Shown: positions 1-64,000 of the stretch, piece by piece
Layout: each line of letters begins with the position of its first letter
Position numbering within the stretch: the stretch's first letter is position 1
Origin: a virus
Length of the DNA: 64,000 bases
Virus record (IMG/VR): IMGVR_UViG_3300046362_000084
Coordinates: 1-64,000 of that record
Reading direction: 5' to 3' (one strand)
Notes under the pieces: generated by a model
Database searches by the model: none
What the model was told of the DNA's origin: nothing
The model's input: the letters and a program-made list of their open reading frames with translations, nothing else
Translations under genes and position numbers: made by a program

Positions 1-1
1 C

Positions 2-43
2 GGCAAGCGCACCGCTCCGGTTGACGAGGTTGAAGATTGGTAA
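2..43 (+). CDS. 3' end of an upstream gene (partial)
   Basis: The first bases read in one frame as the last 13 codons of a protein ending in an acidic tail (VDEVEDW) followed by TAA. The rest lies outside the window. An acidic C-terminus ending in an aromatic residue is common in phage ssDNA-binding proteins, but 13 residues cannot identify a function. It runs in the same direction as the glycan cassette. Confidence 0.45.
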   Translation, partial: GKRTAPVDEVEDW

Positions 44-53
44 TTTAACCCTT

Positions 54-82
54 CCCCGCTTGTTGTAAAATACAAACGGGGA
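54..82 (+). promoter_or_regulatory. Hairpin covering the leader of the first glycosyltransferase
   Basis: The sequence ccccgcttgt pairs with acaaacgggg across an 8-base loop, giving a 10-pair stem with one G-T wobble. No U-run follows, so it is a poor intrinsic terminator. The 3' arm contains the GGGG(AA) that is the only Shine-Dalgarno-like sequence before the ATG at 90. It could limit translation of that gene or protect a processed mRNA end. This is inferred from sequence pairing only. Confidence 0.45.
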
Positions 83-89
83 ACATAAA

Positions 90-1169
90 ATGATAATTAA
101 TTTTGACGCGCCGTTCAATCCGACATCCATCGGGCAAACGAGCTTTAACATCTATCGGGAATTAAGTAAAAACAACGATATTTGCCTTTTCCCGGTTCAA
201 GATCGAATCGATTTGGGATGTTTTTCCGTTTCCGAGGAGGAAAAAAATAGAATTAGTAAAAACTCTAAATTCTCTGAAGAGAATTACAATCGTGAATCGC
301 CGTCACTTGCAATCTGGCACATTCGAGGCTCCGAAAAAGCCATTGGTTCAAAGCAAAATCTGCTTACGTTCCACGAAACAGACACGCTTACCACTTATGA
401 GGCTTCAAGATTGTCTCAGCTAGATAAGGTGTTTGTAACGAGTCGATACACAAAAAATGTGTTTGACGCACATCTGAAGGGTTCAACAGAAGTAATTTAC
501 TGTCCATTGGCTTTCGATTCGAATTCATTTCACAAAATTGACAAAGACCCGAAGGAAGAGGTTATCACCTTTGGCATTCGTGGCAAAATCGAAAAACGTA
601 AACACACATTAAAGGTTATTGCGGCATGGGCAAAAACATTCGGCGGCGACCCACGATTTAGATTGGATTGTTCGGTGCATAATATGCATATGGATGAATC
701 CCAAAATAACGCCATTCTTGACGCGATGCCAGACCGGACGATGCCTTGGAATATTAATATTTTGCCGTTTCTCCCAACGAACGATCTTTACAACAAGACT
801 TTAAATCAAGCCGATATCGATCTTACAGGCATGAGCGGTTGCGAGGGTTTCAACCTTCCCCTTTTTCAATCAATGTGCCTTGGAAAACAAGTAATTGTAT
901 TAAATGCCCACGTTCACAAAGACTTTTGCAATGAAAGCAACTCTATTTTAATTAACCCAAGCGGAATGATTGACGCGGAGGACGGAATGTTTTTCGCGAA
1001 GGGGCAAACGACAAATCAGGGTCAATGGTTCGATTTCGATGAAAAAGATCTTATTAGTGCCATGCTGCTTTCTGTTGAAAGGGCAAAAGTCAACAATTTC
1101 GAAGGCGAAAAACTTAAAGAGTGGACGTTTGAAAAAACCGCCAATACAATTTTAGAAAATATTATTTAA
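90..1169 (+). CDS. Glycosyltransferase, GT-B fold (GT1/GT4-like)
   Basis: A 359-residue protein resembling family 1/4 sugar transferases. The C-terminal half has the nucleotide-sugar binding pattern GCEGFNLPLFQSMCLGKQVI near residues 250-270, matching the E-G-F-x-L-P-x-x-E/Q-x-M signature. A GIRGKIEKRKH segment near residue 160 fits the start of the second Rossmann domain. The acceptor is unknown. It opens a run of nine or so glycan genes and ends on TAATG, coupled to the next gene. Such enzymes in phages may decorate virion proteins or DNA or alter the host surface; which applies here is not visible. Confidence 0.82.
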   Translation: MIINFDAPFNPTSIGQTSFNIYRELSKNNDICLFPVQDRIDLGCFSVSEEEKNRISKNSKFSEENYNRESPSLAIWHIRGSEKAIGSKQNLLTFHETDTLTTYEASRLSQLDKVFVTSRYTKNVFDAHLKGSTEVIYCPLAFDSNSFHKIDKDPKEEVITFGIRGKIEKRKHTLKVIAAWAKTFGGDPRFRLDCSVHNMHMDESQNNAILDAMPDRTMPWNINILPFLPTNDLYNKTLNQADIDLTGMSGCEGFNLPLFQSMCLGKQVIVLNAHVHKDFCNESNSILINPSGMIDAEDGMFFAKGQTTNQGQWFDFDEKDLISAMLLSVERAKVNNFEGEKLKEWTFEKTANTILENII

Positions 1170-1513
1170 TGCCGTACTACGTTTTTGTAAACCACGAAAC
1201 TCAGGAATATCGTGATGTGTTTTTCCAAATGAATGACCTTAAGGAGTATTTTGGTTCCGAGGAAGAGATTGCGGAGCTTGGAAAATCCGAGTGGAAGCGC
1301 GTTTACTCAGCGCCACAAATGGCAATCGATGTGAAGGTAAACCCTTTCTCAGGAAAGGATTTTGTTAGAAAAACTCAAAATGCCAAAACCTATGGAGAGC
1401 TTTTCGACCTTAGCAAAGAAATGAGCCAACAAAGGGAAAGCAAGCTTGGAGCGCCAGATCCGCAGACAGAGAAAGCAAAAGAGAATTTTTACAAACCAAA
1501 AAAACAACAATGA
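1169..1513 (+). CDS. Hypothetical protein
   Basis: A 114-residue protein that starts inside the TAATG overlap with the preceding glycosyltransferase. The N-terminus (MPYYVFVNHETQEYRDVFF) could be a short beta-hairpin domain of the kind found in regulatory zinc-ribbon proteins, but no cysteine pairs are present. The C-terminal third is charged and likely disordered (KENFYKPKKQQ). No function is recognised. It overlaps the next small gene by four bases (ATGA), so it is part of the same operon. Confidence 0.72.
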   Translation: MPYYVFVNHETQEYRDVFFQMNDLKEYFGSEEEIAELGKSEWKRVYSAPQMAIDVKVNPFSGKDFVRKTQNAKTYGELFDLSKEMSQQRESKLGAPDPQTEKAKENFYKPKKQQ

Positions 1514-1701
1514 GGACTATAACGAGGGACTTCTTTTCGGAAGTTTTTGATGAAGCAATTTTGGATTACACTCGGAATCGATTCATTTCGCCGGAAGAAT
1601 GCGATGAATTAAAGGCCGCAATCACATTAAGATTAAATGAAAAGCTCGAAGATGAGATATTGGATAATGCCAAAATCATTCTGACTTTCAGCGGAATCTA
1701 A
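1510..1701 (+). CDS. Small hypothetical protein
   Basis: A 63-residue, mostly helical protein with alternating acidic and hydrophobic residues (EECDELKAAITLRLNEKLEDEIL). It is held between two overlaps, ATGA at its start and TAATG at its end, which is strong evidence that it is translated with its neighbours. No motif or family is recognised. Confidence 0.65.
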   Translation: MRTITRDFFSEVFDEAILDYTRNRFISPEECDELKAAITLRLNEKLEDEILDNAKIILTFSGI

Positions 1702-2744
1702 TGCCAAAAAACGTAATTATCACCGGAGCTAGCGGACAGCTAGGCAGCTACATGGCCGAATTCATCCTTGAAAACACTGATTTTCAAGTTGTCGCCGCTG
1801 TTAGAAGAGCGGGGCTTGCCAATTACAATAAAAATTTAAAACAATGTATTACTAATTATGGCGATAGAATTAAGGTTGTTGGCCTTGATATCACCGATAA
1901 GTCAGCGGTGAATTCGTTAATCAATAACGAAAGTCCGAATTATTTTATTAATTTTGCCGGAAATGGCTCCGTTGAGGATAGTTGGGTTTCCCCATATTCC
2001 AGTATCGACGCGAATCTCAATGGGGTTTTACATCAGTTAGAAAGTTTGCAACTCCACCCTTATTGTCGTTATATTTCAATGGGAAGCTCTGAGATTTTTG
2101 GAAAAGTTCATTGCGATCTTCAAGATGAATCAACGCCAGCAAACCCAAGAAACCCTTACGGAGTTGCAAAGGGCGCGGCGCAAACATTAATTAGATGTTA
2201 TCGGGAAAAATACGAGTTGTTCGCATCCGAAGCCATCCTTTATAATGCTGAAAGCCCGCGAAGATCAACCGCTTTTTTGAGCGGAAAAATCGCATCAGGA
2301 GTTGCAGAAATTAAAAATGCAATTGATTTAAAAAAGAAATTCCGCCCGATTGCTGTTGGTAATCTGGAAAGTGTGAGGGATTGGAGTCACGCATCTGATT
2401 TCGCCGACGGAATTTGGAAAATCCTCAACGCGCCAGAACCAAAATCCTATATTCTCAGCTCTGGCAAAACCCATTCCGTTAGAGAGTTCATTGAAAAATC
2501 TTTTAGGACCGCTGGAATTGATTGCGCTTGGCAAAGATGGTTCGGAGAGGGCAGCGAAACGTTAGAAAGTTTATACGGAACATTGGTTACAATCGATCCT
2601 CTATTTTTTAGAGGGAGAGAAGAGTTTAGCCTTTGCGGCAATAGTTCCTTGGCTCGCACTGAGTTAGGTTGGAATCCAAAGTATAATTTTGATTTGATTA
2701 TTGAAGAATTGATTGACCACGCGATATGCCAGACGAAGAGTTAA
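1701..2744 (+). CDS. gmd: GDP-mannose 4,6-dehydratase
   Basis: A 347-residue member of the short-chain dehydrogenase/epimerase family, the usual length for this enzyme. It has the NAD(P)-binding TGASGQLGS at residues 8-16, SSEIFG before the catalytic pair, YGVAK (Tyr-x3-Lys) near 153, and the family-specific YNAESPRRS and GNLESVRDWSHASDF. The reaction is GDP-mannose to GDP-4-keto-6-deoxymannose, the precursor of GDP-fucose, GDP-rhamnose and perosamine. A fucosyltransferase-like gene lies 1.3 kb downstream, so GDP-fucose is the likely end product. No GDP-fucose synthase is in the window; the host or another part of the genome would have to provide it. Confidence 0.88.
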   Translation: MPKNVIITGASGQLGSYMAEFILENTDFQVVAAVRRAGLANYNKNLKQCITNYGDRIKVVGLDITDKSAVNSLINNESPNYFINFAGNGSVEDSWVSPYSSIDANLNGVLHQLESLQLHPYCRYISMGSSEIFGKVHCDLQDESTPANPRNPYGVAKGAAQTLIRCYREKYELFASEAILYNAESPRRSTAFLSGKIASGVAEIKNAIDLKKKFRPIAVGNLESVRDWSHASDFADGIWKILNAPEPKSYILSSGKTHSVREFIEKSFRTAGIDCAWQRWFGEGSETLESLYGTLVTIDPLFFRGREEFSLCGNSSLARTELGWNPKYNFDLIIEELIDHAICQTKS

Positions 2745-2932
2745 TTCCCGGGCAAGAAAAGTTCGATGCCTGCAAATTTAGAAGCACGAATCAGGAGGAA
2801 ATCGGGGATTTCGGATGCTGCGGAAATAATACCCTTCACCTTGGATACATTTGTTTCCGACGAAACATAGAAGACCTTCAACCGCTACACTGTTTGGAAT
2901 GCAACTTATACAAACAAAAAAGAAATATTTAA
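2726..2932 (+). CDS. Small cysteine-rich protein
   Basis: A 68-residue protein starting within the last codons of the dehydratase gene. It contains six cysteines including CC near residue 31 and C-x2-C near the end (HCLECNLY), which suggests a metal-binding domain. It is followed four bases later by the recombinase gene, so it fills the gap between two secure genes. No family is recognised. Confidence 0.6.
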   Translation: MPDEELIPGQEKFDACKFRSTNQEEIGDFGCCGNNTLHLGYICFRRNIEDLQPLHCLECNLYKQKRNI

Positions 2933-2936
2933 AATT

Positions 2937-4079
2937 ATGGCAAAAGAAAAAACAGAAGAGTTCCCCAAAGAGAAAAAAAATCCGCTAGAGTTATTCCTTA
3001 GCGAATACAAGGACGATCATTATAATTTTTGCCCAGAAGTATCGTTTAAGGTATCTAGCGGTAGCATAGAACTTGACCTCGCCATGGACGGAGGTTTCAC
3101 GCCGGGAATCCATCGATTCGGTGGAGCGAGTGAATCTGGAAAAACGAGCCAAAGCCTTGAAGTCGTAAAAAACTTTCTTCAATCAGTTCCGAATTCAAAA
3201 GCCCTTTACGTTAAGGCCGAGGGTAGAATGTCGAAAAAGATGCAAAAAAGGAGTGGCATTAAATTCGTAACCGAACCGAAAGAGTGGGTTCCGGGGACAT
3301 GCTTTATTTTAAAATGCAATGTTTACGAACCTGTCGCTCAATTTATTTACGATTTAATTAAAATTAATCCAGATAATTATCGGTATGCGTTTATTATCGA
3401 TAGTCTCGATGGAATGATGAAGAGATCCGATTTAAACAAGGATTTTACGGACGCCGTTCAAGTTTGCGGACCTAACGTTTTAACAAAATTATTATTTAAA
3501 AAGGTTTCCCTTCCTATGTCTGAGCTTGGACATATGATGATTGTCATTGTTCAGGTTATTGCAAAAATCGAAGACAAATACGCGATTAAGGAGCAGATGG
3601 CAATTAGCGGCGGCGGCGGAAATGCGGCAATTCATTTCGCCAATTATATTCTGACATTCAAACCAAGATATAAAGAGGGACTTATTCTTAAAAGCGGAGA
3701 TAAAGCCATTTTAGATTTTAGCGAAACAAATGTCATCGGGCATTGGGTAGGAGTTTTATTGGAAAAGACGGAAAACGAAAAAAGCAGATTACTGGTAAAG
3801 TATCCAGTCCTTTACTCTGCGGACGGAGAAGATGGACGCATTGCGACAGAGCTTGAAATTAAAAAAATGCTGTTGATGCTTGGCTTTATAACAACGGGTG
3901 GCGCGTGGATTTATTTTTCCGAAAATGCACTTGCAAAAATGCGGGAGGCCAAAATAGAGGATGTTCGGGACAAGGTTAATGGTGCGGCAAAATTTGACAA
4001 ATATATATCTCAACCAGAAATTTTGAATTTCTGGAAATCGACCCTCAGTAATTATATTTCCGCAAAAGATCTTGTATGA
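2937..4079 (+). CDS. uvsX: RecA/UvsX-like recombinase
   Basis: A 380-residue RecA-fold ATPase. The Walker A motif GGASESGKTS is near residues 61-70 and the hydrophobic strand YAFIIDSLDGM near 148 gives Walker B. SGGGGNAAIHFANYIL corresponds to the DNA-binding loop and downstream strand of UvsX/RecA proteins. It likely forms filaments on ssDNA and drives recombination-dependent replication and repair. The ATG has no Shine-Dalgarno sequence. It is placed unusually, inside the glycan cassette, and overlaps the fucosyltransferase-like gene by four bases. The symbol is by analogy with T4; the sequence is diverged. Confidence 0.8.
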   Translation: MAKEKTEEFPKEKKNPLELFLSEYKDDHYNFCPEVSFKVSSGSIELDLAMDGGFTPGIHRFGGASESGKTSQSLEVVKNFLQSVPNSKALYVKAEGRMSKKMQKRSGIKFVTEPKEWVPGTCFILKCNVYEPVAQFIYDLIKINPDNYRYAFIIDSLDGMMKRSDLNKDFTDAVQVCGPNVLTKLLFKKVSLPMSELGHMMIVIVQVIAKIEDKYAIKEQMAISGGGGNAAIHFANYILTFKPRYKEGLILKSGDKAILDFSETNVIGHWVGVLLEKTENEKSRLLVKYPVLYSADGEDGRIATELEIKKMLLMLGFITTGGAWIYFSENALAKMREAKIEDVRDKVNGAAKFDKYISQPEILNFWKSTLSNYISAKDLV

Positions 4080-4885
4080 TAATTACAAACGCAGGCATCG
4101 GATATAACGGACGATTGGGAAATCAGCTTTTCCAATTTGCCTCCCTGTATGGCATTGCACGGCGTTGCGGGCTTGAAGTGGCACTGCCCTTCTCTAACAT
4201 GCTTGAGAGGCTTGAAACGGGCGCTGACGGGCTGGAAAGGCCCGTCAAGTTCAACCTGCCCGACATATTCGAAGGGGTTGGCGAATTTGTTGATCTCAAT
4301 ATTATTCGCGGCCATTTTCGAACACTATCAGAACAATCGTTTACTTATGATTCGTATCTAATGACGGAGTGCGTGGCGCATGGAAATATCAATCTTCACG
4401 GCTACTTTCAAAGTCCAATGTATTTTGATGCATATCGGGAAGATTTGTTAGACATTTTGGAGTTCAATCATGAACTTATAAACTTCAAGAGGGGCAAACC
4501 GCTAGTTTCTATTCATGTTAGACGTGGCGACTATCTAGCCCTTCAGAACAATCACCCTGTTTGCTCTCACGAATATTACGATACCGCGATTAATTATTTC
4601 GACGGATGCAACTTTATGTTTTTCTCGGACGATATCGGATGGTGTAAGGAAAATTTTGTTGGACCGCAGTTTTTATTTTCTGAGGGTTTCAGCGAATCCG
4701 AAGATTTGCAGCGCATGAGACTTTGCGATCACAATATCATCGCCAACAGCACCTTCAGTTGGTGGGGCGCTTATTTAAATAAAAATAAAAGAAAGGAAAT
4801 TATTGCGCCGCGCCGTTGGTTCGGGGATGATTATTCACAAAATAACCCTAGGGAGGTTTTGTCAATCGCAACAAAGTTAATCTGA
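4076..4885 (+). CDS. Alpha-1,2-fucosyltransferase-like (GT11)
   Basis: A 269-residue protein with the marks of glycosyltransferase family 11. GRLGNQLFQFA near residues 12-22 is the N-terminal signature, SIHVRRGDY near 145-153 is the GDP-fucose-binding motif I, and NSTFSWWGAYL near 223-233 is the third conserved motif. It would transfer L-fucose from GDP-fucose to a galactose-type acceptor. The nearby GDP-mannose dehydratase makes the precursor pathway plausible. Its length is close to the bacterial family norm of about 290. Confidence 0.88.
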   Translation: MIITNAGIGYNGRLGNQLFQFASLYGIARRCGLEVALPFSNMLERLETGADGLERPVKFNLPDIFEGVGEFVDLNIIRGHFRTLSEQSFTYDSYLMTECVAHGNINLHGYFQSPMYFDAYREDLLDILEFNHELINFKRGKPLVSIHVRRGDYLALQNNHPVCSHEYYDTAINYFDGCNFMFFSDDIGWCKENFVGPQFLFSEGFSESEDLQRMRLCDHNIIANSTFSWWGAYLNKNKRKEIIAPRRWFGDDYSQNNPREVLSIATKLI

Positions 4886-5547
4886 TGCATAAGTTAGTTT
4901 TATACTATAACGAAAAGTTTGAAGAAAAAGCGAAGAGGTTGGCAAGCAAAGGTCGATTGTATTTTGGCGAGGTAATAGAATATAAAGAGGAGTATTTTAA
5001 GCAAACTTCGTTTTATAATAGGTATTCTTATATTGCACAGGAAGAAAGGGGCGCGGGCTATTGGATTTGGAAGCCCTATATTCTTCTTGACTCAATTACA
5101 AGATCAACCGATGGGGATGAAATTCTATATTTGGATTGCGGCGACGACTTTAACTTTGATATCAAAAAAACTTTGAGCCAGTGCCTTAGAGATAGTGATA
5201 TATGTTTAACTGCCGGGTCATTCAAATCCTCTAAATATACGAAAAGAGACTGTTTCGAAATGATGGAGTGTGATGAAAGAAAGTATTGGGATTCAATACA
5301 GATTGAAGCGGGGGTAATCGCATTTAGGGCGAACCAAAACTCAAAGAGAATATTTAAAGAGTGGCTTTCGTATTGCTGCGATGAAAATATCTTAACCGAC
5401 ATTCCAAATATTTGTGGGAAGCCGAACTTTCCAGATTTTATTGATCACCGTCACGATCAAAGTATATTAAGCAATCTTGCTATAAGTTTAAATCTAAAAA
5501 TATCCCAAGAAATAAGAAAATCCGTAGTTTGCAACGTAAATGATTAG
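4885..5547 (+). CDS. Putative glycosyltransferase
   Basis: A 220-residue protein that starts on the last base of the previous stop codon (TGATG). The segment GAGYWIWKPYI near residue 58 followed by EILYLDCGDDF near 85 resembles the substrate loop and DxD-type metal site of a GT-A enzyme seen in bacterial polysaccharide loci. IEAGVIAFRAN near 140 fits the acceptor region. A later HRHDQSIL motif near 193 also occurs in such proteins. Family assignment is uncertain, but context and these motifs support sugar transfer. Confidence 0.6.
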   Translation: MHKLVLYYNEKFEEKAKRLASKGRLYFGEVIEYKEEYFKQTSFYNRYSYIAQEERGAGYWIWKPYILLDSITRSTDGDEILYLDCGDDFNFDIKKTLSQCLRDSDICLTAGSFKSSKYTKRDCFEMMECDERKYWDSIQIEAGVIAFRANQNSKRIFKEWLSYCCDENILTDIPNICGKPNFPDFIDHRHDQSILSNLAISLNLKISQEIRKSVVCNVND

Positions 5548-6361
5548 TATTAATCTTACAATCCACAACAAAGGTTTCCTTTTGGAAAGGGTGCTTGACG
5601 CCATTAAACGCCTAACCGTTCAAGACTATGAATTAATTTGCGTTTTGGATGGGTGTAACGATAATTCCGAAATAATTCTTGACACGTTTATAAGTCAAAA
5701 CAAAGACATCAAAATCAAGAAACTTTCCGCGCCAAACGTGTTTGAAACAAAGTCGAATAATCTTGCCGCTTCGGAAAGCACGGGCGAATATATAGTTATT
5801 GTTCAAGATGATATGATTGTAAACGAATTAGGGTGGGACAAAAGACTTCTTAAGCCGTTTCAAGCTTTTGATGATATATTCGCTGTAACTGCGAGAACAG
5901 CGCATAATTGGATTGCAAATCCCAACTCAAGCCACTTATTTGAACCTAACGGAAGAAGCGATTGTTGGAGTGACATTTTATTTCATACGGATCACGCAAA
6001 CAGCGCCAACTTGAGTAGGGATATCTTCGGAGTAAGGGATTGTGTTAACCGTGGGCCGTTGGCTATAAGGCGCGATGTGTTTGAGCAGGCAGGGGGATTT
6101 GACGAAGCTTTCTGCCCGCAAGACAGCGACGATCACGATTTATGTTATAGGGTTCGCGCTTCCACGGGTTTTAGATGTGGTTGTTACCCTATCGAATTTA
6201 TTTGTGATGATTCTTGGGGCGGAACAAGAGAGGGCGGACAAACTAAGCCTTGGATGCTACAAGCCAATCAAAAAAATACCAGAACACTTTACAATAGACA
6301 CAGAGATATGATCTCGCAATCGCCAAAAAACGAAAATAGAATACTAATCGATGATAAATAG
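5540..6361 (+). CDS. Glycosyltransferase family 2
   Basis: A 273-residue GT-A enzyme. ISINLTIHNKG opens the Rossmann-like fold, LICVLDGCNDNS near residue 32 matches the V-D-D/G-x-S-x-D/N nucleotide-binding loop, and VIVQDDMIV near 90 is the DxD-like metal-binding site. GGFDEAFCPQDSDDHDLCYR near 188-207 is the typical GGFDE...ED acceptor/catalytic region. The sugar and acceptor cannot be read from the sequence. It overlaps its neighbours by 8 and 11 bases. Confidence 0.85.
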   Translation: MISINLTIHNKGFLLERVLDAIKRLTVQDYELICVLDGCNDNSEIILDTFISQNKDIKIKKLSAPNVFETKSNNLAASESTGEYIVIVQDDMIVNELGWDKRLLKPFQAFDDIFAVTARTAHNWIANPNSSHLFEPNGRSDCWSDILFHTDHANSANLSRDIFGVRDCVNRGPLAIRRDVFEQAGGFDEAFCPQDSDDHDLCYRVRASTGFRCGCYPIEFICDDSWGGTREGGQTKPWMLQANQKNTRTLYNRHRDMISQSPKNENRILIDDK

Positions 6362-6935
6362 AATATCTCAAGATAGATGGGCGGAAGCGCAAATTAGCGA
6401 AAGAACATTCCATCAGCAAAAATTTGAAGAATCAGCGAAGCACTACGAAAAGGCTTATGAAAATTACTTTCGATACACCGGAGTAAACAGAGACTTAAAA
6501 GGTTCATCTGTTGTGGAGATTGGTCCTGCAAAGGTAGCAGGACTTTATTTCTGTGAGAATTATGGTGAGTCATATATTATAGAACCGACTATCTATGAGG
6601 ACGCTTTGCCACTTTATAACAAAAAAATAACATTCATCCACGAACCCGCCGAAACGTGTAATTTCCCCTCTGTGGACGAAGCTTGGTTATTTAACGTGTT
6701 GGAACATGTTATCGATCCTACTGAAATTATAAATCTATGTAAAAAGAACTGTAAGATAATTAGATTTTTTGAGCCCGATGGACACGGGGGCAAGGACGCA
6801 GCGCACCCCCATTGCATCACCTTTGATTATCTTGAATCCCAATTCGGGGAGGGTTGCGTGAAGAGATATGTAGGGGGAACAGTTAAGAAAAATTTTCACG
6901 GCGCTAATTGTAGTTATGGAGTGTGGATAAAATGA
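6351..6935 (+). CDS. SAM-dependent methyltransferase-like protein
   Basis: A 194-residue protein with a class I methyltransferase layout. VVEIGPAKVAGLYF near residue 53 takes the place of motif I, IIEPT near 76 gives the acidic ribose-binding residue, and EAWLFNVLEHVIDPTEI near 105-121 matches the post-II N-x-L-E-H-V pattern common in sugar and small-molecule methyltransferases. It ends on ATGA shared with the next gene. In a glycan locus it could O-methylate a sugar; that is inference. Confidence 0.68.
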   Translation: MINRISQDRWAEAQISERTFHQQKFEESAKHYEKAYENYFRYTGVNRDLKGSSVVEIGPAKVAGLYFCENYGESYIIEPTIYEDALPLYNKKITFIHEPAETCNFPSVDEAWLFNVLEHVIDPTEIINLCKKNCKIIRFFEPDGHGGKDAAHPHCITFDYLESQFGEGCVKRYVGGTVKKNFHGANCSYGVWIK

Positions 6936-7588
6936 AATTCTCAGAAATATTTAAAAGAGATTATTATGATTTAATGTTGCGTCCCGGCCACCCGGCCAAT
7001 CCAATTAGAAACAGGGCGGACAGCTTTCTCAAAGTATTTCAACTTCTTGAAGAGAAAGAAGAGGCTCATTATTGTATTCTGGAGACTGGGTGTATGAGGC
7101 AAGACCACGGAAGCATGTGTTTCGGAGACGATGGGTGTAGCTCGTTTCTGTTTAATGAGTTTTTAAAATATAATAATGGGCAACTAATATCTGTTGATAT
7201 TAATCAGAAAAATGTTGATTACGCCAATAGCTTTTTTACTAAGGGAGGCTCGGCGAAAGCTTTTTGTTCCGATTCTGTTGAATTTATTAAAACGGATTAT
7301 TATAGGTATGGTCAAAACGATGAATCAAGAGGGGTAATAATTGATTTGTTATATTTGGATTCGTTTGATATTACAAAAGAAAATCCGGGTCCGTCCCAAG
7401 AGCACCATTTAAAAGAATTTAATGCAGCGCGACCCTTTCTTGGAAAGGGATCTATCATTGTTGTTGACGACCACAATGCGTTTTTTACAGATCCTCCAAT
7501 AGGAAAGGGAAATCTTGTAAGGGAAGCTATCGAAAAAATGAGTGCAAAAAAAATATTCGAAGATTATCAAATAGGATGGGTGTTATAA
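6932..7588 (+). CDS. SAM-dependent methyltransferase (class I)
   Basis: A 218-residue protein. ILETGCMRQDHGSMCFG near residue 45 resembles motif I, LISVDIN near 85 supplies the ribose-binding acidic residue, and LLYLDSFDI followed by the late strand IIVVDDHNAF near 168 fit the methyltransferase-24 type fold. I chose the ATG at 6932 because it forms the ATGA overlap with the previous stop; an in-frame GTG at 6923 is possible. Its target is unknown, and the surrounding genes suggest a glycan or nucleotide-sugar. Confidence 0.7.
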   Translation: MKFSEIFKRDYYDLMLRPGHPANPIRNRADSFLKVFQLLEEKEEAHYCILETGCMRQDHGSMCFGDDGCSSFLFNEFLKYNNGQLISVDINQKNVDYANSFFTKGGSAKAFCSDSVEFIKTDYYRYGQNDESRGVIIDLLYLDSFDITKENPGPSQEHHLKEFNAARPFLGKGSIIVVDDHNAFFTDPPIGKGNLVREAIEKMSAKKIFEDYQIGWVL

Positions 7589-8400
7589 ATAAAAGCTGTG
7601 TAGCTTATTTGGTAAGGGCGACTCAGGAGGATGTAGAAAGCCTAAATAAATCGCTTGATCTTTTGGAAAAAAATGTCTCGCCTTTTTGCTCGGAATTTGA
7701 TATCCTCCTTTTTCATGAGGAGGACTTGGAGCCGTTCAAAGATAAAATACTTAAGCGCGAAAGAATAATTTACAAAAAAGTATCATTTGTTCTTCCTCCA
7801 TACCAGCAAGATATATTGGATGAAATTCCAGAATTTTATCCGCACCCTACTCATCAAAATGGCCCAATAGCTTATTGGCATAAAGGGTTCACCATGGGTT
7901 ATAGACATATGTGTAATTTTTTCTTTTCTGGAATTTTTGAATATCTTTCGGACTACGAATCATACATGAGGTTAGACACAGACTCTTTTATCCTTAGCCC
8001 GATTGGTTACGATATTTTCGAATGGTTCAACTCTAACAACCTTAGTTACGCGTATATTGCGCCAGCGATTCAGGTTGATAACCAAGCTGTTTGCGAGGGT
8101 TTAAACGATACCGTTTCAGAATGGATAGATCGTAAGTCAATAAAAACAAAAATCAACATTAAGGAAATTGAGAATGGAACACTTTACTACACGAATTTTG
8201 AAATGTGCCGAGTTTCCTCAATGAGAAGCGAGGAAAGCCGCTCATTTTACACCCTCATAAATAAAACTGGAAGAATCTTCTCAAAAAGATGGGGCGACCA
8301 CGTTTTAAGGTATCTTCAGGTAAACCTATTTTTTGAAATAGGTGAAGTCTCGCCAGTTTCCGGTATTCACTACCAACATGGAGCAATTTACAATACATGA
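7576..8400 (+). CDS. GT15-like (Kre2/Mnt1-type) glycosyltransferase
   Basis: A 274-residue protein carrying the hallmark of family 15 alpha-1,2-mannosyltransferases. MGYRHMCNFFFSGIFEY near residues 111-127 is followed by YESYMRLDTDSF near 129-140, where YWRLDTD-type sequence forms the metal site in fungal Kre2/Mnt1. A later NFEMCRVSSMRS near 203-214 fits the NFEI...Y...F segment of that family. Family 15 is best known from yeast Golgi enzymes that use GDP-mannose, the same donor pool drawn on by the dehydratase in this cassette. It overlaps both neighbours. Confidence 0.72.
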   Translation: MGVINKSCVAYLVRATQEDVESLNKSLDLLEKNVSPFCSEFDILLFHEEDLEPFKDKILKRERIIYKKVSFVLPPYQQDILDEIPEFYPHPTHQNGPIAYWHKGFTMGYRHMCNFFFSGIFEYLSDYESYMRLDTDSFILSPIGYDIFEWFNSNNLSYAYIAPAIQVDNQAVCEGLNDTVSEWIDRKSIKTKINIKEIENGTLYYTNFEMCRVSSMRSEESRSFYTLINKTGRIFSKRWGDHVLRYLQVNLFFEIGEVSPVSGIHYQHGAIYNT

Positions 8401-9170
8401 AAGATCTAGCAAATGTAACATTTATTACTGCCATTAAAATCGAGTCCAAAGATCGATATTTAAACGCTAAGTCAGTGCTTGGGTATCTTAATAAACATTT
8501 CAAAACAAATGTATTTATTTACGAAATGTGCGATGGAGAAACCAAGCTTGACTTTTTGGGGGATTTAAAAAACTTGAACGTAAGCATAATTAAAGATTCG
8601 GAATCGAAGTATTTCCACAGAACAAAATTTTTAAACACGCTTCTGTCAAAAGTCTCAACACCAATCGTTTCCAATTATGACATCGACGTTATTTTGCCTG
8701 TTGATTCTTACGGGCTATGTTCGAAAATGATTGCGTTTGGGTTTGCGGATATAGTTTATCCTTACCCCGTGGGAATGTCTCAGGTTCAGATTTGGGAGAG
8801 TTTTGATCGAACTGAATTCAACGAGGAATTTGAAGAAAAATTAATTAAAAGTAGTGGCCATAAAAATGTATCTGATGCCTATTGTGGACATGTCTTTTTC
8901 GCGTCAACAAAGGTTTATCGGGAGAGCGGAGGGGAAAACGAGGGGTTTGTGTCTTACGGCCCCGAAGACCGAGAAAGGCTTTTCCGATTCGAAAAGCTTG
9001 AGTTGAGGGTTGGAAGGCTTGAAGACGGAACCGTTTACCACTTTGAACATTCAAGGGGGGGCGATAGTGGGGGCGGAAATCCCCATTTTTTTCAAAATAA
9101 CATTGAATTTGAAAAGATTAAATTAATGTCCGCCGAAGAAATTAAAAAATATTTACCGCCGATTAAATGA
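8397..9170 (+). CDS. Galactosyltransferase-like GT-A enzyme
   Basis: A 257-residue protein. SNYDIDVILP near residue 96 looks like the DxD strand of a GT-A fold. The C-terminal half has YCGHVFFASTKVYRESGG followed by GFVSYGPEDRERLFR near 180-200, which matches the G-G-x-E-D/P-x-D-R region of beta-4-galactosyltransferase C-terminal domains. The late HFEH pattern near 220 is also typical. It ends the sugar-transfer run and overlaps the next gene by four bases. Donor and acceptor are not determined. Confidence 0.7.
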   Translation: MKDLANVTFITAIKIESKDRYLNAKSVLGYLNKHFKTNVFIYEMCDGETKLDFLGDLKNLNVSIIKDSESKYFHRTKFLNTLLSKVSTPIVSNYDIDVILPVDSYGLCSKMIAFGFADIVYPYPVGMSQVQIWESFDRTEFNEEFEEKLIKSSGHKNVSDAYCGHVFFASTKVYRESGGENEGFVSYGPEDRERLFRFEKLELRVGRLEDGTVYHFEHSRGGDSGGGNPHFFQNNIEFEKIKLMSAEEIKKYLPPIK

Positions 9171-9574
9171 AATTTATTAAATTAACCGGAAACGAGGCGA
9201 ATAAAGACGTTTCCAAGTATCGAATGAAGTGGGAAAAGAAATCCCGAAGCAAATTTCAAGAGGGCGTAAAGTTTTTTTTGCAACCTTTTTGGCGCACTCA
9301 CGTTATTTATGAGGAATTTCCTGTGGTTGGCACGAAAATGACGCTTGACATTGTGAATTTAACGCGTAAGATAGCGTTGGAGATTCAAGGGGCGCAGCAC
9401 TCCGAATTTAATGAATTTTTTCACAATGGGAATAAGGGCAATTATTACGCTCAATTGCAGAGGGATGTTGAAAAAAGGAGGTGGTGCGAATTGAATGGAT
9501 TGAGACTAGTCGAAATCTACCCTTCTGATCTACCATTAACGAAAGAATTCTTAGAAAAACACGACCTAATTTAA
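9167..9574 (+). CDS. PD-(D/E)XK / VSR-like endonuclease-fold protein
   Basis: A 135-residue protein. The core is EEFPVVGTKMTLDIVN near residues 45-60 followed by KIALEIQGAQHSEFN near 65-79, giving a D-x(~10)-E-x-Q pattern like the DUF559/very-short-patch-repair branch of restriction-endonuclease folds. The C-terminal WCELNGLRLVEIYPSDL supplies the usual last strand. Proteins of this kind are common in large phages without proven roles. It marks the switch from glycan genes to replication genes. Confidence 0.62.
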   Translation: MKFIKLTGNEANKDVSKYRMKWEKKSRSKFQEGVKFFLQPFWRTHVIYEEFPVVGTKMTLDIVNLTRKIALEIQGAQHSEFNEFFHNGNKGNYYAQLQRDVEKRRWCELNGLRLVEIYPSDLPLTKEFLEKHDLI

Positions 9575-9904
9575 ATGCCGCAACAAGATCCGCAAGAATA
9601 CACAGGAGAACTCCCCCCAAACGTAAAAGCTCAGTTAGAAGAGCATTCGGCGGGAGGATTTATATTATTTAGAATTGGACCGAATGGTAACGTTATTGAG
9701 GATTTATGCTTCGATTCAGAGATTCACTATCTGGCGCTTGCAAAAAAAGCTCTTAGTATTCTTTTAGCTTTAAATACTATTGATAACGCATTGGCAGTTA
9801 GATCGTTATCAACTCCCTCCGATTTCGGAGATTTTGACCTTAGTGATATCGAAGACGATGACGATGAAGACGACGATGGAGAAGAAGAGTTCGAAGAATC
9901 CTGA
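9575..9904 (+). CDS. Hypothetical protein with strongly acidic tail
   Basis: A 109-residue protein starting one base after the previous stop. Residues 25-80 look folded (GGFILFRIGPNGNVIEDL then a helix), and the last 25 residues are almost all Asp and Glu. Such tails often mimic nucleic acid or bind basic partners. The tail's coding sequence also carries the start of the next gene in another frame. No family is recognised. Confidence 0.68.
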   Translation: MPQQDPQEYTGELPPNVKAQLEEHSAGGFILFRIGPNGNVIEDLCFDSEIHYLALAKKALSILLALNTIDNALAVRSLSTPSDFGDFDLSDIEDDDDEDDDGEEEFEES

Positions 9905-10235
9905 CCTTTCGCCAATGAGGGAAATGCAGCTTCTTATTGAGAAGTTTTGCAAAAAAGAATCAATTAATTGGCCCCGCGAAATGAAGTTGATTAAATCGCT
10001 TCTAAAGCAAGAGCCTCTTGAGTTTTGGAAATTTCTAGTGTTAGGTTTCAACCTAGCATCCCTTGCTTGGTTCAATTCCAAGGACGGGAAACAAGAGATT
10101 GCAAAAACAAAAAAAATATTTCTCCAGCTCCAGAAACCTGAAAAAGTTGAGATAAAAAACGATATCAAATATGTTCGAACAACCGAACAGAGTTTGAGTT
10201 CCATTCCATTAAAAGACAGACTGAAATTACCTTGA
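9858..10235 (+). CDS. Hypothetical protein upstream of the helicase
   Basis: About 125 residues, in a frame overlapping the acidic tail of the previous gene. ATG codons at 9858, 9864, 9876 and 9915 are all in frame and none has a clear ribosome site, so the start is uncertain. The body is helical and basic (REMKLIKSLLKQEPLEFWKFL), and it ends at TGA inside the TTGA start of the helicase gene. A helicase loader role would fit the position, but no motif proves it. Confidence 0.6.
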   Translation: MTMKTTMEKKSSKNPDLSPMREMQLLIEKFCKKESINWPREMKLIKSLLKQEPLEFWKFLVLGFNLASLAWFNSKDGKQEIAKTKKIFLQLQKPEKVEIKNDIKYVRTTEQSLSSIPLKDRLKLP

Positions 10236-11746
10236 AATTACCGCATTCGCTAGACAAAGAAAGAACATTCCTCGCAACATTAATTAAGAACCCTGAAATA
10301 ATTTCAGATTATATCGATCATCTTTCGGATGATCTTTTTTATTCCGACGTTCATAGGGTAATTTGTGGTGCGATTAGATTCCAGTTCAAAAGCAAGAAAA
10401 CCGTTGACGTAATTATTCTTTCTGACCACATTTCTAATATTGGCCTGAAAGAGCAGGATGGCGTTGACCTTCCCGATTATATTAGAACGATTTCCGCCAG
10501 AAGTGCTGTCACGAAGGAAATGGCCGAAACGTATTTTAAAGAATGCTATAAATATAAAATCGCACGTAGCTCTATCCAAGCTTGCCAGAATACAATCGCC
10601 TCGATCAACAAGGCAATCAATGGTGATGTAGGGGATATTATAACTGCAACGGAAAAGGGTCTAGCAACAGCCATGACAACTTCAGTTGAAGATGGATATG
10701 AGTTAATCGACCTTTACGAAAACCTTGACGAGTTCGCGGAAAACCTTGGCCAAAAACAAGGTGCAGACGGAATCATGACCCCTTTTAAAACTTGGAATCG
10801 TTGGTGGGGTCCGTTAACTCCCGGAGACTTCAACATTATTGCTTCTCCACCAAAAACAGGTAAGTCCACGATATTGAATTATCTAGCAGACGTTCCGTTT
10901 TGTCGATACAATCAAGGCAAAACCATCAAAGTTCTCATTCTTGATACTGAGCTTGAAACAGAACGCGTCAAGACTCGGAAGATTGCAGCGCTAACGGACG
11001 TTAACGAAATTTTCATCAAAAACGGAAAGTGGCAGAACGATTCCGATATGGTGGACAAGGTAACTCAAAAGTTCCCTGTTATGAAAAAGCGTTCCGGCAA
11101 TATCAAGCACGTTTATGTTGCTAACACGCCGATTGAAAAGGTTTGTAAAATTGTTCGTCGTTGGGCAGCGACTGAAACGGAACCGGACGATCTTCGTCTT
11201 GTGATTTATGACTACATGAAAATCACGGGAGAAAATATCACTGGATTCAATCAAGAGTGGCAGGTGTTAGGTCAAAAATGCGACACGCTCAAGCATCTAA
11301 TGTCTGAAAAGGGCGTTCAAGCATCTGGATTGGCGGCAGTTCAAACAAACGCCGCTCATGATGTAGCATCTTCCCAACGAATCAAGTGGTTCGCTTCCAA
11401 CATTCTGTTTTTCCAAAAGAAATCTCCAGAAGAATTGGCCCGCGATGGCGAGGAGTTTGGAACTCACGTTCTTTACCCTTGTGTGCTGAGAAACCAAGGC
11501 GAGGATTGGGACGATGAAATGTATGTGAAGGAAAACGGCAAAGCCGGAATTACCTACACGATTAATAAATTGAATTTAAAAGTTAAAAATTTCAATATTA
11601 CTGAGTGTGGAACATATGCGGACGTTGTTGCGAAAGGACAGGAACAAATTGATATTACGGAAAGTGGACCCGATAGCGGCGGAGATAACGAGGGGAAGCC
11701 TTGGAAAGATAGAAAAAAACCGTTGGTAATTGAAGACCCGTTATGA
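10232..11746 (+). CDS. Replicative DNA helicase (DnaB-like)
   Basis: A 504-residue protein. The first 120 residues (LPHSLDKERTFLATLIKNPE) form the DnaB N-terminal helical domain. The RecA-like core has Walker A SPPKTGKST near residues 204-212, LKVLILDTELETER near 232 and Walker B LRLVIYDYMKI near 321. It should unwind DNA at the fork with the primase next door. The start is a TTG overlapping the previous TGA. The acidic C-terminal segment is a possible docking tail. Lys-Ser-Thr of Walker A is intact. Confidence 0.88.
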   Translation: MKLPHSLDKERTFLATLIKNPEIISDYIDHLSDDLFYSDVHRVICGAIRFQFKSKKTVDVIILSDHISNIGLKEQDGVDLPDYIRTISARSAVTKEMAETYFKECYKYKIARSSIQACQNTIASINKAINGDVGDIITATEKGLATAMTTSVEDGYELIDLYENLDEFAENLGQKQGADGIMTPFKTWNRWWGPLTPGDFNIIASPPKTGKSTILNYLADVPFCRYNQGKTIKVLILDTELETERVKTRKIAALTDVNEIFIKNGKWQNDSDMVDKVTQKFPVMKKRSGNIKHVYVANTPIEKVCKIVRRWAATETEPDDLRLVIYDYMKITGENITGFNQEWQVLGQKCDTLKHLMSEKGVQASGLAAVQTNAAHDVASSQRIKWFASNILFFQKKSPEELARDGEEFGTHVLYPCVLRNQGEDWDDEMYVKENGKAGITYTINKLNLKVKNFNITECGTYADVVAKGQEQIDITESGPDSGGDNEGKPWKDRKKPLVIEDPL

Positions 11747-12645
11747 CAGATATTGAAGATCTTTTAACAAAATTAGGTTTCGACCTGAGAAACGAAAGCG
11801 CGAGTTTCTGGAGAGCGATCCCGGTTTACCGGGAAAGCTCCAACGCTTCGTCGCTTCGTATCTCCAAGGAATACGGTTCGTTTGTCGATTTTGCGGCAAA
11901 TATTAAAGGGAACCTTTTTGAACTCGTTCAACTCTCCCTCGGTTTAACCTCCATTAAAGAGGCGAAGGATTGGGTGAAAAACGAAGGGTATTCGCCTAGC
12001 ACAATTGAGAAAAAACCGAAAATAAAGCTTGACAAGAAGATTGATATGAAGTATGTTACGGGCCTGATGCCACATTTCTCGTTTTACGAGAAGCGCGGAA
12101 TCTCGCCGGAAACATTAAATAATTTTGAATGCGGAGTCTGTTTTTCTGGAAAACAAAGCAATAGATTTGTCTTTGTAATTCGCAATGAAGAGGGCGATGT
12201 AATTGGAGTTGTTGGGCGCGACCTTATCGGCGGCAGAGTTAAATGGAAAAAGTTAGGAGATTCGCGAAAGTGGATTTTTCCGCTTGCTTCGCTTGACAAC
12301 GCTCAGGAAGAGCAGGAGGTTTTTCTGGTGGAAAGTGTCGGAGACGCGCTCGCCCTTTACGAAATTAGTGTAAAGAATGTTATAGTGCTGTTTGGAATTG
12401 ATCTTTCCCCAAAGGTTTTAAATATTCTATCAACATTAAATTTAAAACGGATATTCGTATCCACAAATAACGACAAAGAAAAAGAAAAAAATTGGGGCGC
12501 TCTTGCGGCAGAGGGAATCAAAATGAAACTTTCTAAGGTAATTGACGAAAATATAATTAAAATCTGTCTGCCGCCCAATGGCGATTGGGGGGATATGGAG
12601 GAATCGCAAAGAAAACAATATGTCAAAAAAATACGAACTAACTGA
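11743..12645 (+). CDS. DNA primase with TOPRIM domain (DnaG-like)
   Basis: A 300-residue protein. Residues 95-150 (MKYVTGLMPHFSFYEKRGIS... NRFVFVIRNEEGDVIGVVGR) match the DnaG N-terminal part of the polymerase core. VFLVESVGDALALYE near 191-205 is the TOPRIM E-G/S-x-x-D-A motif, and IFVSTNNDKEKEKN near 235 replaces the D-x-D strand, with an Asn-Asn-Asp variant. No CHC2 zinc finger is seen in the N-terminus, so template recognition differs from bacterial DnaG. It overlaps the helicase gene by four bases, as expected for a primase-helicase pair. Confidence 0.8.
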   Translation: MTDIEDLLTKLGFDLRNESASFWRAIPVYRESSNASSLRISKEYGSFVDFAANIKGNLFELVQLSLGLTSIKEAKDWVKNEGYSPSTIEKKPKIKLDKKIDMKYVTGLMPHFSFYEKRGISPETLNNFECGVCFSGKQSNRFVFVIRNEEGDVIGVVGRDLIGGRVKWKKLGDSRKWIFPLASLDNAQEEQEVFLVESVGDALALYEISVKNVIVLFGIDLSPKVLNILSTLNLKRIFVSTNNDKEKEKNWGALAAEGIKMKLSKVIDENIIKICLPPNGDWGDMEESQRKQYVKKIRTN

Positions 12646-13876
12646 AAACGGATACACAATAACGCTGAAAAATGGAAGCAAACTTTCTCTTGGCCGCGAT
12701 TTACATAAGAATTTAATTGTTGATTATTGTGCCAATAAAACAAGCGTCGAAAATATCTGTTTAAAATACGGATTCAGCAAATCAGGCTTTGAGTCTTACC
12801 GCAGGGCACTTGGGTTTACAAGGGATTCCGTTCCAGTGTCCGACGAGGAAGTTTTGGAATTGAGTGAAGATGATCTTGCGCGTGTTATCGTTGAGCGCAA
12901 AGCGGCAGCACTTGAAAAAGCACAAGACTTTTATATTGAAAAAATTAAAAAAGATGCAGAAAGTTGGCAAAACTTCCAAAGTGGAGTATTGAACCCATTC
13001 GAAAAAAGTTTAAATAATTTTAAACCAAGGGAATCGTTAAAAATTGCGGCAAACCAAATTAATAAAAATGGGCGATATTTTGTTGTGTCTTTAAATGATC
13101 TTCAGATTGGTTTGGTTGCCGACGAAAGAGACTTATATAGGCAAGTCGGATGGAGCACAGAAAAAGCGAAAGAAGCTCTAGGTAAACTTTTAAGTAAAAT
13201 TGTCGAAGATGTTAAAAATGACAAAGTAGGATTTGAGGGGTGCGTGTGTATTCTTGGAGGTGACTTATTTCATGGTCTTAGAGGGGCGACAGAGAAGGGG
13301 ACTCAGCTTGAGGTTGATTGTTATAGGGCCACCCAATGCGATGCAATATTGGAAATTCTCTATAGCTTTGTCGGTAAGCTTAACGAGGTTTTTGGAAAAA
13401 TAGTCGTGCATTCAGTTCAGGGAAATCATGGGGGGAGTTACGATTATCCGGTTGTTATGGCCCTTAAGGGCTATTTTAGGGCGGTAAAAACCATAGAAAT
13501 TAATGTCTATAGCAACAGAACTGCTGTTTTCAAAATTTCCAATACAATGGTTATTTTGGATCACGGAGCGAGTGCCCAATTCAAAGCGGATGTTCCAAGC
13601 GGCGGAAAACCCAGAGAAAGCTATGTTCAAAGTTTAATCTTGGCGAAAAGCAGTATATATAGTGAGTGCAATAGCGCAATTTTTATCCAAAACGACAAGC
13701 ACCATTGGGAGCATCACGAATTTAATGATTTTGAATTCATTATGATGGGCGCATTACCAATGGGCGACCAATATTCCGATAACCTTAATTTACATTCCCG
13801 TGCCCGTCAAAATTGTCTTATTATCGATAAGACCGGACTCAAATCCGTTAACCATTATTATATTGACTCACTATGA
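12620..13876 (+). CDS. Metallophosphoesterase (SbcD/Mre11-like)
   Basis: A 418-residue protein from the ATG at 12620, inside the end of the primase gene. The N-terminal 75 residues look like a helix-turn-helix (NKTSVENICLKYGFSKSG). The calcineurin-like core has SLNDLQIG near 155-162 (with Asp-Leu-Gln where Asp-x-His is usual), LGGDLFHG near 211-218 and VQGNHGG near 264-270. A later KHHWEHHE near 358 supplies metal-binding histidines. The role is probably nuclease or phosphatase activity in replication or repair. No SbcC partner is visible. Confidence 0.75.
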   Translation: MSKKYELTENGYTITLKNGSKLSLGRDLHKNLIVDYCANKTSVENICLKYGFSKSGFESYRRALGFTRDSVPVSDEEVLELSEDDLARVIVERKAAALEKAQDFYIEKIKKDAESWQNFQSGVLNPFEKSLNNFKPRESLKIAANQINKNGRYFVVSLNDLQIGLVADERDLYRQVGWSTEKAKEALGKLLSKIVEDVKNDKVGFEGCVCILGGDLFHGLRGATEKGTQLEVDCYRATQCDAILEILYSFVGKLNEVFGKIVVHSVQGNHGGSYDYPVVMALKGYFRAVKTIEINVYSNRTAVFKISNTMVILDHGASAQFKADVPSGGKPRESYVQSLILAKSSIYSECNSAIFIQNDKHHWEHHEFNDFEFIMMGALPMGDQYSDNLNLHSRARQNCLIIDKTGLKSVNHYYIDSL

Positions 13877-14166
13877 ATTCAGAACAGTTCGCATATTGGA
13901 TTAATGGATATTTTGAAATTTCTGGAGCTACAGTTTTAAATGAAACTCAAGTTAAAGTAATTAAGGATCACCTTGATTTGGTTTTTAACAAAGTTACTCC
14001 AACTCGTGAGCCATTGCCAACAATTACAAAGCTAGAGCCCAGAAGATATTGTTCACAGGTAAATCCCGCCCCCTACAATGAAGGTTTGGATAAATTAGAT
14101 ATGTATTCGTTTAAAACCGAGGGAGCATTTTTTAGCAACGAAAATACCGGAACTCCAAGTTGTTGA
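13873..14166 (+). CDS. Conserved phage hypothetical protein
   Basis: A 97-residue protein whose first 45 residues (EQFAYWINGYFEISGA... QVKVIKDHLDLVF) match a pattern I recognise from many tailed-phage hypothetical proteins: an FAYWxxGFxE start followed by a helix ending IKxHLxLVF. The rest is polar and probably disordered. No function is known to me. It overlaps the phosphoesterase gene by four bases. Confidence 0.7.
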   Translation: MNSEQFAYWINGYFEISGATVLNETQVKVIKDHLDLVFNKVTPTREPLPTITKLEPRRYCSQVNPAPYNEGLDKLDMYSFKTEGAFFSNENTGTPSC

Positions 14167-14167
14167 T

Positions 14168-15136
14168 ATGTTCCTAAGCGCGAGCAGAATAAAAACGTTT
14201 AAAACCTGTAGTTGGAGTTATCATTGCACCTACAATTTAGGCTTTAGGTCTATGGACGAAGGAAATTCCGGCAGCAAGCGGGGAACCATAGTTCACTTAG
14301 TTTTGGAGTGCATACAAAACCCAAGGCGACATTATTTAATAGAAAAATTTCAAAAAACAGGATTTGCGGGCTGTCCAAACATTCACCGACTGGTTTTGAA
14401 AAACGCTAAAACTGTTGGGATCGAAAATGAGGAAGACATGTCCTTGATGGAAAATTTCATTAAGGTTGGGCTTGCGAGCGATTTTCTTTGTGAGGGTTGG
14501 AAGCTTCGTGAGCCGGAAATGAAATTTTGTATTGAGAATGCAAGCCCCGAATACCGGGTGCTCGGATTTATTGATAAAAATGCGCTCTCTCATTGCGGAC
14601 AGAACGTCCGTATTGACGATTATAAAACCTCCAAAATGAAGTTCTCAGGGAAAGACCTTGAAATGAATATTCAGGGTCTTATGTATGCCCTCGCCATGTG
14701 GAAAGAAGGGGGCTATAAGAATTTCTTTGTTAATTTTATCTTTTTGAAATTCCCAATCACTAAAAGAAGCCCAAAAGGCCCAATTCAAAGTTTTCAATAT
14801 AGCGAAAAAACATTAAGGGGGTTTGAATATTATCTTGCAGAGATTTACAAATATTTAACAAATTTTAACAATAAAAAAGCTTGTTCCAATTTTGCGAAAA
14901 ACAATGAAAATTATTTTTTATGCGGAAAAGAGCCCGGCGATTTAAAAAAAGATGGAAGCCCCGCTTGGGTCTGTAGCTTCAAGCGACCGTTTCTTTATTG
15001 GGAGGTTAAATCATCGGAAGGAAAAATTAAATATACATCCAAAAAAGAAAAGGATTCGCTTGACAAAATGAGCGAAGGCGATACTATCGTGCAGAAATAC
15101 TTCGCTGGGTGTCCCGCTTGGAATAAATTTAAATAA
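14168..15136 (+). CDS. PD-(D/E)XK exonuclease (Cas4/RecB-like)
   Basis: A 322-residue protein. SASRIKTFKTCSWSYHCTYN near residues 4-23 is the N-terminal pattern of RecB/Cas4-family nucleases, GTIVHLVLE near 38-46 carries the active-site His, GFIDKNA near 132-138 has the Asp and DDYKTSK near 150-156 the D-x-K. Four late cysteines (C at about 237, 258, 277, 317) could hold an iron-sulfur cluster, but the spacing is not standard. A role in recombination or DNA-end processing is likely. Confidence 0.78.
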   Translation: MFLSASRIKTFKTCSWSYHCTYNLGFRSMDEGNSGSKRGTIVHLVLECIQNPRRHYLIEKFQKTGFAGCPNIHRLVLKNAKTVGIENEEDMSLMENFIKVGLASDFLCEGWKLREPEMKFCIENASPEYRVLGFIDKNALSHCGQNVRIDDYKTSKMKFSGKDLEMNIQGLMYALAMWKEGGYKNFFVNFIFLKFPITKRSPKGPIQSFQYSEKTLRGFEYYLAEIYKYLTNFNNKKACSNFAKNNENYFLCGKEPGDLKKDGSPAWVCSFKRPFLYWEVKSSEGKIKYTSKKEKDSLDKMSEGDTIVQKYFAGCPAWNKFK

Positions 15137-15333
15137 TGTTTGCTACATCACACACCCCATCAACTTTAACAACAGTTACTTATAACGATGTGGGAACCTG
15201 CGGCACTGACACCATGCTTGAAGTGAATTGGCCGGATGAACACATAAAGGAACCTGAGCCGCGCCGCAAATCAGGAAAACACACGGGCAGTTACGGCCAA
15301 AAAGGGTGTTTTGGAAAAAAAGAAAAACAATAA
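15136..15333 (+). CDS. Small hypothetical protein
   Basis: A 65-residue protein starting in a TAATG overlap. The N-terminus is Thr/Ser-rich and the C-terminus is basic (RRKSGKHTGSYGQKGCFGKKEKQ in part). It lies exactly between two well-supported genes, four bases before the next start. No family is recognised. It may bind nucleic acid through its basic tail. Confidence 0.55.
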   Translation: MFATSHTPSTLTTVTYNDVGTCGTDTMLEVNWPDEHIKEPEPRRKSGKHTGSYGQKGCFGKKEKQ

Positions 15334-15336
15334 ATA

Positions 15337-16071
15337 ATGACCCCGATTTTCTATTCACAATACAGTGGAAAAAGTTTGTTAACATTTGAAAAGCCCGAAA
15401 AGGCTCTGAAAAATCACAAGCAAAGTATCGCTACGATTTGTCTCGACAACGAAATCCAAAGCCCGGTTGTGGTTGATACCAAAATGACGGGAGTTGCGGA
15501 ACTGTTTCAAAATTTGGTTCCCCTTGGCCTTTCGCCGCGTTTCGGGCTTAACTATCGATTCGTTCACGAGAATAATCCTGACAATGCAAACAATTGGCAC
15601 AGGGTTGTTGTCTTTGTAAAAAATACACAAGGCTACAAAGATTTAATTAAGATCCACAATGTATCAAACATTGATTTCGGCGGTTTTATTACAGCGGAGG
15701 TTATGGAAAAGCATTGGACAGAAAACTTAAAACTGGCAATCCCGTTTTACGATAGCTACCTGTTTCGCAACACAATGTATGAAACCTTTTGCCTGCCTGA
15801 ATTTGGAAACGTTGAGCATACATTTTTCCACGAAGACAACGGACTTCCATTTGACGATCTTGTTGCCTCGAAGATTCCAGATAACAAAACATTGGTTAAA
15901 AGTATTTTTTACGAAAAAAACGCCGACTTTAAAACTTGGTTAACCTACCGATGCTGTTTGAATTTTTCGAACAAAGGGAAAAACAGAAGTTTAGAAAATC
16001 CAATGTTTGATCATTGTCACAGTAAGGAATTTAGCTTCGAAAGCTACTTAAATCATGTTAACTCTAAATAA
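15337..16071 (+). CDS. Free-standing PHP-like domain of DNA polymerase III alpha
   Basis: A 244-residue protein that aligns by eye with the N-terminal PHP region of DnaE. GVAELFQNLVPLGLSPRFGL near residues 49-68 corresponds to the 'x-x-L-x-G-A-V-E-F-Y...G-I-K-P-I-x-G' segment, and VVVFVKNTQGYKDLIKIHN near 89-107 to the 'L-L-A-K-N-x-x-G-Y-x-N-L' segment. The end (RCCLNFSNKGK) fits 'L-L-C-I-Q-T-G-K'. The metal-binding H-x-H motif is absent, so it is probably structural. The polymerase ORF at 17249 lacks this domain, which supports complementation of two polypeptides. Confidence 0.68.
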   Translation: MTPIFYSQYSGKSLLTFEKPEKALKNHKQSIATICLDNEIQSPVVVDTKMTGVAELFQNLVPLGLSPRFGLNYRFVHENNPDNANNWHRVVVFVKNTQGYKDLIKIHNVSNIDFGGFITAEVMEKHWTENLKLAIPFYDSYLFRNTMYETFCLPEFGNVEHTFFHEDNGLPFDDLVASKIPDNKTLVKSIFYEKNADFKTWLTYRCCLNFSNKGKNRSLENPMFDHCHSKEFSFESYLNHVNSK

Positions 16072-16654
16072 ACACTTTAATATAAAGTCAGACCCGCTTG
16101 AAAAGCATCCGAAAATAATTTTGGTTAGAAAGTTTAGCGAAATTAGTCTTGAAGAATTCACTAAAGATTTTATATACGCCGAATCTTCTGGCCAAGAAAT
16201 AATTCCGATACAAATCGATTCTCCGGGAGGCTGTGTTTACTCGCTTCTCGGCATGCTTGACGTTATCCAAAGGTCAAATAAAAATATTTGCACCTTCACC
16301 AACACAAAAGCATTTTCATGCGGTTCAGTTCTTCTTGCCGCTGGAACACCGGGATTTCGATTTGCCTCAAAAAACAGTTCGGTTTTAGTTCATGAAATGT
16401 CAGCAGGAACCTTTGGCAAAAGCAGTGAAATGCTTAACGATATGGACAATATTGTTGAGTTAAACGAAAAATTATTCTCGATCCTTGACAAGCTTTCTGG
16501 AAATTCAAAAGGGTTTTTTAAAGAAGAATTGAAACAAAATGGCAACGCCGACTTATACTATTCTCCGTCTAACGCGGTAAAGGTTGGCTTAATCGATAAA
16601 GTTAAATCTCCGTCTTTTGAGATTTTCCTAGATCAAAAATTCAAGCTTTTATAA
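16055..16654 (+). CDS. ClpP-like serine protease
   Basis: A 199-residue protein. IQIDSPGGCVYS near residues 50-61 is the oxyanion-hole glycine region, FSCGSVLLAAG near 87-97 carries the nucleophile Ser, SSVLVHEMS near 108-116 the catalytic His and ADLYYSPSNAVKVGLID near 165-181 the Asp, so the ClpP triad is complete. In many phages ClpP-fold enzymes are prohead proteases, but this one lies among polymerase genes. It might process a replication protein or modify host proteolysis. No ATPase partner is visible. Confidence 0.82.
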   Translation: MLTLNKHFNIKSDPLEKHPKIILVRKFSEISLEEFTKDFIYAESSGQEIIPIQIDSPGGCVYSLLGMLDVIQRSNKNICTFTNTKAFSCGSVLLAAGTPGFRFASKNSSVLVHEMSAGTFGKSSEMLNDMDNIVELNEKLFSILDKLSGNSKGFFKEELKQNGNADLYYSPSNAVKVGLIDKVKSPSFEIFLDQKFKLL

Positions 16655-16656
16655 CT

Positions 16657-17268
16657 ATGAATAACTTAGTCCTAGACACTGAAACAGAGTCGCTTTCGCT
16701 TGGCCTATCAAGACCTTGGCAGTTAGCCTTTATTTTTGAGGAAAACGGCAAAATTAAAAAAAGCGTCAATCACCACATCGATATCCATGATTTGAATGTT
16801 GGCAAGGACGCGGCCCGAATTACCGGATTTAATATAGACAAATATAATCAAATTAAAATTCCCGCGAATGATGTTATTGACGATATTGAGCCTTATTTGA
16901 TGAATGAAAATAATCGTTTAATTGGCCATAATATTCTTGGATTTGACATTTTTATGCTTGCCACATTATATAAGTATGCGGGCCGTAAGTTAGATTTTAA
17001 GAAAATTGTTTACCGATTTTACGATACGCTTTGCATTGCCCGCGCTCAACATTATGAGTCGCCACCGCCAAAAGATAAATACGAGTGGCTAGCTTGGCAG
17101 TATAAACACCTCGCAAAATTCGATAAATCATTTAAGGGAAGCCTTGCGGCCTGTTGTAAAAGAAACGATATTGAGGTTGACGAGACAAAAACGCATAACG
17201 CGCTTTATGACATTGAATTAAATTTAAAACTTTTTAATAAATTAAAATATGCCCTCGACCTTAATTAA
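16657..17268 (+). CDS. DnaQ-like 3'-5' exonuclease (DEDDh)
   Basis: A 203-residue protein. VLDTETESL near residues 5-13 is Exo I (D-x-E), LIGHNILGFDIFML near 88-101 is Exo II with its Asp, and HNALYDIELNLKLF near 182-195 is Exo III with His and Asp, placing it in the DEDDh group. It most likely proofreads for the polymerase III alpha encoded directly downstream, whose start it overlaps by 20 bases. Confidence 0.85.
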   Translation: MNNLVLDTETESLSLGLSRPWQLAFIFEENGKIKKSVNHHIDIHDLNVGKDAARITGFNIDKYNQIKIPANDVIDDIEPYLMNENNRLIGHNILGFDIFMLATLYKYAGRKLDFKKIVYRFYDTLCIARAQHYESPPPKDKYEWLAWQYKHLAKFDKSFKGSLAACCKRNDIEVDETKTHNALYDIELNLKLFNKLKYALDLN

Positions 17269-19570
17269 GGATTCATTTTTCGATGATTTTCAAGACGTAA
17301 CTTTCGACGTTAAAGGCGTTAGGTTGCCAAAAATTATCATTCCGCATCACTATTACGCGAAATTAGGTATTGATGAGTCCACCGACAACGAAGAGTTCCT
17401 TAAAATTCTGTGCCGTAACGGAATTAAGTCAAAAGGCTTAACTGGGAAAAAAGAGTATATGACTCGTTTAAAATACGAGTATGAAATCGTTAGTGAGATT
17501 GGCTTTTCAGATTATTTTATTCTAATTTGGGACGTTATTAACTTTTGCCACGAAAATGATATTCCAGTCGGAAAAGGCCGTGGAAGCGCGGCGGGTTCAT
17601 TAATCTTGTATCTCATTGGGGTGACAGGAATTGATCCAATTCAGAATGACCTTATCTTTGAGCGGTTTGTATCTCGCACGCGGGCGAAAAGTCAAATCAT
17701 TGATGGTGTTAGATACATTGACGGCGACATGGCTCCAGACGTTGACCTTGACATTTGCACAGATCGACGCGAAGAAGTAATTAATTACTTAAAAAATAAA
17801 TACAGCGGCAAATTCTGCAAGCTTCCAACCATTTCTACGTTGGCAACACGAGCGGCCATTAAGGACGTTTGTAAAATTCATGGTGGCTTTACAGAAGACG
17901 AACTGAACGTTTTAACAAAAACAATTCCGGTCAAATACGGCCAGCCGCTTTCCATTGTTGATAGTATCGAGGCGAGCGAGGTTTTCGCGCAGTTCGCGGA
18001 AGAGAACCCTGAAATCATAGAGTGCGCCAAGGTTGTTGAAGACATGATGCGCCAAAAGGGCAGTCACGCTTCTGCGTATCTTATCGGATATTATGATTTT
18101 GACCAATATCTTCCGTGCGAACTCGATCTAAACGGCGAAGTTGTTTGCTCGTTTGATATGAGTTACGCGCAGAAGGAAACCATCAAGCTGGACTTGCTTG
18201 GGCTTCACGGCGTAACACTTGTTTCAAGAATTGAGAAAAGTCTTGGAATTAGTTTTGATAATTTTGACCCCAACAACCCTGAAATCTATCAACTTTCAGA
18301 AGAGGGCGACTTGCCATACGGATTGTTCCAAATTGGTGCGGATGCTAACTACAGGGTATTTAAAAAAGTAAAGCCTCAGAATTGGGAGGAGCTTAGTGCA
18401 GTGGTTTCTTTAGCAAGGCCCGGAAGCCTAGCATACGTGGATGATTACATTAAAAACGAATATAATGACTATTGGGGCAACGCAAAAATGCGCGAACTAC
18501 TGGGAAAAACCCACGGAGTTCCTATATATCAGGAGACTACGATGAAAATATGCTCAGAAGTCTTTGGCTTCTCTCTTGATGAGGCGGAAGTTTTAAGAAA
18601 AATCATTGGTAAAAAACAGGTTGAAAAAGTAAAAGAGTGGGAAGCTAAGATTTTTTCGGCGGCAGAGAAAAGACAAATGCCAAAAGAGCTAGCGAAGTTT
18701 TTTTGGGACTTGCTAAACGAGTCGGCTAACTACTCCTTTAATAAATGCCTTTCGCCGGAAACTGAAGTCGAGACCCCGAATGGAAATAAGCCAATTAGGG
18801 ACGTTTCAATAGGTGAGAGGGTAAAAGGGTTTAGTGTCGAAGACTCGCGCCATGTTTGGGTAGAGGCGATTGATGTAATGAGAAGTGAATCCAAGCTTTT
18901 TGAATTCACTTTTGAGGACGGAAGAACAATAAAGTGTTCTATGGAGCATAAATTTCTAACAGACGAGGGTATGCTACCAATAAAGCTTATTGTTGAAAAG
19001 GATTTAGAAGTAATTTGCGAAAACCTTGAGGTTTTCAAGCCTGTTATGGGGTATAAAAATTATTATGAAATATCAAATAAGGGAACCATCAAGAGTCTCC
19101 CCAGACGGGGGAGGGTTGGACTGAGAATCTATGGGGGGTCAATAATGAAGCCTGAATTGGAAAAGGACGGATATCACAAAGTCATGTTGCAGACCACGAC
19201 ACACGGAAGAAAAAGATTTTTTGTCCATAGGCTTGTTGCAGAAGCATTTCTGCCTAATGTTAAAAAATTGTCATCAGTAAATCATAAAGACGGAAACAAA
19301 ACTAACAACTGTGTAGAAAATTTAGAATGGATTAGCGTGAGGGACAATAATCGACATGCATTTTCCACGGGTTTAAATAAATACAATAACGCTCTACCCG
19401 TTTTAAGGGGCGCAAAACACAACATGGCAAAGCTAGCGGACTCGGACGTAATAGAAATTAGAAGAAAATTTTTATCTGGCGAACGAATCAAAAACATATC
19501 ACTTAGCCACGGAATAACCTATGATAATGCTTGGTCTATTTGTAAGCGCAAATCTTGGAAACATATTTGA
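17249..19570 (+). CDS. dnaE: DNA polymerase III alpha, N-part, with split intein N-half and HNH endonuclease
   Basis: A 773-residue protein. Residues 1-499 are the Pol III alpha palm, thumb and fingers region: GKGRGSAAGSLILYLIGVTG near 109-128, catalytic PDVDLDIC near 162-169 and KLDLLGL near 313-319, giving the three aspartates. The protein ends at SFNK followed by Cys at residue 500, where an intein begins (CLSPETEVETP). Its N-half runs to about residue 595, then NUMOD4 and HNH motifs follow to the TGA. The PHP domain is absent and lies in a separate gene. The rest of the polymerase is in the next ORF, in another frame, starting inside this stop codon. Confidence 0.88.
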   Translation: MPSTLIKDSFFDDFQDVTFDVKGVRLPKIIIPHHYYAKLGIDESTDNEEFLKILCRNGIKSKGLTGKKEYMTRLKYEYEIVSEIGFSDYFILIWDVINFCHENDIPVGKGRGSAAGSLILYLIGVTGIDPIQNDLIFERFVSRTRAKSQIIDGVRYIDGDMAPDVDLDICTDRREEVINYLKNKYSGKFCKLPTISTLATRAAIKDVCKIHGGFTEDELNVLTKTIPVKYGQPLSIVDSIEASEVFAQFAEENPEIIECAKVVEDMMRQKGSHASAYLIGYYDFDQYLPCELDLNGEVVCSFDMSYAQKETIKLDLLGLHGVTLVSRIEKSLGISFDNFDPNNPEIYQLSEEGDLPYGLFQIGADANYRVFKKVKPQNWEELSAVVSLARPGSLAYVDDYIKNEYNDYWGNAKMRELLGKTHGVPIYQETTMKICSEVFGFSLDEAEVLRKIIGKKQVEKVKEWEAKIFSAAEKRQMPKELAKFFWDLLNESANYSFNKCLSPETEVETPNGNKPIRDVSIGERVKGFSVEDSRHVWVEAIDVMRSESKLFEFTFEDGRTIKCSMEHKFLTDEGMLPIKLIVEKDLEVICENLEVFKPVMGYKNYYEISNKGTIKSLPRRGRVGLRIYGGSIMKPELEKDGYHKVMLQTTTHGRKRFFVHRLVAEAFLPNVKKLSSVNHKDGNKTNNCVENLEWISVRDNNRHAFSTGLNKYNNALPVLRGAKHNMAKLADSDVIEIRRKFLSGERIKNISLSHGITYDNAWSICKRKSWKHI
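18746..19570 (+). mobile_element. Intein N-half with NUMOD4/HNH homing endonuclease
   Basis: The intein starts at the Cys codon 18746-18748. Block A is CLSPETEVETPNGNKPIRDV and block B is GRTIKCSMEHKFL, with Ser for the usual Thr in the T-x-x-H motif. After about 95 residues comes a NUMOD4 motif (GYKNYYEISNKGTIKSLPR), then KDGYHKVMLQ and FFVHRLVAEAFLPN, and an HNH motif (VNHKDGNKTNNCVENLEW). A small helix-turn-helix-like tail ends at TGA. The insertion point is between Lys and Ser of the conserved FNKSHAAAYS active-site region. That is three residues after the cyanobacterial DnaE split-intein site as I recall it (Tyr/Cys of YCFNKSHS). Confidence 0.85.
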
Positions 19571-19683
19571 TGAAAAAGATAAAAATTATTACATTTAAAG
19601 AAATTGAGGACAAGGAAAGCTACGACTTGGAAATAGACAGTAAGGATCATAACTTTTATGCCAACGGAATCGTTGTTTCTAAC
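19570..19683 (+). mobile_element. Intein C-half
   Basis: A 38-residue segment with block G at its end: DHNFYANGIVVSN, then Ser as the +1 extein nucleophile. It closely follows the layout of known 36-38 residue split-intein C-fragments (short basic start, D-x-x-x-x-x-D-H-N-F, final Asn). The penultimate residue is Ser, not His, as in some cyanobacterial DnaE inteins. It is encoded in a different frame from the N-half, so it must be made as a separate polypeptide unless a frameshift joins them. Confidence 0.85.
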
Positions 19684-20730
19684 TCTCACGCCGCAGCCTA
19701 TTCTCACCTTTCGGCCCTAACCCTTTATTTGAAATATAAGTATCCACAACACTTTTATACTGAGTGCCTTAGAATGGCTGAAAATAAGGCGGACAGTCAA
19801 GACCACGTTGCTCGTATCCAACAAGAGCTAGCGTTCTTCAACATCAAGTTGCTGCCGCCCGATCTAATCAATAGTAAGGAAAACTTTACAATCGAAGGCG
19901 ACAACATTCGCTATGGGTTCTCAAGTATCAAGGGTGTGAGTGAAAAATCACTTTCTGCGATGAAATCCTTTTTGGTTTCTCCAAAGACGAACAAGTTTGA
20001 GGTTTTCAGCGCTGCCGAAAACTGCAAGTTGAACGTTGGTGTTGTTTGCGCCATGATCCAATCGGGAATGTTAAGCAACGTTTCTCCAGACCGGGAAACC
20101 CTTGTTTTTGAAGCTCAAGTATGGGGTAAATTAACCGACAAGGAAAAAGTTTTCTGTCTTGAACGCGGACAGGATTATGAATATAACCTTTTACTTATGG
20201 TGAAGAACATTCATTCATGGGTAAATGATGCGGGCAAAAAGATCGCGGCGAAAACAAGGCTTGAGACAATTCGCAAGCATTGTGAGAAATACAAAGAAAT
20301 CTATTTCCAAAATAAAAAGAACGCCCGACTTGCTTCATATTACTACGAAAAGAAAATTCTCGGATTCTCCTATTCGTCAAACCTGAAAAGTGTTTTCGTC
20401 AGCGAACGCCCATCGATCAAAAATATCCAACAAATCAAAAATCTCTACGGGAAGCAAAAGATTGAGGGCGTATTTGAGGTTGCTGAAGTCAAGAAAGGCG
20501 TTAGCGGGCGCGGAAACAAGTATTTGAAGCTTGTTGTTCAAGATGAAACGGGACATTTCGACGCGATGATTGTTGGTGAGAAATACGATAATTTTGCAGC
20601 GAAGTTTCCTGACCCCGATGTGGGCGACGTTGTTTTCATCATGGGCGAGAAAACGGAGGAAATTATTTGGTTAAATAGCGTGTCTATCCAAACTCAAAAA
20701 ATCTATCTCAAATTGGCAGATATTAAATAA
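19570..20730 (+). CDS. dnaE: DNA polymerase III alpha, C-part, preceded by intein C-half
   Basis: A 386-residue protein from the ATG that overlaps the preceding stop as TGATG; an in-frame ATG at 19555 is less likely. Residues 1-38 are an intein C-terminal half, and from Ser 39 the sequence SHAAAYSHLSALTLYLKYKY resumes Pol III alpha. The helix-hairpin-helix region follows, and the last 100 residues form an OB fold (KIEGVFEVAEVKKGVSGRGN). Trans-splicing with the upstream protein would give an 847-residue polymerase without PHP domain. No beta-binding motif was identified with confidence. Confidence 0.86.
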   Translation: MKKIKIITFKEIEDKESYDLEIDSKDHNFYANGIVVSNSHAAAYSHLSALTLYLKYKYPQHFYTECLRMAENKADSQDHVARIQQELAFFNIKLLPPDLINSKENFTIEGDNIRYGFSSIKGVSEKSLSAMKSFLVSPKTNKFEVFSAAENCKLNVGVVCAMIQSGMLSNVSPDRETLVFEAQVWGKLTDKEKVFCLERGQDYEYNLLLMVKNIHSWVNDAGKKIAAKTRLETIRKHCEKYKEIYFQNKKNARLASYYYEKKILGFSYSSNLKSVFVSERPSIKNIQQIKNLYGKQKIEGVFEVAEVKKGVSGRGNKYLKLVVQDETGHFDAMIVGEKYDNFAAKFPDPDVGDVVFIMGEKTEEIIWLNSVSIQTQKIYLKLADIK

Positions 20731-20736
20731 TTTTTC

Positions 20737-20765
20737 TTGACTTTCGCTCAAAAATAGATTAAATA
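20737..20765 (+). promoter_or_regulatory. Sigma70-like promoter
   Basis: TTGACT at 20737-20742 and TAAATA at 20760-20765 are separated by 17 bases. The ATG of the ssDNA-binding candidate follows 12 bases later. This is the only clear gap in the replication operon, so independent expression of the downstream genes is plausible. It looks like a host-type promoter, unlike the minus-strand late elements. No Shine-Dalgarno sequence lies between it and the start. Confidence 0.55.
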
Positions 20766-20777
20766 AACCAACAAATT

Positions 20778-21266
20778 ATGAAGCTCTACAAACCAAATCC
20801 ACGCGGCACAGGAAGTGCATGCTCGTTTTCTGTAACCTCTTCCGGTAAAAGCAAGGGGATTTATGTCGAAATCATCAAGCAAAAAGGTTGGGATGAAGCC
20901 AGCAAAACAGGCAGTTTCGATTCCACAAAAGAAAAGAAGCTCAATCTTAAGTTTACACCAACAGAAGTTGCGGAAATGCTAATCGTTTGTCAAAGCAAAC
21001 GTGGTTCGGCTAAGTTTTTCCATAACACGGGAACGATTACGAGTCAAATCAGCTTTGGAACTTACAATAAAAAAGATACTGACATTGTTGCGGGGATTTC
21101 CCTGTCTGCAACAAAGGGCGAGAAAAAAGCGTCGGTTCCCTTGACTTTTGCTGAGGCGCATCTTTTGGGTGAATGGATTAGATTTGCGCTTCACCGCATT
21201 TTCACTGCGGAACACACGGAGGAAAAGAAGCTTCTTCAAAACCTACCTGAAACAAAAATTGCCTAA
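20778..21266 (+). CDS. Candidate ssDNA-binding protein
   Basis: A 162-residue protein without cysteines. Residues 20-110 alternate beta-strands (GIYVEIIKQKGW, KLNLKFTPTEVAEMLIVCQ, AKFFHNTGTITSQISFG) and end with a long helix (HLLGEWIRFALHRIF). This resembles the Whirly-like or PC4-like ssDNA-binding proteins of some phages, but I cannot confirm it by sequence alone. Position next to the polymerase and a promoter of its own fit an abundant ssDNA-binding protein. Its C-terminus is not the acidic type of bacterial SSB. Confidence 0.55.
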   Translation: MKLYKPNPRGTGSACSFSVTSSGKSKGIYVEIIKQKGWDEASKTGSFDSTKEKKLNLKFTPTEVAEMLIVCQSKRGSAKFFHNTGTITSQISFGTYNKKDTDIVAGISLSATKGEKKASVPLTFAEAHLLGEWIRFALHRIFTAEHTEEKKLLQNLPETKIA

Positions 21267-23121
21267 GAAAAAATTACTTTTCAACAGCGATTTCAGCCGC
21301 ACGAAGACGGGCTTTGGCAGAAATGCTAAAGCCGTTTTGCGCTACCTGTATAACACGGGCAAGTATGAAATCGTTGAGTTCGCTTGTGCGCCCTATCACT
21401 TCGAGGACAAAAGGCTGAAATCTGTGCCTTGGAAGGCATACGGCGCGATTCCAGAAGACCCTTTTATTCGGAAGGAATTGGAGGCAAACCCAATGTTTGA
21501 AGCAACCTCACGATACGGTAGTTTTTACCTTGACGAGGTTATTAGGCGAGAGAAACCGGATTTCTTTTTGGGGGTCAATGATATTTGGGCCTTTGTGGAT
21601 GTTTATGACAAGCCATGGTGGAACAAAATCAATTGTGCGCTGTGGATCACGCTTGATAGTCTTCCTATTTTTGAAATGGCGATTGAGCACGGACACAAGG
21701 TTAAAGATTTTTGGGTTTGGAGCAAGTTCGCAGAGAATGAAATGAAGCGTATCGGCTTCGATCATGTTGAAACCCTTCATGGCGCATTTGACGTATCTGA
21801 CTTCTACCCCTTGGATAACAAAATGGAATTGAAGAAAAAATTCAAAATTAATGATAATCTTATCTTTGGGTTTGTTTTCCGAAATCAAGGGCGCAAATTA
21901 ATTGGAACACTATTAGAGGGATTCAAAATTTTCAAAGAAAACAGTCCAAACGATACTTCAAAACTACTGCTTCACACTTGTTGGAGTGAGGGCTGGGATA
22001 TTCCAAAATTTATCAAGGAATTCGATCTCAATAATGATGATATTCTAACGAGCCACATTTGCACAAATTGCAAAAAATACGATGTGCGCCCATTTGAAGG
22101 CGAACAAACGGCTTGTCGTTTTTGTCACGCACCGCATTCCTGCATTACTCCTCATGGCGCGTTCGGACTTTCCGAAAAGGAAATGAACGAGGTTTACAAT
22201 TTAATGGATTTTTATATTCACCCGATTACTTCGGGCGGATTGGAAATGCCCTTGGTTGAAAGCTTGCTTGCTGGAACACCAATCGCCACGGTCAACTATT
22301 CTTGTGGGGAGGAATTCTGCGAACAACCATTTGTTACAAGGCTTCCGTTTTCGACATACCGAGAAATGGGAAGTCAGTTCATTAAATCGCAACCCTATGC
22401 TCAGGGGGTAGCGGATGTTATGCGGGGATTCAAAGACTGGATAAGCCCAAAAACCCTATCCGAAGTATCACAAGAAGGCCGCGATTGGGCGCTTAAAGAA
22501 TTTGACCTTAATTTGATTTGTAAGCGGATCGAAAGATGGCTTGATACCTCCCCGCCAGCAACCCACGATTATATTTTGGGCAAAAACGAGCAAAACGAGA
22601 ACTATCCGTTTAATGATACCGTTGAAGACCCTGAAGAGTGGGCGATTGATTTAATTAAAAACATTTTTGGATATAAAGAGTCTAGCAAAAATGAAACTGT
22701 TCAAAAAATAGTGACCCACATTCAGAGGGGCCACCCTCGGATAGAGATTCATAACGACGCTCTTTCCAAAGCTAAAATTCACAATGATTCGAAGAAAGCA
22801 AACGCGGCCAGTAACTTCTTTAAGGTCGAGGAGGAAACAGATAACGTTTGTTTGATTTGCCCCGCAGAGCTAGAGGAAAAACTAATCGTTTCAAAATTCT
22901 TCTCAAAGCTTTCCCGGGAAGAGGCTAATGTATTTTTGGCCGGAACAGAATCGGACGGAAACATCTTTTCCCAATATGGGAAGTTCACCCTGATTCCAAA
23001 AAACAACAACACGGCAAATATTGACTGGCTGAAAAATGTGAAAACTGAGTCGGGCAAACCAAGGTTTAAGAAAATCTACTTCAAAAACGGAAACCAGATC
23101 GAAGAAATTGAAAATAAATAA
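21259..23121 (+). CDS. Large glycosyltransferase (GT-B) with zinc-ribbon insert
   Basis: A 620-residue protein from a TTG that overlaps the previous stop; upstream ATG codons lie inside the previous gene. KLLFNSDFSRTKTGFGRNA near the start is the N-terminal Rossmann glycine loop, and SGGLEMPLVESLLAGTPIA near 330-348 is the donor-binding E-x-x-P-x-x-E motif. Between the two Rossmann domains CTNCKK and CRFCHAPHSC near 275-300 form a four-cysteine zinc ribbon, which is unusual for this fold. The last 170 residues are of unknown function. Acceptor unknown. Confidence 0.78.
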   Translation: MPKKKLLFNSDFSRTKTGFGRNAKAVLRYLYNTGKYEIVEFACAPYHFEDKRLKSVPWKAYGAIPEDPFIRKELEANPMFEATSRYGSFYLDEVIRREKPDFFLGVNDIWAFVDVYDKPWWNKINCALWITLDSLPIFEMAIEHGHKVKDFWVWSKFAENEMKRIGFDHVETLHGAFDVSDFYPLDNKMELKKKFKINDNLIFGFVFRNQGRKLIGTLLEGFKIFKENSPNDTSKLLLHTCWSEGWDIPKFIKEFDLNNDDILTSHICTNCKKYDVRPFEGEQTACRFCHAPHSCITPHGAFGLSEKEMNEVYNLMDFYIHPITSGGLEMPLVESLLAGTPIATVNYSCGEEFCEQPFVTRLPFSTYREMGSQFIKSQPYAQGVADVMRGFKDWISPKTLSEVSQEGRDWALKEFDLNLICKRIERWLDTSPPATHDYILGKNEQNENYPFNDTVEDPEEWAIDLIKNIFGYKESSKNETVQKIVTHIQRGHPRIEIHNDALSKAKIHNDSKKANAASNFFKVEEETDNVCLICPAELEEKLIVSKFFSKLSREEANVFLAGTESDGNIFSQYGKFTLIPKNNNTANIDWLKNVKTESGKPRFKKIYFKNGNQIEEIENK

Positions 23122-24202
23122 AAACGATACGTTAAGGTATTCGATTTACGGAAATCCGGACGCCAAGTTTGATCCGATTCATTGGAACTACCTTCCTTTG
23201 AATTTCGATAGATATATCACCATTTGCGTTGATAACTCCTATCGATACTGGGCGGACGTAATAGAGCTTATTTGTCCTATTCTATATGGGCAAAACATCG
23301 GCGTGGTGTGCTTTTCGTGCGCGGATAAATCAAGGTATGAGAACTGCCAAAATATCAATGGGTTAAATATCCGTTCGGCGGCATATTTAATTAAGAAAAG
23401 CTTGTTTCATTTTTCAGGGCAAGATTGGTCATTGACTCTCTGCCAAAATAATGAATGGCTGAATTACTCATTTTTGGAAACCGGAAAGAAAGAGGATTTA
23501 TTTGCAAAGGAATACTCAGGCTCCATTGAGAATCTTGACAGACCCGAATTAATGGCGGTTGAAATTTTCGAAAGATTGGGAATAGACCAACAGATAGAAA
23601 CAGAAACAAAGTTAATCGGCCCGTCTTACGGGGTCAAGTTGTTGGAAATGATTCCAGACTTTCCGTTGGAATCGCCGCCAAACGTGTCTCCAGACACCTT
23701 GATTGGCATTCGATGCGACCTTGTTGAGAATTGGGAGTTCGTTTTGGCCGCTGTTTCGCTTGGACTTCAACCGATTGTGATTTCGAACACTTTACCGCCG
23801 CTGCCAATAGCTTCATTTTTGGTTGGTGTTTCAGGAATCAATCTGTTTGTTACGGAGGAAACCAAACCGGAAGATATCGTTAGGACCGAATCGTTGGGAA
23901 TCAAAGTCAAGCTTCTCACTCGCGAAGCTAATAATGAAAAAATTAAATACAATTTATTTGATTATGAAGTCAAGGTTGTTAAAAATTGGTCGAAAAATAA
24001 TGTTGACAAATTACTAAATTTGAATTATGACACACGAATCAGATCTAAAAGAATTTTATTCAGTCGAGACGGATTGTTTTTAAGCACGTATCACTGGAGA
24101 AGAAATTTGCCTTCAACCGCCGACAAAGGAAACTTTATTTTGGATGGCGCGGAGGACGATGAATTTCTAATCGAAGCAGATATGCTTTATTACTTTAATT
24201 AA
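23108..24202 (+). CDS. Hypothetical protein, glycan-gene neighbour
   Basis: A 364-residue protein starting at TTG inside the end of the glycosyltransferase gene. The second half has Rossmann-like alternation (TLIGIRCDLVENWEFVLAAV, LQPIVISNTLPPLPIASFLV). It could be a degenerate GT-B enzyme or a partner of the upstream transferase, but no catalytic motif is visible. The overlap indicates coupled expression. Confidence 0.62.
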   Translation: MKINKNDTLRYSIYGNPDAKFDPIHWNYLPLNFDRYITICVDNSYRYWADVIELICPILYGQNIGVVCFSCADKSRYENCQNINGLNIRSAAYLIKKSLFHFSGQDWSLTLCQNNEWLNYSFLETGKKEDLFAKEYSGSIENLDRPELMAVEIFERLGIDQQIETETKLIGPSYGVKLLEMIPDFPLESPPNVSPDTLIGIRCDLVENWEFVLAAVSLGLQPIVISNTLPPLPIASFLVGVSGINLFVTEETKPEDIVRTESLGIKVKLLTREANNEKIKYNLFDYEVKVVKNWSKNNVDKLLNLNYDTRIRSKRILFSRDGLFLSTYHWRRNLPSTADKGNFILDGAEDDEFLIEADMLYYFN

Positions 24203-24206
24203 AAAT

Positions 24207-25040
24207 ATGGAAACACAAGAATTGGCCGCGCCTGCGGTAAAAGAAAAAAAGATTCGCGCAAAAGCTGCAAAGCTTATTTGTGAAACTGCCGCCGAATTGA
24301 AGCCCTCCGCTCGGACGATTACAAAGGTTATTACAAAAGCCACCGAAATCTTTGACTGGAAAGAGCTTATTCCCGCAAAGTTTGTTGATATCTCTAGCAA
24401 CTGGTTGACAACCAACGGTATCGACCCTAACGGAGTAACCGATTCTAACAAAGAGGAGTTGAAGGAAAAATGCGGAGAGGAAAACCTTATCATTAAACTT
24501 GGTGGGTTCAAGCATTTGGCCGCTCTTAGGGGAATCAAGTCAATCAAATATGACATGACCGGGGCCGATAAGGCAAAGCATGTTACTTCGATTTGCTATC
24601 TGAATCTTGACGAGGTAATTTTCAAGACCGAAAGCGGCGAGGAAATCTTTTTTCCCGAAATTCAGGCTTCTGGAATCGCGAACGCCACATCCGAAAACAC
24701 AAGCTATCCGTTCAACATGTATCTTGAAAGCATGGCGGAAAACCGTTCGTTTATCCGAGCTGTTAAAGCGGCATTCAATATCAATGTGCTTGGTGCGGAG
24801 GAGGTTCAAGCGCCGCCCGCTCAAACTGTTTCTATTTTGAGTGAAGAGGGGACAACAACCCCTCAAGAAAGCCTACGCGCTCTTGTGTCGGGCAGGTCAA
24901 AAACCTTCTCTGATTTAAAGGAGAACCTTCGCAAGAAAAAGTGGGAAGGGTTTGATTCCGATTGGAACGACTTTAACGACGTTCCTGCGGAGCAATGCTT
25001 TTTGATTATAGATAGTATTATCACCAAAAAAGCTGAATAG
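24207..25040 (+). CDS. Hypothetical protein, possible ssDNA-annealing protein
   Basis: A 277-residue protein, the last gene of the plus-strand half. Residues 85-195 contain LIIKLGGFKHLAALRGIKSI and later SMAENRSFIRAVKAAFNINV followed by LGAEEV. The latter resembles the conserved A-E-T/N-R-A-x-x-R-A-x-x-x-A pattern in Rad52/Erf-type annealing proteins. That match is short, so the assignment is tentative. The C-terminal 60 residues are a separate helical segment. A terminator follows 30 bases after the stop. Confidence 0.5.
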   Translation: METQELAAPAVKEKKIRAKAAKLICETAAELKPSARTITKVITKATEIFDWKELIPAKFVDISSNWLTTNGIDPNGVTDSNKEELKEKCGEENLIIKLGGFKHLAALRGIKSIKYDMTGADKAKHVTSICYLNLDEVIFKTESGEEIFFPEIQASGIANATSENTSYPFNMYLESMAENRSFIRAVKAAFNINVLGAEEVQAPPAQTVSILSEEGTTTPQESLRALVSGRSKTFSDLKENLRKKKWEGFDSDWNDFNDVPAEQCFLIIDSIITKKAE

Positions 25041-25069
25041 TCTCAGGAAAGGGGAGGAATAAAAATAAG

Positions 25070-25100
25070 GGCGGCATCATTTATTGGTGCCGCCTTTTTT
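25070..25100. terminator. Bidirectional terminator between converging halves
   Basis: GGCGGCA (25070-25076) pairs with TGCCGCC (25088-25094), followed on the plus strand by TTTTTT. On the minus strand the hairpin is followed by CTTATTTTTATT. It sits between the last plus-strand stop at 25040 and the last minus-strand stop at 25099, so it can end transcription from both sides. Confidence 0.85.
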
Positions 25101-25878
25101 ACGCTCCCGGCCCGCCGTTCACAGGCGCGCCGGTGGAGGCATTCCACGCAGCGGCCCCGGTGCTGGTGGCATACTCGAACCATTTGGTGACCGCGATGGT
25201 GGCAGCGCTGACAGATCCACCGTCGCAGCTCGTTTGCAAGGGGAAAGCGACCGCACCGCCACCGAGGTTGATCGTCGCCGCGATGGTGCCCGCCTCGGTG
25301 GTGGATAGGATTACCCTCAGATCCACGATGGCCGACCCGGCATCCCACGTCCCTGTTTCCTCGTCTCCACCTGCCTCCCACTCCAGCGTCTCGGAGATGA
25401 TGGCCCCGCACGAGGCCTGCGCGTAGCCACCGACTGGTGCCAGCCAATAGCCTGCTGCGTCTTTGAGCAGTCCGTCTGAGCCGAGGCGGACATACATCGA
25501 GCCGACCCCACTAGCACCGGAGCCGACCCACTCGGCCTCATATTGTCCGTAGTTGGATGTCATGAGGCTCCGGAAAACGTCGAGCTCGTCGCCGGGAGAG
25601 GTGACGCCAGAGACGCTATGCACGCGCACCAGAGTCACGTCGAGTGACAGCGTGCCGGTTAAAGGCTCCGCCCCTTCCACCTCGGAAAACACGTATTCGT
25701 AGTCGCCGCTTGCTGTGATTTTGATCTCCTCCGCCCGCCAGAATAATTCGACGAGCTGGGCGCGGGTAAATGGTCCTGCCCAGCCGGTTTTGTCCATCGC
25801 GGAGGCGTCGTTCGTTTTTCCGCGTCCAACCGGGAAATCGAATCTCAGCCGGGAATGTGAGGAGATACGCTTGCCCAT
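25099..25878 (-). CDS. GC-rich tail-tip or fibre protein, candidate receptor-binding
   Basis: A 259-residue protein from the ATG at 25878, four bases after the previous stop. It is beta-rich with many Gly, Ser and Thr and several short repeats (GDEETGTWDAGSAIVDL). The coding sequence is strikingly GC-rich: 37 of 60 bases at 25141-25200 and 38 of 60 at 25561-25620, against 27 of 60 in the tail gene at 28381-28440. This points to recent acquisition. The last position in the tail operon is typical for receptor-binding tips. No enzymatic motif is seen. Confidence 0.62.
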   Translation of the reverse strand: MGKRISSHSRLRFDFPVGRGKTNDASAMDKTGWAGPFTRAQLVELFWRAEEIKITASGDYEYVFSEVEGAEPLTGTLSLDVTLVRVHSVSGVTSPGDELDVFRSLMTSNYGQYEAEWVGSGASGVGSMYVRLGSDGLLKDAAGYWLAPVGGYAQASCGAIISETLEWEAGGDEETGTWDAGSAIVDLRVILSTTEAGTIAATINLGGGAVAFPLQTSCDGGSVSAATIAVTKWFEYATSTGAAAWNASTGAPVNGGPGA

Positions 25879-25882
25879 GATA

Positions 25883-26755
25883 TTAGATGACGGACGGATG
25901 GGTCGGAGCTGCTTCGAGGACCAGCACTTCCACCCCATTAAGGATGCCGTGGACCACGCGCACGGAGGACATCCACCCCTGCCAAGCTGTTGCAGTTAAA
26001 GGAGGGTCTTCGGGCGCAACTTCTTCTGGATCGCCACTTAAAGTAATTTTTCCGATGCAAAAACGAATTTGCGTTTGTTGGGGAGGGTCGCCAGTTAAAA
26101 CTACCTCTTTCGACGCCTCTTCGGCGTCTGCGATTCTTGACGCCCATGATCCTATAGCTAAAGTGGCAGGAGTAACGGTAGCCTCTATAACAACGTAGCC
26201 CTCTGTTGTTGCTGGAAACGCCGTTTCGATAACTCCGTCTAGGTCAAGTGCCGCTCCGTTCGTTCCGTCTATAATTGTCCCTTTTCCAATCGTATAGTGA
26301 GCGGTATCACTAACCATAGAGGTTGTTAGTTTAAAGGGGTGGGACGACGTAACCCCCCCCCCGCCGTCGATGTTTCCCGTCCAAATTTGATCTATTTCTA
26401 AATAAGCGGTTTGCCCCTCCCCTTTCACGGATTTTATTTCAGCAAGTTTAAAAACAAATTCCCCCTCCGCTTCGTTCCCTGTTTTCACCTCAATCATTGC
26501 GTTTGAACCTGACTTTACGATGCAAACAAAATCGCCTGCTTTAACAGTTAGAAGTTTCGATTCTTCAATTTTTTTTCCCAAAAGTTTTTGGGGCAAAACA
26601 TCCCCTGTAAAAGTATAACCAACCATGGTTCCAAAGTTAATTCCCACCTTTTTGTTTCCCAAATCAATAACTTCAAAAGGGGGAAAAGAAAAATCGTTAT
26701 CGAAATTTCTTGATGAAGGTCCGTAGTTTTTTGGAGTCGCTTTTAAATTGCTCAT
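25883..26755 (-). CDS. Tail fibre-associated protein
   Basis: A 290-residue protein. The N-terminal part has a small beta-barrel look (KLLTVKAGDFVCIVKSGSNA, then VFKLAEIKSV). The middle contains Gly-rich linkers and a GKITLSGDP repeat. Its last 40 codons fall in GC-rich sequence while the rest has the composition of the neighbouring tail genes. It overlaps the upstream tail gene by four bases. It may form the base of the fibre to which the GC-rich tip is attached. Confidence 0.6.
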   Translation of the reverse strand: MSNLKATPKNYGPSSRNFDNDFSFPPFEVIDLGNKKVGINFGTMVGYTFTGDVLPQKLLGKKIEESKLLTVKAGDFVCIVKSGSNAMIEVKTGNEAEGEFVFKLAEIKSVKGEGQTAYLEIDQIWTGNIDGGGGVTSSHPFKLTTSMVSDTAHYTIGKGTIIDGTNGAALDLDGVIETAFPATTEGYVVIEATVTPATLAIGSWASRIADAEEASKEVVLTGDPPQQTQIRFCIGKITLSGDPEEVAPEDPPLTATAWQGWMSSVRVVHGILNGVEVLVLEAAPTHPSVI

Positions 26756-28083
26756 GAATTAATATACAGGTTCGTGTTAATACTTGAGTTGTCGGTTACG
26801 CGGAAAATCAGATTTTGGAAAATGTCTTTTGCGTAGTTGTTGGCAAAATAAACCACGCCGCTTGTGGTTCCGCCAACGGGAACTCTGTAAGTAACTCCAG
26901 TTACACCAAAGCCGCTTGAATTTTTGCGCGATAAAGTTGTAAAGTTTTCAGCCCCACGTTCTGTATCGTAATAAATAATATTCCAAAGATCAAAAATAGA
27001 GCCCTGCCCTTCATATACATCAACATCCATTGGAATGTTGAAATAATTATTGCCCGAAACGACGCCCGTTAACGATACGAAGTAACTTCCGCTTTTAACT
27101 TGAACGCCAGTTGCTCCAAGTCTCCCGCCAATGCCAGTGAAGTTGCCCGTATAACCGTATGTAAGGCCCGTAGCCCCCCCTGTAACCGCGCTAAAATACG
27201 AGAAGCGACCAGAACCCGGAATTGGCCTAAAGAAGCCGCCAGAGGCGTAATTGAAGTATCCTGTGCCCGTTCCTACTCCAGTTGGGTATCGAGCATAGCC
27301 AGTAGAGATATCCTTAAGCGTTCCGCTTGAATAGTCCAAAAATAAATTCACCATCGCGTCTTGAATCCCCTCGTTTCGAATCGAAAATTGAGATTGACCA
27401 GTTGGACGAATAAAGTCGTTTGCGAATGATACGGAAATAGATCCGTATGTATTGATTGGTTGGCAATCAAAATACTCTGTAAATTGATATGACCCCGCAT
27501 TGGTTGTTACGTTGAATATGCCGGTCCCGGAAAACGGTGAATTGCTTCTGTATGCAATTGGGAAGTATCCAGACGCGTTTGGAGCGATAGAGGTTGGAGT
27601 AAAATACAAATCAAGTGGGATGTCCGCCAAGGAAAGGCCGCTTATTCCCAAAGAGTAGGCTCCATTGTTTTTGATGAAAATGTTGCCGCTTTTTAAAGTG
27701 TTGTTCCAGCCAGAGAAGGAGTGGCCAATTGAAGGCTGACGACCCGCAAGCGACTCAGCAAACAAGCTTCCGGTTGGCGAATTACAAAAAATACTATTAA
27801 AAGTAAATCCAGAGGGAAAAAGGTGAATCAGCGGCCTCTCATTTTGCCACACAGTCACGTTTCCGCCGTTTCCGCACACGGAAAAGAACGCGGAACGATC
27901 TTCGTTGAGGCTAGCGCAAAGAGTTCCATTGACTCTAACAAATCCGCCAGAAACATCAAAAAGAACAGCGCCGCCCGTTCCAGAAAGTCCGAATGAACTT
28001 CTGGTATAAGCGGTATCGCCAACGAAGCTTAAATTAGCTTCGAAGTCGCCGTTTTGATTGTAAAATGTTCTTAAATAGCTCAT
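26752..28083 (-). CDS. Tail tip/fibre protein with beta repeats
   Basis: A 443-residue protein made of Gly/Ser/Thr-rich strands. It has repeated SGYFPIAY, GTGIFNVT, GTGYFNYASGGFF and SGSYFVSLTGV segments, which resemble immunoglobulin-like or similar beta-sandwich domains used in tail fibres. NNGAYSLGISGLSLADIPLDL and RNEGIQDAMVNLFLDYSSG look like two copies of one domain. No catalytic motif is present. It is coupled by short overlaps to both neighbours. Confidence 0.62.
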   Translation of the reverse strand: MSYLRTFYNQNGDFEANLSFVGDTAYTRSSFGLSGTGGAVLFDVSGGFVRVNGTLCASLNEDRSAFFSVCGNGGNVTVWQNERPLIHLFPSGFTFNSIFCNSPTGSLFAESLAGRQPSIGHSFSGWNNTLKSGNIFIKNNGAYSLGISGLSLADIPLDLYFTPTSIAPNASGYFPIAYRSNSPFSGTGIFNVTTNAGSYQFTEYFDCQPINTYGSISVSFANDFIRPTGQSQFSIRNEGIQDAMVNLFLDYSSGTLKDISTGYARYPTGVGTGTGYFNYASGGFFRPIPGSGRFSYFSAVTGGATGLTYGYTGNFTGIGGRLGATGVQVKSGSYFVSLTGVVSGNNYFNIPMDVDVYEGQGSIFDLWNIIYYDTERGAENFTTLSRKNSSGFGVTGVTYRVPVGGTTSGVVYFANNYAKDIFQNLIFRVTDNSSINTNLYINS

Positions 28084-30590
28084 TAGATTGAAGGGACGTT
28101 TCCGCCCGAATCGTCAATCAGTTTACCTTTCGGTATGCCGAATTGTTGAAGCCTTAGATACTTCAGTTTTTTAAGCAAAAGATCGGGGGTTAGTTTAAAT
28201 GCGAATGTGTTGCTGAAATTAAGCGAGGTGGTAAGACCGGAAGAGCCTATAATCATAGAAAATGATGTTAATCCGTCAAGGGGGTTATACATATTGTAAG
28301 GAACGCCTTCAAGTTTGTAGGTTCTCTCTTCGGAGTTTCTAACAGAATAATTTAACAACGCGGTGAATTTATTGATAAGCGCGGCTATTTTAGATGGGCT
28401 TAATTGGCAAACCGTAGGACTACTACTTCCTACCAAAAGGTCAAGATCGTTCGCGGAAGCATCATATGAATTCAATTGAATTCCAAGGCTTGCCGAATTA
28501 ACGGACGGCACAGCTCCAGAGGAATAGGCTTCATATTTTGGAATAGCGACCTCCTTGTCATCGCCAGATCTTTGAATTAACGCGATATATCCGGCGTGAT
28601 TGCTGCCAGAATCAGATTGAACAGGCATAGTTATCGAAAACGCGGCGTCTTTAAATTGAACGTTGAACTTTTTTGAATTAGCGCTTTCCAATCCGTAGCT
28701 CGTGTATTTTTCACATGCGTTAATTGGAATTATTACATTCGGTAATTCTTCTGGATGTTTCGCAGAACTGATAGATAAGGATACCCCTGTTCCGGCTCCC
28801 ATTTCCGATCCGACACAATATACTTTGTATCTTTTCGGATCGTATTCTGGCAGGCCGAAACTCGCTTCGGCAAATTTATTTTTAAGATCATTTGGGATGG
28901 ATATTTCCGAGTAAGAGTATTTGTCGATACTTTTTTTGATATTAGCTTTAATTCCGTCACTTAGCGAGGCGGGAGAATACATCGCGGGACGAGACATGAA
29001 GTAAAACGAATCGTTATCAACCCTATTGAAAATTGCGCTGTTTGCTAGATTTCCGCCCGCTTCAGTTATAATATCCGCGAAAGGAAGGTTTATTGGGTTT
29101 TTGAAATCGTAATATTGAATGTTTCCATCGGGAGACATCGTGTTATAACTAAGACTGGTCCAATGTTGTTTATACTTGCGAATCCAATATTGACCAAAGA
29201 AAGAATTGCAAAGTGATTCCTCTAAATTATGAATTTTCTCATCTTCAATCTCGTCAATTTCCGCCAAGAAATAATATGGTTTTTCTTTTATAACATTCTC
29301 TTCGACGGAATCGAAATTCTTAGATGTTTCTATACGGGATAGAATTCTATAAATATGTCTATCTTCAGTGTCAGCCGCTTCATCGTGGAAAACTTTTTTA
29401 ATTTTCATACCGTTGAGTGCTGTAAGTTTTTCATTCTTTTTCGCTTCAACGTCGGAAGGTTTATTAAATTTATACTCTTGATACCATAAAAACATATCGC
29501 GAAACTCACGACTAACACGGCCAGTTAAGGTGCTATAGAATTCGAGCCTATCAAAAAGATTCGAGGAAATAATTGGATCGGTTGCAAAGTGCGCCGCAGT
29601 AGTCATTAGATCGTCAATAACCAATGGCATTAACTTCAGTTTTTTACAAATCTTAAGCTCACAAGCATAGCTTCTTTCTTCGCCCTCTCGTTGAAAAGAT
29701 GATACGCCAAAATAATCCTTAGAGCCTTGTCGTGACTTCTTAATACTTTCTTCAAGAATCTTGTGTTTAACGTTTGTGTCGTATATGTTTTTAACATTAA
29801 TGTTGATGCCGTATCTAACGTCGACAATTTTAACAACGCCTGTTGCGGCATCATAGTAGAATGAGAGTCCGATTTCAGAGCATATGTTGTTTAAAACCTC
29901 GCGAACCGTTCCAAAGTAATCAAATTTAAGATCGTTGTATTTCAACGACGTTGTGAAGGAAATACCCATGGAACTAGAGCTGAGTTTCTGCAACAAATCC
30001 GTGAGTGTGTAGCTATAAGTTCTTTTTGTTTTTAAATAGAATTCAGCGCAATTAATGGCGTTTTTTGGTGAACTACTATCGCAAGGATCGCAAGGATCTT
30101 GTTTGGAAGAATTCAAAATAGCCTCTTTGCAGTTTTCATCACTTTCACCAATCCAAATAAGACGACCAGAAGATTGCACCGCCCCGGAAATGGTTGCGCG
30201 TTCGTCAGAGCTTAGTTTTAAAAGAGCGGTATTGTCGTATCCCACTTTTCCACGAAGACACACCAAGTATCGATCAAGCTCAACAGACTTATCCACGAAT
30301 TTAACCTTCAAAACCTTGAATTGTCCGGTTTTTGAAGTCTCATACTCCGCAATGGTAAAGAAGCCAAGCGAATTGGACGCGCCGTTGCCCGTTGTTATTT
30401 TTATGTTAAAAAATGAATGTTGATTTAAAGACGAATCAAGTGAAGCGGTATTATAAAGTCCGTCACGACTCAAAAACTCCGCGTCAACACTTCCATATCC
30501 GCCAGAAAGGCCGGGAGCGTATTGAAAAGAGTAAAGCGAGTAATTTTGAAATCCGGGGATTACAACGGTATCAATGGATTTGACAGACAT
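28083..30590 (-). CDS. Large tail-tip protein, baseplate hub candidate
   Basis: An 835-residue protein. The first 400 residues mix beta and helical segments (FFNIKITTGNGASNSLGFF, LREFL-type helices) and contain a central region (VREVLNNICSEIGLSFYYD) reminiscent of hub proteins that read as phage tail protein D-like. CDPCDSSSPKN near 170 holds three cysteines. Position between fibre and distal tail genes favours a hub or tip role. It shares its start base region with the next upstream gene's stop. Confidence 0.58.
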   Translation of the reverse strand: MSVKSIDTVVIPGFQNYSLYSFQYAPGLSGGYGSVDAEFLSRDGLYNTASLDSSLNQHSFFNIKITTGNGASNSLGFFTIAEYETSKTGQFKVLKVKFVDKSVELDRYLVCLRGKVGYDNTALLKLSSDERATISGAVQSSGRLIWIGESDENCKEAILNSSKQDPCDPCDSSSPKNAINCAEFYLKTKRTYSYTLTDLLQKLSSSSMGISFTTSLKYNDLKFDYFGTVREVLNNICSEIGLSFYYDAATGVVKIVDVRYGININVKNIYDTNVKHKILEESIKKSRQGSKDYFGVSSFQREGEERSYACELKICKKLKLMPLVIDDLMTTAAHFATDPIISSNLFDRLEFYSTLTGRVSREFRDMFLWYQEYKFNKPSDVEAKKNEKLTALNGMKIKKVFHDEAADTEDRHIYRILSRIETSKNFDSVEENVIKEKPYYFLAEIDEIEDEKIHNLEESLCNSFFGQYWIRKYKQHWTSLSYNTMSPDGNIQYYDFKNPINLPFADIITEAGGNLANSAIFNRVDNDSFYFMSRPAMYSPASLSDGIKANIKKSIDKYSYSEISIPNDLKNKFAEASFGLPEYDPKRYKVYCVGSEMGAGTGVSLSISSAKHPEELPNVIIPINACEKYTSYGLESANSKKFNVQFKDAAFSITMPVQSDSGSNHAGYIALIQRSGDDKEVAIPKYEAYSSGAVPSVNSASLGIQLNSYDASANDLDLLVGSSSPTVCQLSPSKIAALINKFTALLNYSVRNSEERTYKLEGVPYNMYNPLDGLTSFSMIIGSSGLTTSLNFSNTFAFKLTPDLLLKKLKYLRLQQFGIPKGKLIDDSGGNVPSI

Positions 30591-31714
30591 TAAATAGTTA
30601 TGAGATTAGATTTTTTTGGAAAAACGATATTTTTGGAATAACAGAGATTTCCAGAGTCAAGGGTTACAAAATTTCCCGAATACCTTCTGCTTGAAGGGCT
30701 TATTAATAAAACAGCCTTGTCGCGAGGGAAAAGTCCGTTTGTGTGGCCCGAAAATGTCGAACCAACCCCGGAGACACTAACAGATAAGTCAAAATTGTCG
30801 AAAGTAACCATGTCAAGGCTTGATTGGGCTGGAAACCTAACGTAAGAATCGAAAATGGTTGGAACCTCTCTTATTCCGTTTCGATAGAATCGGGCTGCCT
30901 GCAACCCCGTTTCAGGGAAATACGAGAACCCACTTACAGCTTCGACGTAAGGGAGGAGAATAGATGTATCTGCGCCTGTATTATTGGTGATAACATTTAG
31001 CCCGAGAGAATCTGACTTTTCTTTAACGGAGACAAATTTAAACAAAAAATCGTTTCTTGGGGAAGATGCCGAGGTGTAAATTTCCTTACAAAGGTCGAGC
31101 AAAATAAAACTTGGAAATCCATTGCTAACAACCGCCATTTCATAGATGTTAAACGCAGCGTTAGGAAACTCAGGAGGGGAATATGCGGTGTTGTTTCCGA
31201 ATTTAATATCCGAGGAGGGAAGAGTAACAGCCTCTTGAATTGTTATTGTTTGGCTTTCGAACGAGTTTGTTAAAGGTGAGTAAGAGGATAGGGAAAAATA
31301 ATTACCCGAGCGGGAAAAAATAAGAATGGCGCGATTTGCCGTTCTAACTGATTCAAAAAATCTGATAATCTTGCCCTGTGAGGAGTTCACGTAAAGGAAA
31401 AAGTCTCCATTCTGAGTGCAACCAAGAAAAAACCCGAAACCCGAGTTGTTGTTGTTTGAAAGAATCAGACACGGGCTTGTTTGGTTGATCTTCTGAAAAT
31501 CAAAAATAACAGAAATAGAATCGGCGTTAACCCCCGCCAAGGCAATGTAATGCCCGTTAAACGCGCCGCGCCCGGAAGCAAAAAGAGATGAGCCCGAGAC
31601 ATAAGAGATATCGTGATTATTCGGGCCGGAATCTTGAGCGTCATTGAATATATGCCAAGCGCTTAAATCCGCGCTAGACAAACCGTATTCCATGTATTTC
31701 GTGAGAAAACTCAT
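30590..31714 (-). CDS. Tail protein with LamG/concanavalin-like domain (putative)
   Basis: A 374-residue protein. AFNGHYIALAGVNADSISVIFDFQ near 53 onwards, SGFGFFLGCTQNGDFFLYVNS and NAAFNIYEMAVVSNGF together look like the strand order of a LamG or concanavalin-like jelly roll, often sugar-binding. This is fold reading by eye. A late-promoter-like GTGTAAT lies 27 bases before its ATG, and GGAAGGGTAAGGA in the leader is one of the few Shine-Dalgarno-like sequences here. Confidence 0.58.
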   Translation of the reverse strand: MSFLTKYMEYGLSSADLSAWHIFNDAQDSGPNNHDISYVSGSSLFASGRGAFNGHYIALAGVNADSISVIFDFQKINQTSPCLILSNNNNSGFGFFLGCTQNGDFFLYVNSSQGKIIRFFESVRTANRAILIFSRSGNYFSLSSYSPLTNSFESQTITIQEAVTLPSSDIKFGNNTAYSPPEFPNAAFNIYEMAVVSNGFPSFILLDLCKEIYTSASSPRNDFLFKFVSVKEKSDSLGLNVITNNTGADTSILLPYVEAVSGFSYFPETGLQAARFYRNGIREVPTIFDSYVRFPAQSSLDMVTFDNFDLSVSVSGVGSTFSGHTNGLFPRDKAVLLISPSSRRYSGNFVTLDSGNLCYSKNIVFPKKSNLITI

Positions 31715-31741
31715 TCAGATCCTTACCCTTCCTTTCGGGAA

Positions 31742-31747
31742 TTACAC
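31742..31747 (-). promoter_or_regulatory. Late-promoter-like element GTGTAA(T)
   Basis: Minus-strand sequence TTTTAAGTGTAATTCC, 27 bases upstream of the ATG at 31714, in a 43-base gap. It is one of ten copies described in the findings. It would drive the tail-tip and fibre genes. Confidence 0.55.
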
Positions 31748-31757
31748 TTAAAAGGCT

Positions 31758-33386
31758 TTACAGTGAGGAACGCAATTCTGCATCGCTAAAAACAGTTGTT
31801 GAAATCTGATTCCATGAAAATGAAAACGACAGCCTGTTTCTTGAGCTCCCGTCTCCCGTTTGAACGTTATCTTGAGATAGAAACGTATCGTATCCAGTTA
31901 AATACAAAGATTTTAAATTATTTATATGTTCGCGCAGGCTCGCTTTCGCCTGATCAAGGGTTGAACACGACGAAATTGTGCCTGTTCCGCTAATTGTAAG
32001 GGTTTTTCTCTTCAATCCGCCAAGCATTTGAACGGTAAAATCTCCCCCGGAGTCAAGACCTTGGAAGGGCACAAAGGTGGGCATCGCGGGCGTTATTGAA
32101 GCCGTATAACTGAAATCATCAAAATGGGCCGGAATAGTAATTTTTTTGTCGCAAAGAGTTGCAGAATGTGAAATTGAGCCATCCTGTTCGTTAAATGACG
32201 AAGAAAATGTTGTTGCCCTATTCGGAAAAATTAAAGTATATCCTAAATTTGCCAAACGAGTTTTCATCCAAGCGGAAATTGAAAAAGAGTCTGAGTAATT
32301 TTTAACTTTCGTCCAACGAGATTGAGGGCATGGATCAGTTGATCTTATTTCAACGGAAGCTTGGGCGCACGTTTTATTTGTCTCTGATTCCCAATTAACA
32401 GAAATAGAATCGATTAAATACGGGTCTTCTTGAAATTTATCAAGGTAAGCCACCGAAAACGTAATTGACTTATCTTGAGTGTTTTCAGTAATTTGACGAC
32501 TGACTGGTTTTACAAAAAGTTCGCCCGGCGAATACTTAGAGTAAACCTCGTCCGCTTCTCCGTAAAGATCTATTAAATCAAAGTTCGCCCGCAAATCGTT
32601 AAATGACGAGTTTATCGCTCCCTGTAGCTTGCCATTAATGGCGACCCTAAAGCCGTCCTCTCCAGAGTCAATGGTAACCGCTTTCTCGTAAATACTATGA
32701 CTAAGGTTGTTGCCGTAGTTGTTGTAAACCCAGCTTTCGTCAACCTGATAGGAGCCGGTAAATCTATTTATTTTCTCTTGGAGCCCTACTAAAATCGCGC
32801 TATTCATCCCCACGGATGAAACGAATGAGGGGGCGATAACGGAACCGATTCCCGTTATATTTTGAACGAACGCTTTTGCGTTTTCCAAAGCGCTAAAATT
32901 AGTATTGAATCCATTCGCGCTTGTTGATTTTGAAATAGTAACATCACCATTTTGCCCCTGATCGAAGGAAATTTTTTGCGATGGATCAACCACCCCATAG
33001 CTTGCGAAAGACCCCTCTCTAAAAACGTCAAGGGAAACCGTGAACGGAAGTATTCCCGCATATACGCTATCTTCAAAATCAATGCTTCTTATAATTGCAA
33101 ATCCGTTAGAATAAAGAGTTCTGGAGTTCGAAACCGCCTCTTCAATGATTTTGAAACTTCTAAACGGCTTGGAGAAACGATCAATCAATTGGTTGCTTTT
33201 AGCCCAAAACCCAGAAAATTCGTTACCATCGGGGCAATGAGCCCCAGTGATTGTTCCGCGAAGGGTAAACGAGTCAACGTCGCCGTGTCTTTTGGAATAA
33301 TATAGAGGCGTAATTGTTCTTGACACCAACGGAGTCGGAGCTATACCCTCAAACGGGTTCTGATTATCATAAAGAATCTTAAACAT
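31758..33386 (-). CDS. Tail protein (distal tail or tip component)
   Basis: A 542-residue protein. The first 150 residues (YSKRHGDVDSFTLRGTITG, FIEDS-type strands, ILPFTVSLDVFREG) resemble a distal tail protein beta-sandwich that also occurs in related phages. Middle and C-terminal parts repeat similar strand pairs (KTLTISGTGTISSCSTLDQA). It overlaps the next upstream tail gene by eight bases and is located where siphophages have Dit and tip genes. Confidence 0.58.
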   Translation of the reverse strand: MFKILYDNQNPFEGIAPTPLVSRTITPLYYSKRHGDVDSFTLRGTITGAHCPDGNEFSGFWAKSNQLIDRFSKPFRSFKIIEEAVSNSRTLYSNGFAIIRSIDFEDSVYAGILPFTVSLDVFREGSFASYGVVDPSQKISFDQGQNGDVTISKSTSANGFNTNFSALENAKAFVQNITGIGSVIAPSFVSSVGMNSAILVGLQEKINRFTGSYQVDESWVYNNYGNNLSHSIYEKAVTIDSGEDGFRVAINGKLQGAINSSFNDLRANFDLIDLYGEADEVYSKYSPGELFVKPVSRQITENTQDKSITFSVAYLDKFQEDPYLIDSISVNWESETNKTCAQASVEIRSTDPCPQSRWTKVKNYSDSFSISAWMKTRLANLGYTLIFPNRATTFSSSFNEQDGSISHSATLCDKKITIPAHFDDFSYTASITPAMPTFVPFQGLDSGGDFTVQMLGGLKRKTLTISGTGTISSCSTLDQAKASLREHINNLKSLYLTGYDTFLSQDNVQTGDGSSRNRLSFSFSWNQISTTVFSDAELRSSL

Positions 33387-35289
33387 TGTAATCGCTGTAA
33401 ACTTTGTTTCCAGTGTAGTTGTAGCCCAAGCTCAAAACAAATTTAGAGTTATCGGGTTCAAAAGAATACTCCGCCGACTCCATAAAGTATGTATTTGAAT
33501 CCGGAACTGAGATTTTTGTTTTTGCCGCCGCAAGATAGTCATCAATTATTTTGCCCGTTGTGTTGCAAAGGACGGAAATTGTTTGTTTTTCGCTTGTTAA
33601 ACTGCTTGTATTTTGTCTTTGGGCTATTTCACCGTCATATGGCGTTATACCAAGAAAGAAATTGTGAACGGATTTTGTTGTGTTTTTTTCGTTTGAAACG
33701 AAGAAGGCTCCGTTTGTCAAACTTGTGCATTGATCGCGAAAGACATAGGAGTATCCAAACAGTCCGTTATAATCGGAGTATGAATGTTCTATTCCTGCTC
33801 TTCTTAGGTCGCCGCTTGCAGCCGCGCCCGAACATCCGCAACCAGAAGCTTGAGAGTAGTAAGTATCAAAAATTCTACCGTTAATTCCTCCAGAAATATT
33901 AGAATTAAAATAATTAACCGCTGCCGTTAACTTCAAAGGGCTTGTAGCGCCGTTTGAATTACGAACAGACCCCCGCTCCGAAATTGTTGAGCTCCCGTCA
34001 TCAGATCTTGAGAATTGAAGATCACGTTGGACGGTAAAAGCGCCGTTTGAGAGGGGATCACTGGAATAGTCAAAAGAATATTCAATCGTTCCCTCAGCTT
34101 CATTAATGATTTTGTTCCTTGTTTTAAGAAACAATCCGCTAAGGCAATCCCCAGATGAAGAGGAGTAAGCGGCGAAAAAACTGGATGCTCTTTGAATCGC
34201 TGTTTCTTCTGCGAATTCCATGCCCGCATATGCGGAGTCCAAAGTGTTTTTTCTAACGCCTATAATGGTTCCCCTTTCGGAAACGGTGGAGAACCCCTCG
34301 TTTTCGAAATTAACGGACATGTTGTTATTCCATCTGTAATTCCACCCCGAAGTTGGGCCTTGGAATTTCTCAGAGAAGTTATATGATCCTTGAAGGGTAT
34401 CGTAACTCTCGGAAAAAAGTCTTGATCCTTCATTTTGGTAAAAGCTTGGGTATGGTTTGAAAGCAACTTCAAAAGCGGGGTCATTATAAATAATTCCCGA
34501 TGCGAAGTTTTTGACCTTTTGTAGGTAAAGCCCGCTGGATAAATTAGGGTCAATACAATTAAAACCAAAGGAGCGGTCATATGAAATTACCCCGTCGCGA
34601 TCCGTTTTAAGGTCAAAACTTCCATTGAAGTTCGAGGTATATTTACAAAAATCGTTATCTATAACCACGTTTGAGTAGTTTGGCCCAACTAAATTATAAA
34701 GATTTCCCGTTCTATATAGTTCAATCTCAGCTTCATATTTAGAAACTCTCGGATCTTTTGATTCTGGAAACGTTATTTTAGTGACGCGGCCCGAGCCAAT
34801 AGAGGCACCATTCATAAATATTTCTTGGAAATCTGCGAAACGCTCTTTAATTGCATACATTTCGTCCCAAATGTCATAAAGCGGAGAATAGATATTTGAT
34901 CCCGAAGAGAGACCGGATAAAATATTTCCAGTATCCTGAATATTTATATAAGTGTAGCCACCTTCGAAATAAAGATTGCCCGACATTTCTGGAGATAGCC
35001 CGCTTGATATGGTTGGCGATCCGTAAAGTGGGGTCCATTGGTTTTCGAGCCCGTTATAGGTTAAACCTGTTCCATTGTAAAGAAGAGGGGAGCCATTGTA
35101 GTAAATTTCCCCACCTTCACTTACATATGCGAGCCCAAAAAAAGTGTTGGGGGAGCCGTCAAAAACCCGGTCGCTTTGTAGCCGCCCTTTAATGCTAATA
35201 GTTGAACTATTATTATAATTAAATGCATTCCCAAGATAGTTAAATTTGGTGGAATATCCAAGGGTTTGCGCTTCATTGAAAATTATCAT
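33379..35289 (-). CDS. Tail protein downstream of the tape measure
   Basis: A 636-residue protein rich in Tyr, Asn, Gly and Ser, with repeated SERGSVR/SERGTI strands near residues 345 and 445 and a cysteine cluster CGCSGAA near 490. YNGSPLLYNGTGLTYNG near 65-81 is a short internal repeat. It shares four bases with the tape-measure gene end, which suggests it is the first tail-tip component, as Dit is in other siphophages. No enzymatic motif is seen. Confidence 0.6.
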   Translation of the reverse strand: MIIFNEAQTLGYSTKFNYLGNAFNYNNSSTISIKGRLQSDRVFDGSPNTFFGLAYVSEGGEIYYNGSPLLYNGTGLTYNGLENQWTPLYGSPTISSGLSPEMSGNLYFEGGYTYINIQDTGNILSGLSSGSNIYSPLYDIWDEMYAIKERFADFQEIFMNGASIGSGRVTKITFPESKDPRVSKYEAEIELYRTGNLYNLVGPNYSNVVIDNDFCKYTSNFNGSFDLKTDRDGVISYDRSFGFNCIDPNLSSGLYLQKVKNFASGIIYNDPAFEVAFKPYPSFYQNEGSRLFSESYDTLQGSYNFSEKFQGPTSGWNYRWNNNMSVNFENEGFSTVSERGTIIGVRKNTLDSAYAGMEFAEETAIQRASSFFAAYSSSSGDCLSGLFLKTRNKIINEAEGTIEYSFDYSSDPLSNGAFTVQRDLQFSRSDDGSSTISERGSVRNSNGATSPLKLTAAVNYFNSNISGGINGRIFDTYYSQASGCGCSGAAASGDLRRAGIEHSYSDYNGLFGYSYVFRDQCTSLTNGAFFVSNEKNTTKSVHNFFLGITPYDGEIAQRQNTSSLTSEKQTISVLCNTTGKIIDDYLAAAKTKISVPDSNTYFMESAEYSFEPDNSKFVLSLGYNYTGNKVYSDYNV

Positions 35290-38200
35290 CCTTTAAGGTT
35301 GGGGGTAAATCCAGCCGCCACGGCGTTTGGATTTTTTTCCTTTGCTTCAAGTATGGACTTAACGAGATTTGCAATTAAAACGCCGTCTGCGTTTGTTAAC
35401 CCAGAATTTTTCGTAACCACTTCAACAACATGGTTTCCATTAACATTTACTTCTGTTGGTTTACTTTCTAGCTTCACCGCTTTTTCCCGCTCGGTTTTGC
35501 TCGCGCTGGCGTTTTCAGAAATAGCGTCGGCAAGAACCTTTAAAGAATCAACAATTTCCTGCATTCTGTTTCCATCTTCAACTGAAGGGGCTTGTTTTTC
35601 AAGTCCCGCGCCCCTTCCGTAAACATTTAAGTTTTCCTTCTCGAATTTATCAAGAACTTTTCTCTGAGCCGATCCTTCGGGCGCTTTTGTTTTAGCGTAT
35701 TCGAGTTCGCCCTTAATATAATCATAATCTTCTTTTGTGTTAGTTCTTTTATACGGGTCTATTTGGCCCGTTTCAACAATAGCTTTCGCTCTATCACCAA
35801 AACTCCTAAGTCTTGTGTCCCCACCTGAATAATAACTAACTGAACCCGCAGGGGTGGCAACCGCTGTCGTTTGACCATTCCCTAAAACATCTAAGCTTTG
35901 TTTGAATCCAACATTGCTGGAATTTGTTCTAGCCGAACTTAATTGTTCTGTGGTCGGCTGCCCATCTCCGTATTTTGCTTTCAAAGCCCCAAGCTCAGAA
36001 TTCAAAGATGATTCTATTCCAGCGTAAGTATCGGCTTTTGAGCTAAACCCGGCCACCGCCGCCTCTTTTTGCATCATTGCACTAAGGTTCCTTATATCAA
36101 CGCCAAGGTTCGAAGTGGCAGTAGTTAAAAGTTTATTCGACTGCGCCACTAAACCCTCTGTAGGATTTAATGGTTTTGTATCTGTTATCCCCGCCGCATC
36201 TTGAGAGCTCTTTGTTAACCCGTCATTTATTGCCGCGTCAGGCGATTTTCCCCCGGTAATTAAATCACGAATTTCCTTCATTCCTTGAAGGAACTCCTTA
36301 AAGGGTTCGGCTTGGGAGCGGGAGCCTTCTTGGTCTAACCCTAACTGGGTATTAACTTCGCTATCTCTTTTATTCAGTGACGCCAAATCAATCGCCGCGC
36401 CCGCGCCATCGCCCGCTTTTAATTTAACCAAAGCTTTTTGATAAATTTCTTCGTCTTGAGAATTTCGCTTATTTTCTTCGCTAACTTGCTTTGCGTATTC
36501 CGGAGTTTGGAAGGCGGCAGCATGCTTCTGCTTGGGGCGATTAGCTAACCTTTCTTCAATAATTTTTTGTGTATCCGAGTATGCTCGACCGTTCGTCGGG
36601 CTGGCCACAGCAAGAGCACCCTTTTCGTCGCCAAAACTCAAAAGTCTTTTGGTTTCCAATAAACGCTTAATCGCGTCTTCTTTCGCCGCGCCGGTAATTG
36701 AAGTGCTATCTCGTGTTTTATTTATTTCAGAGTCAATTTTCAACTGAGCTTCGCTATATTTTCCGCTTTGGCCAGTAAGGGGCTGCATTCTGCCGCGAAT
36801 GCTATCTGCTTGATCAATCAAACGAGCCCTGTCCTCTTTAAATCTTGGGCTGTCGAGATTACTTGCCGCTGCAAGCAAAACGTTAATTCCCTTCTGCATA
36901 CTGGCTTGAATTCCTCCACCAGAGGCAATTTCAAAATTACTTTCCTTTAAGGCCCTCTTAGCTTCAAGAGATTTGCTTGCCGCAATATTTCCTTTTGACT
37001 CAAAATCGTTTTGCATTACAAAATTACCATTGATAATATCTCTTTTGGTTTTTGCGACATCGGTAACATTCAATCCTTGTTCGCCGTTTTTCTTCTTCTC
37101 CTCATCAAGCTTAATTAAATTCTGAGCCTTAGTAACTCTATCTCCAATTAAGTTAACTAATGGGTCGCTATTTCTATTACGAATCGCTTCGGTGCGAATA
37201 TCTTGCTCCTTTTTAACGGTTTTTGAATCCGGCTTTAAAACGCTATTTTTCAAATCGGCGAAATCAAGACTATCAAACGCCGCCTGCATTGGATCTTTGG
37301 ATTGAAGAGATTCAATAAGTTGGTCAAATTTTTGCTTGCGACTAATTTCTTGAACAGCTTTGAGTTGCTCAAGCGCAATTTGACGGTTGGTCATAATTTC
37401 GAGAGACTGGGCCTTATACTCATTATTTAAAGTTTCAAGTTCTATTTTTGACTCGCCGCTAATATCTTCTGAGTTTTCAGCAACTTTTAGAAGGCTCGCA
37501 AGCATTTGATCCGCATTGCCCGAATCAAGCCCGCTTTTTAAGAAATTACTAACAAAATTCTCGCCTCCCGCTTTATTTAAAGCGCCGCGACCCTTATCGG
37601 TATATGTTTCCCCTACAATTTTGAGTAGGGAGGCAGATAGGTCACGTTTGGATTTTTCTTCTTGTTGGCCAAGATCGCCCATTTCTTGAGAATAGGCCAA
37701 AGCGTTTTTGACGCTATCTGAAGTCCCGGGCTGATTCGCAACTATACCCAAGCGGGCATTCATTAATGAGTTCGAATTAGAAGAAACCGTTCCTTCAAGA
37801 GCGTTTTTTCTGCCAAAAGATTTTTCGTATTTTTTAAAATCTTCAAAAGCCGCCTTGGTTTTTTCGGCTCGATTAGCGATTTCTTCTTGAATTTTTGCAA
37901 CCTTTTCTTCGTTCTGTGTCGCTCTTTTGAAAGCGTTCGTTAATTGAGAGAGTGATACGTTCGTTGTTGTGACAAGCGCATCGTCAATTATTTTATCACT
38001 TACAATACCAAGACCCTTATTGGCTTTTAAAAATCCGTTAAAGTCCCCTTGTTTTGAAAACCCAAGCGCGGCTTTTGCCAGAGAGTTTCCCGGCCCGCCC
38101 CCATCTGCCTTTTCTTTGAGGGCTTTAAAGTCATAATTTTGCGTAAAGCTAACGAGTGATTTGTTGAGTTCTTCATCGTCAAGTTGTATTTTGCCGCCAT

Positions 38201-41200
38201 CGTCGCCCTTACGACGAGTCAAGTCCCTCCAAAAAGAACCGAGGGCGGTATTATTTTTATCTGCATTACTCGTAACGCTAGCAAGAGCGGTTTCAGAATT
38301 TAATTTGCCTTGAGTTTTTTGTTCAAACTGGCTGATCGCATCAGACATATCGGACTTCCCCTTGTCTCCGCCAATTGCGTTCGCGGAAAGAATTTTGCTG
38401 CGAAGTTCTTCTGGCATATCTGCAATAGCGACAGCTTGCTTTCTGTTGGAAGCTTTTATTTCTTCTTTGGAAGCGTTCGGGTCTTTGGAAAGCGCGTCCC
38501 CGCGCTCCTTTGCGCCAAGATATTCGCTTAAATTACCTTTTGCCTTTTCTGCTTCAATATCAAGCTCCGAAAGGTGTTTGCTCATGTCGCCTAATGGGAT
38601 TAGAGCCTCCTTGAGATAAGTCGAGTAAGCTGCGGTGGCTCCAACCGCAACTCCAATAGCTGTTCCCCAAGGGCCAAAAGTTGACCCAAAAGTTGCCGCG
38701 CTTGTTACCGTCGAAATAGCGTTACCTGCTTTTTGTCCGCCCTCGCCCATAGAGTCGCCAACAACAGATCCTGCAAAAGATAGGGCACCGCCTGTTATAG
38801 CAGTTCTCATTAAGGTTTTCTGATTTCTATTTCCGCGAGTCTCGCGAACCATCTCCCTAGTTCTTTTTTTATCAATAACACCGCCGCCCTTTGACATAGC
38901 TTCGCCCGCGAAAGCCTCCACCTCTTTTTTACTGGCAGATGGGTTTTTAGCTATTAATTCGGCAAAAATATTATGACTGTCTGCGTTTTTTTGCTCTTGG
39001 GTCATTTGCGAAACGGAGGCACCGTTTTCATCGAAAATCTCGTTAGACATAGCGCCCGGTTGGGAAGAGTTTCCTCGCCCCCCCTTAAGGCCGCGTAAAG
39101 ATCTTTTGTTTTTCCTTAATTCCCAAAGTTCAGCCGCTTTTTCATTGCGCTGCCATCCAGCGTGATTAGCCTCCCTGCCTCTAAGCCTAGCTTCCCTTTT
39201 TCTTTGTTCGGAAGCATTGATCGCCGGGATTCCGCCAGTTGCAAGGTAAGGGGAAACCGATAGGTTTGGGAATTTATCTCTTGAAACATAATCAGTGGAA
39301 ATATTTGGACGAACACGAAGGTTTCCGCCAACGTCAAATTGACTTTGCATCCTTGACCTAATGGCCTCTGATGGGGAAGGGACAGGGTTATCTATAGAGT
39401 CAATATACTGTGCGCCGCTAGACCTAACTGAAGCGGCGTTTATTTCTATTTGTTTTTTATTAGATTTTTCCGGGAAAGGATTACCATTGCCTCTTTCAGG
39501 GTAGTAACGACTAAAATTACTATATCCGGGCAGTTTAGGGGAGGCAGGAAAGTAAAAAGAGGTTGGCCTTGGTTCCGGCTCATTTTTTTCCGCTTCAAGC
39601 CTTTTGGATTCCTGTTTTTCGGCATAATTCGCCCTGATTTGAGCGTTTCTTTCCTCTTTTAATTGCTTTTTGGCAAGCGCATCTTGATCCTGTTTTCTTT
39701 TAGAAGTAGTTGGGTCGTTAATATCGTTCCACTTGCCGTATCGCGCCGCCCATTCGGGGGAAACGGAACCATCGTTAAAAGCGCCCCCGCTATTCTTTTC
39801 CCCCCTCTTTTTCTTTCTTCCTCGCGCAAAATTAGGCACAAATCCGCCAGCGAAGCCAAACATACCTTGGCTGTGTGGGTAAAGACCCCGGAAAGAGTCG
39901 GCCATTTTTAGTGCGTCTTCCGGGTTTTGAGGGAAACCGTTTTTGGAAAGAGGTAGGCCGCTTTGTTTAGCTTTGCTTTTGATCCATTCGGATTGGAAAC
40001 CGTTGCGTCCAGAGAGCATGCGGGAAGAAGCGGACTTTGGAGTGTATCCGCCTGCAAAGTTATTCCTTGTTTTTAAATTTAAAAAGTTAAAGTTTTTTCT
40101 TGAGAACTCGTCAGGGGAAAGTTTGTTTACATACTTTTTAACAGTTCTTAACGAGGTGTCCTTATGCCAAGCAGAGTCAAGACCGCCCTTTTCTCTAACT
40201 CCGAACATCATTTCATTTTTTACTCCCTTTTGGTCGCGCCAAGCTAATTGTGGGTAAAGAACTTTTAATTTATCAAAATTTGTTTTCTTGCCCGACATTT
40301 TTCCCCAGTCCGCTCTCTGACTCAACAAGGTTTGCGAATGAATAGGTTTTTTCATTCGCTTCGATACGTCAAGAAGTCTATTAAAGAGTAATCGCCCGTC
40401 GCCCTTTTTGGCGCTTGTAATTAAATCAACATCAATTTTATCTTTTTGGTTGTAAACTTTTAAGAAAGACCCGTTTTCTGTTGTCCATGCTCTTCCGCCG
40501 CCAGACTTATAAGCATTAATTTTAGGCTTTAAACCACTTGCGAAGGTGTTTACGCTTCCAGAAACCTTTTCAATTTTTCCAAGTTCTTTGACCTTGTCCA
40601 TGCCGCCAGCTTGGGCGATCATGTTTTTGTTAAATACGGCGTCCGCGCCAGTTCCAAGGTAATCCCGAACAATAACTTCGTGGCTATTGACAACAACATT
40701 CTCGGGCCTTCCGCCCTGACTCATGCGGATCTTCTTAATGGCAGGCTTTGCCCCCATACCGGCCCCGCCAACGCCTTTGTTGATGTCGCGGGCCTCACGG
40801 TTAACCGCAGGGATCATACCCCCCGCAAACGCCTTTCTAGGAACGATTCTTGTTCCAGAGTTGGTTCCCATGATTGGAGCGGCAGCTTGAGCCATGGAAG
40901 AGGAAGCTATTTTAGCTACCAGCGCAAGCCTTTGTTGAAGAGCAGTGTTTCCTTGCAGCAAAGAAGCATTGTAAACCCTTTCGTTTTGAATGGAAATAAT
41001 GCGCTGTTTATTTTCCTCAATAATCCCCCCCATTTTTGAAACGGTTTTTTCGGGGCCTTTGCCCAAAAGGGTTCCGCCAATGTCTTTGGTGAAGCGACCA
41101 AAAATAGAGGTGGAAAGCTTGGCCAGTCCAACCGCGAGCAGTGCTAGTCCGGGTCCGCTAATTGCGTTGATAACCCCTTTAACAACCGACTGTCCGATTT

Positions 41201-42437
41201 TTTCTCCAGCGCTTGCCGTTTCTGGGTCTTTGTTTAAAGCTTCACCAATGCTTGATGTTAAATCGGCAAATTGGGATGCCAAATCCCCAACAGAGGAGTT
41301 TACCCCAAGTTTTCCAATTGCCGCGCCAAGCTGAACGAATCCGTTTTTAGCCTCATTAATTTTATTTAGAGAGGTACGGCCCAAAAATTCACTTTTAATG
41401 AACGCTTCGTTTTGCGCCCTCCCAACAATGCCAAGCGCTTGACCGTATGCACTTGTAGATTTGGCGAGATCACCAATTAAGGCTTTAACGATGTTGATTT
41501 GGTAAACGCCACCAATTTTTTTGGAAACGTTTGCTTGTTGGGAATCGGTTAGATTGTCATAGCCCTGTGCAAGATCTTTTAATACGTCAATTGCGTTCAA
41601 AAAGTTCCCCTCAGAATCTTTTGTCGCGATACCAACATTCTCAAGCGCCGCCGCAGTTTCATCGCTTTGAAGCTTGGTGAAAATGGTTTTGAAGGCGTTA
41701 CCGATAGCAGGTCCGCCACGGGCCGTTGTTTGCTGAACGGAGGTAACAGCCGCAATAAGTTGGTCAAGGTTAACGCCCGCGTCTTTCGCGGTGGAACCAA
41801 CACGACTGATCGCTTCAGCAATGTCTTTGGAGCTAACCGCAAAGTTGGTGTCGGCTGCGGCCATCTTATTGACAAGACCTTCGTAGCCGATGGCGTCTTT
41901 ACCGAAGGTGTTGATTGCCGCAGTTAGAGTTTTAACACTTGACGCAACATCCATGCCCGAAATCTGAGTCAAAACAAGCGCGGAAGAAGTAGCTTTTGCA
42001 ATATCCGCCACTTTAAGACCTTGACGCCCAAATTCCGCTGCCGCTTCCGCCGCAACGTAAAAGGAATTTCCGGTAGCGTTCGCGGCCTTGAAAAGGTCGG
42101 ACGTTAATGTGGTCATTTCTTGGTTGGTAACCTTGACGTTAACCTGAATGTTAGCCAACGCCTGCTCGGCCTTTAACGCGTTCTGATAAAGGGATAAAAA
42201 CGCTTTGCCAACTCCATAAACAATGGATGTGGTTGCCGCAAACGCAACCATACGGTCGTTCGCGAATTCAAGGGTTTGGCTGAACGCCCGAGCTTCACGG
42301 TTTGCTTTCGCGAATCCAGTGCCGCCGCCAACATTAATCGACCCAAGTTTCTTTTGGGTATAGCTGGCCAAACGGTTAACCGAGGCGTAGGCCGGGGACG
42401 AATCGAAATCTAATGGAAATTTAACTGTTTCTGACAT
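35286..42437 (-). CDS. Tape measure protein
   Basis: A 2,383-residue protein, the longest in the window. The N-terminal 400 residues match phage tail tape measure proteins (NAFKTIFTKLQSDETAAALE, TKDSEGNFLNAIDVLKDLA). Long coiled coils follow, with a hydrophobic stretch at about residues 1230-1275. Six [FLVA]A-[AGST]-G-x-x-P motifs at about residues 536, 631, 792, 859, 1065 and 2375, one of them FAGGFVPNFA, separate globular inserts. At roughly 1.5 angstrom per residue it would set a tail near 350 nm if it is fully extended. A late-promoter-like element precedes it. Confidence 0.9.
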   Translation of the reverse strand: MSETVKFPLDFDSSPAYASVNRLASYTQKKLGSINVGGGTGFAKANREARAFSQTLEFANDRMVAFAATTSIVYGVGKAFLSLYQNALKAEQALANIQVNVKVTNQEMTTLTSDLFKAANATGNSFYVAAEAAAEFGRQGLKVADIAKATSSALVLTQISGMDVASSVKTLTAAINTFGKDAIGYEGLVNKMAAADTNFAVSSKDIAEAISRVGSTAKDAGVNLDQLIAAVTSVQQTTARGGPAIGNAFKTIFTKLQSDETAAALENVGIATKDSEGNFLNAIDVLKDLAQGYDNLTDSQQANVSKKIGGVYQINIVKALIGDLAKSTSAYGQALGIVGRAQNEAFIKSEFLGRTSLNKINEAKNGFVQLGAAIGKLGVNSSVGDLASQFADLTSSIGEALNKDPETASAGEKIGQSVVKGVINAISGPGLALLAVGLAKLSTSIFGRFTKDIGGTLLGKGPEKTVSKMGGIIEENKQRIISIQNERVYNASLLQGNTALQQRLALVAKIASSSMAQAAAPIMGTNSGTRIVPRKAFAGGMIPAVNREARDINKGVGGAGMGAKPAIKKIRMSQGGRPENVVVNSHEVIVRDYLGTGADAVFNKNMIAQAGGMDKVKELGKIEKVSGSVNTFASGLKPKINAYKSGGGRAWTTENGSFLKVYNQKDKIDVDLITSAKKGDGRLLFNRLLDVSKRMKKPIHSQTLLSQRADWGKMSGKKTNFDKLKVLYPQLAWRDQKGVKNEMMFGVREKGGLDSAWHKDTSLRTVKKYVNKLSPDEFSRKNFNFLNLKTRNNFAGGYTPKSASSRMLSGRNGFQSEWIKSKAKQSGLPLSKNGFPQNPEDALKMADSFRGLYPHSQGMFGFAGGFVPNFARGRKKKRGEKNSGGAFNDGSVSPEWAARYGKWNDINDPTTSKRKQDQDALAKKQLKEERNAQIRANYAEKQESKRLEAEKNEPEPRPTSFYFPASPKLPGYSNFSRYYPERGNGNPFPEKSNKKQIEINAASVRSSGAQYIDSIDNPVPSPSEAIRSRMQSQFDVGGNLRVRPNISTDYVSRDKFPNLSVSPYLATGGIPAINASEQRKREARLRGREANHAGWQRNEKAAELWELRKNKRSLRGLKGGRGNSSQPGAMSNEIFDENGASVSQMTQEQKNADSHNIFAELIAKNPSASKKEVEAFAGEAMSKGGGVIDKKRTREMVRETRGNRNQKTLMRTAITGGALSFAGSVVGDSMGEGGQKAGNAISTVTSAATFGSTFGPWGTAIGVAVGATAAYSTYLKEALIPLGDMSKHLSELDIEAEKAKGNLSEYLGAKERGDALSKDPNASKEEIKASNRKQAVAIADMPEELRSKILSANAIGGDKGKSDMSDAISQFEQKTQGKLNSETALASVTSNADKNNTALGSFWRDLTRRKGDDGGKIQLDDEELNKSLVSFTQNYDFKALKEKADGGGPGNSLAKAALGFSKQGDFNGFLKANKGLGIVSDKIIDDALVTTTNVSLSQLTNAFKRATQNEEKVAKIQEEIANRAEKTKAAFEDFKKYEKSFGRKNALEGTVSSNSNSLMNARLGIVANQPGTSDSVKNALAYSQEMGDLGQQEEKSKRDLSASLLKIVGETYTDKGRGALNKAGGENFVSNFLKSGLDSGNADQMLASLLKVAENSEDISGESKIELETLNNEYKAQSLEIMTNRQIALEQLKAVQEISRKQKFDQLIESLQSKDPMQAAFDSLDFADLKNSVLKPDSKTVKKEQDIRTEAIRNRNSDPLVNLIGDRVTKAQNLIKLDEEKKKNGEQGLNVTDVAKTKRDIINGNFVMQNDFESKGNIAASKSLEAKRALKESNFEIASGGGIQASMQKGINVLLAAASNLDSPRFKEDRARLIDQADSIRGRMQPLTGQSGKYSEAQLKIDSEINKTRDSTSITGAAKEDAIKRLLETKRLLSFGDEKGALAVASPTNGRAYSDTQKIIEERLANRPKQKHAAAFQTPEYAKQVSEENKRNSQDEEIYQKALVKLKAGDGAGAAIDLASLNKRDSEVNTQLGLDQEGSRSQAEPFKEFLQGMKEIRDLITGGKSPDAAINDGLTKSSQDAAGITDTKPLNPTEGLVAQSNKLLTTATSNLGVDIRNLSAMMQKEAAVAGFSSKADTYAGIESSLNSELGALKAKYGDGQPTTEQLSSARTNSSNVGFKQSLDVLGNGQTTAVATPAGSVSYYSGGDTRLRSFGDRAKAIVETGQIDPYKRTNTKEDYDYIKGELEYAKTKAPEGSAQRKVLDKFEKENLNVYGRGAGLEKQAPSVEDGNRMQEIVDSLKVLADAISENASASKTEREKAVKLESKPTEVNVNGNHVVEVVTKNSGLTNADGVLIANLVKSILEAKEKNPNAVAAGFTPNLKG

Positions 42438-42472
42438 ACACCTTACCTTGCAAAACCTTTGCCTACTGTGTA

Positions 42473-42478
42473 TTACAC
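42473..42478 (-). promoter_or_regulatory. Late-promoter-like element GTGTAA(T)
   Basis: Minus-strand GATAAAAAAGTGTAATACAC, 35 bases before the tape-measure ATG. GTGT and ACAC flank AAT, so this copy is also a perfect small palindrome. The leader that follows contains AAGGTAAGG near the start codon. Confidence 0.6.
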
Positions 42479-42506
42479 TTTTTTATCCTATTAAATTAAA
42501 AAAATA

Positions 42507-43415
42507 TTAATTTACCAACTTTTGAACAGCTTTCGCGCTTGCCTCTGGATTCTCAAGCATAGAGGCTTTCATGATGCTTTCTCTGGAAAGGGCTCCTGTT
42601 CCCTGCGGCGAGCCCCAATCCTTTTCAAGTTGTTCGCGACCGTTTTCGGATGAAGCGGCCCACTTATCAAGTTCGCGCCAATCCGACAACGTTTTACTGG
42701 AAACCTTGCCGCTTATATTTGAAATAATATTTTTATAATTCTCCATCAAAAGCAAAAACCTTTGTTGCAGGCAGGTAAGGTCCACTATGCTCCGGCCATA
42801 AAAATAAAACCCATTGCCCGAAACGGCGTAAAGATTTTGGCAAAAAGTTGAGCATGCCAGTTCGCGCAGGTTATCGTCTCCAATTTTAGCGCGATAAAGC
42901 ATAAATTCTTTAAAGGCGGCGTCAACGGCGGATTGCTCTAACATTTCAGCCCCCTCGTCATCCCAAGACCTGATTAATAATTTTTCATCACGATAAAATA
43001 AACTTAAAATATATCGCTCTATAGATAGCTTTGAGGCGCGGTCTTCCGCCGTTTTCCCGATAGCTTTATCTTTTTTGTCGCGGAGGTTTCTAACCTTTAT
43101 GGACGCTTCATTAAGGGCTTCAAGAATTGATTTCTTTTGGGCCTCAATAATTTTCTCATAGCTTTCTTGAAGTCTGGCTAAATAAGCTTCGCTAGAATCC
43201 AAATCCCTTTGGTTCGCGTCCGTCCAAGTTCCCGCTTTGTTCGCGGCAGCAAGAGCCTCCCTTTCGAGAGGTATTTTTCTTTTGACAGCTAGTTTGAGAA
43301 ACTTTTCATCAAGCTCCTGAAGAAACGATTCGTCTGTTATGGTCGGATGCCTTATCCAACCCTTCGAAGATTTTGTTCGGCCAAGCCTAACCTCGTTAAG
43401 CAAGCCTAGGTTCAT
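42507..43415 (-). CDS. Tail assembly protein candidate
   Basis: A 302-residue, mostly helical protein with a coiled coil near residues 70-120 (SYEKIIEAQKKSILEALNEA). It lies between a helical 227-residue protein and the tape measure, the place of tail assembly chaperones in siphophages. It overlaps the upstream gene by four bases. No slippery frameshift site was identified between the two, so the classical G/GT frameshift arrangement is not supported. Confidence 0.55.
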   Translation of the reverse strand: MNLGLLNEVRLGRTKSSKGWIRHPTITDESFLQELDEKFLKLAVKRKIPLEREALAAANKAGTWTDANQRDLDSSEAYLARLQESYEKIIEAQKKSILEALNEASIKVRNLRDKKDKAIGKTAEDRASKLSIERYILSLFYRDEKLLIRSWDDEGAEMLEQSAVDAAFKEFMLYRAKIGDDNLRELACSTFCQNLYAVSGNGFYFYGRSIVDLTCLQQRFLLLMENYKNIISNISGKVSSKTLSDWRELDKWAASSENGREQLEKDWGSPQGTGALSRESIMKASMLENPEASAKAVQKLVN

Positions 43416-44095
43416 TCAGGCGCGATAAGATCATAAAAATCCGCCCGTGTCAACTCGTCGTATTCTTTGAAATTTTCCTCGTTGATGGATTTGTCGCCAT
43501 AATACCAAAAAGTAGTAAAAAGACTTATGCGGGAAAGCATATTATTGGTATCGTCAGGATTTTCCTCCTCTTTGTTGGAAAAATCAGCATACCTCTCTTC
43601 GAACTCATCACCCTTGAAAAGCGGCTCCCAAACGGGATCGTCGTTTTCGTCGGTTTTTTTGTCAATCATTCCAATCAACAGCGCAAGGTGCATAATGGTC
43701 TTATTCCGAGCGATAACGTCCGCAGTGCGATCAAAAAGGTGTTCATGTTCCATTTCGATATCCCGTAAAGAGCTATAGTAAAGGTCGATTTCCTTTTGAA
43801 GGGTTTCGCGCTCTTTTTTGTTTTTAGCCTTATCAAGCTTTTGCTTCGCCTCAACAAAGCTACCAAAGATCTTGGAGTATTCTTTTTCCTCCTTATTTGA
43901 CAAAACGCCGCCAAAGTTTTTAATTGTTTTGACAAGCATTTCCTTCGTAAGAATGCCGCGTTGAATGCATTCAGATTGAAACTTTGAGAACATCATGTCA
44001 CTGTCATCAAGCTCCAAGCGAGTTGGTTTCCTAAGCGCCAAAATAGCTTCTTTTCCGTCTTTTAATCTGTGGGTAAATTTATATAAAATTCGCAT
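43412..44095 (-). CDS. Tail assembly chaperone candidate
   Basis: A 227-residue, helical, charged protein. The start MRILYKFTHRLKDGKEAILALRKPTRLE is beta-hairpin like and the middle has a coiled coil (KQKLDKAKNKKERETLQKEI). No motif is diagnostic; the assignment rests on its place between the tail tube gene and the tape measure. It overlaps the downstream gene. Confidence 0.5.
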   Translation of the reverse strand: MRILYKFTHRLKDGKEAILALRKPTRLELDDSDMMFSKFQSECIQRGILTKEMLVKTIKNFGGVLSNKEEKEYSKIFGSFVEAKQKLDKAKNKKERETLQKEIDLYYSSLRDIEMEHEHLFDRTADVIARNKTIMHLALLIGMIDKKTDENDDPVWEPLFKGDEFEERYADFSNKEEENPDDTNNMLSRISLFTTFWYYGDKSINEENFKEYDELTRADFYDLIAPE

Positions 44096-44109
44096 ATTTT
44101 CCTTATTCC

Positions 44110-44376
44110 TTAATTTTCCAATTCTCTAATCAATTCATTGGTAAGATCTAAAACTCTTTTCCTAATTATCTCCTTTTTACTGTCATCTATTAGAAATAGA
44201 AAGGGTCGCAAATGTTTAGTTTGCTCTCCAAGCCCGTTTTCTTCGGCTATGGCAAGCATTTTGTCCACTTTTGAGATGTCCTCTTTTTTTAATTCGTCAA
44301 CAATATCAAGAAATGATTTGGCAAGCTCAATTAGCTTCGTCCTTGCAGAATGCCTGATAATTTCTTTGTATTCCAT
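44110..44376 (-). CDS. Small helical protein
   Basis: An 88-residue, all-helical protein with Leu/Ile heptads (LIELAKSFLDIVDELKKEDI). It is the first gene after a late-promoter-like element 29 bases upstream. Its position after the tail tube suggests a role in tail assembly. No family recognised. Confidence 0.58.
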   Translation of the reverse strand: MEYKEIIRHSARTKLIELAKSFLDIVDELKKEDISKVDKMLAIAEENGLGEQTKHLRPFLFLIDDSKKEIIRKRVLDLTNELIRELEN

Positions 44377-44405
44377 AACGTTTTAAACCTTAAACCTAAC
44401 TAACG

Positions 44406-44411
44406 TTACAC
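44406..44411 (-). promoter_or_regulatory. Late-promoter-like element GTGTAA(C)
   Basis: Minus-strand TTTTTTAATGTGTAACGTTA, 29 bases before the ATG at 44376 and just downstream of the terminator at 44466. The T-G-T-G variant lacks the purine-G start seen in the other copies by one base (TGTGTAAC). It would restart transcription for the tape-measure unit. Confidence 0.6.
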
Positions 44412-44465
44412 ATTAAAAAATAAAAGTGAACAAAAAATAATTAAATATCGCCGCGCCCACCCAAT

Positions 44466-44493
44466 AAAAAAGCCCCGGAGGTCCGGGGCTTTA
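44466..44493 (-). terminator. Intrinsic terminator after the tail tube gene
   Basis: AGCCCCGGA (44471-44479) pairs with TCCGGGGCT (44482-44490), with extra A-T pairs outside; on the minus strand the stem is followed by six T residues. It lies 25 bases after the stop of the tail tube gene. Strong expression of the tube gene would be insulated from the downstream chaperone genes. Confidence 0.9.
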
Positions 44494-44517
44494 GTATTTT
44501 AATTATATTGTTTGTAT

Positions 44518-45642
44518 TTACAGAGACTTCAGCGTAGAGGCACCCGAATAACCAGTAACGCCACTGAAGAAAAGTCCGTTTGCCGTATCATTGGATGCGC
44601 CGATTTGGGACAAGAATTTCATAGTGACCGTGCTGCTTGGCCCAATAGATCCGGAAAGATCCTGAGAGGTAAGTTTAGCATTTTTGATGATGAACTTAGC
44701 GAAGATATCAGAAGCAACTGCGGTTGGACCGTCAACTCCACAAGCAGACTTGTAGAAGTCAAATGTGATGTCCGTTGTAGGTTCGGAACACATAAAGTCA
44801 ACCATGCCGGTTGCCGCAGTAAGGTCACCCATGAGGGCCTCAATGCTGATGTCGATATCAACTGGATATTGAACTTCACGGGAAATGGACATGCGAGCGC
44901 CAAGTTTGTTAATTGCTTCAAGGTTAAAGTCAAAGTTGAAACTAGCCTTTTGAACAATTAGGTTGGTATCAAGCGTTTGGAAAAGACCTGCTCCTGCGTT
45001 GCTGAATGTTACCTTAACATCGCCGGGTCTAATAACGCTTGGCTTAAGTCCGCTAGAAAACGGAATGGTTGGAAGAGTGAAGTTGCCAACAGCCTTTTGG
45101 GCTGTGCTAGGATCAACCGCAGGAATCCTTTGGGCGCTTCCCGTGCTATAAGAAGCGGTGTTTAGTCCCTGAACACTTAGAGTCGCCATAGGGAAACTGC
45201 CAACGGCAGCTTCGATACCGTAACTAGCAATAAATCCATTACCAACGGCCAAAACGGCGACAGACGCAGGGCCTAGTCCGTTAGCGTCAAGTCCTTCTCC
45301 AGCAACGGCGCGGAAGTAGTTTTTGTCGTCCTGAGTTCTATCCGCAATAGATCCGATAGCGGATGTAGTTGAGGAGATTGTAAATCCAAGGTTGGCTTCA
45401 TTTTCGAAGTCGGTAACATAGTAAGAAAAGTCAAGTTTGCTGTCGGAACCATCGGAGTTGATTCTGTCAATAGCCGCCATTTTACCAAGTTCATTGATAT
45501 TTTCAAGCGCATATTCAATAGAATTGCCAACCGATTGAACACGGTGAATCTTCTTAATGTTTGAAGTGGTGTGTGCGCCCGTAGCTGGAGAAGGTCCAAC
45601 AAGAAGTGCTTCGTTGTTATAAATTGTTCTAAGTCTAGGCAT
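44518..45642 (-). CDS. Major tail tube protein
   Basis: A 374-residue protein, beta-rich, with segments typical of phage tail tube proteins (KLDFSYYVTDFENEANLGF, VDIDISIEALMGDL). The gene stands alone: a late-promoter-like element 22 bases upstream and a strong terminator directly downstream. This is the arrangement expected for an abundant structural protein. It lies between the neck genes and the tape-measure unit. A duplicated tube-like domain could explain the larger-than-average size. Confidence 0.75.
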   Translation of the reverse strand: MPRLRTIYNNEALLVGPSPATGAHTTSNIKKIHRVQSVGNSIEYALENINELGKMAAIDRINSDGSDSKLDFSYYVTDFENEANLGFTISSTTSAIGSIADRTQDDKNYFRAVAGEGLDANGLGPASVAVLAVGNGFIASYGIEAAVGSFPMATLSVQGLNTASYSTGSAQRIPAVDPSTAQKAVGNFTLPTIPFSSGLKPSVIRPGDVKVTFSNAGAGLFQTLDTNLIVQKASFNFDFNLEAINKLGARMSISREVQYPVDIDISIEALMGDLTAATGMVDFMCSEPTTDITFDFYKSACGVDGPTAVASDIFAKFIIKNAKLTSQDLSGSIGPSSTVTMKFLSQIGASNDTANGLFFSGVTGYSGASTLKSL

Positions 45643-45664
45643 AAAGTTTTAGGTATATGTTATA

Positions 45665-45670
45665 TTACAC
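45665..45670 (-). promoter_or_regulatory. Late-promoter-like element GTGTAA(T)
   Basis: Minus-strand TTCTTTTGGTGTAATATAAC, 22 bases before the tail tube ATG. CTTTTGGTGT also pairs with ACACAAAAG upstream, forming an imperfect hairpin around GGTT at 45666-45689. The hairpin could be a weak end signal of the upstream unit or an operator. Confidence 0.6.
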
Positions 45671-45711
45671 CAAAAGAACCCTTTTGTGTATTTTAAATTA
45701 AAAAAATATAT

Positions 45712-46551
45712 TTACTGTCTAGGGCTCCTTACAACAAAAATAGTAAAATTGGCGAGCCCAACATAAACATTTTTTAACTTTGAGTTAATGTTGTCGCTTT
45801 TGATTGGGTTAAATGTTGCTGAGTCAATGTGAATGGTAGGGTTTCCAGCCGAAACGGAAGCGCCAACAGCGGTTGTAAAATTCCACGGGCGAGCCTTTAA
45901 ATCATTAAATTCGTTCAATGGAGTCGAACTTAAAAGAACCATTGTGGTATTTTTTAAATCACGAAAAACAGACCCCAAACTAAGAAGTTCAGTTTCAGTT
46001 TTACAAAAACAAGTTACTTTCATTTTAAAGACAGTTTTATCTAGCCCTCCCAACGAAAAGCCCTCATTATCCGTAAAGGCAGATTTGATGAAATAACAGG
46101 GAGAATGGTAGGAGTCCGCTTTTGTGGAAGACGTTTGAACCCTCATTTCAGGCTCGAATTCAAAAATAGTATTTTGATATAATTCTTCATCATCTTTTGA
46201 TGTAACATAAGAATTAAAATGTTTCACAGCTAGAGTCGCGGATGTTGGTAGCGTAGCCGTTACGCTCGCAGGAACAATAAACCTAGAGTTTCTAAAATCA
46301 GTTTTAGCGGCCTTCCAATCAACATGGGAAAATTGAGCCGGGTCAGCAATTGTTGCGCCGACGATAGAAGAGTCGTAAAGCCATTGCTTAGGCCCCATAC
46401 CTATTTTTTTATAACCGACTAACCTATCGTCTCCTTGGTCAAGGAACAATGGCGCGGCAATATTTTCCCAAGCTTGAAGCTTGAAAGCAATCCTATGGTC
46501 AAGATACTCCTTAAAAGAGGATACTACTAACTGATCAAAAACTTGTGTCAT
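45712..46551 (-). CDS. Neck or tail-terminator protein
   Basis: A 279-residue protein. The second half has VFKMKVTCFCKTETELLSLG, and a late GLANFTIFVVRSPRQ strand. It occupies the slot immediately before the tail tube gene, usual for tail terminators or neck proteins. It overlaps its upstream neighbour by four bases. No motif proves the role. Confidence 0.58.
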   Translation of the reverse strand: MTQVFDQLVVSSFKEYLDHRIAFKLQAWENIAAPLFLDQGDDRLVGYKKIGMGPKQWLYDSSIVGATIADPAQFSHVDWKAAKTDFRNSRFIVPASVTATLPTSATLAVKHFNSYVTSKDDEELYQNTIFEFEPEMRVQTSSTKADSYHSPCYFIKSAFTDNEGFSLGGLDKTVFKMKVTCFCKTETELLSLGSVFRDLKNTTMVLLSSTPLNEFNDLKARPWNFTTAVGASVSAGNPTIHIDSATFNPIKSDNINSKLKNVYVGLANFTIFVVRSPRQ

Positions 46552-47087
46552 AATAAAAGATTTTTTCTAAAATCGGCGATTAAAGGGGTAAGGTATAAAT
46601 ATCCGGCCCAATCTGTTGATCGAATTTCATTGCCATTAACTTGAATACCCTCGCTTGATCGGCCCTTTGAATTTTCCTTATTCAAATAATAGGGAAGACC
46701 GGAAATACCTTCTTCAATCATAATCGGCCACCCTTGGTCGGTCCATTCAAGTTCGAATTCTTTGGTATTGAAACTTTTTTTATCTGGGTAAAAAACAGAC
46801 GAGGAAAAAAGCTTTCCGCTTGTTGAACTATTCGGCCTAAAGGTTATGTTCGTATCCAAAAAATCTACAAGAACCCCCACGGGATCATCGCCGCTATTAA
46901 ACCCAAGAAATCCGAATAGCGTTCCACGGGAGGAATTTAGTCTGGAAGACGGCGCGTGAGACATTATATCTACGCTAATCGGATGACTTCTAACGGCATC
47001 CAAAAGTTCGGCTTTGGCACTTTCAAATCGCTCTTCAAGAATTTCACGAAGAATCGGCGCAACTCGGCGAGTTAGAATTCGCATCAT
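46548..47087 (-). CDS. Head-tail joining protein candidate
   Basis: A 179-residue protein with an N-terminal helix rich in Arg and Glu (RRVAPILREILEERFESAK). DPVGVLVDFLDTNITF and KEFELEWTDQGWPIMIEEGISG suggest a compact alpha/beta fold. Similar size and place to HK97 gp10-type or tail completion proteins. Assignment is positional. Confidence 0.55.
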   Translation of the reverse strand: MMRILTRRVAPILREILEERFESAKAELLDAVRSHPISVDIMSHAPSSRLNSSRGTLFGFLGFNSGDDPVGVLVDFLDTNITFRPNSSTSGKLFSSSVFYPDKKSFNTKEFELEWTDQGWPIMIEEGISGLPYYLNKENSKGRSSEGIQVNGNEIRSTDWAGYLYLTPLIADFRKNLLL

Positions 47088-47109
47088 GATTTCTTCATTT
47101 ATATTTATA

Positions 47110-47553
47110 TTATTGATTCTTTCTTAATATAATTTCATATCGATCAATTTGGGCAAGCATGCCAATTCCTCGCCAGTCAGATTCCTTGACGAACTTATCC
47201 CCAAGAACGTAAAATGCCTTCGCGTCCTTTAGCCACCCGAAGTCATCTTTTTTGATTTGAATGCGAACCTTTGCAATGGGATACGCCAACTTAAGGCTAA
47301 TGTTTTCGTCACCGTCAAGGGACTTCAAAACCTCGCTGTCTTTGAAGTAGAAAATTCGGCATTTGATGTCTCTTTTTTGTGCCGTTTTTACTATATTCAG
47401 AGAGTAGGCGTCTCCAAAATCCGCATTCCAATTAGGGTCAGAAAAAACAATTTCTTCAGCCGCGCTTTTGTAAAAAGTAACAAGGTCTTCGCGTGCGAAC
47501 TGATCGAACACCAAAGTCATTGCGGCGTTGCACTCTTCTTGAAGGCTTCCCAT
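47110..47553 (-). CDS. Head-tail connector candidate
   Basis: A 147-residue protein, beta-rich after an N-terminal helix (VRIQIKKDDFGWLKDAKAF, RYEIILRKNQ). It starts on the last base of the upstream gene's stop region and is followed by another neck candidate. The function is inferred from position only. Confidence 0.55.
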   Translation of the reverse strand: MGSLQEECNAAMTLVFDQFAREDLVTFYKSAAEEIVFSDPNWNADFGDAYSLNIVKTAQKRDIKCRIFYFKDSEVLKSLDGDENISLKLAYPIAKVRIQIKKDDFGWLKDAKAFYVLGDKFVKESDWRGIGMLAQIDRYEIILRKNQ

Positions 47554-48080
47554 TAGTGAAGGTATCTTCCTACCGGATTTAAATCAGACCACGAGAAGCA
47601 AGCACAATGGATATTCATTGGGGTTGAGCGGCGATTGTTGAACGTTAATTGTCGAGGGCGGGCGAAATTTCCGCCCCTGTAAACCTTTACAAGCTCTTTG
47701 ATGGAGGAATCGCAGTCCTTTGCCATGCTTTGATACGCGGCAGCTTTAGCAGTATGGCTGACGCGCTTAATGCTGCCCTGATCCTCACCCTGCATTTCTA
47801 CCCAATCGTATTCCATCGCGCCAAGGGTTGTTCGGGCCTTTTTCTTCAGCCAAAAACAAATAAACAATTCATTATAAATGCCCGCCTGAATGTCGTTTAG
47901 GGCTGGCTCAATATTATTATCCTCGGATAGAGTAAAAGATGTGGACAATCTTGCATTCAACTCCCCTAAGTTGGTGCGAAGCCATTGCACAACCGAGCTA
48001 ATTGAAGACGAAGAATCGCCAACGGATTCCAATAGTTCCGCCGCCCAATCTGATTGTTGCTCTGGAGTTATATAATCCAT
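47553..48080 (-). CDS. Head-tail connector candidate
   Basis: A 175-residue, largely helical protein (SSVVQWLRTNLGELNARLS, GIYNELFICFWLKKKARTTL), consistent with gp6-like helical adaptor proteins of phage necks. The C-terminus contains HCACFSWSDLNPVG with two cysteines. It lies fourteen bases after the preceding small gene. Assigned by position and helical content. Confidence 0.55.
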   Translation of the reverse strand: MDYITPEQQSDWAAELLESVGDSSSSISSVVQWLRTNLGELNARLSTSFTLSEDNNIEPALNDIQAGIYNELFICFWLKKKARTTLGAMEYDWVEMQGEDQGSIKRVSHTAKAAAYQSMAKDCDSSIKELVKVYRGGNFARPRQLTFNNRRSTPMNIHCACFSWSDLNPVGRYLH

Positions 48081-48094
48081 TTTAATTTAATGAA

Positions 48095-48412
48095 TTAAAA
48101 CTTTGAAGGGTCAAATGTTGGCAAAACCTCGGAAGTCTGTTCCTTGGCCGCGCCGTATGTTTTTGTAAGCCTATTAAATTGGTCGATACAGGCTCGAACA
48201 AGTTGAGGGCGATGGGAGGCCGGTTTGATTCCAAAGGTTACGGCTAATTTCTGAATGTCAGCAAGATTCATTCCTTTTAGGGCGGATTCTAACTGAGCCG
48301 AGGTTTGATAGGGAAGGTTTAAAACCTTTCGGATGCCAAACATTTGATCAACGGATGAAGCATCTTTTGCGCTTGTTCCGTCTGTTACGTATTTAAATAC
48401 ATTTTGTTTCAT
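48095..48412 (-). CDS. Small structural or assembly protein
   Basis: A 105-residue protein from the ATG at 48412 (MKQNVFKYVTDG). GTSAKDASSVDQMFGIRKVL and LADIQKLAVTFGIKPASHR look like helical hairpins of the rho-N/SAP kind, possibly DNA-binding. It follows a late-promoter-like element 10 bases upstream that lies inside the 3' end of the homing endonuclease gene. The overlap with that gene is four bases. Confidence 0.62.
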   Translation of the reverse strand: MKQNVFKYVTDGTSAKDASSVDQMFGIRKVLNLPYQTSAQLESALKGMNLADIQKLAVTFGIKPASHRPQLVRACIDQFNRLTKTYGAAKEQTSEVLPTFDPSKF

Positions 48413-49296
48413 ATAATATGCGTTACACTTTTTTGCTTGTCTTGTGAAGCCTTGACACGTTTTTCGCAGTAATCGACGTATTCTGGCACATCCCATTTAC
48501 GGGAAAGATGCTTCTCAGGGATAAGTTGCCGAAGACTAAGATACATTTTGCATGCGGCAAGCCCACCTATTGTAAAGTGATAATAAATTTTGTCTTCACA
48601 GCAATAATTCCTAACGCTTCTTTTCGTTGGTGAAGGGTATTCTACGTCAGCCCATTCTTTAATGTAATCCAATACTTCTCTTGTAGCCAAAGCTATTTTA
48701 AAAACAAAACAAGAGGAACCCGAGCCTTTTCGTTTATTAATTGCAATGTGTCCGTCGCCATCTATGAAACCAATTAAAAAGTATTTAAACAAATCTTTTG
48801 GAATTTGTGTTGGGGCGGGCATATTCCAACTTTTTCGCGGCGCGATATTGAAGTTATTTTTTAAATCGCTCTGCCACTCCTTTGAAGCTGTATATCGAGC
48901 ATAATACATTGGCGCTTCATTCTCACGAACGGGTTTATTATGAATGGCATACTCGCTTTTTGTATCTTCTACAAATTTCTCAATTTGGTATTTTTCCTGT
49001 AGCCCAAAAGAAAACGTATAGCTATCTAAATTTTTATTTTGATAAATGCAGCCATCTGCCGCAACCATTCCTGCCCAATAACAATTAACTGGATTGTAAA
49101 TTTTCCAAAAGTCAAAATCGTATAAAAATCGCATTCCACACGTATCTCTCCGAATTCCCATTTTTTTAGCTTTCAAGATAATCGCCCGTTCGCTTCTTCC
49201 CGGTAGCAACGGCAACAACTCTTTAACTCCGCGCCGCAAAGTTTTATATTTGTTTTTAATTATATTTTCTTCCTCTGTTGACCAATTATATTTCAT
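48409..49296 (-). mobile_element. Free-standing LAGLIDADG homing endonuclease
   Basis: A 295-residue protein. Residues 1-50 form a SANT/Myb-like helix-turn-helix (WSTEEENIIKNKY... GRSERAIILKAKKMGI). Two LAGLIDADG helices are present: YWAGMVAADGCI near 73-84 and YFLIGFIDGDGHI near 165-177, each with the active-site Asp, so it should be a catalytically competent single-chain enzyme. It is inserted between the major capsid gene's terminator and the first neck gene. No intein or intron boundaries surround it. No late-promoter element precedes it. Confidence 0.86.
48423..48428 (-). promoter_or_regulatory. Late-promoter-like element GTGTAA(C)
   Basis: Minus-strand AAGCAAAAAAGTGTAACGCA, only 10 bases before the ATG at 48412. 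It overlaps the codons for Lys-Ser-Val-Thr at the end of the LAGLIDADG endonuclease gene. Transcription starting a few bases downstream would give an almost leaderless mRNA. Confidence 0.6.
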
Positions 49297-49330
49297 ATCA
49301 AATAGACCGTATCTTGTTTCCTTAATAGTT

Positions 49331-49359
49331 AAAAAGAAAGGGTTATTTCTAACCCTTTC
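49331..49359 (-). terminator. Intrinsic terminator after the major capsid gene
   Basis: GAAAGGGTTA (49336-49345) pairs with TAACCCTTTC (49350-49359) around a four-base loop, followed on the minus strand by TTTTT. It lies 30 bases downstream of the capsid stop and isolates the homing endonuclease from the strong capsid transcript. Confidence 0.88.
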
Positions 49360-49389
49360 AATTGTTGTAACTCGTTAGTTACTATCGAG

Positions 49390-50508
49390 TTATACGATAA
49401 TTCCTGACAAAGTTTTTGAATCAAGCCACGAGTACCCCGTCTCAAGACTTGCGAAGTAGCCGAATCGACCGCTTCTTTTCGTGAACTGATCGTCCTCTTC
49501 AACCTTAAGTTGCGAGCTGCGTTCCGAATCACTTGCGGTCATTTGAACACCTGCGTCAAGGCTAAGGTCAACCGCAAGGATAAGCTCGTCAGTTGCGCTT
49601 GCGAAGGCTGGTTCGCCGCCACCTGCTGTATAACCATTGTCAAACAGCGCGTTGTAAGCTTGTCCAACACCAAACTCATTCAATTGAACGAAGTTGGCAA
49701 CACCCGGAATGCTAAGCAGACCGGATTCGTTGAAGATGCTCATGCGGATTTGATCCGGAAGAGGAATCGCTGTTGCACCACTTGTGGTGAATGAACCAGC
49801 ACGAACGTTTTGTGGATTGTAAGCCATACCACGGATTTGCTCTGCGATTTCCGGGGAAATAACTAAGTGAGTGAATCCTTGTCCAACCTTTTGGGTCGGA
49901 GTTCCGCCCAACCAAGAGTTGCGAAGGCGAGAAACTTTCGTTTTCAAGCGGTTCACGTCGTCAAGTTGGAAAACGTTAGGTGTGGTTGCGGAGATAAGGT
50001 GCGGGGAGCCGTTAGTTCTTGCAGCACCAAGGGAAAGAAGCATTGTGCTCCAAGCTTGATACGCTTCCTTAATCATGAGCTCTTGCGCCATACGCTCAAG
50101 ACCAGAGACAAGAAGTTCGAAACGACCTTGTTCCGCGTTACGCTTAAGCATACTAAGTGCCGTGTCGTATGGGAATGTGGTCATTCTAAACTCATCACCA
50201 CCGGAGATGTGGTTAGTGGCAAGACCGCCCGGAGTTGAGCAACTCCAGATGCTAATGAGTCCTTCAGAGTTTCCTGTGAAGTTGTCAAGTGGAATGGTTG
50301 GAACTTCACCGAAGTTGTAGCTATACTGAGTATAGAAAGCGCGGTGGGTTGCGAATTGTTGGAGAACTTGAGTAATCACCGGACCTGCGAAAGCTGCAAT
50401 AGCTTCGCGTGCTTGGCGACCGGATTCCCCATCCTTTGAGGCAAGAACCATGAGCTTAGTCAAATCCTTGACTTTCTCTGAGTCTTTACTGATATTTAAT
50501 TTAATCAT
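49390..50508 (-). CDS. Major capsid protein
   Basis: A 372-residue protein. It has the size and order expected for a tailed-phage capsid protein: after portal, protease/scaffold and a decoration candidate, and before neck genes. RFELLVSGLERMAQELMIKE near 128-147 fits the long spine helix, and EIAEQIRGMAYNPQNVRAG near 222-240 the P-domain region. A strong terminator follows. The fold (HK97) is inferred, not shown. Codon use and a single-gene terminator fit high expression. Confidence 0.82.
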   Translation of the reverse strand: MIKLNISKDSEKVKDLTKLMVLASKDGESGRQAREAIAAFAGPVITQVLQQFATHRAFYTQYSYNFGEVPTIPLDNFTGNSEGLISIWSCSTPGGLATNHISGGDEFRMTTFPYDTALSMLKRNAEQGRFELLVSGLERMAQELMIKEAYQAWSTMLLSLGAARTNGSPHLISATTPNVFQLDDVNRLKTKVSRLRNSWLGGTPTQKVGQGFTHLVISPEIAEQIRGMAYNPQNVRAGSFTTSGATAIPLPDQIRMSIFNESGLLSIPGVANFVQLNEFGVGQAYNALFDNGYTAGGGEPAFASATDELILAVDLSLDAGVQMTASDSERSSQLKVEEDDQFTKRSGRFGYFASLETGYSWLDSKTLSGIIV

Positions 50509-50546
50509 AATAATTTGTTATTCTTTAGAAGTTTGGGGGTTATTGA

Positions 50547-51131
50547 TTACAGTTCAAGTTTGAAAAGTGCATAACCGTCTGGGTCTGCGGAGGTAAGGAA
50601 CTTACCAACGTTTGCGACACCAGTTACGTTATTTGTAACCAACACTTGACCGGAAGTCGTGGAGGGAACCGCACCAGAGTTTGGGCCGGGAGTTCCGACA
50701 AAACCATTGACAGAGAAAATACCACGGGTAACAACAAGTGCCGCTTCACCGGAAACGATAATGTCGTTTTCGTATCGTTCGTGACGAGGGCGGAAAATAA
50801 GCTTTTCACCGAAAGGGTTGTTTTCACGAACGTCGAAAAGAAGAATTCCAAGTGGAACTTCACCGCTGGAGGTGTTCTTTACCTTCCAAGTAACGTGGTG
50901 GCGAGCTGCATATGCACGGGTTGGAACACCTGCGATTTGCCCATAAACTGCAACATGAGGGGTCGGAGGGGTGCCAGCACCATTCCAAACGTTAGTATTT
51001 CCATTTGCAGTGGTGATTCCGACAAGAGAACCTTTGTTAGCAACACCGTCAACGTGAGCGAAAAGATCGATAACGTCGTGCTCGTTGTAGTTGCGGTAAG
51101 GCTTCAAATTTGGCTTTGATGTAATATCCAT
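50547..51131 (-). CDS. Capsid decoration protein candidate
   Basis: A 194-residue, beta-rich protein (VTWKVKNTSSGEVPLGILLF, NDIIVSGEAALVVTRGIFSV). It lies between the scaffold and the major capsid gene, the usual place for head-decoration proteins that stabilise capsids. No motif proves this. Gly, Thr and Val content fits a surface-exposed beta-sandwich. Confidence 0.6.
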   Translation of the reverse strand: MDITSKPNLKPYRNYNEHDVIDLFAHVDGVANKGSLVGITTANGNTNVWNGAGTPPTPHVAVYGQIAGVPTRAYAARHHVTWKVKNTSSGEVPLGILLFDVRENNPFGEKLIFRPRHERYENDIIVSGEAALVVTRGIFSVNGFVGTPGPNSGAVPSTTSGQVLVTNNVTGVANVGKFLTSADPDGYALFKLEL

Positions 51132-51152
51132 AGTTTTTTATTTATTAAAAGA

Positions 51153-51740
51153 TTATTGTTTGTTGATTGAGATCGCACCTGCGAGGCTTCCAATAAGCTT
51201 GGAGATTTCGCTGCCCGATTCCGGGGAAGTGCTGTTTGTAAGTGCTGGGGTTTCAGAAGCAGTTGCATTTTTAAGTGCTGCGGCAGCTTCTTTTTCTTTT
51301 TCGTCTTCAACAACAACTGTTTCTTCCTTTGCGGAAGCAACAACTTTTTTCGCCATGAAGAGTTCTGCGTTGGACTTCCAAGCGGTATAACCATCGGAGT
51401 CAAGTTCTTTGATTTGGGAAGCAACTGCTGCGCGTTGTGCGTCATTCAATTCATACGTAGAAGAAACTTCGTCCATGCGGGAGTTGAATGCTTCTTGCTT
51501 AACTTTTGCTTCAACCTGCTTGTTGAGTTCATCAAGCTTGGTTTGAACTTCGGAAAGAGTTTTATTAGTTGCTTCAAGGGTTGCTTCAACAGCCGCCTTG
51601 TCTTTTTCTGCTGCTGCGACTTGCTCGGAGAAGGTCTTGCTTGTTTTTTCAAGCTCAACCGAAATGAAGTCTCTAACAACGGACGCGTCCGCTTGCTTCA
51701 TGAACTCAGGAGTGATATCTTCTGTGGATGTCAATTTCAT
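51153..51740 (-). CDS. Possible separate scaffold product from an internal start
   Basis: An in-frame ATG at 51740 (MKLTSTEDITPEFMKQ) begins exactly at the coiled-coil scaffold part, right after a Thr/Asn-rich linker. Nested in-frame scaffold genes, as in lambda Nu3, are common. The leader (AAATAAGAAT before ATG) has no Shine-Dalgarno sequence but neither do most genes here. The 195-residue product is inferred, not proven. Confidence 0.4.
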   Translation of the reverse strand: MKLTSTEDITPEFMKQADASVVRDFISVELEKTSKTFSEQVAAAEKDKAAVEATLEATNKTLSEVQTKLDELNKQVEAKVKQEAFNSRMDEVSSTYELNDAQRAAVASQIKELDSDGYTAWKSNAELFMAKKVVASAKEETVVVEDEKEKEAAAALKNATASETPALTNSTSPESGSEISKLIGSLAGAISINKQ

Positions 51741-52664
51741 ATTCTTATTTACAGTATTTTTAGTAGTTTGTGAATTAATTTCAATGTTATTTAATAAATT
51801 ATTATCATTTTCACCCTCCAAAGAGGCCTTTTCTTCCTTTTCGGGTAAAATTTCGGGAACTTTGGGGTCTGTTGAACAGCAATGTTCTCTATCGGGATTT
51901 TTAGGGTCTTCCTCGTTCTCGGTTGAAGTCGGAACAAATACGCCCTTTACTGGCGCAGCCGGATTGCCGGTAAACGCGCAGCCAAGCGGGCGGGCGTCTC
52001 CCTTAATAATGCAATAAACAGGCGTTCCATTTGGCATAAATCCTGTCCCCCCCTCCATTTTTAAATATTGAGTGAGTTCAGCGACTCGTTTGGGGTCCGA
52101 AATAATTTCCGCGTCAGCCAATCGTTTACTACCTAAAGCAATATCAAATTCGTTAAATCCGATTTCCCATGAGGTGCTAACGCATCCGTAATACGGGCTA
52201 TCCTTATCGCCAGACTCTTCGATAACTTCGGCCATATACTCGCGAACAATTTTATACACAACCGAGCCTAGGCAAATATTAAAGGGTTCTTGCGAGCCAA
52301 TCAATTCGGACTCCTTGAGCATTTTATTGTCGCCAAAAGAGCTGAACCCTTGACTAATAATGTGCCCAATAACATCATAACGGCAGTGCTCGATATTCAT
52401 GTGGCGATCAACAAAATATTTGGAAACAGCAAGAGCGGTTTCAGTTGTCATGCCATGGTCGTTAGCGTTAATTAAATTCGCAACGGCAGCGTTGAAGCTG
52501 GTGTAAAGAAGGTCTGGGTTGTCGCTAATTTTTTCGTCGTCAGGAAGCAAAGACCTCAAATCGTCCAATGGCGCAAAAACTTCTGTGCTTGCCTTGGCTT
52601 CCTTCCATTTTCCAAAATTATATTTGGCGGTTGATTCAAATTTAGTTTTATATTTAAACTTCAT
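51153..52664 (-). CDS. Prohead protease fused to scaffold
   Basis: A 503-residue protein with two parts. Residues 1-235 look like a prohead serine protease: KYFVDRHMNIEHCRYDVIGH near 92-111 has the His pair, and YGCVSTSWEIGFNEFD near 167-182 carries the Ser in the S-x-E context. A linker rich in Glu, Asn and Pro follows (to about 308). Residues 309-503 are a coiled-coil scaffold (EKTSKTFSEQVAAAEKDK, LEATNKTLSEVQTKLDELN). A late-promoter-like element overlaps the upstream portal stop. Fusion of protease and scaffold is known in other phages. Confidence 0.7.
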   Translation of the reverse strand: MKFKYKTKFESTAKYNFGKWKEAKASTEVFAPLDDLRSLLPDDEKISDNPDLLYTSFNAAVANLINANDHGMTTETALAVSKYFVDRHMNIEHCRYDVIGHIISQGFSSFGDNKMLKESELIGSQEPFNICLGSVVYKIVREYMAEVIEESGDKDSPYYGCVSTSWEIGFNEFDIALGSKRLADAEIISDPKRVAELTQYLKMEGGTGFMPNGTPVYCIIKGDARPLGCAFTGNPAAPVKGVFVPTSTENEEDPKNPDREHCCSTDPKVPEILPEKEEKASLEGENDNNLLNNIEINSQTTKNTVNKNMKLTSTEDITPEFMKQADASVVRDFISVELEKTSKTFSEQVAAAEKDKAAVEATLEATNKTLSEVQTKLDELNKQVEAKVKQEAFNSRMDEVSSTYELNDAQRAAVASQIKELDSDGYTAWKSNAELFMAKKVVASAKEETVVVEDEKEKEAAAALKNATASETPALTNSTSPESGSEISKLIGSLAGAISINKQ

Positions 52665-52675
52665 ATAATTAATTA

Positions 52676-52681
52676 TTACAC
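52676..52681 (-). promoter_or_regulatory. Late-promoter-like element GTGTAA(T)
   Basis: Minus-strand GATGAATTGGTGTAATAATT, 11 bases before the protease ATG. Its TAA is also the stop codon of the portal gene, so coding and regulatory functions overlap. The resulting leader would be only a few bases long. Confidence 0.6.
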
Positions 52682-54505
52682 CAATTCATCGAGCGTGTGA
52701 AACAATAAGCTTGCAGAGCGAAAATCAAGGCTATGGCTGCTAGCCTCCTCAACGACAAGTTCGCCAATCGGGCCTTGCTTCATTGGGTTTTCAATATACG
52801 CTTCAATCGATCTCGTCCAATCCTCCATTTTTTCATTTTGAATAATTGCAAACGCGGTATTGCGGGCGATATCTTTATGTTTTTTGCTTGCGCGGGAAAT
52901 ATTGAATTTTGTTTTATAGGAATCCATAACGGAGTCAATTAATTCGTCCGCCTTATAAATAACATCTTTTAGCTTGGTGACCGAGTAGGTTTTTGTATTG
53001 TCGCTTCCGCTTCCAACAGGGGTAACCTTCTTTTTCTTTTGCTTTTGGGGCGTTCCCGTTGGTCTTCCAGCGGGTTTAGCTAGCGCGTCTTTTTTTCCAA
53101 CAGGTTCGTAAAGGCCCTTCTTCTTATTGGTTTTAAAGTTCTCCTGAGAAACAATGCTATCATATTGTTCTGGCAGAACATGGGTTTTATAGGCCGTAAT
53201 GGTTTCTTCGTTCGTTAGGAAGCCAAGTTCCGCCAAACGGTTATAAAGTTTCATGTATTCAACCTCGTCTTTAAGATCAACGTCCTCGAAAACAGGGGTT
53301 GGGCACTCACGGAAGCCTAGTGTTTTCGAGATCCTCTGCATTTCAGGAATCAAAAATGAATTTAAATAAACTTTGCGCGACTCTTTAAGCCTCTCAAGGA
53401 AAACCTTCATTTTAAGCATGGAGTCAGCATATTTTTGTTCCCCGAAGAAAATGTTCATTAGTCCGTTGGAAATATCCGCGTTAACCGCTTCATACTTTGT
53501 TGGGCCAAGAATTTTGGCAAGATCCGGAATAATGAAATCCATCTTAGTCGTATAGTCGGAAACTAGCACCCGTCCGACACTTTCTGTCTTGAAAAGAGTT
53601 TCAATAGATTCAACAAGCTCATCATCAACACCGTTGTCCTTATCTCCAACCGTGATAAGGAGAATCATATACTCACAAGCGCGGGAAATTAATTGTTCCG
53701 CCTTTTTGAATTCTAATTTTAAATTAATATCAAAAAGAACTGAAAAATACATCGGCACTGCCATTGGCTCGTAGTCTTGTTTTTTAAAAAAAGCGGTGAT
53801 GATTTCGTCCGGTTTAAGCGGTATGGCAGTTGATACGCCTTTTGAAATATCATCTTGAACTTGCTTTGGTAAGCTCTTTTTGAGAGCCAAGTTTTTTGGA
53901 TCGGTTGAATTTTTTAAAACTTGAACTTCGTAATCATTTAAAATCTTTTTGTATGATCCGTGAAGGAAATTGGCAGATGATTCGCAAGCAATATCGGCAG
54001 GGTTCAAGACAATGTAGCGAATAGGAACTTTCGCCAATGGCTTATTTTTAAGATCTTTTAGTTCGCCTTCAACCTTATAAAGGATAACATTACTGCTTCT
54101 GAAAAGTTCGCGGAAGAACTGGTCCCCAAGATTCCACCCCCCAATTTTCTCATACCAATCCTCGAAGAATCGAACAGAAGCCTTATTTTTGCCAACAAAG
54201 TGAATGGGAGAGTTGGAGAACTCCGACATAATATCAATAGATAACTTAAAAATAGAAACATTCCAATACGCTTTTTGGCAAAGAAGAATCGCGTCACGAA
54301 CATTAACATCGCCATTTTGATAAGCGAAGGGGCTTACACCGCTGCTTATATTGCAAAGCAGTCCGCTAATATCAGAAGACGCCGCTGCTCCAGCGGCCTT
54401 GTTTTTCGCTCTTGAGGACGCCATCCCGAACAAGGAAGCGTCGGCAACCATTTTAGGCGAATTAAAGCTCTTCTTAATTAAATTTTCCTCCTTAATTATT
54501 TCCAT
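52676..54505 (-). CDS. Portal protein
   Basis: A 609-residue protein, a typical length for portals of large phages. SIFKLSIDIMSEFSNSPIHF near 79-98 and YIVLNPADIACES near 162-174 fit the wing and stem-entry strands. VGRVLVSDYTTKMDFIIPD near 313 and a C-terminal helical domain follow. It lies between TerL and the protease, as in most tailed phages. A late-promoter-like element 10 bases upstream of the ATG gives it its own transcription start. Confidence 0.78.
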   Translation of the reverse strand: MEIIKEENLIKKSFNSPKMVADASLFGMASSRAKNKAAGAAASSDISGLLCNISSGVSPFAYQNGDVNVRDAILLCQKAYWNVSIFKLSIDIMSEFSNSPIHFVGKNKASVRFFEDWYEKIGGWNLGDQFFRELFRSSNVILYKVEGELKDLKNKPLAKVPIRYIVLNPADIACESSANFLHGSYKKILNDYEVQVLKNSTDPKNLALKKSLPKQVQDDISKGVSTAIPLKPDEIITAFFKKQDYEPMAVPMYFSVLFDINLKLEFKKAEQLISRACEYMILLITVGDKDNGVDDELVESIETLFKTESVGRVLVSDYTTKMDFIIPDLAKILGPTKYEAVNADISNGLMNIFFGEQKYADSMLKMKVFLERLKESRKVYLNSFLIPEMQRISKTLGFRECPTPVFEDVDLKDEVEYMKLYNRLAELGFLTNEETITAYKTHVLPEQYDSIVSQENFKTNKKKGLYEPVGKKDALAKPAGRPTGTPQKQKKKKVTPVGSGSDNTKTYSVTKLKDVIYKADELIDSVMDSYKTKFNISRASKKHKDIARNTAFAIIQNEKMEDWTRSIEAYIENPMKQGPIGELVVEEASSHSLDFRSASLLFHTLDELV

Positions 54506-54515
54506 ATATACTTAG

Positions 54516-54521
54516 TTACAC
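54516..54521 (-). promoter_or_regulatory. Late-promoter-like element GTGTAA(C)
   Basis: Minus-strand AAATTATTGGTGTAACTAAG, 10 bases before the portal ATG, within the 29-base gap after the TerL stop. The spacing leaves almost no room for a ribosome-binding site. Confidence 0.6.
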
Positions 54522-54534
54522 CAATAATTTCTTA

Positions 54535-57243
54535 TTAAGCTAAAAATCTAGCCTTAAACATGTTTTTTTTCTTCTCAGGAGTCTTAAGCAGGGCAAAGTA
54601 ACAAATTAATCCCCAGTTAGCCAAAACAAGTGCGGAATAAGAGTCTTTACGTGTTTTTGTTGGACCCGTCTGTTTCTGAAGGTTGGACGGAAGGTCAAAC
54701 CTTTGGGTTCCGGTTGCCCCTGTTGTAGCCTCAATAAGGGCGCACTGATTTTTTGTTTTACTAATAACCAAACTCTGATTATCAATAAAGTCGATTCGCT
54801 TGGTTTCAAGATCTTCCTTTTTGTTTCCGTAAATCTCAGTTTCGTTGAACTTGAGTTTTTGGATAGGGATGTCATCAAAATTAACTCCCTCAGCTTCCGT
54901 AGGCGCGGCAAACCAAATTCTTTTGCCGTCAATTGCGCCAGAAAGGCTTTCGTTAGCCGTTCTAATCCACTGAGCGCTGAAATACTGAGAATGAACAATA
55001 CGCTTTACTTTGCCCCCATTGTTATAAGATTGGCGAGCCTTAAACATTTCTTCCTCATCGAATACTTCAAATTCAGCGTCAAAAAAGTCCAAAGCAAACG
55101 GTAAAACCCCAAGATCATTAATATCCTTCACAAATTTAGCTCCACCCGCTTTATCGACAATCATATAAACAATGTTAAAATTATCAAAAATATATCGAAC
55201 GTAGTCCATTCGCTCAGAGAGGGAGCAAGACGCGACAGCATAACCATGAACCATATATCCATGTTGGTTGTCCTCATCTACCTCAAAAATTGTCATTGCG
55301 AAATCGTCAGACGTTTCGGACGCGTCATAGTTCGGGTCAATAGCTAGCAAATAATTCTTCGCGCCGTCCCCTTTAATTTTAACTGTTGGGCTTTCACCCT
55401 TTTTAAGGCTTATTTCATACAGCTTCTTTGCAGAGTAGAACCCCGAACTGTCGCCAGTAAATTTGGCCATATATTCTCGGTCGAACTGAGCGCGGGAGTA
55501 ACTTTTGCGGGCGTTTTCAACGTTGCTTTCGTCATAAAGGCCGACCGGAGCCATTTCACAACTCATTTGCATGATAGCGTGAGAAACGTTCTTGGCCGAT
55601 TGATCGTTGATTTTCTCAGAATAGTCTTTATACATTTCATAAAGATATTCAAATTCATAACTTGCGGAGGTAAGCCCAATAAGTTTATTATTCGGAAATA
55701 TCGTCCTGTCTTCCGGCTTCATAAGCCCAGCCTCAATAAGTTCGATTTCCGCCTCGCGAACCTTTTGGCGTTCACGCGGATCAATCTGAATAGCCATGAA
55801 GGGAAGTAGAACTTCATTGATGACCTTTTCGGATAAAAGCAAAAGTTCGTCAATAACCAATAAATTAAAACGATATCCCCGAATTTTATCGCCTGAATTA
55901 TGACTACAAAATCCATTTACGATATAGTTATTTTCTACAGGAACGCGCAGATCATAGGTCTGCCTTTCACCCAGTGGAGTAACATTTCTAACGCAATCAA
56001 TAAAAAAGTCTTTTCCGAACCCATGCTTGACCCTCCTTTTTGGTGCGGCGGCAATTACACTTTCTCTAACTTTGATTTTTTTGGCATGTTTTTCAAAGAA
56101 ATGGCTTTTACCATCCCCAATTTCCTTACCAAAGACGCGGATATTTTTATAATTTAATTTAATTGAATTGCTTATTCTTGAAGAAACGATGCCAAAGCAC
56201 AGTAAATACTGTTGAATGTTCAACGCAATTTCCTCGTTAGCCAATTTAAGAGTCCAAACTTGATCGCCGCTCGCCCTCTTAAAAGACTTTACCCCTGTTT
56301 CAAAAAGGCCAGATAGAAAGCCCTTTCCGAACTCTTTGGTGCAACTGAAAATACGCTCCTCTTGAACTGAAGAGAAAAATTGCTCCGAACCGTATTTATA
56401 TCCAAGATCATACCCTAAATTGTATTCAGGCTGCGAGCATTCATACCTTTGCTTACTAAGCAGAATTCTATCTTGAAAGTTAAGCTGAGAGCAAATTTTC
56501 CAAACAAATTCTTCCCCATTATAAGCTAAAAATTCATGGTTTTCTCCAGCCGTTACCTTAAAGCCTTTTTTAGTAATAACTTCGTAACACTTTTGTTTTC
56601 CTGCGTTCAAAACGTGAGAAGCCCTAGAGCGAGACTTTAAAGTGTCCACAGATAGCGGGGAGTTCTCCCAACTATTGGGTTCGTCCTTTGCGTAATCTTC
56701 AATTTTAACAAGGCCCCGGTCAGATCTAACACGACTATTCGCGCCAAAACAGCCAAGCGGAATTGCAACAATCTTGGATTGTCCAATTTGCATTTCCCAC
56801 GCATCGCTTCTATGGCTAGGTTTGCCAACCAAGCACTGCCTAAGATATTTACCCCCCTCAGAGTATGCCATGCTTTCAATTTTAGAAAATATCGATCTTG
56901 CTTGACGGAAAGTTGAGCTGGTAATCCCGATTGTCACTCCGGGGTTAAAAATAGCATAAAGAGGAACAAATATCGCCGCGATAGTCGTTTTCCCGAGTCC
57001 TCGACCTGCGACACCGAGAAAATAATCGCGGCTATTCATTGCTCGAAGCATAATATCTTGAAACGGATAGATATCTACGCCCATCAAAAGGTTGGCTGCA
57101 AAAGCTGGATTTGCACAGCAAAATTTTGCAAAAGAAACCTGAGCGTCTCTTGAACTGATTTCCCCCTCAATTAATCCTAATTTTTTATTGGTATCCGTAA
57201 GGAACGGATCTTTTAAAGTATGGTAACCCTCCTGCCAAGCCAT
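54535..57243 (-). CDS. terL: Terminase large subunit, interrupted by an intein
   Basis: A 902-residue precursor from the ATG at 57243 (an earlier in-frame start at 57291 lies inside the upstream gene). GVAGRGLGKTTIAA near 77-90 is Walker A. The intein starts at Cys 165 and ends at Asn 449. After it GDKIRGYRF and NLLVIDELLLL (Walker B with Glu) resume the ATPase. LAIDPNYDASETSDDF and MIVDKAGGAKFVKDI mark the RNase H-like nuclease. The spliced protein would be 617 residues, close to T4 gp17. It packages DNA through the portal encoded next. Confidence 0.9.
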   Translation of the reverse strand: MAWQEGYHTLKDPFLTDTNKKLGLIEGEISSRDAQVSFAKFCCANPAFAANLLMGVDIYPFQDIMLRAMNSRDYFLGVAGRGLGKTTIAAIFVPLYAIFNPGVTIGITSSTFRQARSIFSKIESMAYSEGGKYLRQCLVGKPSHRSDAWEMQIGQSKIVAIPLGCFGANSRVRSDRGLVKIEDYAKDEPNSWENSPLSVDTLKSRSRASHVLNAGKQKCYEVITKKGFKVTAGENHEFLAYNGEEFVWKICSQLNFQDRILLSKQRYECSQPEYNLGYDLGYKYGSEQFFSSVQEERIFSCTKEFGKGFLSGLFETGVKSFKRASGDQVWTLKLANEEIALNIQQYLLCFGIVSSRISNSIKLNYKNIRVFGKEIGDGKSHFFEKHAKKIKVRESVIAAAPKRRVKHGFGKDFFIDCVRNVTPLGERQTYDLRVPVENNYIVNGFCSHNSGDKIRGYRFNLLVIDELLLLSEKVINEVLLPFMAIQIDPRERQKVREAEIELIEAGLMKPEDRTIFPNNKLIGLTSASYEFEYLYEMYKDYSEKINDQSAKNVSHAIMQMSCEMAPVGLYDESNVENARKSYSRAQFDREYMAKFTGDSSGFYSAKKLYEISLKKGESPTVKIKGDGAKNYLLAIDPNYDASETSDDFAMTIFEVDEDNQHGYMVHGYAVASCSLSERMDYVRYIFDNFNIVYMIVDKAGGAKFVKDINDLGVLPFALDFFDAEFEVFDEEEMFKARQSYNNGGKVKRIVHSQYFSAQWIRTANESLSGAIDGKRIWFAAPTEAEGVNFDDIPIQKLKFNETEIYGNKKEDLETKRIDFIDNQSLVISKTKNQCALIEATTGATGTQRFDLPSNLQKQTGPTKTRKDSYSALVLANWGLICYFALLKTPEKKKNMFKARFLA
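55897..56751 (-). mobile_element. Intein in TerL with decayed LAGLIDADG domain
   Basis: A 285-residue in-frame insertion. It starts CFGANSRVRSDRGLVKIEDY (block A with Cys1), has VTAGENHEFLAY (block B with His) and ends NNYIVNGFCSHN then Ser (blocks F and G, His-Asn). In the middle YNLGYDLGYKYG and FLSGLFETGV sit where the two LAGLIDADG helices should be, but the second lacks the D-A/G-D-G ending. The splicing residues look intact, so splicing should work while homing is probably lost. It separates Walker A from Walker B, so an unspliced terminase would be inactive. Confidence 0.87.
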
Positions 57244-57244
57244 A

Positions 57245-58189
57245 TTATAATGAGTCCTCCACAATTTTAATATCAAGCTCCCCAAGCTCATACATGAACT
57301 GAAGATCTACCGATTCGATTATGTTTTTATTATTTAAAAGCATTTTAATATATTCTTTTGCCTCTTCCCTCCCATCAACAAACAAAAATTGAACCTCCGG
57401 GAATTCGCGGGAAATTTTACGCAACCCATGAAACGCACTCTCACCTGTAACTTTTTGTTTTGTAAATTTTAAAGGAAGATAAGTGAAGCATTTTTGATAT
57501 GTTTCCTCTATTAAGACTACAATAGTTATATCCATAGCCCGTGCTTTTTCGCACTCTTTTCTAAACCTATCCAACCCCTTTGTAAAGGTTCCGATAAAGT
57601 CCGCTTTGGATTTACGGTCAACATGAACTCCGTTGTAGTTTTCTTTACTTAGTGTGTAGTCCCCAACATTAATTGTAGTTTTTTCACAATCAAAAAGGGG
57701 TTGTTGCTCCCGGGTATCAACAAGAATTTCGCATTCTTTGGATTCAAACTGCAACCAACGAGCGGAATAATCAAAATTAGAATTAATACCATTCGCCCGC
57801 GCCCGCTCAACAAACTCAAGGAAAAAACCCTCCTTGTCCATGAAATCGTAGCGTAGGTTTTTTGAAGACCTCCACTCACAGTATGTTGGAAGCCTTCCTC
57901 TTGATTTTGCGGAGCAGTCGGCCAACTGCTTCATTAAAACGTCTCCAGAAACCGCCTGTAGCCCATTGCGCCTAAGATAGGCGAACTCAGACCGCTTATC
58001 TATGAAAAGTCGAGTGGAATAATCTTCAACCCTTGAAAAGGGAATCGGGTTTCCGTTGAAAAGGTCAAACTTCGGGAAGTATTTTTCATAATATTCCTTT
58101 TGAGCCGTATTCTCAACCTTGGCCAAATGATTGTGTAGGCTCCGATAGGAATTGAACCCTAGGCCGCATATTTTGCATGTAAAATCCAT
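57245..58189 (-). CDS. ERCC4-type nuclease with C2H2 zinc finger
   Basis: A 314-residue protein. Residues 4-27 (CKICGLGFNSYRSLHNHL) are a C2H2-like zinc finger. The C-terminal half is an XPF/ERCC4 nuclease: ILVDTREQQPL near 155-165, NVGDYTL near 172-178 and VHVDRKSKADF near 189-199 give the V-D-x-R-E...G-D-Y...x-E/D-R-K core, with Asp in place of Glu before Arg-Lys. It likely cuts branched DNA. It ends two bases before TerL, which suggests a link with packaging or resolving replicated DNA. Confidence 0.8.
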   Translation of the reverse strand: MDFTCKICGLGFNSYRSLHNHLAKVENTAQKEYYEKYFPKFDLFNGNPIPFSRVEDYSTRLFIDKRSEFAYLRRNGLQAVSGDVLMKQLADCSAKSRGRLPTYCEWRSSKNLRYDFMDKEGFFLEFVERARANGINSNFDYSARWLQFESKECEILVDTREQQPLFDCEKTTINVGDYTLSKENYNGVHVDRKSKADFIGTFTKGLDRFRKECEKARAMDITIVVLIEETYQKCFTYLPLKFTKQKVTGESAFHGLRKISREFPEVQFLFVDGREEAKEYIKMLLNNKNIIESVDLQFMYELGELDIKIVEDSL

Positions 58190-58194
58190 GGGAG

Positions 58195-59286
58195 TTAATT
58201 TCTAAGAATTTCTTGCTGACCTACACCGCGAATATTTGCGATGTATTCCTCAAAATTTTCAAGGCGGCCCAATTCATTTTTAACCAATTGGTTTTGAGCC
58301 TCAGCGATTTTCAACATTCTCTTGCGGCCCTCCTCACTCTTCCACTCTTCAACAAACTTACTTAAGGATTCGTTTGCATCAGCAATGCTTTTAAGCCTAA
58401 CTGAACGCGTGGAACTCAATTTAACCTGAAGGTCTTCGGCGCGTTTCTTGCTTTTATGAAGATCGTCTTCGCGACGCTGCAAAAGATCCACCCAAGTCAT
58501 GTAGAGTTTTTTTGAATCATCGTCCCCATCGCCAACAAGAGCGTTATTAATTTTGTTTTCAATGATAACCTTGTTTCTGTGGACTTGGTGAATGTTAACG
58601 TATTCGGCGCAAAGGTTGATATACATGTTAAGCTCTTCGGAGTTTAAATCGTGTTTATCGTATGTGCCTTTAACAAACTCTTCTTCGAACATATCTTTCA
58701 TATCCGCCTCTTCAAAAATCTTCATGTATCCAATAAAGCGAATGGACTGAAGATAGGATCGCAAAGACTCAACACATTTTTTTTGCGCAGGGGTAAGGTC
58801 GTTTGCGTCAAAATTTGCGTTAGTATCCGCCTGATTAATTTTTCTAACCAATGAAGCTGCGGCCTTCGGGGGCTTGTAATCGTCATTATCCTTACCGTCA
58901 GAACCTAAAAGCCCGATAGATTTTAGATACTCACTGATAATCTGCGGTTCGGCGGAAAGAGGTTTTAAATCCGCGCGATTGGGGAAGATGTTTTTTGCGA
59001 GCTCGAATGGCTTCATTGTTGAGGAATTGCCCTCAATAAATGCTATTTGATCTTCCGTAAATGAAACAATAGCTGTTCCCCGCTTAACCTTTGCGACATA
59101 CTTACGAATTTCGTCATACTCAACACTTCTTTCATTCAAAGATGGCTCCTTGAAAGTTTTTTGCATGAGTTCGACGAGAGAAAACTTGTCTGCGTTTTTC
59201 TGTATAAACGCTTGCTGGGCAAAAGTTAGGTTATATTGACGTTGATCAATAACCGCTTGCACATATCCTAGATCACCTTTATTCAT
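58195..59286 (-). CDS. Hypothetical protein, possible small terminase subunit
   Basis: A 363-residue, almost entirely helical protein. LTFAQQAFIQKNADKFSLVE near 19-38 and VSFTEDQIAFIEGNSSTMK near 74-92 look like two copies of one helical domain with DNA-binding potential. A coiled coil covers residues 265-345. Position just upstream of the nuclease and TerL genes allows a small-terminase role, but length and sequence do not prove it. It overlaps the sigma-like gene by four bases. Confidence 0.5.
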   Translation of the reverse strand: MNKGDLGYVQAVIDQRQYNLTFAQQAFIQKNADKFSLVELMQKTFKEPSLNERSVEYDEIRKYVAKVKRGTAIVSFTEDQIAFIEGNSSTMKPFELAKNIFPNRADLKPLSAEPQIISEYLKSIGLLGSDGKDNDDYKPPKAAASLVRKINQADTNANFDANDLTPAQKKCVESLRSYLQSIRFIGYMKIFEEADMKDMFEEEFVKGTYDKHDLNSEELNMYINLCAEYVNIHQVHRNKVIIENKINNALVGDGDDDSKKLYMTWVDLLQRREDDLHKSKKRAEDLQVKLSSTRSVRLKSIADANESLSKFVEEWKSEEGRKRMLKIAEAQNQLVKNELGRLENFEEYIANIRGVGQQEILRN

Positions 59287-59969
59287 AGTATGTCTTTGTT
59301 TTGAATTACTTTTTTGGCGAGCTCATAGAATTTGTTACGCATATCATTAAGGTGTTTGTAGCCCGGACAGCGCCCACGTTCCGATGAACGCAACTTAAGC
59401 TCTAGGGCGACCTCTTTGTCTGACAGATTTTGAACAATCAAAAGATCATAAATTTTATATTGGGACGCTGGAAGTATTTTCCGCATTGAATCATGAAGCT
59501 TTTGAGAAGAGGAATCGTAATCGATATGGTCCGAAAAATCAGTAGAGGATGATTTCGGTTCAACGAAATCCTCGGAATCAATGGAAGCGGCGAGCTTTAA
59601 ATTGTATCCTGTTTGCGCCTTTGATTGCCATTTCTTATAAAGCGGGCATTCGTCACACTTGGAACCGCTTGGAGTAAACGAGCAAAAGTCGTTTGATATG
59701 TTATGAGAGCAACCATTACAAGGCGGCGCGACTCTTCCGTAATGGTTTCGAACCAAATTAATAAGTTGATAGGTAATAACCCTATTCAACCATTGTTCCA
59801 ACGGACGAGCCTGATCCCAAAGCGCCCACTTTTCATGAATGTGGATTCTTAAAATTTGAGAGATATCATCATAGTCGATATAAGATAGGGCGTTTAACCT
59901 CCACTTCCCCCTTCTTTTGGCAATTTCATGATTAACCGCGTCTATCTTATCTTCGAAGCTATGTAACAT
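59283..59969 (-). CDS. Sigma-factor-like protein, candidate late sigma
   Basis: A 228-residue protein with the layout of a small sigma70-family factor. SYIDYDDISQILRIHIHEKW near 29-48 and PLEQWLNRVITYQLINLVRN near 56-75 match region 2 (D-x-x-D-l-x-Q...F-x-x-W-l...R-N). Region 4-like residues from 165 (LPASQYKIYDLLIVQNLSDK) carry a helix-turn-helix. Between them lies a cysteine cluster C-x2-C-x8-C-x8-C-x2-C near 84-108, which probably binds zinc. It is a natural candidate to recognise the GTGTAA elements. T4 gp55 plays such a role but sequence similarity to it is not claimed. Confidence 0.72.
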   Translation of the reverse strand: MLHSFEDKIDAVNHEIAKRRGKWRLNALSYIDYDDISQILRIHIHEKWALWDQARPLEQWLNRVITYQLINLVRNHYGRVAPPCNGCSHNISNDFCSFTPSGSKCDECPLYKKWQSKAQTGYNLKLAASIDSEDFVEPKSSSTDFSDHIDYDSSSQKLHDSMRKILPASQYKIYDLLIVQNLSDKEVALELKLRSSERGRCPGYKHLNDMRNKFYELAKKVIQNKDIL

Positions 59970-59970
59970 A

Positions 59971-60264
59971 TTACTCTTTTAAGGATTCTTCTTGAGTGTC
60001 GGGTGCATATCCCACGACAAATTCAGGCGTTAATGACTTGGCCAAGGCCATAATATCGAATTTTTTTCCTTCAATAACAAAGGATTTCACATCACTTCCC
60101 CGTGGTGTATTTCGTTTTTGATGGGGGGTGGTCGCTTTTGAAGTTGAGGGTGAAGCTTCCAAGGTCGGGTTATTAAAATCCTCGCCACAAACACAGGCGT
60201 CGGGTTTATTGTGCTCGCCAATATATTCCGAACCTCGTCCGCATGACATGCAAAAAATCTTCAT
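59971..60264 (-). CDS. Small zinc-ribbon protein
   Basis: A 97-residue protein. FCMSCGRGSEYIGE and DACVCGEDF provide four cysteines (C-x2-C and C-x-C), a zinc ribbon of the type seen in phage regulators. The middle is Ser/Thr/Pro-rich, the end acidic (APDTQEESLKE). It is directly upstream of the sigma-like gene with one base between them, and both contain cysteine clusters, so joint action in transcription is possible. Confidence 0.6.
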   Translation of the reverse strand: MKIFCMSCGRGSEYIGEHNKPDACVCGEDFNNPTLEASPSTSKATTPHQKRNTPRGSDVKSFVIEGKKFDIMALAKSLTPEFVVGYAPDTQEESLKE

Positions 60265-60713
60265 TATCTTTGGCTACGGGATGTTTCAAACTCTTGTAGA
60301 ATCTCTTTAAGGATAACCGCAAGTTTCGCAACGGTTGGTTTTGACTCCAACTCAAAAATCCAATTCTCCAACTTATCTTGGCCAAGTTGAGGAGTTGCCA
60401 CCTTGGCCAAACCATAAGGATGCGGATCTATAAGATTGGGAGTAACAAAGGAATCAACCTTGATGTTCTCTAAAACTTCTTTTTCTCCTTTTTGCTGCGC
60501 AATGAATTCGCGAATGATTGCCGCATTTTCAGCGTTCATGATAAATCCAGACTCTTTAAGAGCAAACCCCTTTTCCATAATGTAAGGCCAAATGTCGTCG
60601 TCAAAACCCGGCTCGAAGATGGCAACCGTATCATTTGGGTTGTAGAAAAGTCGATATTTAACGCCTTGACCAGAAAACTCTTGGTCGTATTTTTGCAAAG
60701 AAATGTATTTCAT
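60264..60713 (-). CDS. Hypothetical protein opening the sigma-factor unit
   Basis: A 149-residue alpha/beta protein (GVKYRLFYNPNDTVAIFEPG near 17-36). It follows a terminator and a late-promoter-like element (variant GTGTAG) 30 bases upstream. Its last base is shared with the next start, so it begins a unit running through the sigma-like gene, the nuclease and TerL. No family is recognised. Confidence 0.62.
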   Translation of the reverse strand: MKYISLQKYDQEFSGQGVKYRLFYNPNDTVAIFEPGFDDDIWPYIMEKGFALKESGFIMNAENAAIIREFIAQQKGEKEVLENIKVDSFVTPNLIDPHPYGLAKVATPQLGQDKLENWIFELESKPTVAKLAVILKEILQEFETSRSQR

Positions 60714-60743
60714 ATTGTTTTGTTTGTGTCCCTAACTGTTATC

Positions 60744-60749
60744 CTACAC
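60744..60749 (-). promoter_or_regulatory. Late-promoter-like element, variant GTGTAG
   Basis: Minus-strand GTATATTAAGTGTAGGATAA, 30 bases before the ATG at 60713. It differs from the consensus in its sixth base. As it controls the sigma-like gene, a weaker or different site here would fit an early or autoregulated unit. A GGGTATATT 5' to it could serve as a host -10 instead. Confidence 0.45.
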
Positions 60750-60800
60750 TTAATATACCCGATTGTGAGAGGTTATTCCTGATTTATTTTAAAAAAATGC

Positions 60801-60833
60801 AAAAAAGGGCGGGCTTTCGGAAAAAGCCCGCCC
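60801..60833 (-). terminator. Intrinsic terminator after PhoH
   Basis: GGGCGGGC (60807-60814) pairs with GCCCGCCC (60826-60833), extended by three A-T pairs, and on the minus strand it is followed by TTTTTT. It lies 22 bases after the stop of the PhoH gene and separates the lysis/PhoH unit from the sigma-factor unit. Confidence 0.9.
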
Positions 60834-60854
60834 CCTCTATTGATTTTTAATGGT

Positions 60855-61640
60855 TTACGCCTGTTTCAGTCTTTTTACGATAAACTTGAGAATCTCAGAG
60901 CGAAGGATATCTTCCTCATCGAATTCAAAAATAAAGATTCCGTTGTCCTCCGCTTCAATATTATCGAAGAGTCTAAGGGTCTTTTCGAAAGAACTGTCTC
61001 TTATATCTGCCTGAGAAGGATCGCCGCAGATAAAAATCTTGCTGAATTCCCCAATACGAGTTAGGAATGTGGTCATTTCGGACATTGTAGAGTTTTGAGC
61101 TTCATCAAAAATTATAGCCTTACTCGAAAACTGGCAGCCACGAAGGTAGTTGATCGGTCGGGCAGTTACAAGTCCACGCTCTAACAGGTTTTTGGAGTTC
61201 TCCTTGCCGATAATTTCTTCAAGTTTGTCCAATATTGGTTCGATGTAAACAGATAGTTTTTCATCAAGAGTTCCGGGTAGTGCGCCCAAGGATTTGCTTG
61301 CGCTTTCAATTGCCGTCCTGACATAAACAATTTCCGAAACCTTTTTCTCTTTTAAAAGGAGTAAAGACGTATAGACAGATATTAAAGTTTTAGAAACGCC
61401 AGCAGGCCCGCTTATAAAGATAACCTTACATTCTTTATCCGCGACCAAATCAAAAAAGTCCAATTGCTTTTCTGTCCAAGGGATTTTACAATCGATGTTA
61501 AAGCTCAATCCCTGCTTTTTGTTGGAGCAGACATAGGGTGAGGTGTCGGGACGCCGCGCCGCAGATCTTTTATTTGTTTTTGGGTTAAGGTTAGATACTT
61601 CGTTAATGGAAGCGTATTTTGGTGTTTTCTTTGTTGCCAT
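60855..61640 (-). CDS. phoH: PhoH-like ATPase
   Basis: A 261-residue protein. FISGPAGVSKTLISVYTSLL near 85-104 is Walker A (with Ser-Lys-Thr), IVYVRTAIESASKSLGALPG near 117-136 and KAIIFDEAQNSTMSEMTTFL near 182-201 (Walker B) are diagnostic, as is ICGDPSQADI near 211-220. Phage PhoH proteins may act as RNA helicases or nucleases in RNA metabolism; the role is not settled. I chose the ATG at 61640, eight bases after the upstream stop, over one at 61673 inside the previous gene. Confidence 0.88.
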   Translation of the reverse strand: MATKKTPKYASINEVSNLNPKTNKRSAARRPDTSPYVCSNKKQGLSFNIDCKIPWTEKQLDFFDLVADKECKVIFISGPAGVSKTLISVYTSLLLLKEKKVSEIVYVRTAIESASKSLGALPGTLDEKLSVYIEPILDKLEEIIGKENSKNLLERGLVTARPINYLRGCQFSSKAIIFDEAQNSTMSEMTTFLTRIGEFSKIFICGDPSQADIRDSSFEKTLRLFDNIEAEDNGIFIFEFDEEDILRSEILKFIVKRLKQA

Positions 61641-61648
61641 AAGATGAC

Positions 61649-62395
61649 TTAAATCGGCACTACAAGTGGCCAATTATATGCTTTAGCTATAGCCCTAGAC
61701 ACGTCGTCTGCGGGGTAAGCGAAACCTACATAGCGAACAGCCTTGGCCTTTTCCGCTGAGATAGGGTGAGCAACAATAATCCAGAAGCCTCTGGAAATTG
61801 CGTTGATGTCGAAAAGTTCTATTTTCCCGCGAAAGGTTTCCCGTCTTGATGCGGCGTCTTTAAATTCATTTAAATAACTTGTGGACCGATCTCTGTCTGT
61901 GTAGCTTTTCCAGCTAATCCCCGTAAGGTCCGCTTTGCTTGAAAGCCCCAGCAAAATACTATACGCATGCGTTACATCAATGTTTCTTCCTTCCCCATCA
62001 CATAGAAACCCAACTTGCGCTCGAAGCCAAAACTCGCTTGAGCGCCAACCAATAAGCTCGCCCACCATGTCAAGCAGTCCGCCGCCGCCATTGTGGCCAA
62101 CCAAAGATTTAAGGCTGGCGACCTCCTTTGCTGTTTCCTCAGATATTTTGGTATTTTTTTGAAGTTCGGTTTTTATGCCGGATATTTCTGACAAAATTTC
62201 CGTTCGAACGTCTTGACTTTTAAATGGAAATACAATCCAAGTATATAAACCCTTTATAAAGCCCATAATCCACCTTCTCCCCCTTTTAAAAACCAACAAA
62301 AGCAAGCCAATTATTCCAGCGGCCTCCGGAAGGAATTTGTAATCTTCTGTGATTTTTTTTAAACCGCTTATTATATCAGCCAACATCATAATCAT
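61649..62395 (-). CDS. Membrane protein with PAS-like domain
   Basis: A 248-residue protein. A hydrophobic segment (AAGIIGLLLLVF near 25-36) precedes Arg-rich GRRW, then GFIKGLYTWIVFPF, so one or two membrane passes are likely. A coiled coil follows near 65-95. From about 127 the sequence FLCDGEGRNIDVTHAYSILL, then ETFRGKIELFDINA and FWIIVAHPIS follows the strand order of a PAS domain. No kinase or output domain is attached. It has its own late-promoter-like element 9 bases upstream and stands between lysis genes and PhoH. Sensing of host state for lysis timing is speculation. Confidence 0.62.
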   Translation of the reverse strand: MIMMLADIISGLKKITEDYKFLPEAAGIIGLLLLVFKRGRRWIMGFIKGLYTWIVFPFKSQDVRTEILSEISGIKTELQKNTKISEETAKEVASLKSLVGHNGGGGLLDMVGELIGWRSSEFWLRAQVGFLCDGEGRNIDVTHAYSILLGLSSKADLTGISWKSYTDRDRSTSYLNEFKDAASRRETFRGKIELFDINAISRGFWIIVAHPISAEKAKAVRYVGFAYPADDVSRAIAKAYNWPLVVPI

Positions 62396-62404
62396 ATACC
62401 AAGG

Positions 62405-62410
62405 TTACAC
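62405..62410 (-). promoter_or_regulatory. Late-promoter-like element GTGTAA(C)
   Basis: Minus-strand TGCTCCTTAAAGTGTAACCT, 9 bases before the first ATG at 62395. This is the shortest distance to a start codon among the ten copies. ATG codons at 62389 and 62386 in the same frame could serve as later starts. Confidence 0.6.
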
Positions 62411-62463
62411 TTTAAGGAGCAAATAATTACAATATTTTTTACTTTTTTTCGGTAAAAAAGAAT

Positions 62464-63087
62464 TTACTTTCTTTTGAGTGAAGACGTGTTTGCAACGCCC
62501 CGTTCCTCCATAATTTTTAATATGGCGGCGACACCTATTTGGCTACTCCGAGCGGTTGAACTCCACTTATTGTCTGCCACGTATTTTCCGGGCCTCTCGA
62601 TAGATGACCCCGCCCACAAATAAGGGGTAGGTGTATTTATATGAAAACGCAAGTAGCCTGTGCCATTGTATCTCTCAATAGCGTAAAGGGTATCATCCAA
62701 ATAAGACCAGCGGACTTCTCCCATTTTATCGTAATTAAGGGCATCAATTGCAGAATATTCCCAAGTGAAAGGCGGTTTCCCTGTTTTTGGGCGACCCTTT
62801 GGAATGTAACGAGTTCTGCCTGTTAACAGGGAGCCCTCGTGAAGGTGTTTTTTAAAGCTGCCGGATGCTTCCATATTATGCAGCGAGCTTATAATTTGCC
62901 AAGGAACATTGGTTGACTTATCAACGCTTTCATATCTCGATTTGTTTGCCAGTATTCTATCAACAATTTGATTGGCTTCAAATCTTTTGATCGCGCTAAC
63001 CTTTGCTGAATCCCAACGATTTTCCTGCAATGTTCCTCCAAAAATAGAGGACACCAAAAAGACAAAAATAAATAAAATACTTTTCAT
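62464..63087 (-). CDS. Endolysin (lysozyme-like) with signal peptide
   Basis: A 207-residue protein. MKSILFIFVFLVSSIFGG is a Sec-type signal. The domain that follows has VPWQIISSLHNMEASGSFKK near 61-80, in which Glu in M-E-A-S is the likely catalytic acid, then HEGSLLTGRTRYIPKGRP near 82-99, TWEYSAIDAL near 107-116 and GTGYLRFHINTPTPYLWAGS near 140. I recognise this as a phage and bacterial lysozyme-like peptidoglycan hydrolase family. Export by the host secretion path would make holin a timer and not the only exit. Confidence 0.8.
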   Translation of the reverse strand: MKSILFIFVFLVSSIFGGTLQENRWDSAKVSAIKRFEANQIVDRILANKSRYESVDKSTNVPWQIISSLHNMEASGSFKKHLHEGSLLTGRTRYIPKGRPKTGKPPFTWEYSAIDALNYDKMGEVRWSYLDDTLYAIERYNGTGYLRFHINTPTPYLWAGSSIERPGKYVADNKWSSTARSSQIGVAAILKIMEERGVANTSSLKRK

Positions 63088-63109
63088 TTAATTACCGCGC
63101 CCGGACAGA

Positions 63110-63454
63110 TTAGCCCCCCAAAAGGGAGCCAACGGTAAGAACGCTTGTCGCGTAACAGATGATTGTTGCAATCCTGTAGTGAGACAACCATTGTGTTTTA
63201 AATCCGGCGTCAAGCTCCTTTTCCATTGCTCCGGATTCCGCATATCGAGAAACCTCTGGGAAAACCAATAACCTCATAATGGGGGAAAGAACACTAACAG
63301 ATAAAACCAAAATAACAGCGTAAAGCAATTCTGCAAACGGAAGGGGCTGGTTTTCTGGCAAATTCTTATAAAGATACATTGAGGCCAAAAGAATTCCAAT
63401 GGAAATGGCTTTGTTTTTAAGAAGATTTAAAAAGGCAAGGATAGTTTGTTTCAT
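63110..63454 (-). CDS. Holin candidate
   Basis: A 114-residue protein with three predicted membrane segments (about 14-28, 43-62 and 96-112) and a charged loop between the second and third (EMEKELDAGF-like). Size, topology and place between endolysin and spanin fit a class I holin. There is no sequence family I can name. It has a late-promoter-like element 23 bases upstream of the ATG. Confidence 0.68.
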   Translation of the reverse strand: MKQTILAFLNLLKNKAISIGILLASMYLYKNLPENQPLPFAELLYAVILVLSVSVLSPIMRLLVFPEVSRYAESGAMEKELDAGFKTQWLSHYRIATIICYATSVLTVGSLLGG

Positions 63455-63477
63455 AGTTTTTGGTTTGTTAATGGTAG

Positions 63478-63483
63478 TTACAC
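63478..63483 (-). promoter_or_regulatory. Late-promoter-like element GTGTAA(C)
   Basis: Minus-strand TATATAATTTTAGTGTAACT, 23 bases before the holin ATG. TATAAT-like sequence lies just 5' of it (TATATAATT), so a host promoter could overlap this copy. Confidence 0.55.
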
Positions 63484-63488
63484 TAAAA

Positions 63489-64000
63489 TTATATAAAATA
63501 AAGCCACGGCTTGGTTATAAAGCAAATACAGACAAAAAGCAACGAGCCAAGCGAGATAGCAATTGTGCGCAAATTGGAAATGGTATTTTTTTGTTTTAAA
63601 ATTTGTGTTTCGGCGGCGCGGGTCTTATTTTGTTGAGTTAGAATTGCTTCGTCTTTTTTGTAAGACTCTTTTTGAAGCTCGGCAGCTTGAATATCCACGT
63701 TTTTTGCATATTCGGATAGAAAGTTGAGTTCGAATTCGGTTTTTTTGGATTCAACAACAGTTAGCCGCGCTGATTCTTCAACTTGAGCCACAATGGGCGA
63801 TTGCGTGTGCTCTTTTTTCGCGGCCTGTGCAAGCACATATGTTTTTTCAGCTTGGCTTGTCGCGGACTTGGCTTGGACAACAACCTTTTCAACACGAGGC
63901 GCAATTGTTGGCACAACCACGGCACGCGGCACGTAATCCTTTACGCAGGACGTTGCACCTGCGAGACTGAGGGCGGCGCAGAATAAAATAGATTTAATTG
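63489..64000 (-). CDS. Unimolecular spanin candidate (5' end outside window)
   Basis: At least 169 residues read without a stop to the window edge. The N-terminal end visible is SILFCAALSLAGATSC, a lipoprotein-type signal whose Cys would be lipidated. A long helical coiled-coil region (ESARLTVVESKKTEFELNFL in part) follows, and the C-terminus is a membrane segment (ISLGSLLFVCICFI near the end). An outer-membrane lipid anchor plus an inner-membrane helix is the architecture of u-spanins such as T1 gp11. The lipobox (ATSC) is not the classical L-x-G/A-C. The start codon lies just beyond base 64000; a GTG at 63932 is less likely. Confidence 0.68.
   Translation of the reverse strand, partial: IKSILFCAALSLAGATSCVKDYVPRAVVVPTIAPRVEKVVVQAKSATSQAEKTYVLAQAAKKEHTQSPIVAQVEESARLTVVESKKTEFELNFLSEYAKNVDIQAAELQKESYKKDEAILTQQNKTRAAETQILKQKNTISNLRTIAISLGSLLFVCICFITKPWLYFI

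What the first reader, a model, noticed from the sequence alone, without database searches (positions are those of the whole stretch)
18746..19683. Split intein with a built-in NUMOD4/HNH endonuclease in a phage DNA polymerase III alpha
The polymerase is interrupted at its conserved FNK/SHAAAY site. The first ORF ends with an intein N-half fused to a NUMOD4/HNH endonuclease. The second starts inside its stop codon (TGATG), in another frame, with a 38-residue intein C-half and a Ser +1 residue. All splicing landmarks are present (Cys1, block B His, final Asn), so the polymerase probably becomes whole only by protein trans-splicing. Cyanobacterial DnaE split inteins use a site three residues upstream and carry no endonuclease, as I recall. 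Here the endonuclease stays attached to the N-half, so this may be an intermediate between a large intein and a split one. A single sequencing indel joining the frames is the main alternative.
Basis: partly seen in the sequence, partly recalled or inferred. Interest (0 to 1): 0.92.

Follow-up and report, generated by a model that had tools for sequence, protein, structure and literature searches.

The report
Split intein fused to homing endonuclease
A phage's DNA-copying enzyme is made as two separate proteins that should stitch themselves together, and one of the stitching parts carries a fused DNA-cutting enzyme; related phages put different cutting enzymes, or none, at the same spot, so one gene shows many stages of how such mobile elements evolve.

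Summary
DnaE is cut after FNK by an intein N-half (18746-19021) that runs in frame into a complete NUMOD4/HNH endonuclease (19022-19567). A 38-residue C-half starts at the overlapping ATG (19570), with Ser+1 SHAAAY. A second IMG/VR contig has the same 14.3 kb with one mismatch and no gaps.

The site is a hot spot. After collapsing identical IntN sequences, about 58 loci have a split intein there: 42 with a separate ORF between the halves (Vsr-like in many; also LAGLIDADG and GIY-YIG), 13 with a short gap and no intact endonuclease ORF, and 3 (window, L134, L150) with a NUMOD4/HNH fused to the N-half. Contiguous inteins and intein-free DnaE occur too.

This is a naturally split intein of the 'fractured gene' kind, in a variant with the endonuclease fused to IntN. 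Most likely an already split intein captured an HNH gene. Trees do not resolve the direction; splicing and cleavage are untested. Two relatives carry an endonuclease nested out of frame inside a contiguous intein.

The parts
17249..18745 (+). DNA polymerase III alpha, N-extein, ending ...ANYSFNK
   Evidence: PF07733 and PF17657; polc profile TIGR00594 positions 273-750
18746..19021 (+). Intein N-half (IntN), about 92 aa, Cys1 at 18746-18748
   Evidence: TIGR01445 over cut-off; Npu DnaE IntN match E about 1e-9; ends where unfused relatives have their stop
19022..19567 (+). NUMOD4/HNH_3 endonuclease, 182 aa, fused in frame to IntN
   Evidence: NUMOD4 and HNH_3 over cut-off; I-HmuI match E 8e-15 and top structural hit
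19568..19572 (+). TGATG: stop of the first ORF overlaps the start of the second, in another frame
   Evidence: sequence; identical in L001
19570..19683 (+). Intein C-half (IntC), 38 aa, ending Ser-Asn
   Evidence: TIGR01443 over cut-off; weaker PDB matches; conserved start in relatives
19684..20730 (+). DNA polymerase III alpha, C-extein, Ser+1, SHAAAY...
   Evidence: HHH_6 PF14579; polc profile from position 749

Best explanation
The phage polymerase is encoded as two precursors, DnaE-N-IntN-HNH and IntC-DnaE-C, translated from overlapping ORFs. IntN and IntC associate, and Cys1, the terminal Asn and Ser+1 carry out protein trans-splicing that joins FNK to SHAAAY and gives a whole polymerase. 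The excised IntN-HNH remains as a homing endonuclease that should cut intein-free dnaE alleles near the FNK/SHA codons in co-infecting phages, so that repair copies the split intein, the HNH and the break between the genes together. The element most likely arose when a free-standing NUMOD4/HNH gene lodged between the halves of an already split intein and was joined to IntN by loss of the IntN stop and the HNH start. Shown: anatomy, conservation, family context, intact motifs. Inferred: splicing, cleavage, homing, direction of evolution.
For: All splicing landmarks and both half-intein profiles are present. A second contig has the identical junction. Two other phages have the same fused architecture. 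Many split inteins occur at the same site with separate endonuclease ORFs of other families or none, with intein-free relatives interspersed in the tree. The HNH is full length, and IntN ends where relatives stop. The model of IntN-HNH resembles I-HmuI plus the Npu DnaE split intein.
Against: No splicing or cleavage was tested. No free-standing NUMOD4/HNH between split halves was found at this site, so the proposed precursor is missing. The trees do not resolve the direction. IntC matches solved inteins only weakly.
Confidence: 0.78

Rival explanations
1. A former contiguous intein with an in-frame NUMOD4/HNH insert broke between the HNH and IntC, so the window is a transitional form on the way to a fully split intein.
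For: The HNH lies at the usual endonuclease position and IntC follows at once. Contiguous inteins, some with an HNH of another type (L113, PF01844), use the same site.
Against: No contiguous intein with an in-frame NUMOD4/HNH was found at this site. Relatives with no endonuclease, or with other endonuclease families, are already split at the same place. The fusion joins IntN at its normal end to an HNH from its normal start.
Confidence: 0.2
2. The intein halves are dead and the two polymerase parts work as a non-covalent complex, as reported for phage polymerases and reductases split by endonuclease genes (PMC2988022).
For: Split T4-type gene 43 and nrdA products are reported to function without splicing (PMC2988022).
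Against: Cys1, the block B His, block F, the terminal Asn and Ser+1 are all kept here and across the divergent split relatives, which suggests selection for splicing.
Confidence: 0.06
3. A ribosomal frameshift at the overlap makes a contiguous IntN-HNH-IntC polypeptide that splices in cis.
For: The two frames overlap at TGATG.
Against: No recognisable slippery heptamer at the overlap. In L134 IntC starts after the stop in another frame, and in L150 the ORFs are 623 nt apart. Short gene overlaps are common in this genome.
Confidence: 0.03
4. A sequencing or assembly indel broke an ordinary contiguous intein.
For: The frames change at a single point.
Against: A second assembly is identical across the junction. 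The same fused and split layout occurs in two divergent phages, and split halves are the rule in the family.
Confidence: 0.02

Closest known systems
Fractured genes (Dassa et al. 2009, doi 10.1093/nar/gkp095; paper not held here, content recalled and cited in PMC7090010 and PMC11766414)
   Same: A phage-type DNA enzyme gene broken in two by a split intein with an endonuclease gene at the break; Vsr-like endonucleases are common. Most relatives found here fit this layout.
   Different: In the window, L134 and L150 the endonuclease has no start of its own: it is fused in frame to the intein N-half, and it is NUMOD4/HNH.
Cyanobacterial DnaE split inteins (Npu, Ssp)
   Same: Split intein in DnaE, similar IntN and IntC lengths, Ser-Asn end; IntN is the closest solved relative.
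   Different: Site four residues further on (SFNK|SHA instead of Y|CFNK, the latter from memory), Ser+1 instead of Cys+1, phage gene, endonuclease attached.
I-HmuI-type NUMOD4/HNH homing endonucleases
   Same: Same domain order and sequence from the N-terminus on.
   Different: Here joined to an intein half instead of lying in a group I intron or standing alone.
Bifunctional contiguous inteins with an endonuclease
   Same: Endonuclease at the usual insertion position of the Hint fold.
   Different: The chain is broken after the endonuclease; IntC is a separate product.
ShiLan hidden HNH in a phage methylase (PMC11855218)
   Same: Endonuclease hidden in another frame of a phage gene, as in relatives L184 and L236.
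   Different: ShiLan has no detectable splicing domain and is an HNH; L184 and L236 are recognisable inteins with a Vsr-like nuclease. The window itself is in frame.

Membership tests
Intein | Cys/Ser/Thr at position 1, block B His, block F, terminal Asn, nucleophile at +1, in-frame at a conserved site of the host protein | tested here: met
   conserved across relatives
Intein | Intein-free homologues with the intact site | tested here: met
   L008 (59% identical), L002, L003, L005, L006, L010 and others have an uninterrupted FNKSH
Intein | Protein splicing activity | not testable with these tools
   needs expression of the halves
Naturally split intein | Halves encoded by separate ORFs, split at the usual endonuclease position | tested here: met
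   identical in a second contig
Naturally split intein | Trans-splicing of the two halves | not testable with these tools
   needs co-expression
Fractured gene (Dassa et al. 2009) | Host enzyme gene broken in two by a split intein, with an endonuclease at the break | tested here: met
Fractured gene (Dassa et al. 2009) | Endonuclease gene is free-standing (own start) | tested here: not met
   In the window the HNH is in frame with IntN and has no start at its N-terminus. Met in most relatives.
Bifunctional contiguous intein | IntN, endonuclease and IntC in one polypeptide | tested here: not met
   stop at 19568-19570, IntC in another frame
Cyanobacterial-type DnaE split intein | Insertion at Y|CFNK with Cys+1 | tested here: not met
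   Here SFNK|SHAAAY with Ser+1; the cyanobacterial site is from memory
NUMOD4/HNH homing endonuclease | NUMOD4 and HNH_3 domains with the conserved His and Asn residues | tested here: met
NUMOD4/HNH homing endonuclease | Cuts the empty allele and drives its own spread | not testable with these tools
   needs cleavage and co-infection assays; the patchy distribution is only suggestive

The most novel reading that the evidence does not exclude
An IntN-fused endonuclease is a distinct, heritable intein architecture found in two phage polymerase lineages. Trans-splicing itself would release the IntN-endonuclease, tying homing-nuclease output to polymerase maturation, and the architecture would link free-standing and embedded endonucleases at a single site that has hosted several endonuclease families.
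Probability: 0.45. Interest if true: 0.75.

Novelty: new variant of a known kind. Interest (0 to 1): 0.66.

Why it matters
How inteins become split, and how they gain and lose endonucleases, is usually inferred from scattered cases. Here one insertion site in one gene family shows intein-free alleles, contiguous mini-inteins, contiguous inteins with HNH, split inteins with free-standing endonucleases of several families, a partly deleted endonuclease, split inteins without one, and N-half-fused ones. That makes the order of events directly testable. The family is also a source of new natural split inteins, including ones whose IntN bears a 180-residue C-terminal fusion.

Tried and rejected
An 18-base palindrome at the IntN/HNH junction (19019-19036) looked like a regulatory hairpin of the kind cited for the mobE endonuclease gene; the local fold is not better than shuffles (z -1.0) and the two other fused loci lack it, so it is not used. 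Internal start at ATG 19046: it would cut into NUMOD4 and the nearest GAGG is 14 nt away; unlikely. Foreign base composition of the HNH: GC 0.383 against 0.415, uninformative. Promoter and terminator scans gave no more than chance. The genome-contig scan gave one true hit, a Verrucomicrobiales MAG contig (L128) with the split intein and no endonuclease ORF; the rest were chance matches. PADLOC names the HNH only as a homing endonuclease. Split polymerases of phages KLEB27-3 and phiT1 are uninterrupted at this site, so their breaks lie elsewhere. Several paper searches found no description of this arrangement.

Full report
What is there. ORF 17249-19570 encodes the N-terminal part of a phage DNA polymerase III alpha (PF07733, PF17657) that ends ...ANYSFNK. 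It runs without a break into an intein N-terminal region and then NUMOD4 and HNH_3 domains. The stop TGA overlaps the ATG of the next ORF (TGATG, 19568-19572), which is in another frame. That ORF opens with an intein C-half of 38 residues and continues with SHAAAY and the rest of the polymerase. Cys1, the block B histidine, block F (DHNFYANGI), the terminal Asn and Ser+1 are all present. IntN's best solved relative is Npu DnaE IntN, and the endonuclease's is I-HmuI. An AlphaFold model of IntN-HNH (mean pLDDT 85, pTM 0.60) finds I-HmuI and the Npu DnaE split intein as its top structural matches. P0002 matches only one place in the 67.7 kb record.

Not an artefact. A second IMG/VR contig of 166 kb carries the same 14.3 kb with one mismatch and no gaps, junction included. 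Stronger still, two divergent phages have the same fused arrangement followed by a separate IntC ORF. In L134 the IntC start lies 11 nt after the stop; in L150 it lies 623 nt later, after an MT-A70 methyltransferase gene with one in-frame stop.

The family. A DNA pattern for ANYSFNKC (Cys1 directly after FNK) and two profile scans of IMG/VR, followed by an HMM classification, show a hot spot. After collapsing identical IntN sequences, about 58 loci have a split intein here. Forty-two have a separate ORF between the halves. Those identified include Vsr-like EDxHD proteins, often with NUMOD3 (L090, L097, L102 and others; the Vsr-like call rests on motifs and recalled family features, since Pfam shows only NUMOD3 and sub-threshold nuclease matches), LAGLIDADG (L094), and GIY-YIG on the opposite strand (L089). 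Not every intervening ORF was identified. Thirteen have only a short gap, among them L108/L109, where only the C-terminal end of a Vsr-like gene is left. Three are N-fused: window, L134, L150. Contiguous mini-inteins (L157, L212, L235; Rhodococcus phages Peregrin, Weasels2 and NiceHouse) and contiguous HNH inteins (L095, L113) use the same site. Intein-free polymerases are interspersed in the tree, and the window's closest polymerase, L008, is intein-free.

Reading of the fusion. In the alignment, unfused IntN sequences stop at ...IICSY...IVCNS or ...MCK, in line with ...EVICEN of the window. Free-standing HNH proteins begin with Met (MEVWKDI, MEIWKPI) where the window has LEVFKPV. So the fusion is a complete IntN plus a complete HNH protein with almost no linker. 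The three fused HNH parts match each other (41-47% identity) better than any free-standing one found. Their tree group also includes one free-standing HNH (94/92 support), and neither intein nor HNH data prove or reject a single origin (AU p 0.47 and 0.37). In the polymerase tree L134 and L150 form one group and the window lies in another, so the fused form either moved between lineages or arose more than once.

Mechanism (inferred). The two precursors are probably translationally coupled through the TGATG overlap; short overlaps are common in this genome. IntN and IntC assemble and trans-splice the polymerase, leaving IntN-HNH as a potential homing endonuclease for intein-free dnaE genes. Neither splicing nor cleavage has been tested.

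Relation to what is known. The layout of most relatives is the fractured-gene arrangement of Dassa et al. 2009, as I recall it and as it is cited in PMC7090010 and PMC11766414; the paper itself was not held. The window fails one defining feature of that class, a free-standing endonuclease, so it is best called a fused variant of it. It differs from the cyanobacterial DnaE split inteins by site and +1 residue. I found no paper describing a natural split intein with an endonuclease fused to its N-half, but the library lacks most subscription papers, so novelty is not proven.

Verdict. New variant of a known kind, with an unusually complete series of relatives at one site.

Noticed in passing
L184 (IMGVR 3300000374_000001) and L236 (IMGVR 3300031952_004490), intein region of DnaE: A Vsr-like EDxHD endonuclease ORF lies in the +1 frame inside a contiguous intein at this site, while the intein frame stays open through 270-290 codons into IntC. 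Synonymous recoding of the endonuclease frame gives 22-26 stops on average and none of 20,000 trials had zero, so both frames seem to be kept. A possible dual-coding intein, compare ShiLan (PMC11855218).
   Followed up: partly
L150, 4415-4987: An MT-A70-type methyltransferase gene with one in-frame TAG lies between the fused HNH and the IntC ORF.
   Followed up: partly
window 54535-57291 (-): A second intein, contiguous and with a LAGLIDADG-like domain, interrupts the terminase large subunit.
   Followed up: partly
window 15337-20730: The polymerase functions are spread over several genes: a weak PHP-domain match (15337-16071), a DnaQ-like exonuclease (16657-17268) and the two halves of the polymerase core; a ClpP-like protease gene (16055-16654) lies among them.
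   Followed up: no
window 19019-19036: Perfect 8-bp inverted repeat with a 2-base loop exactly at the IntN/HNH junction; the local fold is not better than shuffles and L134 and L150 lack it.
   Followed up: yes
L108/L109 between the intein halves: Only the last 90 or so codons of a Vsr-like endonuclease remain between the halves, while close relative L102 has the full gene: an apparent endonuclease deletion that left the intein split.
   Followed up: partly

Follow-up and report, generated by a model that had tools for sequence, protein, structure and literature searches.

The gene for the large terminase subunit (TerL) in the stretch of viral DNA analysed here (the window, 64,000 nucleotides, positions 1 to 64,000 of IMG/VR record IMGVR_UViG_3300046362_000084) raises several questions: is the insertion between its ATPase motifs a functional intein, can it still home, and is it a fixed element, a regulator of DNA packaging or a stage on the way to loss? 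The interrupted gene belongs to the T4 gp17-type terminases, carrying both Walker motifs and matching Terminase_6N (PF03237; E=8.7e-9, 35.8 bits against a cut-off of 22), the PHROG terminase large subunit (E=7.9e-22) and T4 gp17 structures (E=5e-5). An alternative reading of the frame from a start at 57291 would give 918 residues. Three IMG/VR contigs, one of them of 166 kb, showed no mismatch to the window over the stretches compared; two of them, from independent assemblies, span the whole insert, and the third covers its 3' end. The ERCC4-type nuclease gene upstream is kept beside TerL throughout this terminase family.

The insertion interrupts a conserved loop, PLG-x-G-x-K-(I/L)-R-G, that immediately precedes Walker B; it lies 15 residues ahead of the Walker B Asp, with the flanks PLG / CFGANS...GFCSHN / SGDKIRG, and its removal leaves a 617-residue TerL in which the loop, PLGSGDKIRG, is as long as the ancestral one. 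Intein_splicing (PF14890) matched the TerL precursor above the Pfam cut-off (E=3e-13) and the intein alone with 54 bits against a cut-off of 35.8, the NCBIfam C-terminal intein profile scored above its cut-off and the N-terminal one slightly below, and the top Foldseek matches of the intein model were intein splicing domains. All splicing residues of the class-1 type are present (Cys1, block-B His72, His284-Asn285 and Ser+1), with block B reading GENH, its usual Thr replaced. Cys1, the block-B His, the C-block Asp and His-Asn, and Ser+1 are also all kept in a second carrier, L014, despite only 32% identity between the two inteins. The insert appears to be an intein of class-1 type (Cys1/Ser+1) that is predicted to splice. 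The first-pass annotation had recognized a 285-residue intein between the Walker motifs with intact splicing residues, and it proved exact in coordinates, length, flanks and product length. It had also proposed looking in relatives for an empty site before Ser-Gly-Asp; such sites were found in the loci L004 and L005, whose uninterrupted TerL proteins show 73% and 75% identity, respectively, with the window protein after splicing. Because both are without the insert, the alternative that it is a normal terminase domain is ruled out. A search of isolated phages found no relatives of the window intein, and the same search with the L014 intein gave weak partial matches only, including one to a Psychrobacillus phage terminase.

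Features of the TerL locus in the window (positions are those of the window)
Feature	Position	Strand	Details and basis
TerL precursor	54535..57243	-	902 aa + stop; ATG at 57243, GGAGG upstream
C-extein	54535..55896	-	453 aa + stop; first residue Ser+1, codon 55894-55896
Walker B, LLVIDE	55846..55863	-	sequence; aligns with T4 gp17 IYIDE
Intein	55897..56751	-	285 aa, Cys1 to Asn285; profiles and empty site in relatives
C-terminal splicing half, ...YDLRVPVENNYIVNGFCSHN	55897..56013	-	Pfam/NCBIfam profiles, comparison with L014
LAGLIDADG endonuclease remnant	56068..56436	-	boundaries approximate; comparison with intact inteins, profiles, model
N-terminal splicing half	56437..56751	-	end approximate; block-B His72
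N-extein	56752..57243	-	164 aa, ends PLG; protein begins MAWQEG
Walker A, GRGLGKTT	56983..57006	-	sequence; aligns with T4 gp17 P-loop
ERCC4-type nuclease	57245-58189	-	immediately upstream of TerL; C2H2 zinc finger at the N-terminus

The homing domain has fared worse than the splicing domain. The helix of its first motif reads LGYDLGYKYGSEQ, without the acid, and most of repeat 1 is missing; repeat 2 is present, with FLSGLFETGV where LAGLIDADG is expected. The two window motifs, LGYKYGSE and GLFETGV, stand 32 residues apart, as do those of L014, compared with 97 and 93 residues in the intact inteins that related terminases carry; the first LAGLIDADG repeat is thus some 65 residues short. The catalytic acids are replaced in the window and L014 by SE and CQ, respectively, in the first motif and by TG and SA in the second. 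LAGLIDADG_3 reached 18.4 bits on the window intein (cut-off 22.5, E=0.0027), where only the latter half of the domain was matched, as against 64 and 61 bits on two intact control inteins. Neither mark of an active LAGLIDADG domain, two acid-bearing helices about 90-100 residues apart and a profile score over the cut-off, was found in the window intein, and its AlphaFold model comprised a splicing domain and a single LAGLIDADG half at residues 139-228 (mean pLDDT 66, better in the splicing halves); an earlier model built from two sequences was set aside as too poor (pLDDT 47). Judged by the known biochemistry of LAGLIDADG enzymes, the domain would be without the features needed for cutting. The first-pass description of a degenerate first helix and a lost second acid thus held, but decay has gone beyond point changes to the deletion of those 65 or so residues, and its view that the intein no longer homes is borne out in so far as most of repeat 1 and both catalytic acids, which homing should require, are gone. 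Because the spacing is the same in both inteins, the truncation would predate the split between the window and L014. Conservation between these two inteins is higher in residues 106-155 of the remnant (48%) than elsewhere (29%; P ~0.009, for a region picked post hoc), which may reflect a structural role.

Other relatives also carry TerL inteins. L014 (a 211-kb contig, 64% extein identity) has its intein at exactly the position of the window intein, likewise flanked by Gly-1 and Ser+1, and a mini-intein with no LAGLIDADG sequence sits at this site in L191 (58% extein identity, 27% intein identity), whose 5' end lies off the contig, the first few residues being missing. The inteins of L048/L055/L080 and of L062 share with that of the window the terminase family, the intein fold and a similar C-terminal block, but lie in or beside Walker A (FLGIW/SRGMSK and SRGMSK/SFSTG), measure 404 and 430 residues, and retain two intact LAGLIDADG motifs (LLGYVLGDG/GLFDADG and FFGLLIGDG/GLFDADG). 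The Microcystis phage MaeS was rejected as a carrier sharing the window site, the match having merely run into the intein and the MaeS TerL being without insert. In L070 (1847-4984), TerL and the next, portal-like gene form one frame of 1046 residues, probably through an assembly or frameshift error.

L004 and L005 read IVAIPL/SGDKIRGYRF, with Ser+1 kept and the Gly codon at the insertion point (the last N-extein codon, 56752-56754 in the window) gone. A broader search yielded 74 further loci at 40-46% identity, all with an uninterrupted loop, which reads PLGDG in 73 of them and PRGDG in L086; L018 and L020 are likewise without insert, L018 also having PLGDG. Since the loop of these 74 loci and L018 contains the Gly, and PLGDG nearly throughout, the Gly would be ancestral and its codon lost in L004 and L005, and Ser+1, Asp elsewhere, appears peculiar to the clade of the window. 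The pair L004 and L005, with 22% of residues differing between them, have the scar in common, and purifying selection acts on their TerL (dN about 0.17, dS about 2.9); dS between the window and its relatives is saturated.

A tree of TerL alone left loss and a single gain indistinguishable, and the data set was therefore extended by five proteins encoded nearby (six in all: TerL, the ERCC4 nuclease, the product of the gene that follows TerL, taken as the portal, and three further neighbours). The resulting topology, (L191,(L014,(window,(L004,L005)))), had 99-100% support, and a single clade of carriers was rejected (p-AU 0.00013, or 0.0023 without L191). With TerL alone the grouping of the window with L004 and L005 was weak (67/62) and that with L014 was not rejected (p-AU 0.41); since TerL by itself does not resolve the window against L014, the gene may have recombined apart from its neighbours. 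The shortest history would be one gain and one loss, the loss falling on the branch where the junction-adjacent Gly codon vanished and fitting an in-frame deletion of 858 bp. The account we consider very probable runs as follows: the endonuclease had died by the time the window and L014 last shared an ancestor, for which reason the element would have been inherited vertically since then, being reduced to a mini-intein in L191 and lost from L004 and L005 by a deletion that also took the Gly codon. Its last step, a natural imprecise loss in which intein and one adjacent codon were deleted together, leaving a shortened functional ATPase loop and a relic Ser+1, we judge probable, with somewhat more reserve. 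A non-exhaustive literature search found no earlier report of scarred intein loss. The intein had been called fixed on first reading; this does not hold, as its two nearest relatives are without it and both the tree and the absence of the Gly codon indicate that it was lost once the homing domain had died. It is better described as probably inherited after the endonuclease had died and then reduced or lost in sister lineages.

Against this history stands the possibility that the intein entered one site on two or three independent occasions, or moved between related phages by ordinary recombination, with L004 and L005 never invaded and their missing Gly due to an unrelated one-codon deletion. 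Site-specific re-invasion is the usual route of intein spread, and intein identity to L014 and L191 falls far below extein identity; but the truncated, acid-less and equally spaced endonucleases of the window and L014 should be unable to home, the Gly deletion occurred on the same branch and beside the same junction as the inferred loss, and Ser+1, common to carriers and the empty pair, was in none of the outgroup loops examined, all of which makes repeated gain unlikely. We find it hardly credible that the surviving half-repeat still works, whether paired with itself or with another protein, or that a neighbouring nuclease homes the intein: the remaining motif is acid-less (FETG), and collaborative homing by the ERCC4-type gene directly upstream was rejected because this gene accompanies TerL genes with an empty site just as well and hence is not linked to the intein.

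The bearing of the intein on packaging follows from its position. The 902-residue precursor would fold, Cys1 would form a thioester with Gly-1, the chain would transfer to Ser+1 and Asn285, aided by His284, would cyclise to release the 617-residue TerL; the ATPase site would be split until then, so that packaging would need splicing. Because the intein splits the ATPase core, the unspliced precursor should be inactive, as has likewise been argued for other terminase inteins (PMC5050341). The late packaging checkpoint that the first-pass annotation drew from this arrangement is unsupported: nothing in the sequence data indicates regulated splicing, the closest relatives are without the intein, and since the intein-free TerL of L004 and L005 is under purifying selection, the element is not needed in that lineage. 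Nor is the idea new, having been published for the TerL inteins of cyanophage Mic1 (PMC7156551). That the intein is a retained regulator, whose slow or conditional splicing delays packaging to late infection, would agree with its site within the ATPase core, with the Mic1 proposal, with its having outlasted its own endonuclease and with the conservation of residues 106-155, picked post hoc. We nevertheless regard it as very unlikely given the loss in the nearest relatives under continued purifying selection and the ready splicing of mycobacteriophage terminase inteins in the assay used (PMC5050341); moreover, even a functionless intein is expected to persist, since getting rid of it takes a nearly exact deletion (PMC3229294).

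The window intein joins a known kind, the phage terminase inteins. Those of mycobacteriophages occupy sites TerL1-a to e and TerL6-f and, like that of the window, lie in the ATPase domain near functional motifs and must be spliced for an active motor; by description, the basis of this comparison, their sites are at Walker A, a helix, Walker B and the C-motif, as opposed to the loop before Walker B, and endonuclease activity was demonstrated for two of them, whereas the window domain appears dead (PMC5050341). Mic1 resembles the window in having inteins in a phage TerL and a packaging-control hypothesis, but has two, with Thr and Cys at +1 and one with a homing domain (PMC7156551).

A second intein system lies elsewhere in the window, where a natural split intein divides DNA polymerase III alpha between two genes (17249-19570 and 19570-20730, both + strand, overlapping at TGATG). 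Its Int-N starts at 18746 (...YSFNK/CLSPETEV) and continues in the same frame into a fused NUMOD4-HNH endonuclease, and its Int-C has 38 residues (19570-19683, ...VVSN/SHAAAYS). The 166-kb contig has the same arrangement; L102 and L103 carry the gene without interruption. By eye, L133, L158 and L173 (about 4000-5300) have split inteins at the same site (YSFN[K/R]/C), without an endonuclease between the halves in L133 and with a separate reading frame, apparently a different endonuclease, behind Int-N in L158 and L173.

In the homing-cycle model, an intein passes from invasion through endonuclease decay and the mini-intein stage to loss (PMC3229294, PMC7765530), and the post-invasion stages would all be represented at the window site. 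The model expects precise deletion, argued to be the only practical way to remove an intein (PMC3229294), whereas L004 and L005 seem to have lost one codon more. With a crippled endonuclease, a mini-intein and a probable scarred loss at one site in one phage clade, the loss step of the homing cycle would become testable, and the site speaks against the view that a terminase intein which persists must always be a regulatory switch.
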